From contig CANIKO010000010.1 in the NCBI GenBank assembly GCA_947468275.1, forward strand, positions 77,114 through 141,113: a stretch of DNA of 64,000 nt, in the 5' to 3' direction. Each line of letters starts with the position of its first letter. Positions within the stretch are counted from its first letter, which is position 1. This DNA is from Bacteroidota bacterium (GTDB lineage: Bacteria; Bacteroidota; Bacteroidia; NS11-12g; UBA9320). Positions 1 through 64,000 of this stretch are shown piece by piece. Below the pieces are notes generated by a model that was not told the origin of the DNA, made no database searches, and was given only the letters and a program-made list of their open reading frames with translations. The position numbers were made by a program, and so were the translations under genes.

Positions 1-1335
1 ATCATTGTAAAAATCCTTTACCACAAAACCAACATTTTCAGATTTTTTAGGCGCCTGAAAATTCATTATAAAATTACTGAAATCATCAAATGTGTATTTC
101 TGAGAAGCAATGGTAAATAAAGTTGCATTCGTTTTTGATTTAGCGTTTGGTACCCAACTTCCTCTTAACAAGGAGGTATCAACAGTTTCAGTAAATTTAG
201 TTAATTCTTTATCGTTCGGAGTAAATTTATTATCCTTTTTCAAGCGTTCCAAAACCACTTTGCTGCTTATTTGAGAACGATCATCTCGGCTTACTTTATA
301 CTTCAAATTTTCCTTTTGTTCTGTTAAAGGAGCTACAGGTTTTAGTTCCAATCGTTTAATAATATGCCATCCAAAATCTGTTTTTACTGGGGCAGAATAA
401 TCTCCATTATTTTGCAAAGCAAATGCCGCTTCCTTAAAATCTGTAGGTAATTGACCAGTGCTTTTAAACCAAGTCATTTCACCCTTATTGCCTTTGGTGC
501 TGTAATCTTCACTGTACTGTTTTACTAATTCTTCAAAATTTTCGCCTTGTTTCAGTTTCCCATAAATAGCGTCTATTTTTTCTTTGGCAGGAGAAACCTC
601 TTTTTCATTATTAAAACGGATCATAATGTGAGCTACTTTTATTTCGCCTGGACTTCTACGACGGTCGTTTACTTTCAATATATGATAACCAAACTGAGTT
701 CGAAATGCTGCCGAAACTTGTCCTTTTGGGGTATTATAAGCCATGTTTTCAAAAGGATAAATCATTTGAAAAGCTGAAAAATATCCCAACAATCCGTTGT
801 TAGTTTTTGCTGATGGGTCTTCTGATAAATTATGAGCTGCTGAATCAAATGATATTTTATTATCTATTATCTGCTTACGTATGTCTGATATTTTTTTGTA
901 AGCAATCAGTGTGTCTTTTGGCAAATCGTCTTTAGCGCAGCTAATTAAAATATGGCTCACATTTACTTCTTCGAGCAAGCGAGTGTATGCCTCCAATATC
1001 AATTGATCTGTAACTTGATTATCTATTAAATATGGTTGGGCCAATTGCTTGCGATAGCCCGCCAATTCTTTAATAAATGCATCGTTGGTGTCCATCTGAC
1101 GCTTGTAAGCTTCTTTTACTTTAATTTTAAATTTTACATACAATTCCAAATACTCCTGAATTTCTTTTTCAGTCGGTTGTTTGGTTTTTACATCATTGTT
1201 TTTACTATAAACTCTTTCAAATTCTGATTTAAAAACGGTGTCAGATCCAAAGGTAAAAACAATAGGTTCTTTAGATTGTGCAAATGTAGTTAACCCAATA
1301 AAGGCAGTTACTGTAAATAAAAACAGTCGTTTCAT
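1..1335 (-). CDS. Peptidylprolyl isomerase, parvulin/SurA-like with two PpiC-type domains (3' end runs off the window)
   Basis: My minus-strand translation starts MKRLFLFTVTAFIGLTTFAQS (signal peptide) and contains two parvulin-like stretches (EVNVSHILISC...GLLGYFSAFQMIYPFENMAYNTPKGQVSAAFRTQFGYHILKV; EIKVAHIMIRF...KGEMTWF...GWHIIKRLE). Open to position 1. Confidence 0.85.
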   Translation of the reverse strand, partial: MKRLFLFTVTAFIGLTTFAQSKEPIVFTFGSDTVFKSEFERVYSKNNDVKTKQPTEKEIQEYLELYVKFKIKVKEAYKRQMDTNDAFIKELAGYRKQLAQPYLIDNQVTDQLILEAYTRLLEEVNVSHILISCAKDDLPKDTLIAYKKISDIRKQIIDNKISFDSAAHNLSEDPSAKTNNGLLGYFSAFQMIYPFENMAYNTPKGQVSAAFRTQFGYHILKVNDRRRSPGEIKVAHIMIRFNNEKEVSPAKEKIDAIYGKLKQGENFEELVKQYSEDYSTKGNKGEMTWFKSTGQLPTDFKEAAFALQNNGDYSAPVKTDFGWHIIKRLELKPVAPLTEQKENLKYKVSRDDRSQISSKVVLERLKKDNKFTPNDKELTKFTETVDTSLLRGSWVPNAKSKTNATLFTIASQKYTFDDFSNFIMNFQAPKKSENVGFVVKDFYND

Positions 1336-1543
1336 ATATCTATATTTTTTTGAGGTGCGAATTTAATGGATTAAAAGGATTTTTGGTAAATAGATAATTT
1401 GATGACAGAGAAGTGGTAATAATTAAGTAGAATTTATGTGAGAGGAAATGAAATAATCGACGTTTTTTGAAATAAAAATTACAATTTTGCTATTTATAAT
1501 TAAAAAAACAGTTAATTGCATCTCCTTTTAAAAAAATAGAAAA

Positions 1544-2446
1544 ATGATTCTCCGTAAGGTAATATTTATTGTGGCAATATTTTTTACAGCATATAGTGCT
1601 CAGGCACAACGCTGGATGCGTGAAAGCTCTCTCGATTTTGGCGTGTTGGTGGGAGGAAGTAATTATACAGGTGAGCTTACCAATTTTAAATTTTTTGAAC
1701 CTAAAGGTACGCATTTTGCCGCTGGTATCCTTACACGATATAATGTTGGGCAACGTCTCACATTTAAATTGAATGCAACCCGAGGTAGTATTAGTGGTAA
1801 CGATCAATGGTACTCGGATATTGAAGAAAACCGATTGCGCAATTTGCATTTTAAAAGTATTCTTTGGGATTTTTCGGGGGGCGTAGATATTAATCTTCGA
1901 ATGATAGATCGGGGAAAACAACGAGGATTTGTACCTTATTTTACCACAGGTATTTCGGTCTTTAAATTCAATCCTCAAGCCCAGTTTTTTTATGATGCCA
2001 ACAGCCCACACAATACTGGAACAAACGGATACGAAACCTTAACTGGACGTGATGGCGAATGGGTTAATTTACAAGCCCTAAGCACCGAAGGTCAGCAAAC
2101 TGCTCAGTACAATGATTTGAAACGTTATAGCCTCACACAGTTGGCAGTTCCGATTGGGTTGGGTTTAAAATGCTATATGAACAATCATTGGATGGTAGCA
2201 TTGGAATATACCGTTAGAAAAACATTCACCGATCACTTGGATGATGTTAGTGGAAAATATCCTGAGCCATTTTATGTTGAAAGTCAATACGGACCAATTG
2301 CATCCGCAATGGCCGATCCTTCAAGCCCTTTGCACGAACCAGGAACACTTCGAGGCAATCCTAAAAACAAAGACTGGTATTCAATATTTGGCCTTAGCCT
2401 TAGTTACCGATTGGTTACTAATAAGGTTAAGTGCTTCCAGTTTTGA
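1544..2446 (+). CDS. Outer-membrane beta-barrel protein, DUF6089/PorG-like (copy 1)
   Basis: Signal peptide (FIVAIFFTAYSAQAQ), GVLVGGSNYTGEL start of a small barrel, paralogous to the next ORF, upstream of uppS/bamA. Confidence 0.75.
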   Translation: MILRKVIFIVAIFFTAYSAQAQRWMRESSLDFGVLVGGSNYTGELTNFKFFEPKGTHFAAGILTRYNVGQRLTFKLNATRGSISGNDQWYSDIEENRLRNLHFKSILWDFSGGVDINLRMIDRGKQRGFVPYFTTGISVFKFNPQAQFFYDANSPHNTGTNGYETLTGRDGEWVNLQALSTEGQQTAQYNDLKRYSLTQLAVPIGLGLKCYMNNHWMVALEYTVRKTFTDHLDDVSGKYPEPFYVESQYGPIASAMADPSSPLHEPGTLRGNPKNKDWYSIFGLSLSYRLVTNKVKCFQF

Positions 2447-2479
2447 TAAATAACACCTTTTCAAACCGTTTTTTTTTAA

Positions 2480-2487
2480 TACTTTTG
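2480..2487 (+). promoter_or_regulatory. Bacteroidetes-type -7 box (TACTTTTG) upstream of the DUF6089-uppS-bamA unit
   Basis: Exact match to TAnnTTTG in the gap between the two DUF6089 genes. Confidence 0.5.
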
Positions 2488-2542
2488 CGATCTTACACCA
2501 AGGTGTAACTATAAGTTATATAACCTCGTATATAATACAGAC

Positions 2543-3382
2543 ATGCGAAATACCGTATTAAAATCACTTATATTTTTAGCTGCAGTTTTACCCGCTAATT
2601 TATCATTTTCCCAAAAATGGGAAGTGGGGGGAATGCTAGGGGCTTCTAATTATAATGGGGATTTAGCCCGTGAACTGGTATTAAAAGAAAGCCACTTGGC
2701 CGGGGGGGCATTTTTTCGTTATAACTTGGGTAAATATTTTTCATTAAAGCCAACTATCCAGGTCGGTACTATTAGCGCCAGTGATAAAAATTTTAAAGAA
2801 AATAAATATCGAAATTTAAGCTTTAAATCCAATATTACTGAGTTTGCCACCATGATGGAATATAATTTTAAACCTTTTGGTGCACAAGTAAGGACGGAGA
2901 GTTTTACGCCCTACATTGAATTTGGGGTGGCATTATTTCATTTTAATCCTAAAGCTAAATACAATGGTGATTGGTTTGAATTACACGCTTTACATACGGA
3001 GGGGCAAACAACAAAACAAATGTATAAATTAAACCAAGTTTCAATTCCTTTTGGAATGGGGCTAAAGTGGTCTGTTAATAATAATCTTACTGTAGGTTTT
3101 GAATTTGTATACCGCAAAACTTTCACTGATTATTTGGATGATGTTAGTAAAACCTACCCTGATTTGCCAGAACATGCAAAAAAATATGGTTCATTAAGTG
3201 CGTCACTTTCCGACCGATCAGCAGAAGTGACAAGTGATGGTAAACCACTGAGCACAGTTGGAGATATGCGAGGTGATACCGGCCTTAAAGACTGGTATGT
3301 GTTTTCAATGTTTTCCTTTTCTTATCGATTTACACCAATAATTTGCTGGCCTAATAAGCCTTCTACTGTATGGGATTATTAG
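2543..3382 (+). CDS. Outer-membrane beta-barrel protein, DUF6089/PorG-like (copy 2)
   Basis: Signal peptide, GGMLGASNYNGDLARE; shares the pattern FTDYLDDVSKTYP / GDTGLKDWYVFSMFSFSYR with copy 1 (FTDHLDDVSGKYP / GNPKNKDWYSIFGLSLSYR). Confidence 0.75.
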   Translation: MRNTVLKSLIFLAAVLPANLSFSQKWEVGGMLGASNYNGDLARELVLKESHLAGGAFFRYNLGKYFSLKPTIQVGTISASDKNFKENKYRNLSFKSNITEFATMMEYNFKPFGAQVRTESFTPYIEFGVALFHFNPKAKYNGDWFELHALHTEGQTTKQMYKLNQVSIPFGMGLKWSVNNNLTVGFEFVYRKTFTDYLDDVSKTYPDLPEHAKKYGSLSASLSDRSAEVTSDGKPLSTVGDMRGDTGLKDWYVFSMFSFSYRFTPIICWPNKPSTVWDY

Positions 3383-4113
3383 AAAAGATTGACAAAAAAA
3401 ACTTGCCAAAACATATTGCCATAATAATGGATGGCAATGGACGATGGGCTAAGAAAAAGGGTTTAATGCGCGTGTTTGGTCACGAAAATGGAGTAAAAGC
3501 AGTTCGTGAATCCTGTGAGAGCTGTGCTGAATTGGGGGTTTCATATCTTACACTATATGCCTTTAGTACCGAAAACTGGAATAGGCCACAGGCAGAAGTA
3601 AATGCCTTAATGACCTTGTTGGTAAAAACAATTAAGGCCGAAACACCAACGTTATTAAAAAACAATATGCGCTTGCAAGCCATCGGTGATTTATCCCAAT
3701 TACCAAAAAATTGCTTGGAAGAACTAAACGAAGCCATTGATAATACAAAGCATAATACAGGAACCACTTTAATACTAGCTTTGAGTTACAGTTCAAAGTG
3801 GGATATTGTAAATTCAGTTAAAAAAATAGCACAAAGTGTAAAATTAGGTGAAATAGAGATTGAAGATATAAATGAAACCCTTATCTCAAAATCTTTAACT
3901 ACGGAACCATTTCCTCACCCAGAATTATTAATTAGAACAAGTGGTGAATATAGATTGAGTAATTTTTTGCTTTGGGAACTAGCGTATAGCGAATTTTATT
4001 TTACCGATGTATTATGGCCTGATTTTAGAAGAGAACATTTATATGGGGCCATCATTGATTATCAAAATCGTGAACGAAGATTTGGAAAAACAAGTGAACA
4101 AATTTCAGCTTAA
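3370..4113 (+). CDS. uppS: Isoprenyl transferase / undecaprenyl diphosphate synthase
   Basis: HIAIIMDGNGRWAKKKGL...FGHENG, YAFSTENW, ELLIRTSGEYRLSNFLLWE are hallmark cis-prenyltransferase motifs. Confidence 0.96.
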   Translation: MGLLEKIDKKNLPKHIAIIMDGNGRWAKKKGLMRVFGHENGVKAVRESCESCAELGVSYLTLYAFSTENWNRPQAEVNALMTLLVKTIKAETPTLLKNNMRLQAIGDLSQLPKNCLEELNEAIDNTKHNTGTTLILALSYSSKWDIVNSVKKIAQSVKLGEIEIEDINETLISKSLTTEPFPHPELLIRTSGEYRLSNFLLWELAYSEFYFTDVLWPDFRREHLYGAIIDYQNRERRFGKTSEQISA

Positions 4114-6667
4114 TAAAACAATCACAAGCAAATTGAAGAGACTACTAATTATTGTTATAGCTGCTTTTTTCTTTTCTTTTAAAACATTAGCACAGGTAAA
4201 AGATACGACCATTGTCAATCTGAATTACCTATCTCCCAACAAATACACTATTGATAAAATAACTGTAACAGGAACCCTGTTTATGGACAGAAATATCCTG
4301 GTGCTAATATCAGGACTATCGCGTGAGCAAGTTATAAGCGTGCCAGGTGATGAATTAAGAAAGGCCGTGGAAGTATTATGGAAACAAGGATTGTTTTCGG
4401 ATGTTAAGATTTTTTGTACCGGAGTTAATGAAAATAAAATTAATTTGGATATTCAATTGGTCGAAAGACCTCGATTATCTAAGTACGGAATTAAAGGCTT
4501 GTCCAAAGGTGAAACTAAAAATATTAAGGAAGAGTTAGATCTTGAGTCAGGCCAAATAATAACTGAAAATCTTACCACCAAATCACTCAATAAAATTAAA
4601 GCCTTTTTTTATAAAAAAGGATACTTTAACACTGCGGTAACTATTAAAACAGAACCTGATCCTGACCCCAAAAAGAACGGACAACTTATAATGAGAATCC
4701 TTGTTAGCAAAGGACAAAGGGTAAAAGTATATAACATGATCATTGAAGGTAATAATAAAGTAAGCGACCGCAAACTGTTAGCATCAATGAAGAAGCCTAA
4801 ACGGAAAAAAAACAAGCTCAATATGTTTGCCTCGTCCAAGTTTATCGAAACTGCTTATGAAGAGGAAAAGCCTAAAATACTTGAAAAATATGCAACTATG
4901 GGTTATCGTGATGCCCAAATAGAAAAGGATTCAATTTATAAAATTAGCCCTAACCTCTTAAATATTATGATTAAGGTTAAAGAGGGTAAGCAGTATTATT
5001 TTAGAAATATTGAATTTATAGGCAATACAAAATATCCAAATGCTGAATTAGCTAAAATATTGGGAATTAAAAAAGGCGAAATATTTAATCAATCCAAATT
5101 GGAAAGCAGATTATTTATGAATCCTTCAGGGTATGATATTTCTAGCTTGTATATGGATGATGGTTACTTGTTTTTTAATGTAAGTCCGGTAGAAGTAAAC
5201 GTAGAAAATGATTCTATCGATCTTGAAATAAGAATATACGAAGGTAAACAGGCTACTATTAATAAAGTAATTGTAACTGGGAATGATAAAACGAGTGACC
5301 ATGTAATTTTACGTCAACTTAGAACCGTTCCAGGCGATAAATTTAGCAGAGCAAATATTCAGCGGTCAATTCGCGAATTATCGCAACTTAATTATTTCAA
5401 TCCCGAAAAACTTGGCGTTAATCCTATTCCTAATCCACAAAATGGAACGGTGGATATTGAATATAAGGTGGTAGAAAAACCTTCTGACCAAATAGAAGCA
5501 TCAGGTGGATGGGGCGGACAAGGTGGATTTATAGGTACTATAGGTCTAAGTCTTAATAATTTTTCGACAAAACGCATGTTTACTAAAGGCGCTTGGGATC
5601 CTTTACCTGCTGGTGATGGGCAGCGTGTTTCCTTAAGAGTTCAAAGTAATGGGCCAGGTTATAGGACCTATAATTTTTCATTCAGTGAGCCATGGTTGGG
5701 AGGCAAAAAACCTAATTCGTTTTCCTTTAGCGTGTATCATTCAGTTCAGACCAATATTCAAATTTATGGGTTGGTAAATAACAAGAATAATCCTAACTAT
5801 CAATACCTCAAAACAACAGGGGTAACACTTTCGTTGGGCAAATATTTAAAGTGGCCAGATGATTATTTTACAATAAGTAATAGTTTAAATTTTCAGCATT
5901 ATAACTTTAAAGATGCCGCATTACCCGCTTCTTATTTTGGTTTATCATCTGCTTTAGGCTTTAGTAAAGGGCATTCTAATAACATTAATTTTCAGAATGT
6001 CATTTCTAGAAGTTCCGTTGATCAGCCAATTTTTCCAACGGATGGCTCCACTTTTACCCTCACGACACAGGTAACACCACCATATTCATTATTCAGGCCC
6101 AACACCGATTATAAAACCATGTCACCCGAAGCTAAATATAAACTGTTAGAGTATTATAAATGGAAAGTAGAGGCTATTTGGTTTCATAAAATTGTTGGAA
6201 AATTAGTTTTGGCATCTTCCTTTAAATTTGGATTCTTAAACTATTACAATAAAGATGTTGGTTATTCGCCTTTTGAGAGATTTAAGTTAGGAGGTACTGG
6301 ATTGGTCGGCTGGAATCTTTATGGTTCAGAGGTTATTTCACAGCGCGGATATGATCAATATACAACGGGAAGTGGCGCAGTAAACTTTAATAAATACACT
6401 TTAGAATTACGTTATCCTATAAGTACAAATCCTTCAGCTACAGTTTACGTTCACTCCTTTTTGGAAGGAGGAAATGCATTTTATTCAATGAAGGATTATA
6501 ATCCTTTTAAATTATATAGAACAGCTGGTGTTGGAGTTCGTTTCTTTTTACCCATGTTTGGATTATTGGGATTGGATTGTGGATGGAGATTTGATGATGC
6601 ACCGCATAATCAATCGGCATCTCAAAAGAAATTTCTGTTTCAGTTTTTCTTAGGTCCTCAATTCTAA
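4043..6667 (+). CDS. bamA: Outer membrane protein assembly factor BamA (POTRA repeats plus barrel); start uncertain (4007/4043/4070/4094)
   Basis: Signal peptide KLKRLLIIVIAAFFFSFKTLAQ, serial POTRA-like segments, barrel with FERFKLGGTGLVGWNLYGSEVISQRGYD and GLDCGWRFDDAP...FLFQFFLGPQF C-terminus. Confidence 0.93.
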   Translation: MGPSLIIKIVNEDLEKQVNKFQLNKTITSKLKRLLIIVIAAFFFSFKTLAQVKDTTIVNLNYLSPNKYTIDKITVTGTLFMDRNILVLISGLSREQVISVPGDELRKAVEVLWKQGLFSDVKIFCTGVNENKINLDIQLVERPRLSKYGIKGLSKGETKNIKEELDLESGQIITENLTTKSLNKIKAFFYKKGYFNTAVTIKTEPDPDPKKNGQLIMRILVSKGQRVKVYNMIIEGNNKVSDRKLLASMKKPKRKKNKLNMFASSKFIETAYEEEKPKILEKYATMGYRDAQIEKDSIYKISPNLLNIMIKVKEGKQYYFRNIEFIGNTKYPNAELAKILGIKKGEIFNQSKLESRLFMNPSGYDISSLYMDDGYLFFNVSPVEVNVENDSIDLEIRIYEGKQATINKVIVTGNDKTSDHVILRQLRTVPGDKFSRANIQRSIRELSQLNYFNPEKLGVNPIPNPQNGTVDIEYKVVEKPSDQIEASGGWGGQGGFIGTIGLSLNNFSTKRMFTKGAWDPLPAGDGQRVSLRVQSNGPGYRTYNFSFSEPWLGGKKPNSFSFSVYHSVQTNIQIYGLVNNKNNPNYQYLKTTGVTLSLGKYLKWPDDYFTISNSLNFQHYNFKDAALPASYFGLSSALGFSKGHSNNINFQNVISRSSVDQPIFPTDGSTFTLTTQVTPPYSLFRPNTDYKTMSPEAKYKLLEYYKWKVEAIWFHKIVGKLVLASSFKFGFLNYYNKDVGYSPFERFKLGGTGLVGWNLYGSEVISQRGYDQYTTGSGAVNFNKYTLELRYPISTNPSATVYVHSFLEGGNAFYSMKDYNPFKLYRTAGVGVRFFLPMFGLLGLDCGWRFDDAPHNQSASQKKFLFQFFLGPQF

Positions 6668-6681
6668 TTTTAACTTAATAA

Positions 6682-6718
6682 AAAAGGGAATAATAATTTA
6701 GAATTATTATTCCCTTTT
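6682..6718. terminator. Bidirectional terminator hairpin between the convergent bamA and acyl-CoA dehydrogenase genes
   Basis: AAAAGGGAATAATAATT-TAG-AATTATTATTCCCTTTT: perfect 17-bp arms, A/T tracts on both sides. Confidence 0.85.
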
Positions 6719-6736
6719 AATCTGTAATGAGATGTT

Positions 6737-7876
6737 TTATTTTAAAATATCTCTTGCTATAACAACTCTTTGTACTTCTGACGTGCCTTCATATATCTGA
6801 GTAATTTTGGCATCGCGCATCAAGCGTTCTACGTGGTATTCTTTCACATAACCATAACCTCCGTGGATTTGTACCGCCTCAACAGTAGTTTTCATAGCTA
6901 CTTCACTAGCAAATAATTTGGCCATGCTGCTAGCACGGTCATAATTAAGATGTTGGTCTTTCATCCATGCGGCCTTATGACAAAGTAAACGGGCAGCTTC
7001 TATTTCAGTAGCCATATCCGCCAATTTAAATTGAATCGCTTGGTGGTTTTTTATTTCAGTTCCAAAAGCTTTGCGTTCTTTTGAATAATTAAGTGCTAAT
7101 TCATAAGCACCTGATGCAATACCTAATGCTTGTGCTGCAATACCAATACGACCTCCACTCAAAGTTTTCATGGCAAACTTAAATCCAAAACCTTCTTCAC
7201 CAATACGATTAGCCTTAGGTACTTTTACATCCTGAAACATAAGTGAGTGAGTATCGCTGCCGCGGATTCCCAATTTATCTTCTTTTTTTCCTACAATAAA
7301 ACCAGGCATGTCTTTAGTAATAATAAGGGCATTAATACCTTTATGTTTCAGTTCAGGATGAGTTTGTGCCATCACAATAAATGTATCGGCACTGCTACCA
7401 TTAGTTATCCAGTTTTTTGTGCCGTTCAATAAATAATAATCGCCCATATCTTCAGCAGTGGTTCTCTGTGAGGTAGCATCCGAACCTGCCTCCGGTTCTG
7501 AAAGGCAAAATCCTCCGTGAATAATTCCTTGTGCTAAAGGAACTAAATATTTTTGTTTTTGTTCTTCGTTACCAAAGGTTTCAAGCCCCCAACATACTAA
7601 AGAATTATTAACCGACATAACTACAGAGGCCGAAGCATCTACTTTAGAAATTTCTTCCATAGCCAAGACATAAGAAATCGTATCCATTCCTCCGCCGCCA
7701 TATTCAGGCGAAACCATCATCCCTAAAAATCCCAATTCGCCCAATTTACGAATCTGTGACATTGGAAATTTTTGTTCATTGTCTCGCTCAATAACTCCTG
7801 GTAATAATTCGGTTTGTGCAAACTCACGTGCAGCTTGCTGAATCATTATGTGTTCTTCGGTTAATTCAAATTGCAT
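6737..7876 (-). CDS. Acyl-CoA dehydrogenase
   Basis: MQFELTEEHIMIQQAAREFAQ..., GGFCLSEPEAGSDA, YAKERKAFG-like (YSKERKAFGTEI), QIHGGYGYVKEYHVERLMRDAKITQIYEGTSEVQR. The upstream ORF extension is not convincing. Confidence 0.96.
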   Translation of the reverse strand: MQFELTEEHIMIQQAAREFAQTELLPGVIERDNEQKFPMSQIRKLGELGFLGMMVSPEYGGGGMDTISYVLAMEEISKVDASASVVMSVNNSLVCWGLETFGNEEQKQKYLVPLAQGIIHGGFCLSEPEAGSDATSQRTTAEDMGDYYLLNGTKNWITNGSSADTFIVMAQTHPELKHKGINALIITKDMPGFIVGKKEDKLGIRGSDTHSLMFQDVKVPKANRIGEEGFGFKFAMKTLSGGRIGIAAQALGIASGAYELALNYSKERKAFGTEIKNHQAIQFKLADMATEIEAARLLCHKAAWMKDQHLNYDRASSMAKLFASEVAMKTTVEAVQIHGGYGYVKEYHVERLMRDAKITQIYEGTSEVQRVVIARDILK

Positions 7877-8172
7877 TTTTATAATATTTGTATTGGTGCA
7901 AAAATAATTAATTGAACAAGTATTTGTAAGCATTCCGTAATTTAAAGATAATCTATTAAAAGGCATTGGCCTTATTGTGTTTTTTTAAAATATTCTTTTA
8001 GGCTAATTTTATTGGATAATTGACAATAAAAGCAATGATATTGAGTAATTAATAGCCTTTAAGCAACTATTTTGGGAGTTGTATCGTCTGAATATAAAAG
8101 TTAATTTAACTATGATTAAAATCATGAGGGAATAATCAGGTTAAAATCAAAGGAATACAGATAATAATTATA

Positions 8173-11100
8173 TTGCGCAATATTTCTAATATGAATCTTT
8201 TTTCTGCGAGCATAAAACTACTGATTTTTGTTTTACTGTTCCTGATTGCGTTCAATCCAACAAAGGCCCAAATATATCAAGGCGCAGAGGCAAATAGCAA
8301 ACTAAAAGGTGCAGAAATAGTAAGATTAAACGGAATAAAAGGAAAAATTAAATATGCATTATTAAGCGATAGATTATTTATAACTAAAGAACAAACCATT
8401 CCTTATCTAATAAAGGTATTTGGCCTTAAAAGTGCTTATAAGTTTAAACTAATAAAAAATGATCATGATATAATAGGCTTTGAACATTTACGATATCAGA
8501 TAACTTATAATGACATACCTGTTCTTGGGGGTATTATAATAGCCCATTTCAAAAATCAAAAATTGCATTCGTTCAATGGTGAAATTTTTGAAGTACAAAC
8601 TGAATCATCCCAAAATTTTCTTTCCGAAAATGAATGTTTGTCAAAAACCTTAGAGTCGGTTGGTGCTAAAATTTATAATTGGCAATTGCCGGATGAAGAA
8701 GTATTAATTAAAGTCATTAAAGATAATAAAAATGCTACTTGGTATCCCAAGGGTGAATTAATATATTGTCCTAAAAATTTGGATTTTGAACAAGGCCCAT
8801 TTGCCTTAACTTATAAATTTACCATATATGCTAATCTGCCGCTTTCAGCTGAAAACATTTATATTAGTCCAATAAACGGTGAAATAATAGCTCGTGAAAA
8901 TTTATTGCATAACGTAGACGTGCCCGGTGTGGCAGTAACAAAATATAGCGGTACACGAAACATCAAAACAGACAGCATATCTAAATATAAATTTAGGCTT
9001 ATTGAAAACTCAAAAGGTGGGGGCATATATACTTTAAATTTAAAAAAAGGCACTAATTATGCGGCGGCAGTTGATTTTTTAGACTCTAATAATTACTGGA
9101 ATAATATTAATACCGATAAAGACGAAATAGCAACGGATGCGCATTGGGGGGCAGAAGTTACCTACGACTACTATTATAATGTTCATAATAGAAAAAGTTA
9201 TGATAACAAAAATGCTAAAATATATAGTTATGTGCATTATTCAACCAATTACGACAATGCTTTTTGGGATGGCATAAGAATGACTTATGGCGATGGAAAT
9301 AGTTTTAAGCCTCTCACGGCGTTGGATGTCTGTGGTCATGAAATAACACACGCAGTTACATCTAATACGGCTAATTTGACTTATAGCTACGAATCCGGGG
9401 CATTAAATGAATCGTTCAGTGATATTTTTGGAAATACAATTGAACGTTTTGGAAGGCCGACTCAATATAATTGGAAAATTGGAGAAGACATTACAACAGG
9501 TGCTACCGGATTGCGCGATATGAAAGATCCGAAATCAAAAGGCAATCCCAGATGTTATAAAAGCACCTATTGGTATACCGGAACAGGAGACAATGGTGGA
9601 GTTCATAACAATAGCGGAGTTCAAAATTGGTGGTATTATTTGATAACCGAAGGAGGAGCAGGCACAAATGATGTAGCGAATACTTTTAAAGTAGATAGCC
9701 TTGGAATAAAGAAGGCTGAACTAATCACTTATAGAAATTTGTCAGTTTATCTAACGACCTCTTCCAATTATGCGGATGCTCGATTTTATTCAATCAGAGC
9801 AGCAGTAGATTTATATGGAAATTGCGGCAAAGAAGTTATTGCCGTAACTAATGCTTGGTATGCTTGCAATGTTGGTCCTAAATATGATAGCGGTTATGTA
9901 AAAGCAAATTTTACGGCCGATACGGTAATATGTAATACTTCAAAAAAAGTAAATTTCAATAATTTAAGCACAAATGCTGTCAGTGTAAAATGGTATTTTG
10001 GAGATGGATCAACCTCAACAACATTGAGTCCGGGTTATAATTATTCATCTTATGGTATTTATAATGTTAAGCTTATCGCTAAAAGTTGCTTTCTCAACAA
10101 AAGTGATAGCATTACCAAGATGGCTTTTGTGAAAGTGGATTCAACATTTGATATATGTAATTCAGTTTTAATGCCCCAAAGTGGAACGGATAGCACTAGT
10201 AAATGCCAAACCTTTGTTTATGACGATGGCGGCGAGGGGCCATATAAAACGCTGAATAAAACGATTCTAAAAATAAATGTTCCAGGAGCTGATTCCATTG
10301 TGTTGAAATTTTTAGATTTTGACTACGAAAATAAATTCGACAGTCTTTATATTTATAAGGGAGCTTACCCCGGAGGGACTTTACTAGGTGGTTTTACAGG
10401 TTCTACTTTACCTTTTGCAGGCAAAAAGTTTAAAGTAGTAGGCAGTTTAATTACGCTTCGCCACTTTGCAGATCCTTTGGAAACAGGTAGAGGTTTTAAA
10501 ATGTTTTATACTGCTTTCAAGCAACCTGTAGATTTAAAAGTGTTTAAAGATACTACCATCTGTATTGGCAATACAATGTTATTACATGCTGAAGGAACAG
10601 GTGGGTATTTTAAGGATTATGCATTTTTATGGAAAACAATTTCCAGCAATGATTCAATTAAAGTGTCGCCAATTGTGCCAACTGTTTATAAAGCATATCT
10701 CACAGATGTTTGCACCAAATCAGTGGATTCGGCACAAATTTTTGTTAATGTTAGAAAACCATTATCAGTTTCTTTAAATAAAGACACCACCATCTGTGTA
10801 GGTCAATCTGTAATATTTAATACCTCGTCTTCAGGAGGGCAAAATACAACCTATCAATATTTATGGAATAATGGATTGGGAAATAATAGTAGTCATATAG
10901 TATCGCCATCAGTTACCACTCAATATCGTGTTATATTGTCCGATGGATGCACATTGTTAAACGATACCGCTTTTATTAATGTAACGGTTAGAAACCCGTT
11001 AAAGGTGAGTTTGAAAACGAACGATACTTTAATTTGTTATAACAGATCGGTTAGTTTAAATGCTACCGGTTCGGGCGGGCAAAGTTCTAATTATGTATAT

Positions 11101-12711
11101 AATTGGAATAATGGTTTAGGAACAGGACTGCCTAAATCCATTAATTTAACAACTAATACTTGGATAAAAGTAACTTTAACTGATGGCTGTACTTCTTTGC
11201 CATCCAAAGATTCGGTTTATATAAAAGTTAGGCCAAAGCTTACCGTTTTATTAAATAAGGATACCATTATTTGTAAAGGAACCAGCGTATTATTAAAAGC
11301 AACAACCAGTGGCGGAGATATTAGTAAATATAACTATTCGTGGACTCAAGGCTTGCCGGCCACCAAAACTAATACCGTTAATCCCGCGGTTAAAACCAAG
11401 TATATTTTAACACTTACTGATAATTGCTCAACTAAAGCGTTGGATTCAATTACGGTGGATATTTTGCAAAGCTTAAAAATAGCAGGACTAATAGATACAA
11501 CTATTTGTTATGGCGGAACTGCTTCATTCAAACCAATTATCACTGGAGGCAAGCCATTGTTATACCAATATCTTTGGGATAACGGATTGAATGGAAACAA
11601 AAATCAAACGGTTTCTCCTATAACTACAACAATTTATAGATTGCTTTTAAAAGATAATTGTACAATTTTTAATGATTCAATTACTGTTAAAGTAACGGTA
11701 AAAGCAGCACTTGTGTTGGGAACTAATTTGGCAAAAACCGTAATGTGTGTTGGAGATTCCTCTCGATTATTAATTAATTTTTCAGGAGGTGTTCCTGCAC
11801 AATACAAGTGGTTTATTAATGGGGTTCAGGAGACTAATTCTTCCTTGTTTTTAAAACCTATAATTACCACTGCATACAAAATAAATTTTAAAGATTATTG
11901 TTCCAATGAAGACAGCGCATTATTAAACATTGTTGTAAATCCGCTGCCAGTGGTTGATTTTACAGCTGATAAACTAGCAATTTGCAGATTCAACGAAGTT
12001 CAGTTTGCCAACATCACAACCGGAGCTTTAGGTTACTTATGGAAATTTAGCCTTAGCGATCAAAGCACATCAATTTCGCCTAAATATAGTTATAAAAAAG
12101 CCGGGCTATTTGATGTGACCCTTATAGCAACATCGCCCAATGGATGTGTAAATTCACTAACAAAAGTGGGATATATTAAGGTTGTTGAATTGCCCATAAG
12201 TGATTTTACTTTTACACCGGATGAGCCAACCTTACCTATACCTGAAGTGACTTTTGCTAATCTTTCCAGCAACTACATCACTTTTGAATGGGATTTTGGC
12301 GATTTAATTAAGGAAACTATTGATGCTAATCCCAAACATACCTTTCCCGATAAAGGAGATTTTAAAGTAAAGTTAATTACTTTTAATTCTTTAGGGTGCA
12401 GTGATACCATCATTAAAAATATAACGGTAAGTGATGTCTATTATTTATGGGTACCCAATGCTTTTTCTCCTAATAATGATGGATTTAATGATTCATTAAC
12501 TATTGTTTCAAAAGGTGTGGCCACTTCTGAACTGGCCATCTATAACCGTTGGGGCGAAAAGATTTTCGAATCTGACCTTAATTCAAGAGCATTTGATGGA
12601 AAGGATAAGGATGGAAAAACACTACAAAGAGGAAGCTATGCTTTGGAAATTAAAGTCCGTGATTTTACTGGTAGATTTCACATTGTAAGGAAGGTAATCG
12701 AGATTTTATAA
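8173..12711 (+). CDS. M4 (thermolysin-family) metallopeptidase with CUB/PKD-like repeats and a gliding-motility-associated (T9SS type B-like) C-terminal domain; start probably ATG 8191
   Basis: CGHEITHAVT and GALNESFSDIFG zinc-peptidase motifs; CUB-like segment; repeated TTICxGxS...GG..Y.Y.W.. modules; C-term YLWVPNAFSPNNDGFNDSLTI...IYNRWGEKIFE...WDGK-type CTD. Confidence 0.92.
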   Translation: MRNISNMNLFSASIKLLIFVLLFLIAFNPTKAQIYQGAEANSKLKGAEIVRLNGIKGKIKYALLSDRLFITKEQTIPYLIKVFGLKSAYKFKLIKNDHDIIGFEHLRYQITYNDIPVLGGIIIAHFKNQKLHSFNGEIFEVQTESSQNFLSENECLSKTLESVGAKIYNWQLPDEEVLIKVIKDNKNATWYPKGELIYCPKNLDFEQGPFALTYKFTIYANLPLSAENIYISPINGEIIARENLLHNVDVPGVAVTKYSGTRNIKTDSISKYKFRLIENSKGGGIYTLNLKKGTNYAAAVDFLDSNNYWNNINTDKDEIATDAHWGAEVTYDYYYNVHNRKSYDNKNAKIYSYVHYSTNYDNAFWDGIRMTYGDGNSFKPLTALDVCGHEITHAVTSNTANLTYSYESGALNESFSDIFGNTIERFGRPTQYNWKIGEDITTGATGLRDMKDPKSKGNPRCYKSTYWYTGTGDNGGVHNNSGVQNWWYYLITEGGAGTNDVANTFKVDSLGIKKAELITYRNLSVYLTTSSNYADARFYSIRAAVDLYGNCGKEVIAVTNAWYACNVGPKYDSGYVKANFTADTVICNTSKKVNFNNLSTNAVSVKWYFGDGSTSTTLSPGYNYSSYGIYNVKLIAKSCFLNKSDSITKMAFVKVDSTFDICNSVLMPQSGTDSTSKCQTFVYDDGGEGPYKTLNKTILKINVPGADSIVLKFLDFDYENKFDSLYIYKGAYPGGTLLGGFTGSTLPFAGKKFKVVGSLITLRHFADPLETGRGFKMFYTAFKQPVDLKVFKDTTICIGNTMLLHAEGTGGYFKDYAFLWKTISSNDSIKVSPIVPTVYKAYLTDVCTKSVDSAQIFVNVRKPLSVSLNKDTTICVGQSVIFNTSSSGGQNTTYQYLWNNGLGNNSSHIVSPSVTTQYRVILSDGCTLLNDTAFINVTVRNPLKVSLKTNDTLICYNRSVSLNATGSGGQSSNYVYNWNNGLGTGLPKSINLTTNTWIKVTLTDGCTSLPSKDSVYIKVRPKLTVLLNKDTIICKGTSVLLKATTSGGDISKYNYSWTQGLPATKTNTVNPAVKTKYILTLTDNCSTKALDSITVDILQSLKIAGLIDTTICYGGTASFKPIITGGKPLLYQYLWDNGLNGNKNQTVSPITTTIYRLLLKDNCTIFNDSITVKVTVKAALVLGTNLAKTVMCVGDSSRLLINFSGGVPAQYKWFINGVQETNSSLFLKPIITTAYKINFKDYCSNEDSALLNIVVNPLPVVDFTADKLAICRFNEVQFANITTGALGYLWKFSLSDQSTSISPKYSYKKAGLFDVTLIATSPNGCVNSLTKVGYIKVVELPISDFTFTPDEPTLPIPEVTFANLSSNYITFEWDFGDLIKETIDANPKHTFPDKGDFKVKLITFNSLGCSDTIIKNITVSDVYYLWVPNAFSPNNDGFNDSLTIVSKGVATSELAIYNRWGEKIFESDLNSRAFDGKDKDGKTLQRGSYALEIKVRDFTGRFHIVRKVIEIL

Positions 12712-12880
12712 ATTGTTATGTATATTGAATTTCTGTTGATCTATTCCTTTGGAGTCATTGCCTTGGGATTGAGAACATTATTCTAAAAAATAAAAACCTT
12801 AAAATAGTCTGGTATCTTTTTCAAACTTGCCAAAAGTTGTTTCATAATTTATTTAATATTGTATCCCTCATTTAAAGCCA

Positions 12881-13663
12881 ATGCAACCTATAAAAACTGT
12901 AGCCGAATATATGGCCGAAGGCCGAAGCCCCGAGATATTATTCTGGGTGGGCTGTGCCGGAAGTTTTGACGAACGTGCCCAAAAAATAACCAAAGCATTT
13001 GCCAAAATTTTACAACATTGCTCTATTGATTTTGCCATACTTGGCCCGGAGGAAAGTTGCACCGGCGACCCTGCAAAACGTGCCGGAAACGAATTTCTTT
13101 TCCAGATGCAGGCTTCCAATAATATTGCCGTGCTTAATACTTATGAGATAAAAAAAATAGTAACGGCTTGCCCGCATTGTTTTAATACCATAAAAAATGA
13201 ATACCCCCAATTGGGAGGAAATTATGAGGTAGTTCATCATACTCAATTAATTCAGGAATTGATTGACATTGGTAAGTTGAAATTTGAAGGAGGGGCTTTT
13301 AAAGGCAAAAAAATCACCTATCATGATTCCTGCTATTTAGGTAGGGCTAACGATGAATACATAGCTCCTCGAAGGATTTTAGAAGCTTTGGATACGGAAT
13401 TGGTAGAAATGAAACGCTGCAAGCAAAATGGTTTGTGCTGCGGTGCTGGTGGTGCCCAGATGTTTAAAGAAGCTGAACACGGAACCAAGGAAATAAACAT
13501 TGAACGAAGTGAAGAAGCCTTGGAAACAGGAGCTGGAATTATAGCCTCCAATTGCCCATTTTGTATGACTATGTTGCAAGATGGAGTGAAACACGCCAAT
13601 CGTGAAGATAATGTGCAAGTTCTTGATATTGCTGAGTTGGTGGCACAAGCTCAAGATTTATAA
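12881..13663 (+). CDS. (Fe-S)-binding protein with two CCG domains
   Basis: LFWVGCAGSFDERAQKI, CPHCFNTIKNEYP, YHDSCYLGR, CCGAGGAQMF, SNCPFCMTML. Confidence 0.9.
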   Translation: MQPIKTVAEYMAEGRSPEILFWVGCAGSFDERAQKITKAFAKILQHCSIDFAILGPEESCTGDPAKRAGNEFLFQMQASNNIAVLNTYEIKKIVTACPHCFNTIKNEYPQLGGNYEVVHHTQLIQELIDIGKLKFEGGAFKGKKITYHDSCYLGRANDEYIAPRRILEALDTELVEMKRCKQNGLCCGAGGAQMFKEAEHGTKEINIERSEEALETGAGIIASNCPFCMTMLQDGVKHANREDNVQVLDIAELVAQAQDL

Positions 13664-13716
13664 TAACTTAAAATCCCAAATTCCCAAAGACAAATCTCAA
13701 ATTTCAAAGCCAAAAC

Positions 13717-14916
13717 ATGAAACCTGCAATTTTAAATAAAGGGTTAATTGGCGTTTTGCTTTGTTTCGTTGTTCTAAATATTTATAAAACCAAGAATCTT
13801 TACAGTCATCCTGATTATCCTTACGACGCCCGAAATGTATTTATTGCCGGTAGTCTTTGGTTAGAAGGAAAAAACCCTTACAACGACAGTTTATTAAAGG
13901 CTGAGTGGCAAAACATTGCCGCTCAAAATAATTTAAATACCACCAAACCCCCAGGGTTTAAGGATTGTGGAATGATTTATCCGTTTTGGTCTATACCAAT
14001 TTTAGTCCCTTATTACCTTTTTTCATGGTCGGTGGCCAAACAAATAATTTGGATTTTAAGTTGGCTTTTTATTCTTATCATTGCTTGGTTTGCCTCCAAA
14101 TCATTTGGTATAAAAGCTTTAAATTTTTGGTTGTGGCTGGTCATTCTTATAGCTTTTAAATCATCTTTAGTAGCTGTGGCTTTAGGACAGCCTTTATTGA
14201 TGAGCCTGGCAGCTATTATGGCTTCGTGGTATTTTTATACTAAAAATAAAGAGGCTCTTTCAGGAATATTACTTGGAATAGCTATGCTAAAAGTAACGCT
14301 TTGTATTCCTTTTGTAATTCTATTTTTGGCTAACAAAAAATGGAAACTTATCTTTTTTTTAAGCATTTTCCCAATAGTAGCGGCCTTAAGTTTTTATATG
14401 GTTTCAGGCAATTTAAATATTCCTGAAATGTTTGAAAATATGGCTACGCAAATGCAAATCAACTATGCTGGTCCAACACTTACAGCCATAAATACAAACC
14501 TTACCGAATTGGGTATTTTATTTAATTATTTCAATGGAACAGATTACAAATTTATTTCAATGTTGAATCTTTTTACGCTGTTGTTTGGCATCATAATTTT
14601 GGTAGGATTTTATTTGAAAGGTTTTTTAAAAGAGTATTCTTTTTTAGGTTTACTAATTCTTTGGAACTTCTTATTCAGTTATCACCTTATTTATGACTGC
14701 TTGCTGCTTGTTTTTTTGGTTCCATTGGTTAAAACCAACGGCCATGAAAAGTGGATTTGGCTTGTATTGTTTGCCCCATTGTTTTTACCAATCAATGGAA
14801 TATTTAAAAACACAGATTGGGTGCAATTTCACCTTCCTATTACATTATTAGCTTTATTTTTGTACTTAGTTTATGAAATGACCAAAAATGAAATATCAAA
14901 TCAAGAGCAAAATTAA
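13717..14916 (+). CDS. Polytopic membrane protein, likely glycosyltransferase family 87-like (DUF2029)
   Basis: Many TM segments, N-terminal DYPYDARNVFIAGSLWLEGKNPYND and GQPLLMSLAAIMASWYFYTKNKEALSGILLGIAMLKVT pattern. Confidence 0.7.
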   Translation: MKPAILNKGLIGVLLCFVVLNIYKTKNLYSHPDYPYDARNVFIAGSLWLEGKNPYNDSLLKAEWQNIAAQNNLNTTKPPGFKDCGMIYPFWSIPILVPYYLFSWSVAKQIIWILSWLFILIIAWFASKSFGIKALNFWLWLVILIAFKSSLVAVALGQPLLMSLAAIMASWYFYTKNKEALSGILLGIAMLKVTLCIPFVILFLANKKWKLIFFLSIFPIVAALSFYMVSGNLNIPEMFENMATQMQINYAGPTLTAINTNLTELGILFNYFNGTDYKFISMLNLFTLLFGIIILVGFYLKGFLKEYSFLGLLILWNFLFSYHLIYDCLLLVFLVPLVKTNGHEKWIWLVLFAPLFLPINGIFKNTDWVQFHLPITLLALFLYLVYEMTKNEISNQEQN

Positions 14917-14965
14917 GGATGGTCATTCCATATGACCTTGATTTAAAAATGAACATAAATTACAT

Positions 14966-15472
14966 ATGACAGCTACCGAAACTACTAAAACCAACGTATT
15001 TGACGGATTTAATCCGGAATCAAAAATTTGGATTTATTCATCCAACCAATTGTTAAGTGATGCTGATACTGAGAATATCAACCAACAATTAGCAATTTTT
15101 ACTAAACAATGGTCTTCTCATAACAATGCACTTAAAGCAGCTGGTGCGGTCCTTTTTAATAGATTTATTGTTTTATCTGTAGATGATTCTATTGAAAATC
15201 CGGGAGGCTGCAGCATTGATAAATCCATTCATTTTATTCAGGATATAGAAACCCGCTATAAATTGAATCTTTTTGACAGACTTACTATTTATTATGTATC
15301 GGAAGATGAAATGAAATCGTTTCACTTTAGTGATTTGCAAAACAAAATTGCTTCGGAAGAAATATCTGACCACACCCTAATTATGGACACCACCATTACT
15401 CAACTGGGTGCTTTGCAATCAGAATTTGTAAAAGAAGCTGGCCAAAGCTGGTTGGCAAAGTTTATTAAATAG
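14966..15472 (+). CDS. Conserved hypothetical protein of Bacteroidetes
   Basis: Intact 168-aa ORF with WIYSSNQLLSDADTENINQQL, no Walker motifs. Confidence 0.7.
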   Translation: MTATETTKTNVFDGFNPESKIWIYSSNQLLSDADTENINQQLAIFTKQWSSHNNALKAAGAVLFNRFIVLSVDDSIENPGGCSIDKSIHFIQDIETRYKLNLFDRLTIYYVSEDEMKSFHFSDLQNKIASEEISDHTLIMDTTITQLGALQSEFVKEAGQSWLAKFIK

Positions 15473-15482
15473 AGATAATTTT

Positions 15483-16187
15483 TTAAACGGCTACCGACTC
15501 CTGAGCCATATTAATAATGCTTTCGAAAAGGATTCGTCCGTCATTATTAAATAGATTTTTATCGGCACAACGCTCTGGATGAGGCATCATTCCAAAAACA
15601 TTTTTACCGGCATTACACACACCGGCTATACTATTTAATGAGCCGTTATGGTTGGCATCTTCCACTACTTCACCATTTTCATTACAGTAGTAAAATAACA
15701 CCTGATTGTTATCCAAAATTTGTTTCATAGTAGCATCATCGGCATAATATCTGCCTTCGCCATGGGCAATAGGAATTTTTAAAACCGCTTCCTTTTTTAT
15801 GTGATGAGTTATAGGTAAATCGGTATTTGCAGGTTTTAAAAATACATTATTGCAAATAAATTTACGATTGGTGTTGCGCAATAAGGCTCCAGGCAATAAT
15901 CCTGCTTCGCAAAGAATTTGAAATCCATTGCAAATTCCCATTACAAATCCTCCATTGGCCGCAAATTCACTAATGGATTGCATAATCGGGCTGTAGCGTG
16001 CAATAGCACCGCTTCTTAAATAATCGCCATACGAAAATCCGCCGGGTAAAAATATAAAATCACAATTTTTCAGGTTGGTGTCTTTGTGCCAAAGTTCAAC
16101 AACTTCAGCACCTTTCAAACTTTGTAAAACACTTATTAAATCATGATCGCAATTGGATCCGGGAAATATTACAACTCCAAATTTCAT
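15483..16187 (-). CDS. purQ: Phosphoribosylformylglycinamidine synthase subunit PurQ
   Basis: MKFGVVIFPGSNCDHD, FLPGGFSYGDYLRSGAIARYSPIM, GICNGFQILCEAGLLPGALLRN, MMPHPERCAD. Confidence 0.97.
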   Translation of the reverse strand: MKFGVVIFPGSNCDHDLISVLQSLKGAEVVELWHKDTNLKNCDFIFLPGGFSYGDYLRSGAIARYSPIMQSISEFAANGGFVMGICNGFQILCEAGLLPGALLRNTNRKFICNNVFLKPANTDLPITHHIKKEAVLKIPIAHGEGRYYADDATMKQILDNNQVLFYYCNENGEVVEDANHNGSLNSIAGVCNAGKNVFGMMPHPERCADKNLFNNDGRILFESIINMAQESVAV

Positions 16188-16286
16188 GTGATAGTTTACT
16201 TCTATTTTTTAAATTTATTTTAAATGAAATGCTTTGCATTCGATTAGCACAAAGGTAATTTAATTTACGATTTTAGATTTACGATT

Positions 16287-16640
16287 TTAGATTTTTTGTT
16301 CATTTTCCAACTCTTTCCAATACTCAGCCGCTCGGCGTGTATGTGGAATTACAATGGTTCCACCCACAATATTGGCTACCGCAAAGGTTTCAAAAACCTC
16401 AGCTTTGGTAATACCGTTTTCATAACATTTGCCCAAATGGTATTTTATACAATCGTCACAGCGCAATACCATGCTAGCCACTAGGCCCAAAAGTTCTTTG
16501 GTTTTTACCGGTAAAGCCCCTTCGGCATAAGTATTGGTGTCTAAATTGAAAAGGCGTTTTAATACTAAATTATCACCGTCTATGATGGCTTCGTTGCCTT
16601 TGGTTCGGCTTTCGTTGAATTCTTTTACTTGGTTTTTCAT
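16287..16640 (-). CDS. Carboxymuconolactone decarboxylase / AhpD-like protein
   Basis: VASMVLRCDDCIKYHLGKCYENGITKAEVFETFAVANIVGG: CxxC with downstream His, AhpD-like. Confidence 0.85.
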   Translation of the reverse strand: MKNQVKEFNESRTKGNEAIIDGDNLVLKRLFNLDTNTYAEGALPVKTKELLGLVASMVLRCDDCIKYHLGKCYENGITKAEVFETFAVANIVGGTIVIPHTRRAAEYWKELENEQKI

Positions 16641-16661
16641 GATTTTAAATTTTTTGAAATT

Positions 16662-17939
16662 CTACTCCCCAAAATATTTAGCTTTATATTTTTTATCCAA
16701 TTGTTTTTGGCTGTTGTCTAAATTTATTGCCCGGCCATCAATCCAAGCCCTGGTAACTTTGGAGGTTTTCATATCTAAAATATCTCCTTCACTTATAATT
16801 AGCGTGGCACTTTTACCTACTTCCAAAGTTCCATAATTTTTACCAATCCCTAAAATTTCAGCTGTATTTTTTGTAACGGCCATCAGGGCTTGTTCGGGGG
16901 TTAGTCCAAAAGCTACTGCTGTTCCTACCTGAAAAGGCAAATTGCGCTGTTGCCATGCCCCAACATCGGCTATGCAATATAAAACGCCAGAATCGTGAAG
17001 AATTTTTGGAAGTTTATAGGGTAAATCCACATCATCTTCGGGTAATGATGGCAGATTGTGAGTTCGAATTAAAATTACTGCAATTTTATTGCCCCTCAAA
17101 AAACCTGTTATCAAATGGCTTTCATTTCCTCCAACTATTACAGGAGTAATACCATGGCGCTGCATAAACTGAACGGCACTTATCATTTCCCGTGCCCCAT
17201 CGGTATGGATATAAACTTTCTTTTTACCTGAAAAGACCTCTCTAAACGCTTCTAATTTTAAATTGAGCAACTCCGGTTTACTGCTGCAATAGGTTTTTGC
17301 ATTGCTAAAAATTTCATCCATTGCCTTTATTTCTTTATCTACCTGCAGTTTTTCAATATCTCCCGGCTCGGTCCACCAGCCTTTTTGAACATGCATTCTT
17401 GGCCAGTTCAGGTGCAAAGCATCATCTGTTTTTACTGCTGCATCCTCCCAATTCCAAGCATCCAATTGAACTATGGATGAGTTACCTGAAATACTTCCCC
17501 CTGATGGCGTTATTTGTGCCAGCAGAATTCCATTGCTTCTTATGGTTGGGGTAACTTTTGAATCGGCATTATAGGCAATTATGCTGCGGATATTGGCATT
17601 GTTTTCCCCCACTTCATTATAGTCGCGAGTAGAACGAACAGCATCTATCTCATTAAGACCAATGGTAGTATTAGGGGCTATTAATCCGGGATAAACATGC
17701 TTAGCCAAAACAATTACGTGGTCAGGAAAATCTTTGGTGGCATGACTTGTATCAATGGCTGTGATTATGCCTTTATCAAATCGGATGGAGACATTATTAT
17801 AAACATGTCCATTTCCTAGATGTAATGTTCCGGCCAAAATCCACACCTTTTCTGATTGAGCAGCCGAGGGTGATGGCACTTGTGCTTCGGTCATAGTTCC
17901 AAATAGAAATAAAATTCCTACAAATAGTATTCTTCTCAT
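16662..17939 (-). CDS. Amidohydrolase-family protein, secreted; HxH metal motif apparently lost
   Basis: MRRILFVGILFLFGTMTEAQ signal peptide; composite-domain features (KHVYPGLIAPNTTIG, TKNTAEILGIGKNYGTLEVGKSATLIISEGDILDM). Confidence 0.8.
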   Translation of the reverse strand: MRRILFVGILFLFGTMTEAQVPSPSAAQSEKVWILAGTLHLGNGHVYNNVSIRFDKGIITAIDTSHATKDFPDHVIVLAKHVYPGLIAPNTTIGLNEIDAVRSTRDYNEVGENNANIRSIIAYNADSKVTPTIRSNGILLAQITPSGGSISGNSSIVQLDAWNWEDAAVKTDDALHLNWPRMHVQKGWWTEPGDIEKLQVDKEIKAMDEIFSNAKTYCSSKPELLNLKLEAFREVFSGKKKVYIHTDGAREMISAVQFMQRHGITPVIVGGNESHLITGFLRGNKIAVILIRTHNLPSLPEDDVDLPYKLPKILHDSGVLYCIADVGAWQQRNLPFQVGTAVAFGLTPEQALMAVTKNTAEILGIGKNYGTLEVGKSATLIISEGDILDMKTSKVTRAWIDGRAINLDNSQKQLDKKYKAKYFGE

Positions 17940-17976
17940 TTTCAAATTTTCAAATTGACACATTTCCAAATTAAAA

Positions 17977-20907
17977 TTAATCCTCACAATGATATTCCAC
18001 CTCCAAAGTTTTGACTGCCTTTTGGGTATTTTGTCCATCCTTTTTAGCTTTTCTCATTGCTTCTATCAGCCGTTGTCTTTCCTTTGCTATTTCTGCTCTT
18101 TTCTTTAAATCTTCATTCCTGTCAAAATAAATTTTTCCGTCAACCCATGTAGTTACTGGTTTAGAATAGTTGCTCAATGGATTTCCATCCCAAAGCACCA
18201 GATCTGCATCTTTTCCAATAGTAATACTCCCAACTCGGTTATCAATATGAAGCATTTTAGCAGGATTAATTGTTACCATATTTAAGGCTTCAATTTCTGA
18301 AACATCACTGTATTTTATGGTTTTTGCAGCTTCTTGATTTAGACGGCGACCCATTTCAGGATCATCACTATTTATACCGGTTAAAACACCAACCTTATTC
18401 ATAATTCCTGCATTGTAAGGAATGGCATCTGCAACTTCATATTTATAACCCCACCAATCCGAAAATGTACTGGCGGCCACGCCATGTTTTTTCATTTTAT
18501 CAGCTACCTTGTAACCCTCCAAAATATGAGTAAATGTGTTAACTTTAAATCCAAACGTATCGGCCACATGCATCAGCATATTTATTTCTGATTGCACATA
18601 ACTATGGCAAGTTATAAATCGCTTACTGTTCAATATTTCCAACAATGCTTCTAATTCTAAATCGATTCTATAACCGGACGTTTTTTTAAGTTCGCCGTAT
18701 GCTTTTGCCCTTGAAAAACCATCGAAAAAAACTTGTTCAACGCCCATACGGGTTTGTGGAAAACGAACCGTTTGAAAATCGCCCCAATTGCTTTGTTTAA
18801 CATTTTCGCCCAAGGCAAATTTTATAAACCGATGATCCGTAGGGAATTTTAATTTTTCCGGAGCTTCCCCATATTTTAATTTTATTAAAGCTGTTTGCCC
18901 CCCAATGGCATTGGCCGAGCCATGCAACAAATGCGAAGTAGTAACACCACCAGCCAATTGCCTGTAAATATTAACATCTTTGGCATTTATTACATCTTCA
19001 ATTCTTACCTCACTGGTAATGGATTGGGTTCCTTCATTCACTCCTTTAGAAATGGCAATATGACTGTGTTCGTCAATGATGCCGGGGGTTAGGTGCATTC
19101 CGGTTCCGTCAAAAAAATCATCATGATCACTAAGGGTTAATCCCTTACCAATACTTTCCACCTTTCCATGTGCAACAATAACGTCCATGTTTTCCAGTTT
19201 TCCTTTGGTATCGCAAGTCCAAACTGTGCAATTTTTTATAATAAAATAATTATAATTTTTACGATTATATTGCCATGGCATCGAAAATTTAGGCATTACA
19301 ACTTCTATTTTTTTCTTCATCGAATCTTCTTTTACCTCTACTTTCCCTGTGTATTTGGCTAAAATAGAAACACTTTTACCTAGCGAATCATTCGAAATTA
19401 AGTTTATATCATTTCCTGTTTTATAACCTGTGCCGGTGTATGATTTTCCATTTTTTAACATTAATTGATAATTGATAAACCCGTTTTTCAGAGCAATTTT
19501 AAGTTCGCCTTTTGTTTTAGGTTGCAATTCTGCTTTTGGCAACCAAGGCTTTCCGCTAATAGTTATCTTATATACCGAATCCTGAAAATTTAGGGTGTAT
19601 TTACCTGTATAATCAGCCGTTTGCCAGTCGATAATTGTATTTTGTTTCCCCAAAATCCAGTTTTCTAGGATGGCCGTTCCTTCTTTAAAAACATTACCAT
19701 CGGTAATAATAAAATTTGCTAATTTTCCAATATCTAGTGTTCCACATTGGGTTTCTGATTTTATAAATTTAGCTGGATTTGTGGTTAACGCCTTTAAAGC
19801 ATATTCTTCGGGCAATCCATTTTCAATGGCTTTGCGAAGGTTTGGCCAAAACTTATCACGCTTTTTAATTCCATTCAGAGTCAATGAAAATTCAATTCCA
19901 TTCTTATATAATATGGCTGGGTTAAACGGGGCCATTTCCCAATGTTTCATTTCAGTGAGACTTATTAATCGAGCATCTAAAGGGTCTTCCACATCATATG
20001 CATCCGGAAAGTTTAAAGAAATTACCAACGCGGCATTCGTATTTTTCACCTCTTGAGCAAATTGGTATTCATCGCCGTTTCCTTTAATAATATATTGTAG
20101 GCCAAATTCGTCGCCCAATTTATCAGCTCTCAAAACATCTTGAATATCTTCCGCTTCAAAAAAATGAGGCAGACTACTTGATAAATTATATGCTTCCAAT
20201 GAAAGATTAATTTCAGCAGGTTTTGCCATTTTATACCATTTGGCATCATACTGAAATTGCCTTAATAAAGCAATGGCTCCCATCAAACTGGAAGGGTAAT
20301 CCTGAGTTGAATTGCCTTTATGAAATGAAAAATAATTTCCCGAAGTAGAATTTATAACCTGCTTTTGTTCCAATTCATCACCCAAAGTGGCCAAACAACC
20401 TGTTCCTCTGGCAATACCATTTTGCTGATGGCTGGCCACCATTCCAAAGCCAATATCTCTTAAAGATTTTGATTCTTCATGATTAATACTAAATATTTGG
20501 TTGGCACTAATTTCGGGATGAATCGCTTCGTTCCAATACCAAGCCCCTTTTTTGGAGGATAGAAACTGGGGGCCCGGAGTATTGGTTTTGCTTTGAACTT
20601 TTGGTACACCATAATCCGACCAAACATCTATAAAAGAAGGATAAATCCATTTGCCTTGCAAATCAATAACCTTTGCACCTGCTGGAATTTTTATACTTGT
20701 GCCAGCTGCTGTTATTTTTCCTTTTTGAATTATTAAAACTGCGTTGGCAATTTTTGTTTGAGGATCTCTAATTAATGTGCAATTTGTAAAAGCTGTAATA
20801 CCTTCATAATGATCTGCCGAACCATTAATTGGGGTTCCGAGTTGGGCAAAAATATCATAACGGGACAATAACAGAATTGCAAAATATATTATTCTCTTAA
20901 ATGGCAT
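17977..20907 (-). CDS. Double-domain amidohydrolase, secreted
   Basis: Signal peptide; C-terminal half has GIIDEHSHIAIS, ITCHSYVQSEI, GINSDDPEMGRRLNQEAAK, HIDNRVGSITIGKDADLVLWDGNPL; N-terminal half repeats the fold without HxH. Confidence 0.88.
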   Translation of the reverse strand: MPFKRIIYFAILLLSRYDIFAQLGTPINGSADHYEGITAFTNCTLIRDPQTKIANAVLIIQKGKITAAGTSIKIPAGAKVIDLQGKWIYPSFIDVWSDYGVPKVQSKTNTPGPQFLSSKKGAWYWNEAIHPEISANQIFSINHEESKSLRDIGFGMVASHQQNGIARGTGCLATLGDELEQKQVINSTSGNYFSFHKGNSTQDYPSSLMGAIALLRQFQYDAKWYKMAKPAEINLSLEAYNLSSSLPHFFEAEDIQDVLRADKLGDEFGLQYIIKGNGDEYQFAQEVKNTNAALVISLNFPDAYDVEDPLDARLISLTEMKHWEMAPFNPAILYKNGIEFSLTLNGIKKRDKFWPNLRKAIENGLPEEYALKALTTNPAKFIKSETQCGTLDIGKLANFIITDGNVFKEGTAILENWILGKQNTIIDWQTADYTGKYTLNFQDSVYKITISGKPWLPKAELQPKTKGELKIALKNGFINYQLMLKNGKSYTGTGYKTGNDINLISNDSLGKSVSILAKYTGKVEVKEDSMKKKIEVVMPKFSMPWQYNRKNYNYFIIKNCTVWTCDTKGKLENMDVIVAHGKVESIGKGLTLSDHDDFFDGTGMHLTPGIIDEHSHIAISKGVNEGTQSITSEVRIEDVINAKDVNIYRQLAGGVTTSHLLHGSANAIGGQTALIKLKYGEAPEKLKFPTDHRFIKFALGENVKQSNWGDFQTVRFPQTRMGVEQVFFDGFSRAKAYGELKKTSGYRIDLELEALLEILNSKRFITCHSYVQSEINMLMHVADTFGFKVNTFTHILEGYKVADKMKKHGVAASTFSDWWGYKYEVADAIPYNAGIMNKVGVLTGINSDDPEMGRRLNQEAAKTIKYSDVSEIEALNMVTINPAKMLHIDNRVGSITIGKDADLVLWDGNPLSNYSKPVTTWVDGKIYFDRNEDLKKRAEIAKERQRLIEAMRKAKKDGQNTQKAVKTLEVEYHCED

Positions 20908-21014
20908 CTTATAGATTTATGTATGGAATAGAAAAAATTTAAATAGTGTTGCAAAATAGCTTGTTATGAACAAACTTAATAATTGTAAAACGTAATAATT
21001 TAGTATAAAAACTA

Positions 21015-21044
21015 AATGTTATTATCGACTTCGATAATAACATT
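21015..21044. promoter_or_regulatory. Perfect inverted repeat upstream of the yceD-rpmF-plsX operon
   Basis: AATGTTATTATCGA-CT-TCGATAATAACATT, 14-bp arms, located upstream of the TTTG/TACTTTTG promoter. Confidence 0.8.
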
Positions 21045-21053
21045 AATATTTGT

Positions 21054-21084
21054 TTTGAACTATTATATAAAAATCATACTTTTG
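21054..21084 (+). promoter_or_regulatory. Bacteroidetes-type promoter (-33 TTTG / -7 TACTTTTG) of yceD-rpmF-plsX
   Basis: TTTG at 21054-21057 and TACTTTTG at 21077-21084, 19-nt spacing, 19 nt before the GTG start at 21104. Confidence 0.7.
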
Positions 21085-21103
21085 CAGCCCTGTTTAAAAA
21101 ACT

Positions 21104-21634
21104 GTGGATTCTTTAAAGAACTACGACATTGATTTCGTAAAGCTAAAATTAGGACAACATGATTTTGATTATAAAATTGATGATTCCTTTTTTAGTGTAA
21201 AAGAAAACTCATTAATTGGACATGGAAATGTTAACGTTCATTTAATTATTGATAAAAAAGAAAGGTTAATGAACTTGGACTTCACAATTGAAGGAATAGT
21301 TAAAACCGAGTGTGATGTATGTTTGGATATGTTTGATTTACCTGTTAAAAGCAATGAATCAATTGTAATAAAGATTACAGAAACTCCAAAGGAAAGCGAT
21401 GGTGAAATTATTTATCTTGGTCCAAATGCTATTTCATTTAATGTGTACGATCACATTTATGAAATAATTTGTACAAGCATTCCAATGACCAAAACGTGCA
21501 AGGACAATTCAGAAACACCAAGGAGCTGCAACACTCAAATGTTAAAATTTTTATCAAAAAGTACGGACGAAAACACTAATATTGAAACCCCCACTGACCC
21601 CAGATGGGATAAATTAAAAAATATAATAGATTAA
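21104..21634 (+). CDS. DUF177/YceD-family protein
   Basis: Immediately upstream of rpmF; VKTECDVCLDMFDLPVKSNESIVIKI...DHIYEIICTSIPMTKTC...DPRWDKLKNI typical YceD layout. Confidence 0.85.
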   Translation: MDSLKNYDIDFVKLKLGQHDFDYKIDDSFFSVKENSLIGHGNVNVHLIIDKKERLMNLDFTIEGIVKTECDVCLDMFDLPVKSNESIVIKITETPKESDGEIIYLGPNAISFNVYDHIYEIICTSIPMTKTCKDNSETPRSCNTQMLKFLSKSTDENTNIETPTDPRWDKLKNIID

Positions 21635-21639
21635 AAGAT

Positions 21640-21822
21640 ATGGCACATCCCAAACGAAAAATTTCGAGAACCCGCAGGGACAAACGTAGAACCCACGACA
21701 AACTTGGGTTTAAACAAATATTTACCGATCCTAAGTCCGGCGATACTTCATTGTATCACAGAATTAACATGGAAACCGGTATCTATCGCGGAGTTCAGGT
21801 TATTGAAGTAAAGACTTCTTAA
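21640..21822 (+). CDS. rpmF: 50S ribosomal protein L32
   Basis: MAHPKRKISRTRRDKRRTHDKL. Confidence 0.97.
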   Translation: MAHPKRKISRTRRDKRRTHDKLGFKQIFTDPKSGDTSLYHRINMETGIYRGVQVIEVKTS

Positions 21823-21838
21823 AAAAAACACTAAAATT

Positions 21839-22783
21839 ATGTCACGTATCCGAATAGGATTAGATGCCATGGGTGGGGACTATGCCCCATCCGAGGCTAT
21901 TAAAGGCGCATTTTTGGCAGCTGGTCAATCTGACTTTGCCAACGTGGACATAATATTAATTGGTGAAAAGAAAATAATTGAAGAATCTCTTGCCGAGCAA
22001 GGCATATCTCAAACTTTCGAAATAGTTGATGCTCCTGATACCATTGGTATGAGCGAGCATCCTACCAAAGCCGTTTCTGCAAAAAGAAACTCTAGCATAA
22101 TGGTAGGTTTAAAAATGCTAATGGAAGGTAAGTTGGATGGTTTTACTAGTGCAGGCAATACGGGAGCCATGATGGTTGGTTCTCTTTACACCGTCAGAAC
22201 TATTGAGGGGATTTTACGACCTGCTCTTTCAACTATTCTTCCACGCCCGTCGGGCAATCATGGTTTAATGCTGGATGCTGGCGCTAATGCCGATGTTAAG
22301 CCAGACATGCTGGTTCAATTTGCCAATATTGGTTCCATTTATGCCAATTCTATTATGGGTATTGAAAAACCCCGAGTAGGATTGCTTAGCATTGGCGAAG
22401 AAAAAGAAAAGGGAAATATTTTAACTCAAGCCACTTATCCATTATTGGAAGAAGATCGTTATATAAACTTTATAGGAAATATTGAAGGCCGTGATTTATT
22501 TACCGATAAAGCGGATGTGGTGGTATGTGATGGTTTTACAGGAAATATTGTTTTGAAAGCCTGTGAAGGGATATTCTATCAGCTAATGAAACGCGGCGTT
22601 AAAGACGAATACCTTACACAATTTAATTTTGAAAATTATGGGGGCTCACCTATTTTGGGTGTTAATAAACCTGTGATTATTGGTCATGGCATTTCTAAAG
22701 CCAAAACCTTTGTGAATATGATAAAACTTACACAAGATGTAATTGTATCAAATCTTATTGATAGTATTAAGGCTCAGCTTTAA
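21839..22783 (+). CDS. plsX: Phosphate acyltransferase PlsX
   Basis: MSRIRIGLDAMGGDYAPSEAIKGA, SAGNTGAMM, DAGANADVKPDMLVQFANIGSIYA, VCDGFTGNIVLKACEG. Confidence 0.98.
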   Translation: MSRIRIGLDAMGGDYAPSEAIKGAFLAAGQSDFANVDIILIGEKKIIEESLAEQGISQTFEIVDAPDTIGMSEHPTKAVSAKRNSSIMVGLKMLMEGKLDGFTSAGNTGAMMVGSLYTVRTIEGILRPALSTILPRPSGNHGLMLDAGANADVKPDMLVQFANIGSIYANSIMGIEKPRVGLLSIGEEKEKGNILTQATYPLLEEDRYINFIGNIEGRDLFTDKADVVVCDGFTGNIVLKACEGIFYQLMKRGVKDEYLTQFNFENYGGSPILGVNKPVIIGHGISKAKTFVNMIKLTQDVIVSNLIDSIKAQL

Positions 22784-22790
22784 TAACATA

Positions 22791-24281
22791 TTATCTTATC
22801 AAATTTAAGCTTATCCTTTTAGTTTCTGTTTTAAAGAATCCTTTTTCTGAAGGATAGGTAACTTTTATAGATGTCATATAAATTCCAATAGGACATTTAG
22901 CATCTTTATATGTCCCATCCCATTCTTCAAGTGGATTTTTAGAATAAAAAATCTGTTCACCCCATCGGTTAAAAATCCGTATTTCGAATTCTATCACATT
23001 CTCACATTCAATTTTATAAGTTTCATTTAGTCCATCATTATTTGGGCTAAATGAATTTGGGAAAAAGCAATTACTAATTTCAGGGCAGGTATCTTTTGTT
23101 TCTAAATCTTGTTGCCATTCGCATTGTTTTGGGGAGGAATAAATAAATAATACATTGCCCGGTTTTATTAGTTTTAGTTTAGGTTCATACACTTTTTCAT
23201 TAGTAAGCTGCCAATAGTAAGAGGATAAGCTGTCCGCTGAACTAAATGATACAAATCCTTTATTATCCAACCACGGGCATAAAAAGCCTTCTTGTTTTAA
23301 AAGTACTTCCGGCTTACTTTTTATAAATACATACGTTGTGTCATAGTCATTGTAATACTTCACTATTACTTGGTTTATGGCTTCCGTGCAGTAATGTGTT
23401 AAACCTACTGCCCACCCATAGTATTCTCCATTTATCCACCATTCCACATCTTTCTTTTCTTTGTTTTGTATATACACGCTATCTGGCTTGCAAATGGTAA
23501 TTGGTGCTGGAAGTTTTGGGATATCAGCGATTGGCTCTATTTTTATATCATCTATGAATAAACCAATATTATCTGTTACTATATTTATATTCATGTATTT
23601 TATTTCTGAATCATCCCAAAAGTTACCTAAAGTTATGTATTTGTAAGCGGAATCAGCGACAAATTCAAATTCCATTATTCGCCAAGTACTATCTTGAAAT
23701 AAATATGGTGTTCTGAATTGTGGTTTAATTTCAAGTTTACTATGTTCGCTTTTTTGTTTGGGTTGTCTTGTCCCTATCAAAACTCCAAATCCATCATGAC
23801 CAAAAATTTTACCACCATATAAATTAAATTGCCCATTAGTATGTGCCAAACTCAATTTGTATTTCTTTCCTATTACTAAAGGGCTTAATAATCTGCCATA
23901 TGCATAATCTCTTGATGCTTTTGGGAGAAGGGGATAATCATATAAATTTACTAGAATTAGTCGTATAAAGGCATCATCATTGTAAGGACTTTTAGGGAAA
24001 GTCCATGTTTTAGATTCATAAAATGGACGGTTAAAATAGTATCGCGGAGTTCCCATATAATCAACAGTTTCTGTACAAAAATCTTCCCAGCCAAGACATT
24101 TATGCAAAGGAGTAGATTGAAAGGCATAGTCAATCGAAGGAGGTCTTTCAATATATAATTCAAAAGTACCATTATAAACTAAATTTTGAGCTGATAATTT
24201 TATAGAGAAAATAAAAAATAGGCAAGCAACCTTAAAAAAGTTGTTTATCAACCAATGAAAACGTACTAGCCTATTTTTCAT
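22791..24281 (-). CDS. Secreted protein with gliding-motility-associated C-terminal (T9SS type B-like) domain
   Basis: C-term NCFFPNSFSPNNDGLNETYKIECENVIEFEIRIFNRWGEQIFYSKNPLEEWDGTYKDAKCPIGIYMTSIKV. Confidence 0.88.
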   Translation of the reverse strand: MKNRLVRFHWLINNFFKVACLFFIFSIKLSAQNLVYNGTFELYIERPPSIDYAFQSTPLHKCLGWEDFCTETVDYMGTPRYYFNRPFYESKTWTFPKSPYNDDAFIRLILVNLYDYPLLPKASRDYAYGRLLSPLVIGKKYKLSLAHTNGQFNLYGGKIFGHDGFGVLIGTRQPKQKSEHSKLEIKPQFRTPYLFQDSTWRIMEFEFVADSAYKYITLGNFWDDSEIKYMNINIVTDNIGLFIDDIKIEPIADIPKLPAPITICKPDSVYIQNKEKKDVEWWINGEYYGWAVGLTHYCTEAINQVIVKYYNDYDTTYVFIKSKPEVLLKQEGFLCPWLDNKGFVSFSSADSLSSYYWQLTNEKVYEPKLKLIKPGNVLFIYSSPKQCEWQQDLETKDTCPEISNCFFPNSFSPNNDGLNETYKIECENVIEFEIRIFNRWGEQIFYSKNPLEEWDGTYKDAKCPIGIYMTSIKVTYPSEKGFFKTETKRISLNLIR

Positions 24282-24288
24282 TCTAGAT

Positions 24289-26694
24289 TTACTTAATAAA
24301 TACTTTTTTATTTATACTGCCATTAATCCTCAGAATATATACTCCTTTAGCAGTATTTTCTACAGTAATTACCTCTTTATTAACATTGTTTTTTGACCAC
24401 AGAACTTTACCTGTCAAATCCAATAGTTCCAATTTGATTAGTTTACCCTCGCTTTCCAACACCTCTTGCTCGTCTGTTGATGACCTTAATAGTTGGAACT
24501 GATTATCGTTCATATTCAAAAGTTCGTAACTATCACGATTTGGCTTAATAGGCAATTTAAAAGGTTCATTATCATTAAAACCGAAGTGACTATCTGGATT
24601 ACCATAATCAAACAGAACATCTTCGGGGTCATCCCCATTCAAATCCCCTAAATCGCCTTGTGAGGCATGACTGCCAAAGCCAGGAGTATTAGGATTACAT
24701 GCCCCTGTATCCACATACACTTTGTGTGGGGAATGTTCATAATAAATGTATCTATTCCCATTTTGTGATACGTATCGAGCATTAAAAAGGTTGTAGTCAT
24801 CTAAAAATTTAATTTCTAATCCTCCACTTAAAACGCCAGGTTGAGCCGGTAATTTAATATGATTAAGCGTCATATTGTGCTGATGATAAGAAAACCTATC
24901 AAAAATATAATTAGCATCTGCCAATTTATAAAATTTACAATGGTACTTATTCGTATTGCTTCCAACATTTGAGGTGGTTAATACTTCACCTGTGGCCCTA
25001 TCATAAGTAATTGTACCTGAACCAAGAATAGGATCATAATAAAATTGCCAAGTATATTTATTTCCAGACAATACAGCCTGATTAGAATAGTCGTTTTGAG
25101 TTACAAACCTAAATGGACGCATGGCATTATCACAATGGCAAATATCTAAATCAGGTGTTCCGCTAGGGGTGCATGCTGAATAAGGCGTTGTGAGAGAGGG
25201 TGGATAGGTAGCTAAATTATCGGTAATTTCCTTTGTATAACCACCCGGGCCTTTCCCACCTCCCTTGCCAGAGGATAAATCTATAGAGCCTACTTTTGGC
25301 GAAGGGGCATTTCCAAAACATTGGGATGTGGCAGCATCACGGTTATAAATAAATATGGTTCCTGCTTTTGCTCCATTACCTCCATCCCCCCCTTGACCAG
25401 CTTTTCCATAATCTCCATTTCCTCCATTCCCACCTGAATAATAAATATCTAATCCCACCTGAGCACCTATACCTCCATCACCACCTCTTCCTGAAAGACC
25501 TCCCGAACCACCCGATTTCCCATGGTCGCCATTTGCTCCGGCAGCAAGTAAAAAATTGTATTGTGTTGTAGGTATATATGGAGTAGCTGTTAGATCATTT
25601 TTTATTAACCCTACTTTCATTAAAATAATTCCACCTCCTTTTGCACCTTTTCCTGCATCTCCACCTAATGACGCGTCACCACCATCACTCCCGTTTTGTC
25701 CAGCATTATTAATATAGTTGTCACTTCCACCGATTCCTCCATGACCGCCACCTTGACCTTGTAATCCTGATTTTTGATTTGCAGGAAAATATCCAGCACT
25801 GCCCATAACAACTTTATGAGTAGAAAAAGAAGGGGTGCCATAATCATATGCTGTAGTGGATGAATATAAAGAAGTAGGTGTTCCAAGTATAGGTAATGAC
25901 GAGAATGGAACGGGGTCACCATTTGTGCCTATATTGCCTAAAAATTCATGAATAGGGTCAGGAGTTGGAACAATGCAGGGAACTAAATTAGATAAACTAA
26001 ATATTCCTCCTCCGCCATTATAAAAATTATCGCCAACGCCGGGAGTTCCTTTTATGGCCCAATTTACATTATCGGGGCCAAATCCCGTCCCCGAAACATC
26101 AAAAATACCTCTATCCATTACTACTTGTTCAGCAGCAAAACATAGTACGCCGCCTGTGTAGCCATCCCAAGGTTTGCATCTAATTACACCCTTATTTGTT
26201 AATTTGAAAAACCGAGGTATTTTTAACACTTGCAATCTTGCGCTGCTAACCGAGTTTTGTGTGTTGTAGGTGCGAGTAAGTTTATCTATATTTAAACTTG
26301 TACCTCCACCTGTTATACTTTGTATTGTGGTTTCTTCAAAATACCCTGTGGTAGAACCTGCTACTGAAATCATTTGAATAACCATTACCCTATCTCCTGC
26401 AGTAAATGAACCTGAGATGTGATCTAAAGATAAAGCATCCATTGTTGGGACAAGTGAACTTAATAACCAACAATGCGCCCGTGTATCATCCATAAAATAA
26501 ATTGTTGAATAACTAACTGTTGTTGTAGGTGAACTTGAAGTAGGATATCCTGATAAAAACTGGGAAAATCCTTTTTTAGTTGATGCCAAAAGGATTAAAA
26601 GTATGAACAGAGCAGAAATAATTTTTTTGCTCGAAATTATTAGAAAAAAATAGGGGGGGGTAACTAACTGATAACTAAAATTTTGATTTTTCAT
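24289..26694 (-). CDS. Secreted glycine-rich protein with T9SS type A-like sorting domain
   Basis: Hydrophobic signal segment (ISALFILLILLASTKKGFSQ), long GG(D/N/S)GG-rich region, C-term LIKLELLDLTGKVLWSKNNVNKEVITVENTAKGVYILRINGSINKKVFIK. Confidence 0.87.
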   Translation of the reverse strand: MKNQNFSYQLVTPPYFFLIISSKKIISALFILLILLASTKKGFSQFLSGYPTSSSPTTTVSYSTIYFMDDTRAHCWLLSSLVPTMDALSLDHISGSFTAGDRVMVIQMISVAGSTTGYFEETTIQSITGGGTSLNIDKLTRTYNTQNSVSSARLQVLKIPRFFKLTNKGVIRCKPWDGYTGGVLCFAAEQVVMDRGIFDVSGTGFGPDNVNWAIKGTPGVGDNFYNGGGGIFSLSNLVPCIVPTPDPIHEFLGNIGTNGDPVPFSSLPILGTPTSLYSSTTAYDYGTPSFSTHKVVMGSAGYFPANQKSGLQGQGGGHGGIGGSDNYINNAGQNGSDGGDASLGGDAGKGAKGGGIILMKVGLIKNDLTATPYIPTTQYNFLLAAGANGDHGKSGGSGGLSGRGGDGGIGAQVGLDIYYSGGNGGNGDYGKAGQGGDGGNGAKAGTIFIYNRDAATSQCFGNAPSPKVGSIDLSSGKGGGKGPGGYTKEITDNLATYPPSLTTPYSACTPSGTPDLDICHCDNAMRPFRFVTQNDYSNQAVLSGNKYTWQFYYDPILGSGTITYDRATGEVLTTSNVGSNTNKYHCKFYKLADANYIFDRFSYHQHNMTLNHIKLPAQPGVLSGGLEIKFLDDYNLFNARYVSQNGNRYIYYEHSPHKVYVDTGACNPNTPGFGSHASQGDLGDLNGDDPEDVLFDYGNPDSHFGFNDNEPFKLPIKPNRDSYELLNMNDNQFQLLRSSTDEQEVLESEGKLIKLELLDLTGKVLWSKNNVNKEVITVENTAKGVYILRINGSINKKVFIK

Positions 26695-26871
26695 AATAAT
26701 TATTTTTAGTAGCTTAAATATTTAAAGTTAAACAAATCTAATCTAACATTTCACATTTGCAACGTTTATTTAAATTTGGAATAAGGGTATTATTATGAAT
26801 TTTAAAATTTAAACAACCATTAAATTAAAAGTTGTCCAAGAATAACAATTATATTTTTAAGACTAAACAAT

Positions 26872-26879
26872 TATCTTTG
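26872..26879 (+). promoter_or_regulatory. -7 box TATCTTTG upstream of fabH
   Basis: Exact TAnnTTTG match 23 nt before the fabH ATG. Confidence 0.55.
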
Positions 26880-26902
26880 CCGCCTTATTTATAAAAACAT
26901 AA

Positions 26903-27895
26903 ATGTCTAAAATTCAGGCTGCAATTACCGCTGTTGGGGGCTATGTTCCCGAAAAAATACTATCAAATAAAGACCTTGAAAAAATGGTAGATACCACTGA
27001 CGAGTGGATAATGTCAAGAACTGGAATAAAAGAAAGAAGGATACTTGGAGATGGAAGAGCTACTTCGGATATGGCTGTAATAGCTGTGAACGAACTCTTA
27101 AAAAAACGTGGAATAGGTGCTGAAGAAATTGAACTGGTTATTTGTTGTACCATTACCGGAGATTTAATTTTTCCGGCCACCGCTAATATTGTTTGTGATA
27201 AAATAGGTGCTAAAAATGCTTGGGGATTTGACTTGGCTGCCGCTTGTTCAGGATTTTTATTTGGTTTAGAGACCGGTTCTAAATTTATAGAATCGGGTAT
27301 GTATAAAAAAGTAATTGTAATTGGAGGCGATAAAATGTCCGCCATTTTGGATTATACAGATAGAAATACCTGTATAATTTTTGGTGATGGAGCCGGAGCT
27401 GTATTGTTAGAACCTAATGATGAAGGGATGGGGATTTGTGATAGCATTTTAAGAACGGATGGTTCAGGCCGTGAGTTCTTGCACCAAAAAGCCGGAGGGT
27501 CATTAAAACCAGCAACTATTGAAACTGTGACTGCCCGCGAACATTACGTGTACCAAGAAGGAAAAACAGTTTTCAAATTTGCGGTGACCAATATGGCTGA
27601 AGTAAGCAAAGAAATAATGGACCGCAATGATTTAAAGTCTGAAGACATTAATTATTTGGTAGCACATCAGGCCAATAAACGAATTATAGATGCTACCGCC
27701 GACCGCATGGGAGTGGATTCTGATAAGGTATTGATGAATATTCAACGTTACGGAAACACTACCAACGGAACGTTGCCTTTATTACTTTGGGATTATGAAA
27801 AGCAACTTAAAAAAGGCGATAATTTAATACTTTCTACCTTTGGTGGAGGATTTACCTGGGGTGCTATTTATATAAAATGGGCTTATAATTCTTAG
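26903..27895 (+). CDS. fabH: Beta-ketoacyl-ACP synthase III
   Basis: AITAVGGYVPEKILSNKDLEKMVDTTDEWIMSRTGIKERRI, DLAAACSGFLFGLETG, AHQANKRIIDA, GNTTNGTLPLLLWD, FGGGFTWGA. Confidence 0.97.
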   Translation: MSKIQAAITAVGGYVPEKILSNKDLEKMVDTTDEWIMSRTGIKERRILGDGRATSDMAVIAVNELLKKRGIGAEEIELVICCTITGDLIFPATANIVCDKIGAKNAWGFDLAAACSGFLFGLETGSKFIESGMYKKVIVIGGDKMSAILDYTDRNTCIIFGDGAGAVLLEPNDEGMGICDSILRTDGSGREFLHQKAGGSLKPATIETVTAREHYVYQEGKTVFKFAVTNMAEVSKEIMDRNDLKSEDINYLVAHQANKRIIDATADRMGVDSDKVLMNIQRYGNTTNGTLPLLLWDYEKQLKKGDNLILSTFGGGFTWGAIYIKWAYNS

Positions 27896-27926
27896 AAGAT
27901 TTAAGCTTTAAAAAATATTTATCTTT

Positions 27927-27967
27927 AAACGTCCAAGGTTTTAAAAACCTCGGACGTTTTTATTTTT
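27927..27967 (+). terminator. Rho-independent terminator after fabH
   Basis: CGTCCAAGGTTTT-A-AAAACCTCGGACG hairpin with one mismatch, followed by TTTTTATTTTTT. Confidence 0.85.
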
Positions 27968-27994
27968 TGTACATTTGATAAAAAATTAAAAGCT

Positions 27995-28570
27995 ATGAAA
28001 CGGATTGCTTTATTAGGTTTTATATTAGTTGGATTGCCAATATTGTTTACAGCTTGCGACAAATGCAGGCCAGGTAAAGCATATTTTTACACCTATTCAA
28101 AAATTGAAAATCATTTAGTGAAACAAAATTTCATTGACTCCTACGAGCAAAATGATACTGTTACGGAGGATACCATTCGGGTAAGGATGCATTTTGAACA
28201 TGATTTTATTGCAAAAAATGAGATACAAAATACCTCAAATGCTTATTCTGTGTTGGCATGTGAACCGGCAGAACCAAAAATAAAAAATAAGATACAGAAT
28301 TTAATTTTTGGCCTTTTTTTAAACAGCGATACGCTAAACATTAATAGTGCATTGCTTAACTCTTTAGTGTTAAGAATTCCGGAGGCTAACTATAATTGGC
28401 CTCAAAATAAGGATGCGTTTTTTGCACATTTTAATATTGCAGAACCCTACAGGGTTAATGCTTATTTTCTTTCACCGCATAATTCCAAAAATATTCAGTT
28501 TGTAACTTGGGCTATTAAAGAAAATGGTGACACTCTAAAAGCCATTAGCCAAAAGGTTTTTTGTAAATAA
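27995..28570 (+). CDS. Hypothetical lipoprotein
   Basis: MKRIALLGFILVGLPILFTACDKC: lipobox-like LFTAC; no recognised domain. Confidence 0.7.
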   Translation: MKRIALLGFILVGLPILFTACDKCRPGKAYFYTYSKIENHLVKQNFIDSYEQNDTVTEDTIRVRMHFEHDFIAKNEIQNTSNAYSVLACEPAEPKIKNKIQNLIFGLFLNSDTLNINSALLNSLVLRIPEANYNWPQNKDAFFAHFNIAEPYRVNAYFLSPHNSKNIQFVTWAIKENGDTLKAISQKVFCK

Positions 28571-28581
28571 ATGTTCATCAA

Positions 28582-28610
28582 CTTTGGAAAAGTTCCGAAC
28601 TTTTTCAAAG
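28582..28610. terminator. Hairpin between convergent genes, probable terminator
   Basis: CTTTGGAAAAGTT-CCG-AACTTTTTCAAAG (13-bp arms, one G/T-type mismatch). Confidence 0.65.
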
Positions 28611-28623
28611 CTTTAAAAAATGT

Positions 28624-30519
28624 TTACAACCTCCCCTTTATAATCTTCTCTACCACAGCAGGGTCAAGCAAAGTCGTCACATCTCCAATATTCTCAAATT
28701 CCCCTTCGGCTATTTTACGAAGTATCCGTCTCATTATTTTTCCGGAGCGGGTTTTGGGTAGCCCGTTTACAAACTGAATTTTATCAGGCTTGGCAAACGC
28801 CCCAATTTCTTTGGTTACAATGGCTAAAATTTCAGCTCGTAATTTATTTTCATCCTCCGGAGGTTCCAAGCAAATGGCGTAGGCATAAATTCCTTGTCCT
28901 TTAATATCATGAGGATAACCTACCACCGCAGTTTCTACCAAACCGTGGTGCATATCAATTGCATTTTCAACCTCTGCGGTTCCTATCCTGTGGCCTGAAA
29001 CATTGAGTACATCATCTACACGGCCTGTTATGCGGTAGTGTCCATCGGCATCCCGCAGGCAACCATCCCCCGTAAAATACAGATTGGGATAGGTTGCAAA
29101 ATAATTAGTTCGGCAGCGTTCGTGGTCGCCATAAGTGGTTCTTAAAATACCCGGCCATGGAAATTTTATACAAAGATTTCCGCTAACATCATTACCCAAA
29201 ATTTCTTCGCCTTTTTCATCCACCAAAACGGGTTGAATTCCCGGCAAAGGCAACATGGCATAGCAAGGTTTGGTAGGTGTTATCCCTGCAATTGGGCTAA
29301 TCATAATTCCACCGGTTTCGGTTTGCCACCACGTATCGGCAATCGGACAATCTTTATGGCCAATATTATCCTGATACCAATGCCAGGCTTCTTCATTTAT
29401 AGGTTCACCTACCGAACCTAATTTGGTAAGGGAACTCAAATTTTTATTTTCTACATAATGATGTCCGGCCTGCATCAGTGAACGAATGGCTGTAGGAGCT
29501 GTATATAAAATATTCACCTGATGTTTGCCAACAATATCCCAAAGCCGTCCGGCATCCGGAAAGTTGGGAACTCCCTCAAACATGAGCGAAGTAGCCCCAT
29601 TGGCCAATGGCCCGTAAATGATATAACTATGTCCCGTAACCCAGCCAATATCGGCCGTGCAAAAGAAAATTTCATCCGGCTGGTATTGAAAAACATTGGA
29701 AAAAGTGTAACCTGCATATACCATGTAACCTCCGCAAGTATGCACTACCCCTTTTGGCTTCCCTGTGCTGCCGCTGGTGTACAGTATAAAAAGTAAATCT
29801 TCAGCATCCATTATTTCCGCAGGGCAATCATTATTTACTTTTTCAATTTCATCGTGCCACCAAACATCGCGGTCAGGGGTCATATTCACTTCACTTTTTG
29901 TTCGGGCTAAAACGATAACTTTATTTACCGAAGGACAGGTTTTTAGAGCTTCATCAATAATGGGTTTTAAAGGAATTTGTTTGGCTCCGCGAAATGCACC
30001 ATCGGATGTAAGAACCATATTGCATTGGGCATCCTGTATTCTATCGGAAATACTTTGGGCGCTAAATCCTCCAAAAACCACGGAATGAATAGCTCCAATT
30101 CTGGCGCAAGCCAACACGGCTATCGCCAATTCAGGAACCATAGGCATATAGATGCAAATGCGGTCACCTTTTTTTGCCCCATTATTTTTTAGCACATTTG
30201 CAAAGCGGCAAACCTCGGTGTGAAGTTCGTTGTAAGTTAGGTTTCGTATGGCTTCATTCGGGTCGTTAGGTTCCCAAATCAGGGCGGTTTTATTTCCCAA
30301 GGTTTCCAAATGGCGGTCGAGGCAATTTTCGGTTATGTTTAATTTCCCTCCTTCAAACCATTTTATAGTTGGGTTTTTAAAATTCCAATCTAAAACGGTG
30401 TCCCATTTTTTTTGCCACTTAAAATGTCCGGCTATCTCAGCCCAAAAAGCTTCAGGATTTTCGATACTATATTTATATATTTCCTCGTATTCCGCAAAGG
30501 ATTGGATTTGGTAGTTCAT
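28624..30519 (-). CDS. acs: Acetate--CoA ligase (acetyl-CoA synthetase)
   Basis: WFEGGKLNITENCLDRHL, LFILYTSGSTGKPKGVVHTCGGYMVYAGYTFSNVF, ADTWWQTETGGIMISPI, RITGRVDDVLNVSGHRIGTAEVE, LPKTRSGKIMRRILRKIA. Confidence 0.98.
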   Translation of the reverse strand: MNYQIQSFAEYEEIYKYSIENPEAFWAEIAGHFKWQKKWDTVLDWNFKNPTIKWFEGGKLNITENCLDRHLETLGNKTALIWEPNDPNEAIRNLTYNELHTEVCRFANVLKNNGAKKGDRICIYMPMVPELAIAVLACARIGAIHSVVFGGFSAQSISDRIQDAQCNMVLTSDGAFRGAKQIPLKPIIDEALKTCPSVNKVIVLARTKSEVNMTPDRDVWWHDEIEKVNNDCPAEIMDAEDLLFILYTSGSTGKPKGVVHTCGGYMVYAGYTFSNVFQYQPDEIFFCTADIGWVTGHSYIIYGPLANGATSLMFEGVPNFPDAGRLWDIVGKHQVNILYTAPTAIRSLMQAGHHYVENKNLSSLTKLGSVGEPINEEAWHWYQDNIGHKDCPIADTWWQTETGGIMISPIAGITPTKPCYAMLPLPGIQPVLVDEKGEEILGNDVSGNLCIKFPWPGILRTTYGDHERCRTNYFATYPNLYFTGDGCLRDADGHYRITGRVDDVLNVSGHRIGTAEVENAIDMHHGLVETAVVGYPHDIKGQGIYAYAICLEPPEDENKLRAEILAIVTKEIGAFAKPDKIQFVNGLPKTRSGKIMRRILRKIAEGEFENIGDVTTLLDPAVVEKIIKGRL

Positions 30520-30550
30520 GGATTATTATGAGGCAAATATAAATGAAGTA

Positions 30551-30638
30551 TGGGGTCGCTGATAACGCTGATTTTTTATTAAAAGGAATTATAAAAAATC
30601 TTTTTAATTCTTAACTTTCAGCGTCATCTGCGTTCCCA
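30551..30638. repeat. Imperfect palindromic intergenic repeat element
   Basis: GGGTCGCTGATAACGCTGATTTTT...TTCAGCGTCATCTGCGTTCCC; the two ends are imperfect inverted copies. Confidence 0.55.
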
Positions 30639-32377
30639 TTATAAAATCCCTTAAACGCATACTTCCCAAAAATAAACAAACCAAAAGCAATGGGTGTAAA
30701 AATGCCAATAATGATGCACCATTGCAAAATATCATTGACTGTGGAAGTTGGTATAGTCAAGCGTTTATATGCAAAGTAAATAAGTGTGCAAATAACCAAT
30801 GGCCCTAAAAACATTAAAATAATTCCCATCCATTTTTTCAATGTTGGCCATAAAAGAGTATTTGATTTATTACTTAAAAACAAGGAGCCAATCATAAAAC
30901 AAACCGACGCAACGCTTATGGGATACCACAATCCTGCCAAAGAGTCGCCAATAGGGTTTTCACCGGTTTTAGTGTATTCAATAATTAAAAGCCCTATAAA
31001 CGGAACTAGTCCGCCAAATACCCCGTTGCCAATGTGGTAGGGTAAACTCATAGAAGTATACCGAATGCGGGTTGGGAATAATTCTACTAAAAAAGCAGCC
31101 ATGGGGCCATAAACCATGGTGACAAAAAATATTTGAATAAAAACGAGGAAAACCATTAACCAATAGTGAGTATTACCGACACTTTTTTCAACTTTTACAA
31201 TGGGTTTAATTGAAAATTTGCCTGCTGCATACCAAGTATCTATTTGCGAATATTTGTAGATAGCGTCGTCTTTATAAAATTTTAAAGTGTCGCTTTTTAC
31301 CACAAAATCAAATGTTCCTTTTATTCGGGTTACAGTTCGTGTAACTGACGTTTTTTCTTTAATAATTTCTTTAGTGGATGTATTAGTAATATCTAAAAAT
31401 TTCTGATAAATGGGTCGGTAACAAACTATTCCCAAAAACATTCCACCCAACATGATCCATTTTCTGCCCAGGGTATCGCTTAAAGAGCCAAACACCACAA
31501 AAAACGGTGTGGCAAAAAATATGGCCCAAAGTATGATGGTTCGAGATTGTTCAAAATCTACTTTGCATGTATTTTCAATAAACGATTGAGCGTAAAACTG
31601 ACCGGTGTACCAAATTACTCCTTGGCCCATTACTGCCCCAAACAAAGCCAGCAACACCATTTTTAAATTATCGCGTTTTGTAAAACTCTCTTTTAATGGG
31701 TTGGTAGATGTTTTGCCATCTTTTTTAAGTTCGGTAAATAAAGGTGATTCCTTCATTTTAACTCGAATAATTATGGAAACTAGCACCAAAAAGGCCGAAA
31801 CCAAAAACGGAATTCGCCAACCCCAATTATTAAAATTTTCAACCCCAATGGCATTTCGGGTAAATAAAATAACTCCTAACGAAAGGAATAATCCTAATGT
31901 AGCTGTGGTTTGAATCCAACTGGTAAAAAATCCCCTTCTTCCCTTAGGGGCATGTTCTGCCACATAAGTGGCGGCTCCACCATATTCACCTCCCAAGGCC
32001 AATCCTTGAATCAATCGTAAAATTAAAACTAATATGGGTGCTGCAATCCCAATGGAGGCATAAGTGGGGATTAATCCAATTAAAAATGTAGAGGCCCCCA
32101 TTAAAACCAAGGTGAGCAAAAATGTATATTTTCGCCCGATTATATCGCCTAATCTTCCAAAAAATAGTGCTCCAAAAGGGCGGACAATAAACCCTGCAGC
32201 AAATATGGCGAGGGTTGAAAGAAGTGCCGCTGCACCTTGTTCCTGAGGAAAAAATTGTTTAGAAATTATAGTAGCAAGACTTCCAAAAATGTAAAAATCA
32301 TACCATTCAATAAGTGTTCCAACGGATGAAGCCGTTATAACTTTCCAAATGCCTTTAGGGGAAACGGGTTTATTCAT
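30611..32377 (-). CDS. MFS transporter, metabolite:H+ symporter (MHS)-like, with a hydrophilic central insertion
   Basis: ASSVGTLIEWYDFYIFGSLA, ARPFGALFFGRLGDIIGRK-like (VRPFGALFFGRLGDIIGRKYTF), LRLIQGLALGGEYGGAATYVAEHAPKGRRGFFTSWIQ. Confidence 0.93.
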   Translation of the reverse strand: MNKPVSPKGIWKVITASSVGTLIEWYDFYIFGSLATIISKQFFPQEQGAAALLSTLAIFAAGFIVRPFGALFFGRLGDIIGRKYTFLLTLVLMGASTFLIGLIPTYASIGIAAPILVLILRLIQGLALGGEYGGAATYVAEHAPKGRRGFFTSWIQTTATLGLFLSLGVILFTRNAIGVENFNNWGWRIPFLVSAFLVLVSIIIRVKMKESPLFTELKKDGKTSTNPLKESFTKRDNLKMVLLALFGAVMGQGVIWYTGQFYAQSFIENTCKVDFEQSRTIILWAIFFATPFFVVFGSLSDTLGRKWIMLGGMFLGIVCYRPIYQKFLDITNTSTKEIIKEKTSVTRTVTRIKGTFDFVVKSDTLKFYKDDAIYKYSQIDTWYAAGKFSIKPIVKVEKSVGNTHYWLMVFLVFIQIFFVTMVYGPMAAFLVELFPTRIRYTSMSLPYHIGNGVFGGLVPFIGLLIIEYTKTGENPIGDSLAGLWYPISVASVCFMIGSLFLSNKSNTLLWPTLKKWMGIILMFLGPLVICTLIYFAYKRLTIPTSTVNDILQWCIIIGIFTPIAFGLFIFGKYAFKGFYNGNADDAES

Positions 32378-32426
32378 AAAAAATTTTTAAGCTTTAATCG
32401 TCGCTTTATATAACAACATGGGTATC

Positions 32427-33485
32427 CTACAATTTTAGTAATCGTTTATTCAACGTCTTTATCAGTTTTTTTACAACCAATGGGTCTTCAAAATAACTGT
32501 CACCACTTAGGTTTCTCACAAAAAATGGACTATCAGAAATCGGGTTTTGCATTTTATAATCATATACAATTAAACCCTGAGTACTTGCTCGGTTAATATC
32601 ATATACGATGGCTCCAATTTTAGCAATAAAAATTAGGTTGGCATTGGGTAACTTAGAAAAAGAATCTAATGATTTTGACAATTCCGAAGCCTTAATAAAA
32701 CCCACGTTACTAAAAGTATAATAGCCCGAAATTGTTTTATGCAAAATGAGTTTCGCACTATCCGTGCCATCTTCAATAAAATAGAGGGTCCCAGCTCTCA
32801 GGTTTTTTGTAAATACTTTTTCGGGAATAGGGGTGGTGTCATTGTTCCAATTTTTTATGTCTTTCGCTGTTAAGCGGTATTCTAATCCAAAACTTAATGT
32901 GCCTGGAAGCGTTGGTTTACCCAAACTTTTTGATTGTGGAATTGGCTGAATAGTTGAAATATTCAGAGTAATGTTAGGTCGGGGTTTAAAAATTATTCCG
33001 GCTTCTATAGATGGTATCAGTGTTTGGTTTGAGTTTAAAGTTGTATATCCTGTGCCTGATGTGGAAGTAGCCGATAAAACTGTCTTACTAAACGTATAAA
33101 CATAGTTGGCATTTATACCTGTATAAAACGAGGAATTTGTAAATTTTGGATTTATCCATTCCGTCCCCAGATTTAAGTCTACTGTTTCCCAATTAATACT
33201 TGATGACTCTTTTTTGTAACTGATAGCCACTTCTCTATAACCCAAACCTGCTACAAAATTTAGTTTAGAATTTATGGGCAAATAGATATTAATACCACCG
33301 CTTAAAGCCGGTTTTCCTGAAAAGGTATCGCGCATTACCAAAGGAATTGATTGCTGAAATCCGCCACGGATACCAAAACCAACTTGTGCCTGTGTAAAAT
33401 AATTTATAAATAAAAACAGTAGTATAATTACCTTTTTGGTTTCTTTCATTTTGGTTTTCAAACTTAGTATATTAGTCATAAACAT
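32427..33485 (-). CDS. Hypothetical secreted/outer-membrane beta-barrel protein
   Basis: MKETKKVIILLFLFINYFTQAQ signal peptide (internal start), alternating barrel-like strands, FGLEYRLTAKDI. Confidence 0.65.
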   Translation of the reverse strand: MFMTNILSLKTKMKETKKVIILLFLFINYFTQAQVGFGIRGGFQQSIPLVMRDTFSGKPALSGGINIYLPINSKLNFVAGLGYREVAISYKKESSSINWETVDLNLGTEWINPKFTNSSFYTGINANYVYTFSKTVLSATSTSGTGYTTLNSNQTLIPSIEAGIIFKPRPNITLNISTIQPIPQSKSLGKPTLPGTLSFGLEYRLTAKDIKNWNNDTTPIPEKVFTKNLRAGTLYFIEDGTDSAKLILHKTISGYYTFSNVGFIKASELSKSLDSFSKLPNANLIFIAKIGAIVYDINRASTQGLIVYDYKMQNPISDSPFFVRNLSGDSYFEDPLVVKKLIKTLNKRLLKL

Positions 33486-33554
33486 TTCAAGTTGGTTTGT
33501 GAGATGAATTTTTCAGTTTAGCAAAGGAATTTTTATGTTTTTGTCTTATAAAAA

Positions 33555-34271
33555 TTGTTACTTCCCCTATTGGAAATTTTCAATAATATCACACACATCT
33601 TTTGGGATTTAGACCATACCATTTGGGACTATTCCACCAATGCACGGCTCACCATTTTTGAATTGTATGAAAAACACGAAGTTCATAAAACAACGGAACA
33701 CGGACCCGAAATTTTTCATAAGACCTACTGTAAACATAATGATTTGGCTTGGGAAAATTACCGTAAAGGCATTATTGATAAAACCGTTTTAAGGCAGCGG
33801 CGGTTTAAAGATACCTTTATTGAATTGGGCATGGAGCCGGAAGGAATGTACCAACTTTTTGAAAAAGAATTTGTAGAAATATGCCCCACCAAAGGCCATT
33901 TGATGCCAGGTGCTTTGGAGGTTTTGAATCATTTTCATTTAAAATTTGACCAACATATTATTACCAATGGATTTAAAGAAACCCAAGGCGTAAAAATGCA
34001 AACTTCAGGCATCCATCATTTTTTTAAAACCCTTACAAATTCAGAAGATGCCGGAGTTCAAAAACCGCATCCTGAAATTTTTAAGATTGCCCTTCAATCC
34101 GCCGGAGCTGAAATTGACAATAGCCTGATGATTGGCGACAATTATGAAGCTGATATAATGGGAGCTTATGCTTTAGGGATAAAATGTATTTTCTATAATC
34201 CCGAATCGGTGATTATTAAAAATATGCCGGAGGATATTGTTGTGATTAGAGAGTTGGGGGAGTTAATATAA
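33555..34271 (+). CDS. YjjG-family noncanonical pyrimidine nucleotidase (HAD superfamily)
   Basis: THIFWDLDHTIWDYSTN, HIITNGFKETQ, SEDAGVQKPHPEIFKIAL, MIGDNYEADIMGAYALGIKCI. Confidence 0.9.
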   Translation: MLLPLLEIFNNITHIFWDLDHTIWDYSTNARLTIFELYEKHEVHKTTEHGPEIFHKTYCKHNDLAWENYRKGIIDKTVLRQRRFKDTFIELGMEPEGMYQLFEKEFVEICPTKGHLMPGALEVLNHFHLKFDQHIITNGFKETQGVKMQTSGIHHFFKTLTNSEDAGVQKPHPEIFKIALQSAGAEIDNSLMIGDNYEADIMGAYALGIKCIFYNPESVIIKNMPEDIVVIRELGELI

Positions 34272-34280
34272 AAGTAATTT

Positions 34281-35870
34281 TTACATCGCCCCAATCTCTT
34301 TCAAATACTCCTGATATTCATCCATCAGAGTATTGTAAAGCATTTCGCTAACATAGCGGGCTCCTTCGGTGCTAAAGTGGGTGAAATCTTTAGCCGCTAA
34401 TTTATTACTTACCCAACTACTCATACTGTTTTGGCCACCCATGGCGGTATACAAATCCCAAAATGCACAACCATTATCAAACGCAGCTTTTTTCATGGCA
34501 TCTCTAATGAGGGTTATATTAGGGTAGGATTCATATCCCTCAGCTGTTCTACGGCTCATATCCGATGGGCCTATAATAAGTATAGAAGCATTGGGCGAAG
34601 CTGCTTTAATAGCGGCTAATTGTCTGGCAAATGCTTTGGTATACCAATCGTAGTTGGTTCGTGGGTTAGGAACTAAATTAATTCCATATTGCAATACAAT
34701 TAATTTTACATTCATTTGGCTGTAAAGTTGTGTAAGCATCGGAATATTAATGCCATCAAAACCTAAAGCTGAACTGCCTCTCATCGGAAAATTATCAACG
34801 GCTATACCTGTATTTCCATCCAGGGCTATCCCATAAAGAAAAGGGCTTTTGCCTGAAAAATTTAGATTAACGCCTGTGGTAACTTCTCCTAAATTAAACG
34901 ATTTGGCTGATGCCAAAGTATTGGGTAAAGATTCATTTATTTCAGCCCCATCATTCACTTTTAATCTAAAATTGAAAGGCTCATCTGCTGTATAAAGCAA
35001 TGTGAGTTTGTTGTATTGTCTTACCCTTGGATAACTTCCTGTGGCATTTAATATTCGCATCCAAGCACCCCCTGCCATTTTTAACGATGAGGTTTTAGAG
35101 GTGGTGGTATCGTAATAAAATTTATTTGAATCTATCAAGTAATAAATACTATCGTTAGCCGTAACCATTTTTTTCTTAAAGAATTTCTTAACAACTTCTG
35201 TCTTTTCGCCACCATCAGACTTTAATGCAATACCACCTGAATAGCGGTACGATGAAGCGCCAATTCCATAATACCCATTGGCTAATTTTTGGGTTTTGCC
35301 ATAAATAGCATATTTAACCCAGTTGTTACTTTCGCTTTGTCTAACAGAAATACGTGAATTGGAAATATCATAAGGCAAAATAATGCCTGGTCCCCAACCG
35401 CCAAATCGCAATTGAAGACGGTTTCGCAAATAATCACTAATTCTATCTCCTTCCAATTGCGAATCGCCGTAATGTATAATGCGAATACTGTTTGCTTTTG
35501 TTTCTAACTCCGCCAAAGCTCTAAAAAATGCTGACATAGCTTTGCGAGTGTTGTCTGGGTATTGAATTTGCTTTTCTTCGGGAACTACAATTTTCTCTTT
35601 CTTAATTTTGGCTAAAGTTTTACTGTCGAGGGTTACTAAATTGGTGTCAACTGTTTCCACATTAGCAATAACCTTTTTTGCATCCACCACTACTTTGGTC
35701 TCTTTTTCAAACACCTTTTTAAGTGGTACAAAATCGATGGCGTATTTTCCAATAGGTATTTTACCGGTAGGAAATACTACCACAACCATTGCTAGCAGAA
35801 GATTTAAAAGAATTAATGCTCCAAATATTTTTATGGGCGATACTTTTGCCGAAATCTTTTCCTTGTCCAT
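34281..35870 (-). CDS. SGNH/GDSL-family hydrolase, membrane-anchored
   Basis: N-terminal TM, IRIIHYGDSQLEGDRISDYLRNRLQ, LQYGINLVPN, AKDFTHFSTEGARYVSEMLYN (Asp-x-x-His). Confidence 0.85.
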   Translation of the reverse strand: MDKEKISAKVSPIKIFGALILLNLLLAMVVVVFPTGKIPIGKYAIDFVPLKKVFEKETKVVVDAKKVIANVETVDTNLVTLDSKTLAKIKKEKIVVPEEKQIQYPDNTRKAMSAFFRALAELETKANSIRIIHYGDSQLEGDRISDYLRNRLQLRFGGWGPGIILPYDISNSRISVRQSESNNWVKYAIYGKTQKLANGYYGIGASSYRYSGGIALKSDGGEKTEVVKKFFKKKMVTANDSIYYLIDSNKFYYDTTTSKTSSLKMAGGAWMRILNATGSYPRVRQYNKLTLLYTADEPFNFRLKVNDGAEINESLPNTLASAKSFNLGEVTTGVNLNFSGKSPFLYGIALDGNTGIAVDNFPMRGSSALGFDGINIPMLTQLYSQMNVKLIVLQYGINLVPNPRTNYDWYTKAFARQLAAIKAASPNASILIIGPSDMSRRTAEGYESYPNITLIRDAMKKAAFDNGCAFWDLYTAMGGQNSMSSWVSNKLAAKDFTHFSTEGARYVSEMLYNTLMDEYQEYLKEIGAM

Positions 35871-35876
35871 TAAGGA

Positions 35877-37121
35877 TTATCTAATTTTTTTGTATTTCTT
35901 TAGTTTAGCTTTTGGAACATAAATTTTTAATTTCTGTCCCGGCTTGATATTATTTGACTTCATTTTGTTCCATTTTTTTATTTCAGTAATGGTACAATCA
36001 TATTTGTCAGCTATTCTTCCTAACCCATCTCCTTTTTTTACTGTGTAGGTAAGGAGAGCCAAACCCTTTATGCTTTCAGTCTCAGGTTTAGGTTTAGGTT
36101 CAGGTTTAATGTGATTATTATCCTCTCCAGTTTGAGTAGAGTCGCTATCGTTTGAAGATGTATCTGTTGCTTGGGGTTTGGGTCGGTTGTCAGGGATAGT
36201 TACCAATCCAGGCTCCTTGTCTTGAAATACATAAAGCGAATCTTCAAGTTTTTTAAAGGTTTGAATTTTGCTTAAAGGGATGGTGATATAGTATTTTTTG
36301 GGGGTATAAGGAATAATGAATTTTTTAAAAATCGGATTGTAGTCTTTTAAAAATTCAACATCAATGGCCATTATCTTTTCTATTTGTGTGAAGGTGGTCC
36401 AGTTTTTTATTGCAATTGTATCAGTTTGAATTGGTTTGAAAGCCTGAGCAGATAATTTATGGTCTCTAAAATGGGTAAACAAATAAAAACTTGCAATAAA
36501 CCTTGGGACGGTTATTTGAAACTCTTCAGGTAGGTAACTATGAATTTTCCAATAATCCAAATTACCACCACTTTGTCTTATGGCTTTATTAACATCTAGT
36601 GGGGATGAATAGAAAGCCGCAATAGTTAGGTTCCAATCTTCATAAATTTTATAAAGGTCTTCGAAATATTGGGCAGCGGCTTCAGTTGATTTTATAGGGT
36701 CGCGACGTTCGTCTATATAAGAATTTATTTTTAAACCGTAAGTTTTTGCTACATGGTATTTTAGTTGCCAAATGCCAGAGCCACCTTCTTCCGACACCTT
36801 GCGCGAGTCTAAATTACTGAGTGCAACTGCTACAAAACGCAATTCACCCGGAAGTCGATTTTTTTTCAATAATTTTTCTATTTCGGGCAATAGGTAAAGC
36901 CCTTTTCCAATTAATATATTGGTTTGAGAATTATCGTTTTTTAAAAACTCATTGATATGTTGTTGTACATATTGATTGTATTCAATGGGGATTGATGTTT
37001 TGATTTTTACAATTCTTTTGGCAATGGAATCATAATCATCAAAGAGGTTAGTTGCCTTGCCTTTTGAAATAGAAGGAAGGAAACCGAGAGTTAATAATAG
37101 AAAGAGTATTTTAAATTTCAA
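35877..37121 (-). CDS. Lytic-transglycosylase-like (SLT fold) protein with C-terminal LysM; catalytic Glu apparently lost
   Basis: LPGELRFVAVALSNLDSRKVSEEGGSGIWQLKYHVAKTYGLKINSYIDERRDPIKSTEAAAQYFEDLYKIYEDWNLTIAAF (MltD-like); LysM YTVKKGDGLGRIADKYDCTITEIKKWNKMKSNNIKPGQKLKIY. Confidence 0.87.
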   Translation of the reverse strand: MKFKILFLLLTLGFLPSISKGKATNLFDDYDSIAKRIVKIKTSIPIEYNQYVQQHINEFLKNDNSQTNILIGKGLYLLPEIEKLLKKNRLPGELRFVAVALSNLDSRKVSEEGGSGIWQLKYHVAKTYGLKINSYIDERRDPIKSTEAAAQYFEDLYKIYEDWNLTIAAFYSSPLDVNKAIRQSGGNLDYWKIHSYLPEEFQITVPRFIASFYLFTHFRDHKLSAQAFKPIQTDTIAIKNWTTFTQIEKIMAIDVEFLKDYNPIFKKFIIPYTPKKYYITIPLSKIQTFKKLEDSLYVFQDKEPGLVTIPDNRPKPQATDTSSNDSDSTQTGEDNNHIKPEPKPKPETESIKGLALLTYTVKKGDGLGRIADKYDCTITEIKKWNKMKSNNIKPGQKLKIYVPKAKLKKYKKIR

Positions 37122-37162
37122 ATTTTGTTAGTTTTTGGTCAGTTTAACTTTCCCAAAGTTAT

Positions 37163-38644
37163 TTATTTTATCAATTCTGAAAGATATTTAGCAAAATCCA
37201 ACATCTCTTTTTCTTTAAATAAATCAGTCATAACCTGAACGCCTATAGGCATTCCTTTATTGTCTGTTCCTGCCGGAATACTGATAGCCGGATTTCCTGC
37301 CAATGGTGCCTGAACTGTAAAAATATCGGCTAAGTACATGGCAATTGGGTCGGATATTTTTCCTCCTAATTCAAATGCTGTAGTGGGTGTAGTAGGATTT
37401 AAAATAAAATCATAACTATTAAATAAGGCTTTGGTTTGTTCACTTATTTCACGTCTCACTTTTTGAGCTTTTGAATAATAAGCGTCGTAATAATCTGAGC
37501 TTAAAACGAATGTTCCAGCCATAATACGTCGTTTTACTTCATCGCCAAATCCCTTGCTTCTTGATTTTTTTATGGTTGATTCTAAGTCTGTACTATTTGG
37601 GCTGCGATAGCCATATAAAATTCCGGAATATCGGCTGAGGTTGGATGAGGCTTCAGCGGTAGTTATCACATAATAACATGGCACCAAATAATCCAATAAA
37701 TCAAAACTTACAGCATCCACGGTATGGCCTTCTTTTCGTAGTTGTTCAACAATTGATAAAGTCTTATTTTTTATTTCAGGCTGCACGCCATCAGCATTCA
37801 CGTAATTTTCAAGATAAGCAATTCGTGCTTTTGGTTTTATAGGTGAAAAGGAAGAATAGGTTTCTACAGGTTTATCGGAAGCTGTGGCATCCATCCCGTC
37901 ATCGCCTGAAATGATTTCCATCAATAAGGCCATGTCTTCAATAGTAGAAGTAATAGGTCCTATTTGGTCGAATGAGGAGGCATAAGGCAATAAGCCATAG
38001 CGGCTTATTCGTCCATACGTTGGCTTTATCCCAAAATTTCCGGTAAAGGCGGCAGGTTGTCTAACAGAACCGCCTGTATCTGAACCTAAAGTAGCAGTGC
38101 ATAAATTAGCCTGAACGGCTACTGCTGCACCACCTGATGAACCGCCTGAAACTTTAGAATTGTCTTGAGCATTAAGCACAGGTCCATATGCCGAATTTTC
38201 ATTGGAAGCTCCCATGGCAAATTCATCACAGTTTAATCGGCCAATAATAATAGCATCTTCGGCTAAAAGTCGCTCGGTAACGGTGGCTGAATATAATGAT
38301 TCAAACCCTTCCAAAATTTTGCTGGAGGCCGAAACTTTATGGTTCTTGTAACAAATATTATCTTTTAGTCCGATGAACATTCCGGCTAGTTTTCCGGTTT
38401 TTTCGCCACGCTTCATGCGGCCATCTAACTCAGCTGCTTTTTGCAATACTTCATCTTTATATACTTCCAAAAAAGCATTAAGATGTGTATTGTCTTCAAT
38501 ATTAGAAAGATAGAATTGAGCCAAATCGGTGCAAGAATATTTGCCCGAGGCCAAATCAGGTTTGATAATAATAAATCCTTTGGGGTAATTCAAATCCGAA
38601 CTATTTTTCGTCAGTAGGTTTTTTAGGTTCGTCCATGCCTTCAC
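37163..38644 (-). CDS. gatA: Asp-tRNA(Asn)/Glu-tRNA(Gln) amidotransferase subunit A
   Basis: [90 protein letters not shown]. Confidence 0.97.
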
Positions 38645-38813
38645 GAATTTTGTCTTTCACATCGTTTTTAGCATTGTTAAATTCACGGATTCCGGAGCCT
38701 AATCCTCGCATAAGTTCAGGTATTTTTTTACCGCCAAACAGTAAAAGAACAACAATGAAAATAAGAATCCATTCTGATCCACCTGGCATTCCGAATAAAA
38801 GTATTGAGTTCAT
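38601..38813 (-). CDS. tatA: Twin-arginine translocase TatA/TatE family subunit (copy 1)
   Basis: [42 protein letters not shown]. Confidence 0.92.
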
Positions 38814-38923
38814 GATATTTTTTTGCAAAATTAAACAATTTACACAAGGATACATACGGTTTTATGCCCTACCGCAGTAACGCTTGTCAAATTGTGTAAA
38901 TCAATTATAAGTAGTTTTCCTAA

Positions 38924-39130
38924 TTAACTTTCGTCAGAAGGTTTTTTGGTTTCTTTCGGTTCTTCAGCCATGCCTTCACGAATTTTGTCTTTCACATCGT
39001 TCTTTGCATTATTAAATTCCCTGATTCCAGAACCCAATCCTTTCATAAGTTCAGGTATTTTTTTACCTCCAAAAAGTAAAAGTACTACAATAAAAATAAG
39101 GATCCATTCTGATCCACCTGGCATTCCCAT
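38924..39130 (-). CDS. tatA: Twin-arginine translocase TatA/TatE family subunit (copy 2)
   Basis: [50 protein letters not shown], nearly identical to copy 1. Confidence 0.92.
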   Translation of the reverse strand: MGMPGGSEWILIFIVVLLLFGGKKIPELMKGLGSGIREFNNAKNDVKDKIREGMAEEPKETKKPSDES

Positions 39131-39282
39131 AATTTTTTTGTGCGAAGTTATGCTAATTTCTTTTTTGATTCAAATTTACATAACGTTTTTTTAAAGCTTT
39201 TTATCCAAAGCATTTAAGCTATTTTGCCGTTAAATTAAACAACCCTAACAATATTATACCAATATTAACATTCAATAATTAT

Positions 39283-40029
39283 ATGAACAAGCTACCTGCA
39301 ATTACTCTCGCATTTTGGATAATGAAAATTTGTGCCACCACCCTAGGCGAAACAGCTGGTGATTTATTATCAATGACACTTAATATAGGCTATGCTTTGA
39401 GTTCTATAATTTTGTTTAGTTTTTTTATTGGCACCTTATTTATTCAACTTTTTAGTAAAAAATTTCACCCAATTGTTTATTGGTCTGTGATATTGGCTAC
39501 CAGCACTGCGGGAACCACCATGTCCGACTATATGGATAGAACTCTCGGGTTAGGCTATGCCACAGGATCTTTAATTTTGGTAACATTATTGTCAGTTACC
39601 CTGATAATTTGGAAGAAAACTGAAAAGACATTGTCTGTAACCAATATTAAATCAAGACGAGGTGAACTGTTTTATTGGGTGGCCATTTTATTTTCAAATA
39701 CTTTAGGCACAGCCTTGGGTGATTTTTTAGCCGATAATTCAGGTCTTGGGTTTTTGGGTGGTGCAATACTAATAGGAAGTTTATTGGCTATGATAGTTTT
39801 AGCCTACTATTATTCCAAAATTTCTCATGTGGTTTTGTTTTGGTTAGCATTTGTTTTAACGCGTCCCTTTGGAGCTACTTTTGGCGATTTACTTACAAAG
39901 CCCATTGAAAAAGGAGGATTGGATTTTGGAACTATTGGCTCTTCAATGATTCTTTTTGTAATTCTTGTGTTTTTGGTGACCAAGTCAATATTAAAAATAA
40001 AATCGGAGGAGAAACATCTTGCAGTCTGA
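39283..40029 (+). CDS. Polytopic membrane protein with four internal repeats (COG4705-like)
   Basis: Four copies of a TxG.x(x)GD-x(8-14)-G.G.x.G.. module each followed by a TM segment. Confidence 0.8.
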   Translation: MNKLPAITLAFWIMKICATTLGETAGDLLSMTLNIGYALSSIILFSFFIGTLFIQLFSKKFHPIVYWSVILATSTAGTTMSDYMDRTLGLGYATGSLILVTLLSVTLIIWKKTEKTLSVTNIKSRRGELFYWVAILFSNTLGTALGDFLADNSGLGFLGGAILIGSLLAMIVLAYYYSKISHVVLFWLAFVLTRPFGATFGDLLTKPIEKGGLDFGTIGSSMILFVILVFLVTKSILKIKSEEKHLAV

Positions 40030-40079
40030 TAAAAAAATAGGGATTTCATTTCTTTCGTCTTATTTTGTAGCTTATTAAT

Positions 40080-41258
40080 ATGAGTATAAAAATATTTTTA
40101 AAACCTGGAAAGGAAAAATCGTTAAATCGTTTTCATCTTTGGGTTTTTAGTGGTGCTATTAATTATAAGGAAGGGAATCCTTTAGATGGTGATGTGGTTG
40201 AAGTTTTAACTTCTGACAAAAAATTTATTGCTCGCGGGCATTATCAAAATGGCTCTATAATGGTTCGAATATTGACTTTTATTGATGAACCAATTGATGC
40301 TAATTTTTGGATAAAAAGATTGACGGAAGCCATTGCATTAAGAAAAGCAATTGGATTATTTGAAAATAATTATACCAATGTTTTTAGAGTTTTTCATGGC
40401 GAAGGAGATCATTGTCCTGGTTTAGTAATTGACAATTACAATAATACTTTGGTGGTGCAAACGCATTCTATCGGTATGCTTCGTCAGGTGGATGAAATTG
40501 CAGAAGCTATAAAAAAAGTTTGGGGAAAAGCATTGGTGGGGATTTTTACCAAAGGCGATCAAACCCTTAAACAAAAGGAAATTTCGAGTGATTTAAAAAA
40601 GATTTTGTTTGGTGAAGTTGGTGAAACCGAAGTTTTGGAAAACGGTCATAAATTTAAAGTTGATATTTTGGAAGGTCAAAAAACCGGATTTTTTATTGAC
40701 CAAAGAGACAATCGTTTTCTACTAGAAAAATATAGCCAAGGAAAAACCGTAATGAATTTGTTTGGATATACCGGTGGATTTTCGGTATATGCCTTGGGCG
40801 GCGGAGCTAAAGAGGTTCATACTATTGATGTTTCGGCCAAAGCCGTAGAACAAGCCAATGCTAATATTGCTTTGAATAATTACAAAGGAAAGCATGAAGG
40901 AATTACGGCAGATGCTTTTGAAATTTTTAAACAATTGCCAATTGATTATGATATTATGGTGCTCGATCCGCCTGCATTTGCAAAGCATCAAGGGGCCTTA
41001 TCAAATGCACGTGAAGCCTATCGCAGGTTGAACAAATTAGCTTTTGATACCATAAAACCGGGAGGAATTATTTTTACATTTTCATGCTCTCAGGTTATTA
41101 CTAAAGATATTTTTAGAACAGCGGTGTTCTCAGCAGCGGCCCAAAGCGGCCGAACGGTAAGAATTTTGCACCAACTCACCCAACCGGCCGATCATCCTGT
41201 CAATTTGTTTCACCCCGAAACCGAATATTTAAAAGGTTTGGTGCTTTATGTGGAATAG
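40080..41258 (+). CDS. Class I SAM-dependent rRNA methyltransferase, RlmI-like (PUA + methyltransferase)
   Basis: LKPGKEKSLNRFHLWVFSGAI (PUA), GEGDHCPGLVIDNY, QKTGFFIDQRDNR, VMNLFGYTGGFSVYALGGGAKEVHTIDVS, LDPPAFAKH, FTFSCSQ. Confidence 0.95.
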   Translation: MSIKIFLKPGKEKSLNRFHLWVFSGAINYKEGNPLDGDVVEVLTSDKKFIARGHYQNGSIMVRILTFIDEPIDANFWIKRLTEAIALRKAIGLFENNYTNVFRVFHGEGDHCPGLVIDNYNNTLVVQTHSIGMLRQVDEIAEAIKKVWGKALVGIFTKGDQTLKQKEISSDLKKILFGEVGETEVLENGHKFKVDILEGQKTGFFIDQRDNRFLLEKYSQGKTVMNLFGYTGGFSVYALGGGAKEVHTIDVSAKAVEQANANIALNNYKGKHEGITADAFEIFKQLPIDYDIMVLDPPAFAKHQGALSNAREAYRRLNKLAFDTIKPGGIIFTFSCSQVITKDIFRTAVFSAAAQSGRTVRILHQLTQPADHPVNLFHPETEYLKGLVLYVE

Positions 41259-41328
41259 CAATTTTTAAAATAATTAAGCGTTAAGTAGTAATATTTGAAA
41301 CCCAATTAATATTTAATAAAAATTAGAT

Positions 41329-42780
41329 TTGCAGCCTCGTTTGAATTTTTATAAAACCATATTAGCTCTTTTATTTTTGGCCTACATAACCGGGTGCAAA
41401 CCTGAAAAGTTTACAACCAATAGTGCAGACAAACTAAGTTTTAGTTACGATACTATACTATTTGATACCATTCTTTCGCAGTTGTATTTAGGAACGCCAA
41501 AGTCAGTTAATCGACAATTTGTAGTAAGAAACAAACATGATAAAAAAATTAAAACTACAATTTATTTAGCTGGAGGTGATAAATCCCAATTTAGATTAAA
41601 TGTGGATGGTGACGCCGGCAATCGGTTTGAAGAAATAGAAATACGACCGCATGATAGTGTTTATGTTTTTGTAGAAGCTTATGCCAATCCTAACCACGAC
41701 CCAGCCGGAAATGCTTTAATTATTCATGACTCCATAGTTTTTTTAACTAATGGAAATTATCAAAATGTCCAGTTAGTAGCTTGGGGGCAGGATGCTATTT
41801 ATATTTACAAAGATTCAACTTTTACAGATATGGTATGGGCTGACAAAACCAAGCCATATGTTGTTTATGACTATTTCCGAGTAAAACCAGGAGCTACACT
41901 TACAATAAAAGAGGGAGTCAAAGTTTATTTTGCACCTTATTCTGATTTGCAAACTGAGGGAACTTTAATAATTGGTGGAACAATTGATGAGCCTGTAATA
42001 TTTGAAGGAGATCGCACTTCAGATAAATACTCTGATAAATTTACTGCCTTTAAATATTGTAATATTCCCGGTCAATGGTCAGGCCTTACTTTTAAATGGC
42101 CATCTAAAGGCAATTTAATTAAATATCTTCGCTTGAAAAATGCTGCCTATGGTATATCAATAGATTCTTCTTCTTTTGATGGACAAAGTACAGTAAAAAT
42201 TTATAACACCTTTATTCAAAATATATCTTCTTTTGCTGTAGTAGGAAATCGCTCAAAGGTGTATTTGGAAAACAGTGTATTAGCCAATTGTGGTTCAGCT
42301 TGCCTTTATACTTTTAAAGGTGGAGATTACGATTTAAGGCATGTTACCATTTCGGGTTATTGTGATTTTGGAGGAGGAAACGATCCCGCCTTGGCGGTTA
42401 CAAATAGGCTTAGAGATGGTTTTGGGAGAATTATAGAAACTTATCCCGGACTGAAATTTAAGATTCAGAATTCAATCGTTTATGGGGATTTGAAAGATGA
42501 ATTGTGGTTCGATATTGATGGTGCTGTTTTGCCAGAACCAATCACCGTTATTGGATCTCTATTAAAATCTTCTAATACAACACTTGTCCAAGCAGGAACC
42601 CAAAATATTTTAAGCTTGGATCCGAAATTTAAAGACTTAAAAAAATATAATTTTGATTTGGATACTCTTTCTCTAGCTCAAAATATTGGAATAATTTTAT
42701 CTTCACCAATTGGTTTTGATTTTTTGGGGAGACCCCGTGACAGCAAACCTGATGCAGGAGCTTTCGAAAGGAAAGAGTAG
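41329..42780 (+). CDS. Hypothetical lipoprotein with parallel beta-helix-like region
   Basis: LLFLAYITGC lipobox; GTLIIGGTIDEPVIFEGDR, repeated helix-like segments, C-term GFDFLGRPRDSKPDAGAFERKE. Confidence 0.8.
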   Translation: MQPRLNFYKTILALLFLAYITGCKPEKFTTNSADKLSFSYDTILFDTILSQLYLGTPKSVNRQFVVRNKHDKKIKTTIYLAGGDKSQFRLNVDGDAGNRFEEIEIRPHDSVYVFVEAYANPNHDPAGNALIIHDSIVFLTNGNYQNVQLVAWGQDAIYIYKDSTFTDMVWADKTKPYVVYDYFRVKPGATLTIKEGVKVYFAPYSDLQTEGTLIIGGTIDEPVIFEGDRTSDKYSDKFTAFKYCNIPGQWSGLTFKWPSKGNLIKYLRLKNAAYGISIDSSSFDGQSTVKIYNTFIQNISSFAVVGNRSKVYLENSVLANCGSACLYTFKGGDYDLRHVTISGYCDFGGGNDPALAVTNRLRDGFGRIIETYPGLKFKIQNSIVYGDLKDELWFDIDGAVLPEPITVIGSLLKSSNTTLVQAGTQNILSLDPKFKDLKKYNFDLDTLSLAQNIGIILSSPIGFDFLGRPRDSKPDAGAFERKE

Positions 42781-42847
42781 GTAAGTTTAAGGATTTTTTA
42801 TAGCTTTTTCGTGGCAAAAATTTCTCAAGAAATAATATTTTTGCCAT

Positions 42848-43330
42848 GTGAACATTGCGCAGCTAAAAATAAAAGCTGCCGCTAAACACAAAGAAAATTC
42901 TGTGTTTTTGGCGAAACTCAAACAAAAACCTCCTAAAAAGTTGGATCAGATAATGGAGGGAATTCATGAAGAAGTATTTGAAAAAACAGACTGCTTGCAA
43001 TGTCGTAATTGCTGCCGAACCACTGGCCCGCTTTTATTACCCAAAGATATTGAAATATTGGCAAGTCATTTAAAAATGAGACCCGGCAAGTTTATGGAAC
43101 ACTATTTAAGGGTAGATGAAGACAATGACACTATTTTTAAATCAATGCCTTGCCCTTTTTTAGGGGAAGATAATTCCTGTTCGGTGTATGAATATCGTCC
43201 CAAGGCCTGCCGTATATTTCCGCATACCAAACGCAAAAAAATTTACCAGATAAATCATCTTAACATTCAAAATGTGGCTATATGTCCTGCTGCATTTGAA
43301 GTAGTAGAACGGTTGAAAAAAATAATTTAA
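42848..43330 (+). CDS. YkgJ-family cysteine cluster protein (GTG start)
   Basis: DCLQCRNCCRTTGPLLL, CPFLGEDNSCSVYEYRPKACRIFPH. Confidence 0.92.
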   Translation: MNIAQLKIKAAAKHKENSVFLAKLKQKPPKKLDQIMEGIHEEVFEKTDCLQCRNCCRTTGPLLLPKDIEILASHLKMRPGKFMEHYLRVDEDNDTIFKSMPCPFLGEDNSCSVYEYRPKACRIFPHTKRKKIYQINHLNIQNVAICPAAFEVVERLKKII

Positions 43331-45285
43331 AATTTTTCTTCTTTAACGGGAACAAAAAACTGCCGTTTGTTTTTGCGCCAAATTTTGCCAATGGCAGCCA
43401 TTACTTCTGGCAGTTTGAAAATACTGATACTGCGCGACCTTAAAGCTACAAACAATGACATAACAAAGCTTATTAAAAAATTAAATCCTCCAATTAAAAA
43501 GATTCCAATAAAGGTAAAAACCCAATCAGCTAATGACAAAATATTATCCAATCCCGCTAAAGCTACACCAAATGTGCCAGCAGAAAAAGTGATGTGACGA
43601 ATGTCAATATTTAAACCTAAAAACTTTCCGATCACAAATGTACTTCCTAAAAAAAATCCTAAAGAAATATTACCTGAAATTGGCCCCGCATGAACTCTAA
43701 AAAATTGACTCATATTTTTTAATCTTTCTTTCGAAAAATTTCTAAGCAATAGAGGCTGGCGTTCTATTCGTTCCGGAATTTTATAATACACACTCATGTT
43801 TTCAGTATAGCCCGCTATAATACCTGACAAGAACAAATAAAATCCTGCAATAGCAGCATGCAAAAGTGCCAGGCTTATAAATGGATTTTGATCGTGAATT
43901 GAATGCATGGCTTTGTCTGGGTCCATAATATGGTTTCCAGTTAAATAAAAATAAAACGCCGAAATACAATAGCTAACGGGAAAAGCTACAATCACATTTC
44001 CTGCAAATGCAATAGTTTGTGACCTAGAAACTTTGGCCACCAAATGGGCAAATTTAGAAAAATCACCCCCTTTTTGTGCAGTTTGTAAGGCATGGCTTAA
44101 AGTAGAAGCTGTCATGGCGGGTTGTTTTGTGGCCAATGTAAATTTCCATAAATATATAGCAACAAAACCTATAGCGTAATTAAGGGAATAAAGAAGCGTT
44201 GTAAGAAAAGGAGAGGCATACATATAGTAAATGAGGGTTTTAAAAACCACCAAAAACCCAACCACCAAACCAGCTCCGCAGGCCGATCGAAATAGTTCCC
44301 AATATTCTTTTCGGTTACTAGTAATATAACGTTCGCCAGATTTACTATTGTGTTCGGTAATTTGATGTGCTAATACTCCCAAATTGTCATTTATTATTTG
44401 TGAAAGGCTAAAGCGGCGACTGTGCCAGGTAACCAATTCAATAAAAAGTTTGGTGACAGGAATTTTAAAATCACCGCGTTTGTCTAGACAGTTTATTAAT
44501 AAAATAAGGCGATTATTAAGCTGGTGCATCCGTTGCAACTTATAAGTAATGCCCAATGTTATTCCGAATTTTGCGCGATTTCGATGAGCCATAGCAATAA
44601 AAAAATCAATCTGCCGATGTAGTTTCCGTATTTCGTAAAAAACAGGTTCAATAGCACTGGATTGGTTATTTTTTCTATGTTTTATTATTTCATCTGTATA
44701 ATCATTCAGCAGAAAAAAAGGCGACTGAAGCGTGTTGAAATCGGGCACCATTCCTATAACCTGTGGGTCGTGGCCTAGGTTACAAATACGATTTGTTATG
44801 ATTTCGAGGGAAGCAATAAGTTGAATGTCTAAAGATTCTTCGGTTTCAGAATTGGCATTACCCCAAAGCAATTCTAGCAAATTATGTAATAAGGAATCAC
44901 TTAAGTTAGAAAGCCATTGCCCATCACTTCGCTGCGTGAATAATTTATCAAAAACATATTCTAAAGAATCCTTTTCAAGGAGTGGTGGCAATATCCTTCG
45001 GCCAATTCGGTTTTTGAGTTCCTTATTGAAAGCAGTGGGTGGCAAAATTCCATTTTCAGTAAGAATTTGGCGAGTGTTAAGGTAACTAATAAAATTTGCA
45101 AATTCAGAAGAGAATTCATTTTTTAGTTCAGTATTGTTTTCAAGAGCAGCAATTAATACTGTAAGATTTTTATTGGCAGCAGAAGCATCTGAAGCATCTG
45201 CAGGCCGCAAAATAGTTATTAATTCGGCCAGCACATTTAGCCTGTTTTCGGGTGCCTCACAAAAATTTCTTAATACCGATTCCAA
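43327..45285 (-). CDS. Large membrane protein of the family annotated 'site-specific recombinase' (PF10136-like)
   Basis: FRSACGAGLVVGFLVVFKTLIYYMYASPFLTTLLYSLNYAIGFVAIYLWKFTLATKQPAMTASTLSHALQ plus several C-terminal TM segments; no recombinase catalytic motif seen. Confidence 0.75.
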   Translation of the reverse strand: MESVLRNFCEAPENRLNVLAELITILRPADASDASAANKNLTVLIAALENNTELKNEFSSEFANFISYLNTRQILTENGILPPTAFNKELKNRIGRRILPPLLEKDSLEYVFDKLFTQRSDGQWLSNLSDSLLHNLLELLWGNANSETEESLDIQLIASLEIITNRICNLGHDPQVIGMVPDFNTLQSPFFLLNDYTDEIIKHRKNNQSSAIEPVFYEIRKLHRQIDFFIAMAHRNRAKFGITLGITYKLQRMHQLNNRLILLINCLDKRGDFKIPVTKLFIELVTWHSRRFSLSQIINDNLGVLAHQITEHNSKSGERYITSNRKEYWELFRSACGAGLVVGFLVVFKTLIYYMYASPFLTTLLYSLNYAIGFVAIYLWKFTLATKQPAMTASTLSHALQTAQKGGDFSKFAHLVAKVSRSQTIAFAGNVIVAFPVSYCISAFYFYLTGNHIMDPDKAMHSIHDQNPFISLALLHAAIAGFYLFLSGIIAGYTENMSVYYKIPERIERQPLLLRNFSKERLKNMSQFFRVHAGPISGNISLGFFLGSTFVIGKFLGLNIDIRHITFSAGTFGVALAGLDNILSLADWVFTFIGIFLIGGFNFLISFVMSLFVALRSRSISIFKLPEVMAAIGKIWRKNKRQFFVPVKEEKF

Positions 45286-45403
45286 CAGATATAATTTACT
45301 ACAATGATATTTAATAAAACCCGAATAAAAAGAAAGTGAAAGCTACTTTTTTGCTAATTTTCAAATTTCCGTTTTTTCAAATCATTCTTCCTAATTTTGC
45401 CCG

Positions 45404-46735
45404 ATGCGAGTTCATTTTATTTCAATAGGCGGAGCGGTAATGCATAACATGGCTTTGGCCTTGCACTGCATGGGTTATAAGGTGTCAGGTAGTGACGATG
45501 AAATTTTTGAACCAGCCCTTTCCCGACTTAAATTACAAGGGTTATTGCCGGATCAATTTGGTTGGGACACCAGCCGAATTACTCCTGATATCGATTTTAT
45601 CATTTTGGGGATGCACGCTCGGGGCGATAATCCGGAATTGATAAAAGCTAAATTGTTGGGTTTAAAAATTTATTCATTTCCTGAATATGTTTACGAACAC
45701 AGCAAAAATAAAATACGGATTGTAATAGGAGGTAGTCATGGAAAAACTAGCACTACAGCAATGATAATGCATGTTTTAAACCACAAAAATATTGATTTCG
45801 ATTATTTGGTAGGTTCTCAACTGGAAGGATTTGAACGCATGGTAAAGCTGAGCCATGCCCCAATTATTGTTATTGAAGGGGATGAATATTTAACTTCGGC
45901 ATTGGATTTAAAACCTAAGTTTCATTGGTACAAACCACATACGGCTATCCTGACTGGTATTGCTTGGGACCACATAAATGTATTTCCTACTTATGATTTT
46001 TATGTAGAACAGTTTAAAATTTTTATTGACAGCATTGAGCCCGGCGGAACACTAATTTATTGCAATGAGGATGAGGATTTAGTAAAACTAGCCGGCCAAG
46101 CCAATTGCTCTGCTCTGCCTTATGAGGTTCCTGAACATACTATTGAAAATGGAACTACCACTATACATTTGAATGGAATGGATTATCCTTTGCAGGTATT
46201 TGGCAAACACAATTTATTGAATTTGCAAGCAGCCATGATGGCTTGCAAAACTATTGGAGTTTTGGAAACGGAGTTTTGGGAAGCTATTTCCAATTTTACA
46301 GGAGCGGCCAAACGACTTGAAAAAATTAAAGATACCGGTACCATAAAAATATTTAGAGATTTTGCCCATTCGCCTTCCAAACTAAAGGCCACCGTAAAAG
46401 CCGCTATCGGGCAATTTGAAGGATTTAATATTATTGGGGTTTTTGAACTTCATACCTTTAGTAGTTTAAATGCTGATTTTTTAAAGGAGTATAGAGATGC
46501 CATGAAGGGATTGGACACTTCAATTGTTTATTATAATAGCCATGTGTTTGAGCTGAAAAAGATGAAAATGCTAAGTCCTCATTTTGTAAGCCAACAATTC
46601 GGAGGTGTAATGGTGATAAACGAAAACTCACATTTGAAGGAAATCATTCAATCCAAACTCACGGATAGAAATATTTTATTGTTCATGAGTTCAGGTAATT
46701 TTGACGGAATGAATTTGTTAAATTTCGGAGGATAA
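45404..46735 (+). CDS. mpl: UDP-N-acetylmuramate:L-alanyl-gamma-D-glutamyl-meso-diaminopimelate ligase (Mur ligase family)
   Basis: RVHFISIGGAVMHNMALALHCMGYKVSGSDDEIFEPALSRL, VIGGSHGKTSTTAMI, VIEGDEYLTSALDLKPKFHWYKPHTAILTGIAWDHINVFPTYDFY, RDFAHSPSKLKATV. Confidence 0.93.
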   Translation: MRVHFISIGGAVMHNMALALHCMGYKVSGSDDEIFEPALSRLKLQGLLPDQFGWDTSRITPDIDFIILGMHARGDNPELIKAKLLGLKIYSFPEYVYEHSKNKIRIVIGGSHGKTSTTAMIMHVLNHKNIDFDYLVGSQLEGFERMVKLSHAPIIVIEGDEYLTSALDLKPKFHWYKPHTAILTGIAWDHINVFPTYDFYVEQFKIFIDSIEPGGTLIYCNEDEDLVKLAGQANCSALPYEVPEHTIENGTTTIHLNGMDYPLQVFGKHNLLNLQAAMMACKTIGVLETEFWEAISNFTGAAKRLEKIKDTGTIKIFRDFAHSPSKLKATVKAAIGQFEGFNIIGVFELHTFSSLNADFLKEYRDAMKGLDTSIVYYNSHVFELKKMKMLSPHFVSQQFGGVMVINENSHLKEIIQSKLTDRNILLFMSSGNFDGMNLLNFGG

Positions 46736-47824
46736 AATTAAATATTGCGGAAATTCAATGTTAAAAGTGGCGCCTTCATTATTTTTACTTTCGAAAGAAA
46801 TTTGACCATTCATCATTTCTAAATATTGCTTTACAATATTTAGTCCTATGCCTGTTCCTTGAATACTTTTGGTGTTACTGGCTCTAAAAAATGGAGTAAA
46901 TAATTTGCTTTGATCTTTCTCTGGAATACCAATACCATGATCTTGAACAGTTAGAGTTACATTCTTATTTTCAATGAATGACGTAACTATTATTTCTGTA
47001 TTTTCCTGAGAATATTTAATAGCGTTTGAAATAAGATTTATCAAAATATTTCTTAACAATTCATCCGAATTATCAATTACCAAATCTCCCCTGTGTTTAT
47101 AAATAATTCTTTGATTTTTTTTATTGGCAAGCACATCCAATTCGTCAACTACTTCATTAATAAATTCAGGTAAATTAATTAGAGAATGGCCTATCGTGAT
47201 CTTACCACTTTCAATTTTCCCCAACGAAAGAAAATTATTTAGGATATCGGAGAGGTTTTTAACATTAGAATAAATTCGGTTTATATGCTTTATTAATTTT
47301 TCATCTTTTTCATTTGCATTATACATTTCTATGATTGATGCACTCGAATTAATAGCCGCCAAAGGAGTTCTCAATTCATGAGATGCCATAGAAATAAAAT
47401 TTGACTTCATTTCATTCAATTCCGTTTCTTTTGCTAGTAATTCAGTAAGTTTTGCAGTCCGCAATTTTACTTTTTCCTCCAAATTGTTATTTAATTTGAT
47501 GATCTGATTTTGTTTATGATTAATTTTTAAAATCATAAGAGAACAAAACAAAACTCCAAATAATGCAAATAAGCGGTTAATAAATGCAACATCCGCTATA
47601 AGAATATTAGGATTTGATGGAGAAAGAAAAAAGCCTAAAATTATTAGAAAAATTGCCAAAATTGAAGTTATAATGATAAATCTGCTGTCAGAAAAAAAAA
47701 GTAAAAGAGGGATAGCTGTTATATAAAGCATTCCATCGGCAATACCCAATGGAGTATATAAATCAAGGCAAAAAAACATAATAAAAAAGGCAAAGAGGAT
47801 TAAGTTAATGTAAGTTGACCTCAT
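46718..47824 (-). CDS. Membrane sensor histidine kinase
   Basis: N-terminal TM block, SNFISMASHELRTPLAAINSSASII (H box), N/G boxes NLISNAIKYS, DHGIGIPEKDQSKLFTPFFRASNTKSIQGTGIGLNIVKQYLE. Confidence 0.96.
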   Translation of the reverse strand: MRSTYINLILFAFFIMFFCLDLYTPLGIADGMLYITAIPLLLFFSDSRFIIITSILAIFLIILGFFLSPSNPNILIADVAFINRLFALFGVLFCSLMILKINHKQNQIIKLNNNLEEKVKLRTAKLTELLAKETELNEMKSNFISMASHELRTPLAAINSSASIIEMYNANEKDEKLIKHINRIYSNVKNLSDILNNFLSLGKIESGKITIGHSLINLPEFINEVVDELDVLANKKNQRIIYKHRGDLVIDNSDELLRNILINLISNAIKYSQENTEIIVTSFIENKNVTLTVQDHGIGIPEKDQSKLFTPFFRASNTKSIQGTGIGLNIVKQYLEMMNGQISFESKNNEGATFNIEFPQYLILSSEI

Positions 47825-48027
47825 AATATAGTTAATTAGGTTTGTTTGAATAAACGGCTTTTATATTTACTAACTGCATCAGTAAATTTGAAAAGTATAT
47901 TTATACATTTCAAAAATAAAAAAAAATCTCAAAACGTTGTATTTTTAAAAAGTTAATTTTTTTTTGAGTTTTAACTCTGGGGGTTGAACCTTAGATTACT
48001 TAGGTAAATATTCTATTTTTGTACTTC

Positions 48028-48474
48028 ATGCGTTTGCCAAAAATTTTACAAATACTATTGCTGTTCCTCGTCATTTTTGTTTTGATTAATAGTGGTTGTA
48101 AAAGCAAATCACATAATCATAAAATAGTGAAACGTAAGGATAGCTTGCAGAATTATCCCTATTGGATAGGCATGATGAATGATCCGAATGTAAATTATTA
48201 CAAGGCCGTAGAGGCTTTTGAAAAATATTGGGAACACCGACCAAAACCTACTGAAGTTGATGGAGAAGGAAAGGATATTTTTGGTAAAGACAAATCGAAG
48301 GAGGAAAAAGAAGAGGAAACTAATCGTTCCATTGCATACGTTTATGAATACAAGCAATTTTTAAATTGGATGCAAATCAATAAAAACTTGGTAAAACCTG
48401 ACGGCACAATCATGACCTCAGAAGAAGTAATAGAACAATGGAAAAAACAAAACAACGACACTCTAAAAAGATGA
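48028..48474 (+). CDS. Hypothetical lipoprotein
   Basis: MRLPKILQILLLFLVIFVLINSGCKSKS lipobox; ATGA stop/start overlap with the next gene. Confidence 0.75.
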   Translation: MRLPKILQILLLFLVIFVLINSGCKSKSHNHKIVKRKDSLQNYPYWIGMMNDPNVNYYKAVEAFEKYWEHRPKPTEVDGEGKDIFGKDKSKEEKEEETNRSIAYVYEYKQFLNWMQINKNLVKPDGTIMTSEEVIEQWKKQNNDTLKR

Positions 48475-51400
48475 ATAAAATAGTAATTTTAATTTTTTGC
48501 GGCCTTTTGTCAACCATCGGTTTTGCTCAAAATTTGGCTAACTTTACACAGGTTGGTCCGGTAAAATTTCCGGATAACCCAAGTGTGCAAACAACCGGCA
48601 TGGGAAGGGTTTCGCAGCTTGTATATCACCCCAAAGATAGTAATATCATGTTTGCAGTGACCTCATCGGGAGGAGTTTTTAAATCTTCAAACGAAGGTGC
48701 TTCTTGGCGACCAATCAGTGATTTTTTACCTCAAACGTATTGTGCGTCATTAGCTATTAATCCCCAAAATCCTAAAGTAATGTACTTAGGAACTGGAGAT
48801 GCTAACTACGATGTAAATTACTATCGTGGGGGTATGGGAGTATGGAAAACGTTAAATGGAGGCAATTCTTGGTTTCAGTCGTCGTATGGTATTGGAAACA
48901 AACTGGTTTCGTATATTCTTATGACTCCCGGTGATAGCACAACTTTAATTGCTGCCTGTTCAGATGGAATTTATAAGAGCACAGATGCAGGTGCCTCTTG
49001 GACAAAAAAAACAACTGTTAATGTTAGTTATCGAGATTTAAAGTATCAGCCCCAAAGCAATAGAATTATTTATTCAGCCACCAATACAAATTTTTTTCGT
49101 TCCTATGATAATGGAACTTCCTGGATTCAATCAACGGTTAATAGCTCTATTACTTGTGCCGGTATAAAAATAGCCGTTTGCCCAAAAGACACGTCAAAAT
49201 TATTTTGTTTAGTATGGAAAAATGGAGCAACAAGCCCTTTTGGTGGTGTTTATAAATCCACCAACAATGGAACTACCTTTTCATTGCAAGTAGATACCCC
49301 AAATATTTTGGGGTATTCCTCTAATGGCACTAGCATGGACGGGCAGGGATCTTACAATTTAGCTATTGCAAGTGACCCTTCCAATTCAAACACACTGTAT
49401 TTTGCAGGAATAAACATTTGGAAATCTACCAATCAAGGTGTGTCGTTTACTTTAAAATCGCACTGGGGTTATGGGGTTCATGCCGATAAGCATGGGTTTC
49501 TTTTTTCACCTTTTAACCCAAATAAATTATTTGTATACCACGATGGCGGGATAGATCGAAGTACTGATGGTGGAACTACCTGGACCACATTGGAAGATGG
49601 ATTAAGTGCCTCCGAATTTTACCAATTGGGAAATAGTGGCTTATATAATGATTATGTAATAGGCGGATTGCAAGATAATGGAATGGATGTGGCAACAGAT
49701 AAAAAATTTCAAACTGTGCGAGGTGGCGACTGGGGCGGTGATTTTGCCTTTGATGCTTTTAACAGCCAATTGCTGTATGAAAATGGCGGAATTAAACGAA
49801 ACATCGTGACGAATGCCACTGGTAATATTCACGGAAAAGGCGGAATTTACAGCGTTCATCCCAACGATAGCAACGTAATGTTTGAAGCTACTACCGATAT
49901 TTTCAGAACCAAAAATTTAAGAGCCATTCCTGATACCAATGTGGCTTGGACCAAAATTTCAAGCTTTTCAGGAACCACAAAACAGGTGGACATGGCTTAT
50001 TCAAAATTTTCGAAAGGAACTTTTTATGCAGCCTTTACCCCGCAATTTCTTTACAGAAGTGTTGATATTAACGCAACAACTCCTAGTTTTACAAAAATTA
50101 CAACCTTTCCTTTTAAAAGTGGCGAAGAAATAAAACAATTGGAAACCTGTGATTATGATTCAAATATTCTTTATGTATTAACCAACCAATCCCGAATTTT
50201 AAAATCAAAAGATAAAGGTGCTACTTGGACCAGTTTGAATAAAAATTTACCTACTTCCACCATTATAAAATTTTTATTAGACCAAAAAGCAGGAGACTCA
50301 AGTATGTATGTCTGCAATGCCTTTGGTGTATATTACCGTAACAAATTAATGAATAATTGGATTTCGTTTTCACAAGGATTGCCTACAATTACCCAAATTA
50401 CAGACATGGAAATTATGTGTGACGGCACATCGAAAAGTCGTTTACATATTTCAACTTGGGGTCGTGGAATTTGGCAAACGGATTTATATAAGAGCACCAC
50501 TGTTCCTCCAGTTGCCTACTTTGAGGTTCAGCAATCATCAACACAAAGCTGTGTAAATACAGTAATTTTAGTTGACAATTCCATTTTTTCCCCGACTTCA
50601 CGTAAATGGCAAATTAGCCCATCCAAAGGTTGGAATTATATAAATGGTACCGATTCATCTTCAACTCGGGCCGAAATACAATTTATAACTGCGGGTCCTT
50701 ATTTTATATCACTCTTTGTTGCCAACAGCAAAGGTTCAGATATCAAAATCATAAATTATAATTATTCAAGCCTTTCTACAGCCGCCACTTGCACCACCAC
50801 CACAACCCTTTTAGGCGGTTATGGTATTGGCATTTATCAATTTGAATTAAATACAATTAATAATCCTTCGGGAGCGGGAAGTTATAGTTATGAAGATTTT
50901 TCGTGTAAAGGCAATACATTTTTAAAAGCCTCAACAAGTTACACAGCTTGGGTAACGAGTGGAACCTATAATAATGAGAACGCCAAAATTTATATTGACT
51001 ACAACAATAACGGAGTTTTTACCGATGCTAATGAATTGGTTGGAACTATGGCTAGCGGCAAAGGAAGGCGATCCTGCACATTTACAACGTTAGCAACTCC
51101 TCCGGTACTCAATAAATTTATCAGACTAAGAGTGGTTTCCGATTTTAATAATGTGACGGCTCCTTGTGGCACACTCGGTTATGGCCAAAGTGAAGATTAT
51201 GCCATTTATTTAGATAAAGTAAAACCGTATGTAAATATTAATATTCCCAAACCAACAGTGAGCAGCAGTTTTACCGCCACATTTAAAACTTCTGAAGTAG
51301 TAAATGGATTTGATTCAAAAGATATAACGGTTAGCAATGCGACCATCAGCAACTTTATTCAGAACGATGCTTCCACGTTTACTGCCAAGATTTCACCCCT

Positions 51401-52916
51401 TTATAACGGACTTGTGAAAATTAATATTTTAGGAAATGGATTTACTGACGTAGCCGGGAATTTGAACAGTCCTACCTCAGATTCAACCCAATTTTTCTTG
51501 GGAATTAAGTCATTCACATTTGCTGGAGCTAGTGTTAAAGATAGCTTACTTCAAACCCCAACCGGTGGTAGTATTATTTGTAATGTTCCTTTTGAAACCT
51601 CATTAGATTCATTGGCAGCCACTTTTATATTAAGCGATACCTCAACAGCTTATCTAGTAGCTAGATTGCAAACTAATGGCGTGTCTAAAAACGACTTTAA
51701 TAACCTGTTGACCTATACCATAAAAGCCAAAGATACTTTGCTTACCAAAATATATACAGTTGAGGTTATTGTAAATAAAAACCCTGAGTGTAAGTTATTA
51801 ACCTATGGATTTGCAAGCCCGGCAGTGAGTGGCACAATTACCCAAATTTCTAATGGGGGTATTGTAAATGTTACGGTTCCGTTTGGAACATCAATAAAAA
51901 ACCTCATCGCTTTATTTACAATAAGCGATAGTGCAAAAGCGTATATTAATTCAGTTAAACAAAACAGTAACAGCTCAGCTAATGATTTTACATTTCAGGT
52001 AGTGTATAAAATTATAGCCCAAGATGCTAGCTACTCAAACACCTATACGGTGAATGTAATCTTTGGCAAAAGCAAATCGTGCGATATGTTGTCTTATGCC
52101 ACTAAAACACCCTCTGCTTTAGGAACTATAACACCTACAGGAACTACCGGCGGAACCATACAGGTTTCCTTGCCATTTGGAACTTCCTTAACCAATTTAA
52201 TAGCTTTATTTACAGTGAGTGATAGTGCTAAGGTTTATATTAAAAAAGTAGTACAACAATCAGGAATTACCATAAATGATTTTTCATCTATAGTAACTTA
52301 TAAATTAGTGGCTCATGATACCAATTTTTCAAAAACATATTTGGTAACTGTATCAATTTTACCCAATACAGCTGCAGATTTAATTACTTACAGTATCCTT
52401 AATCCTGCTGTAACAGGCACTATTACACCAGCTGCATTTGGAGGATATGTAACAATGACCGTTCCTTTTGCTACCAGCGTCACCAATTTAGTGGCCCAAT
52501 TTACATTGAGCGATAGTGCCAAAGCATTTGTGAAAGGCATTGCGCAGCAAAGTACCGTTACCCAAAATGATTATACCGATACCTTGATTTTTGTGGTCAC
52601 TGCACAAAACAAAATTGCCAGCAAAAAATATTTAATCACAGTAAATAAAAGCCCTGCTTCGGCTTCACAAATTACCAATGGGAAGCTTGAAATTTACCCT
52701 AACCCGGCTATCAATGAATTGAGAATTGGTTCTAATCCGGTGTTTAAGGCTAACACTCAATTTCAAATTTGTGATGTATTGGGGCAGATAATGATGTATA
52801 GCCAACTTAAAGCTTCCCAATCTGCCATTGATATTTCAAACCTTTCTGCCGGTATTTATTACCTTAAAATATTTACGGATGAAGGTTTTGTGATTGGTAA
52901 ATTTTTGAAAGAGTAA
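48471..52916 (+). CDS. Large secreted protein: BNR/VPS10-like propeller, GEVED-like domain, repeated C-terminal Ig-like modules, T9SS type A-like sorting domain
   Basis: MNKIVILIFCGLLSTIGFAQ signal peptide; GVFKSSNEGASW, GVWKTLNGGNSW, GIYKSTDAGASW, GIDRSTDGGTTW; NAKIYIDYNNNGVFTDANELVG...GYGQSEDYAIYL; LEIYPNPAINELRI...IGKFLKE. Confidence 0.93.
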   Translation: MNKIVILIFCGLLSTIGFAQNLANFTQVGPVKFPDNPSVQTTGMGRVSQLVYHPKDSNIMFAVTSSGGVFKSSNEGASWRPISDFLPQTYCASLAINPQNPKVMYLGTGDANYDVNYYRGGMGVWKTLNGGNSWFQSSYGIGNKLVSYILMTPGDSTTLIAACSDGIYKSTDAGASWTKKTTVNVSYRDLKYQPQSNRIIYSATNTNFFRSYDNGTSWIQSTVNSSITCAGIKIAVCPKDTSKLFCLVWKNGATSPFGGVYKSTNNGTTFSLQVDTPNILGYSSNGTSMDGQGSYNLAIASDPSNSNTLYFAGINIWKSTNQGVSFTLKSHWGYGVHADKHGFLFSPFNPNKLFVYHDGGIDRSTDGGTTWTTLEDGLSASEFYQLGNSGLYNDYVIGGLQDNGMDVATDKKFQTVRGGDWGGDFAFDAFNSQLLYENGGIKRNIVTNATGNIHGKGGIYSVHPNDSNVMFEATTDIFRTKNLRAIPDTNVAWTKISSFSGTTKQVDMAYSKFSKGTFYAAFTPQFLYRSVDINATTPSFTKITTFPFKSGEEIKQLETCDYDSNILYVLTNQSRILKSKDKGATWTSLNKNLPTSTIIKFLLDQKAGDSSMYVCNAFGVYYRNKLMNNWISFSQGLPTITQITDMEIMCDGTSKSRLHISTWGRGIWQTDLYKSTTVPPVAYFEVQQSSTQSCVNTVILVDNSIFSPTSRKWQISPSKGWNYINGTDSSSTRAEIQFITAGPYFISLFVANSKGSDIKIINYNYSSLSTAATCTTTTTLLGGYGIGIYQFELNTINNPSGAGSYSYEDFSCKGNTFLKASTSYTAWVTSGTYNNENAKIYIDYNNNGVFTDANELVGTMASGKGRRSCTFTTLATPPVLNKFIRLRVVSDFNNVTAPCGTLGYGQSEDYAIYLDKVKPYVNINIPKPTVSSSFTATFKTSEVVNGFDSKDITVSNATISNFIQNDASTFTAKISPLYNGLVKINILGNGFTDVAGNLNSPTSDSTQFFLGIKSFTFAGASVKDSLLQTPTGGSIICNVPFETSLDSLAATFILSDTSTAYLVARLQTNGVSKNDFNNLLTYTIKAKDTLLTKIYTVEVIVNKNPECKLLTYGFASPAVSGTITQISNGGIVNVTVPFGTSIKNLIALFTISDSAKAYINSVKQNSNSSANDFTFQVVYKIIAQDASYSNTYTVNVIFGKSKSCDMLSYATKTPSALGTITPTGTTGGTIQVSLPFGTSLTNLIALFTVSDSAKVYIKKVVQQSGITINDFSSIVTYKLVAHDTNFSKTYLVTVSILPNTAADLITYSILNPAVTGTITPAAFGGYVTMTVPFATSVTNLVAQFTLSDSAKAFVKGIAQQSTVTQNDYTDTLIFVVTAQNKIASKKYLITVNKSPASASQITNGKLEIYPNPAINELRIGSNPVFKANTQFQICDVLGQIMMYSQLKASQSAIDISNLSAGIYYLKIFTDEGFVIGKFLKE

Positions 52917-53029
52917 CCAGTGAAATTATTTAATGTTTTAAATTCCTTTCGCGAATGATACTCATTTTTTAATCGTCTAAAAAACAAGTAAGTGCAAAAT
53001 CCATTGTTTCAACCGCCGCGAAATTAAAA

Positions 53030-53533
53030 ATGTATATTTCTCTAAGACCATGGGCCATAGAAGATGCAGCTACTTTAACTGCTTATTTTAATAATATAAA
53101 TATCTGGAATAATCTTCGGGATTATGTGCCGCATCCATACACTTTAGAGGATTCTGAAGAATTCATAACTTCCCAGTTAGCCTTATTTCCAACTCAAAAT
53201 TTTGCAATTATTAACGAAGGTGAAATTGTTGGTGGAATAGGAATGGTGCTATTGGATGATATTTATAAAATGAATGTGGAATTGGGCTATTGGGTGGCCG
53301 AATCCTTTTGGCACACAGGTATAGCAACTATTGCCGTGGGCCTGATGACCAATTATATTTTTGAAACATTTGCTGTCAATCGTATTGTGGCTGAAGTATT
53401 TGAACCCAACAAGGGCAGTATGCGGGTGTTAGAAAAAAATGGCTTTTTTTTAGAAAGTGTTCGACGAAAAGGCATATTAAAAAACGAATTGCTCATGGAT
53501 GATTTTGTATGGGTGAAACAGAAAATATATTAA
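53030..53533 (+). CDS. GNAT-family N-acetyltransferase, RimJ/RimL-like
   Basis: LRPWAIEDAATLTAYFNNINIWNNLRDYVPHPYTLEDSEEFI, ELGYWVAESFWHTGIATIAVGLMTNYIF, VNRIVAEVFEPNKGSMRVLEKNGFF. Confidence 0.94.
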   Translation: MYISLRPWAIEDAATLTAYFNNINIWNNLRDYVPHPYTLEDSEEFITSQLALFPTQNFAIINEGEIVGGIGMVLLDDIYKMNVELGYWVAESFWHTGIATIAVGLMTNYIFETFAVNRIVAEVFEPNKGSMRVLEKNGFFLESVRRKGILKNELLMDDFVWVKQKIY

Positions 53534-53564
53534 GGTTATAAAAACTAATAAGAACTTAAAAATT

Positions 53565-53804
53565 ATGATAAAAAAGAATATTGCCACCAATGAATTTGGA
53601 TTTGTATTTAATCCTGCCACGGGCGATTCCTATAGCAGCAATCCCATTGCCGCTGAAATTATTCAGATGATGAAAGAAAACCTTTCTGTAAATGAAATCA
53701 AAAAAAACCTTCTCGATAAATACGAGATGGACAAAATGACCATTGAAAAAGATGTGGATGAATTTGTAAGTTCATTAAAAGAAAACAACCTTTTAAATAA
53801 TTAA
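53565..53804 (+). CDS. PqqD-family small protein (RRE-like fold predicted)
   Basis: 79 aa, FVFNPATGDSYSSNPIAAEIIQMMKENLSVNEIKKNLLDKYEMDKMTIEKDVDEFVSSLKENNLL: PqqD-type beta-strand/helix layout with the DV.EFV..L...LL tail. Confidence 0.82.
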   Translation: MIKKNIATNEFGFVFNPATGDSYSSNPIAAEIIQMMKENLSVNEIKKNLLDKYEMDKMTIEKDVDEFVSSLKENNLLNN

Positions 53805-53813
53805 GCTATCACT

Positions 53814-54893
53814 ATGACTGAAAACACAAAACCGCTTGTTATTGCCGTTACGGGTTTAAATGCCATTGACAGTCCGGGTCCGGGAGTAGCTGTAATAAGG
53901 GCTATTCGTGATGGGCTGAGCCGGCCCTTAAGAATTATAGGACTGGCTTATGAAAATTTAGAACCGGGAATTTATATGGATGATATTTGTGATAAAACCT
54001 ATCAGATATCATATCCGGCAGCCGGAGCCGAGGTTTTATATAATTCAATAAAATACATCCATGACCAGGAAGGCATTGATGTGATTATCCCCAACTTTGA
54101 TGCCGAGTTATTTAATTTTATAACTATTGCACCACGTTTGAAAACCATGGGAATCCATTCCTTTTTACCAAGCTTTGAAATGTTTGATGCCCGCGATAAA
54201 CTAAATCTTTATGCCTTTGGGCAAAAACACGATTTATTGGTACCCAAAGACAAAGTGATTTACAGTGTGAATGAGTTGCCGCAAATTGGGGAAGAATTTG
54301 GCTATCCGTTGGTGGTGAAAGGGAAATATTATGATGCCGTGGTGGCTTATACTTTAGAACAAGCTCAAAAGGCATTTTATAAGATAAGTGCCAAATGGGG
54401 CTACCCTATAATAATACAGCAATATATTGCAGGAACCGAGCTTAATGTTGCGGCTTTGGGCGATGGAGAAGGAAATGCTATCAGTGTTATCCCGATGCGC
54501 AAAACTTATATTACCGACAAGGGAAAAGCTTGGGCGGGAATTACTTTGGAAGATGAGGCCTTGCTTGATTTGGCTAAAAAAATTACTGCAGGAACCAAGT
54601 GGCGAGGAGGTTTTGAAATAGAGATAATGAAAACAGATAAGGATGAATTGTACATTATGGAAATCAATCCTCGCTTTCCGGCTTGGATATACCTATCAGC
54701 CGGTGCTGGACAAAATCAGCCTGCAAGTTTGGTGAAAATGGCTTTAGGGGAAACGGTAGAACCATTTACAACCTACGACGTAGGAAAGTTATTTATCAGG
54801 TATAGTTGGGATTTGATTGTGGATTTAGGAAAATTCCAACAATTCAGTGCGTTTGGCAGTTTAGAAAACATTAAGAAAAAGTTAGAAAATTAA
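53814..54893 (+). CDS. ATP-grasp domain protein (carbamoyl-phosphate-synthase-large-subunit-like)
   Basis: YPLVVKGKYYDAVVAYTLEQAQKAF, PIIIQQYIAGTELNVAALGDGEGNAISVIPMRK, RGGFEIEIMKTDKDELYIMEINPRFPAWIYLSAGAGQNQPASLVKMALGE. Confidence 0.92.
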   Translation: MTENTKPLVIAVTGLNAIDSPGPGVAVIRAIRDGLSRPLRIIGLAYENLEPGIYMDDICDKTYQISYPAAGAEVLYNSIKYIHDQEGIDVIIPNFDAELFNFITIAPRLKTMGIHSFLPSFEMFDARDKLNLYAFGQKHDLLVPKDKVIYSVNELPQIGEEFGYPLVVKGKYYDAVVAYTLEQAQKAFYKISAKWGYPIIIQQYIAGTELNVAALGDGEGNAISVIPMRKTYITDKGKAWAGITLEDEALLDLAKKITAGTKWRGGFEIEIMKTDKDELYIMEINPRFPAWIYLSAGAGQNQPASLVKMALGETVEPFTTYDVGKLFIRYSWDLIVDLGKFQQFSAFGSLENIKKKLEN

Positions 54894-54895
54894 AA

Positions 54896-56242
54896 ATGGC
54901 AAAATTAAAATATGAACGCCCAATCATCAAAAAGATGAATGCGGGTATGATGAATAAGTTTGGCGCACAGAGCGAAAATACACCTGTAACGCATATTGAC
55001 GGTGTTTCAGTAAAATCACTGATTGAAAAATACGGCAGCCCTGTTTTTGTGTTAAGCGAACAAAAGATGCGACAAAATTATAAGGCTGCGGTTAGGGCTT
55101 TTAATACCCGGTACCCAAAAGTTCAATTTGCATGGAGTTATAAAACTCATTATAACAATGCTGTTTGTAATGTGTTTCATCAGGAAGGAAGCTGGGCTGA
55201 GGTTGTAAGTGGTTTTGAATACCGAAAAGCTTTGGGAAACGGTGTTCCCGGAAGCAATATTATTTTTAACGGCCCCGATAAACATGGAGATGAAATTCGA
55301 TTGGCCATTGAAAACGATTCCTTAATTCATATTGACCACTTTGAAGAACTGTATTTATTGATTGACATTTGTTCACAGTTAAATAAAAAAGCCCGTGTTG
55401 CCATCCGTGTAAACATGGATACTGGAATTTACCCGATGTGGGATCGTTTCGGATTTAATTATGAAAATGGTCAGGCATGGCAAGCCCTTAATAAAATTGT
55501 AGAATCTGGTAAATTGCTGTTGGTTGGTTTACACTCACATATAGGAACATATATGCTAAGCACAGCGGCCTACGGAGTAGCCGCTGCCAAGTTGTGTGAT
55601 TTGGCAGTAAATTGTAAAAGTCAGTTGCATACTCAAATTAAATATTTGGATTTAGGGGGAGGGTTTCCAAGTGCCAACACGTTGAAAGGAGCTATTGGCT
55701 TAGTTCAAACCCCATCGGTGGATGAGTTTGCTGAAGTCATTACCTCCACCATTTTAAATTATGGGTTTAAAACAGAAGAATTGCCTCTGCTTATTTTGGA
55801 AAGTGGCCGGGTTTTAATTGATGACGCCGGATATTTATTAGGCTCTGTTTTAGCTAATAAAAAACTGAGCGATGGACGCAAAGCTACCATTATGGATTTT
55901 GGAGTAAACATTATGTTTACTTCATTTTGGTACGATCATAAAATCAGCCCGGCACAGGAAGCCAGTCAGTTTAATGAAGAAACTGTAATGTACGGCCCAT
56001 TGTGTATGAATATTGATATCGTTCGGGAAGCCGTAACTTTGCCATTGCTTAACAGAGGTGACCATGTGGTAGTGCATAAAGTTGGAGCATATAATATGAC
56101 CCAGTGGATGCAGTTTATTGCTATGCGACCCAACATCGTTTTAATAGATACCAATAGCCAAACTCATATCGTCAGAAAAGCTGAAACCCTTGAATATTTG
56201 GAACAACTGGAAGTGATTCCTGAACATTTACAAAAAAAATAA
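54896..56242 (+). CDS. PLP-dependent decarboxylase-fold enzyme (DAP/Orn/Arg decarboxylase family)
   Basis: SPVFVLSEQKMRQNYKAAVRAF, FAWSYKTHYN (PLP Lys), GLHSHIGTYM, YLDLGGGFPS, LILESGRVLIDDAG, GPLCMNIDIVREAVTLPLLNRGDHVVVHKVGAYNMTQWMQF. Confidence 0.92.
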   Translation: MAKLKYERPIIKKMNAGMMNKFGAQSENTPVTHIDGVSVKSLIEKYGSPVFVLSEQKMRQNYKAAVRAFNTRYPKVQFAWSYKTHYNNAVCNVFHQEGSWAEVVSGFEYRKALGNGVPGSNIIFNGPDKHGDEIRLAIENDSLIHIDHFEELYLLIDICSQLNKKARVAIRVNMDTGIYPMWDRFGFNYENGQAWQALNKIVESGKLLLVGLHSHIGTYMLSTAAYGVAAAKLCDLAVNCKSQLHTQIKYLDLGGGFPSANTLKGAIGLVQTPSVDEFAEVITSTILNYGFKTEELPLLILESGRVLIDDAGYLLGSVLANKKLSDGRKATIMDFGVNIMFTSFWYDHKISPAQEASQFNEETVMYGPLCMNIDIVREAVTLPLLNRGDHVVVHKVGAYNMTQWMQFIAMRPNIVLIDTNSQTHIVRKAETLEYLEQLEVIPEHLQKK

Positions 56243-56308
56243 TTCATTACGAAAAAAGCTCTCCATACTATAATCTCCTTAGGAAAAGCAGTCCTTAATA
56301 GCTATTCT

Positions 56309-64000: not shown

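Follow-up and report, generated by a model that had tools for sequence, protein, structure and literature searches.

A leader-like tail on a Bacteroidota decarboxylase as a putative recognition peptide for a PqqD-type protein

PqqD-type RREs are usually thought to handle short precursor peptides. In the window, by which we mean the whole stretch of 64,000 nucleotides analysed here, a PqqD-type protein is encoded two genes upstream of a PLP-dependent decarboxylase which itself begins with a segment reminiscent of a RiPP leader, as was pointed out in a preliminary description of this DNA. This raises the question of whether the enzyme, or its tail, is what PqqD recognises, or whether the resemblance is fortuitous and the partner of PqqD is to be sought elsewhere.

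The tail and its conservation

Positions 54896-54970 of the forward strand encode MAKLKYERPIIKKMNAGMMNKFGAQ, residues 1-25 of the decarboxylase, with a net charge of about +5 which bears out the earlier remark that the tail is basic. Its motif Y6-E-R-P9-I-I11 fits the consensus [Y/W]xxPx[L/V/I/F/A] of leaders that are bound by discrete RREs (PMC13381572) and is followed by a second conserved block and a variable linker (Table 1). The start of the gene is tightly bounded because the in-frame open stretch amounts to only 455 codons. A comparison of the window with 12 near orthologues gives a pS of 0.84 and a pN of 0.06 for the tail, a ratio of 0.07 that is indicative of strong purifying selection, and shows no conservation in the 30 bases upstream of the gene. 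It follows that the tail is translated and that selection acts on it as protein.

Table 1. Coordinates of the cassette genes and of the elements within them (positions in the window)
Feature	Positions	Strand	Evidence or remark
GNAT acetyltransferase, optional cassette member	53030..53533	+	36/81 loci
PqqD-type discrete RRE, 79 aa	53565..53804	+	PF05402, 50.2 bits vs curated cut-off 23.4
PqqD Asn26, equivalent of LppB N33 / PbaB1 G42	53640..53642	+	Asn in 122/125
PqqD Asp63, equivalent of LppB D70 / PbaB1 Q79	53751..53753	+	covaries with tail residue 6
ATP-grasp ligase, PRK12767/CarB-like group, 359 aa	53814..54893	+	fold near 2pn1, RizA
PLP-dependent alanine-racemase-fold decarboxylase, 448 aa	54896..56242	+	Pfam PF02784/PF00278
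RRE-recognition-like tail, decarboxylase residues 1-23	54896..54964	+	conservation, pN/pS 0.07, predicted flexibility
YxxPx[I/L] motif, Y6-E-R-P9-I-I11	54911..54928	+	fits [Y/W]xxPx[L/V/I/F/A]; Y6 97%, rest F; P9 100%
Second conserved block, G17-M-M-N-K21-F-G23	54944..54964	+	G17 and K21 100/100; G23 99/100
Variable linker, residues 24-33, tail/catalytic-domain junction	54965..54994	+	entropy 2.05 bit
Urea-transporter domain fused to M23 peptidase domain	56309..58441	+	PF03253 + PF01551
Conserved secreted cassette protein, 389 aa	58420..59589	+	family in 59/81 loci
Conserved TPR protein, 207 aa, last in cassette	59577..60200	+	conserved cassette family

Relatives sought in one genome per species numbered 595; the best 80 of these were analysed further, and the tail stands at the start of all but one of the 80. 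The single near orthologue without it belongs to a Runella MAG (L074) and is a copy with a broken 5' part; this locus (L074:7753-9203) holds an interrupted ATP-grasp gene together with the decarboxylase broken at its 5' end. An alignment of 100 tails shows no variation at P9, G17 and K21; at residue 6 there are 97 Tyr and three Phe, E7 is present in 98, and residue 11 is Ile or Leu in 99. Diverged hits carry the tail in 19 of the 20 regions examined, the exception being a distant match outside the cassette, and diverged relatives from other families keep it in the form [K/R]x[Y/F]ExPx[I/L] ... G ... K[F/Y/I]G.

The mean entropy of the tail (0.99 bit) equals that of the catalytic body (1.01 bit), which is what would also be expected if the tail served the decarboxylase itself as a dimer arm, as a lid over the active site or as a contact with the membrane or with a partner unrelated to PqqD, its likeness to YxxP leaders being coincidental. 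AlphaFold2 was applied to natural in-frame read-through chains (L035), with stops taken as Gly, for which good alignments were obtained, and the chains modelled were PqqD-ATP-grasp-decarboxylase and PqqD-ATP-grasp-tail. In both the tail is disordered, with a pLDDT below 50, and it is not docked on PqqD, in a single-chain run in which the PqqD part was represented by only 11 sequences. The lack of docking gives no support to binding by PqqD and would be in keeping with a role within the enzyme; the disorder in both models is against such a role and supports a flexible, separable tail, in agreement with the earlier impression that the tail is separable from the catalytic domain. Other decarboxylases of the same fold likewise speak against such a role, since the two further ones in the same genome, one lysA-like (L185) and one arginine-decarboxylase-like (L186), lack the tail and can be aligned only from residue 29-33 onwards. 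A search of plasmids recovered ordinary decarboxylases only, all devoid of the tail.

The distribution of the tail argues in the same direction. The tailed decarboxylase, PqqD (at a threshold of E<1e-10) and the ATP-grasp ligase occur in an identical set of 36 out of 399 Bacteroidota genomes, and a 37th decarboxylase match (G431, 159 bits) is only distantly related and has neither tail nor cassette. The genes are dispersed in two related genomes (L078 and L085), where PqqD and the ATP-grasp ligase are encoded elsewhere and the tail is unchanged. The motif highlighted in the preliminary description is thus found in orthologues of the same context as well as in those whose genes are unlinked. 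The dispersed lineage comprises L078 and L085 with L113, L115, L167 and L168, and retains decarboxylase, ATP-grasp and PqqD. One genome (G230) harbours two copies of the cassette (L148 and L149), with the tail on both decarboxylases.

The cassette and the search for a free precursor

PqqD, ATP-grasp and decarboxylase follow one another in this order with next to no intergenic space, which places PqqD two genes upstream of the decarboxylase as originally described. The structural model of the ATP-grasp protein resembles CarB-like proteins and L-amino-acid ligases such as RizA. The urea-transporter/M23 protein accompanies the cassette across Bacteroidota. Of 81 loci, 76 have its gene beside that of the decarboxylase and several of the others are contig ends; we found no publication on this combination of domains. 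The 389-residue secreted protein, of which the window copy has no Pfam match, is possibly an outer-membrane barrel, and its position beside the TPR protein at the end of the cassette (58420-60200) suggests an envelope-spanning output. In about 24 loci (for example L073, L098, L100 and L107) genes for a LytTR response regulator and a histidine kinase lie directly upstream, and this pair is a likely regulator of the cassette. Individual loci show further variation: the cassette genes of L105 are interspersed with those for two proteins that carry type IX secretion tails (2578-3375 and 6067-8328), one of which has a CotH-kinase domain, and in L110 an open frame of 727 residues (5705-7888) passes from a response regulator over into the ATP-grasp protein, which may be a fusion or an assembly error.

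The conserved families of the cassette include neither an asparagine-synthetase-like cyclase nor a B2 protease, as would be found in a lasso peptide cluster, and the ATP-grasp protein falls into the PRK12767/CarB-like group and is matched by none of the graspetide models. A role in anti-phage defence was considered and set aside, PADLOC giving no match. In the open-licence literature we found no description of the cassette or of a leader-tagged decarboxylase.

A PqqD-type protein could in principle serve a free precursor encoded elsewhere, in which case the tail of the enzyme would be a regulator or decoy that imitates the leader. When 25 cassette genomes are searched with a profile built from the tail, the N-terminus of the decarboxylase is matched and nothing else, with E values from 1e-6 to 1e-17 and a next best value of 0.05; the genome with the duplicated cassette gives two matches, both of them decarboxylase N-termini. 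The profile is tuned to the decarboxylase tail and would miss a generic YxxP precursor whose sequence differs from it, which is the point in favour of a free precursor. No conserved small YxxP ORF is present in 26 cassette regions, and the operon leaves almost no intergenic room for one. Clusters of small YxxP ORFs that were considered as precursors turned out to be either antisense shadows of cassette genes or fragments internal to them. A precursor encoded elsewhere is on these grounds highly improbable, no separate precursor gene having been found by these searches. The enzyme itself appears to be the tagged partner in many Bacteroidota, as PqqD retains the residues required to hold the tag. 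The tail resembles a RiPP precursor in carrying an RRE recognition motif, YxxPx[I/L], near its N-terminus. It differs from one in two respects: it is the N-terminus of a 448-residue enzyme and not a short separate gene product, and it is not divided into a leader and a variable core, as the G17-G23 block is conserved as well and the variable stretch is the linker of ten residues.

PqqD as the putative reader of the tail

The PqqD-type protein scores well above the cut-off for its family (Table 1) and among solved structures is closest to lasso RREs in complex with leaders, namely TbiB1 (5v1u, E=6e-10) and TfuB1 (6jx3, E=7e-7). The AlphaFold2 model consists of three short N-terminal beta stretches and of helices at residues 29-37, 42-52 and 57-73. 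Structures have been published for LppB with LppA and for PbaB1 with PbaA. In LppB, N33 fixes the kink at the Pro of YxxP and D70 forms a hydrogen bond with its Tyr, and in PbaB1 the double replacement G42N/Q79D greatly strengthens the binding of a leader with Tyr (PMC13381572). When PbaB1 is aligned with PqqD, G42 corresponds to Asn26 and Q79 to Asp63. Chain and native numbering are presumed to lie 18 residues apart, the sole offset under which residue 42 is Gly and residue 79 is Gln. PqqD thus keeps both residues that hold the YxxP motif, Asp63 being present wherever residue 6 of the tail is Tyr. The positions equivalent to the cleft of PbaB1 and LppB (Y23, N26, I28, I32, L49, Y53, D63, F67, L71 and L76) are mostly conserved and retain suitable side chains. 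The likeness between YERPII...G and the YxxPx(L/I) motif that was originally proposed is matched on both sides, by conservation of Y6-E-R-P9-x-I11 in the tail and by retention of Asn26 and Asp63 in PqqD.

The contact between Asp63 and Tyr6 was picked from the structure paper (PMC13381572) ahead of the comparison of partner sequences. Among 124 linked or same-genome pairs, Tyr6 is accompanied by Asp63 in 114 and Phe6 by Tyr or His at position 63 in ten, with no exceptions, and this is the sole column of 82 in PqqD which fully separates the Phe6 group from the Tyr6 group. In a tree of the decarboxylase bodies all Phe6 members fall into one clade, so the pattern represents one evolutionary co-replacement and not ten. 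As a sequence pattern it is suggestive of a contact between the tail and PqqD, and not proof of one. The co-replacement at the predicted contact, like the perfect co-occurrence with a PqqD that retains both residues gripping YxxP, counts against a tail that serves only its own enzyme, an explanation which we consider improbable.

In all likelihood the tail is an RRE-type recognition peptide that is built into an enzyme. As judged from the sequences, PqqD is most likely docked onto the decarboxylase by means of the tail, and the ATP-grasp ligase is probably docked onto it too. PqqD would bind Y6-E-R-P9-x-I11 as an added beta strand, with Tyr6 in a first pocket and bonded to Asp63, Pro9 fixed by Asn26 and Ile11 filling a second pocket. 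By way of the flexible linker it would tether the decarboxylase to the ATP-grasp ligase, which may join the complex, and the block formed by G17...K21-F-G23 would be presented either to the ATP-grasp ligase or to the active site of the decarboxylase itself; from its conservation this block is a candidate contact with a second partner or a candidate site of modification. We put the probability that PqqD binds the tail motif and tethers the decarboxylase to the ATP-grasp ligase, the pair then ligating and decarboxylating, at roughly 0.6. The earlier proposal that the enzyme or its tail is a substrate or scaffold recognised by PqqD gains support, at the level of sequence, from the orthologues, the tail-less paralogues, the retention of Asn26 and Asp63 and the co-replacement of Tyr6 and Asp63.

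Likely chemistry and relation to known systems

The catalytic domain has the hallmarks of an alanine-racemase-fold PLP decarboxylase, with the PLP lysine K83, the stacking histidine H213, the glycine loop G254-256 and C370 in the active site. K83, H213, GGG254-256, E302, R305, C370 and D374 are invariant in 101 sequences and the catalytic residues are intact. By sequence and fold the nearest solved structure is 7kh2, the N-citrylornithine decarboxylase FigC/FslC, which agrees with the window decarboxylase in its fold and catalytic residues and has a C-M-x-x-D loop that is similar. The two differ in that identity is about 29%, the partner ligase of the window enzyme is an ATP-grasp protein, no comparable tail exists within the aligned region of FigC, and the window enzyme scores 214.7 bits against a cut-off of 500 with the N-citrylornithine decarboxylase model NF041039 of NCBIfam. 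Members of the FigC/FslC clade (SbnH, AcsE, MccE, BtrK) decarboxylate amino acids that are tethered to larger groups; in BtrK this is glutamate on a carrier protein and in MccE a peptide-nucleotide (PMC7857480). The kinship to this clade and the likeness of the ATP-grasp protein to amino-acid ligases make ligation followed by decarboxylation on a tethered substrate plausible. The decarboxylase/ATP-grasp pair would probably carry out amide ligation and then decarboxylation, a sequence for which FigA/FigC and BtrJ/BtrK provide precedents on scaffolds of another kind.

The same relatives lend themselves to an alternative in which the tail is leader and core in one: PqqD would deliver it, the ATP-grasp ligase would acylate Lys21 or link residues within G17-G23, and the decarboxylase would then act in cis on the tethered amino acid, in the manner of BtrK on the carrier protein BtrI. 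This is in keeping with the invariance of Lys21 and its flanking glycines beyond the portion that RREs normally hold, with the position of the decarboxylase nearest to FigC in a clade that includes BtrK, acting on a glutamyl-carrier protein, and MccE (PMC7857480), and with the fold of the ATP-grasp protein. It sits less well with the absence of a variable core and of a leader protease from the cassette, and an invariant Lys may merely bind a partner, for which reasons we regard it as unlikely. Docking alone is somewhat more likely than modification of the tail because the tail has no variable core and the cassette no leader protease, and invariant Lys21 keeps modification alive. A more speculative and rather doubtful extension is a self-scaffolding enzyme in which PqqD binds the tail, the ATP-grasp ligase acylates Lys21 and the same protein decarboxylates the tethered amino acid, acting as its own carrier for the assembly of a small molecule.

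A widespread Bacteroidota cassette appears to apply to an enzyme the same code that is otherwise associated with precursor peptides. If this is true, genome mining based on the presence of a free precursor will misread such loci, the pairing of RRE and peptide is a natural device for docking enzymes, and there is a testable point of entry to a ligase-decarboxylase-transporter cassette that is as yet uncharacterised.

The discrete RREs of lasso and LPP systems (TbiB1 5v1u/5v1v, TfuB1 6jx3, PbaB1 9x90 and LppB 9x8z) share with the window system the PqqD fold, the conserved YxxP cleft with the Asn and Asp by which the motif is held, and the YxxPx[I/L] peptide. In those systems the peptide heads a short precursor, whereas in the window it is the N-terminus of a metabolic enzyme of 448 residues, and a lasso cyclase and a leader protease are absent from the cassette. 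The butirosin protein BtrJ is an ATP-grasp enzyme. Like the window, the butirosin system BtrJ/BtrK/BtrI combines an ATP-grasp ligase with a decarboxylase of the same fold (BtrK/BtrI: PMC7857480); it relies on a phosphopantetheine carrier protein, which the window system lacks and in place of which it has PqqD and a peptide tail. Borosins of the OphMA type unite an enzyme and a RiPP-like segment in one chain (PMC7878506), as does the window protein, with the difference that the borosin core is C-terminal and is modified by its own methyltransferase, whereas the segment of the window decarboxylase is N-terminal and leader-like.
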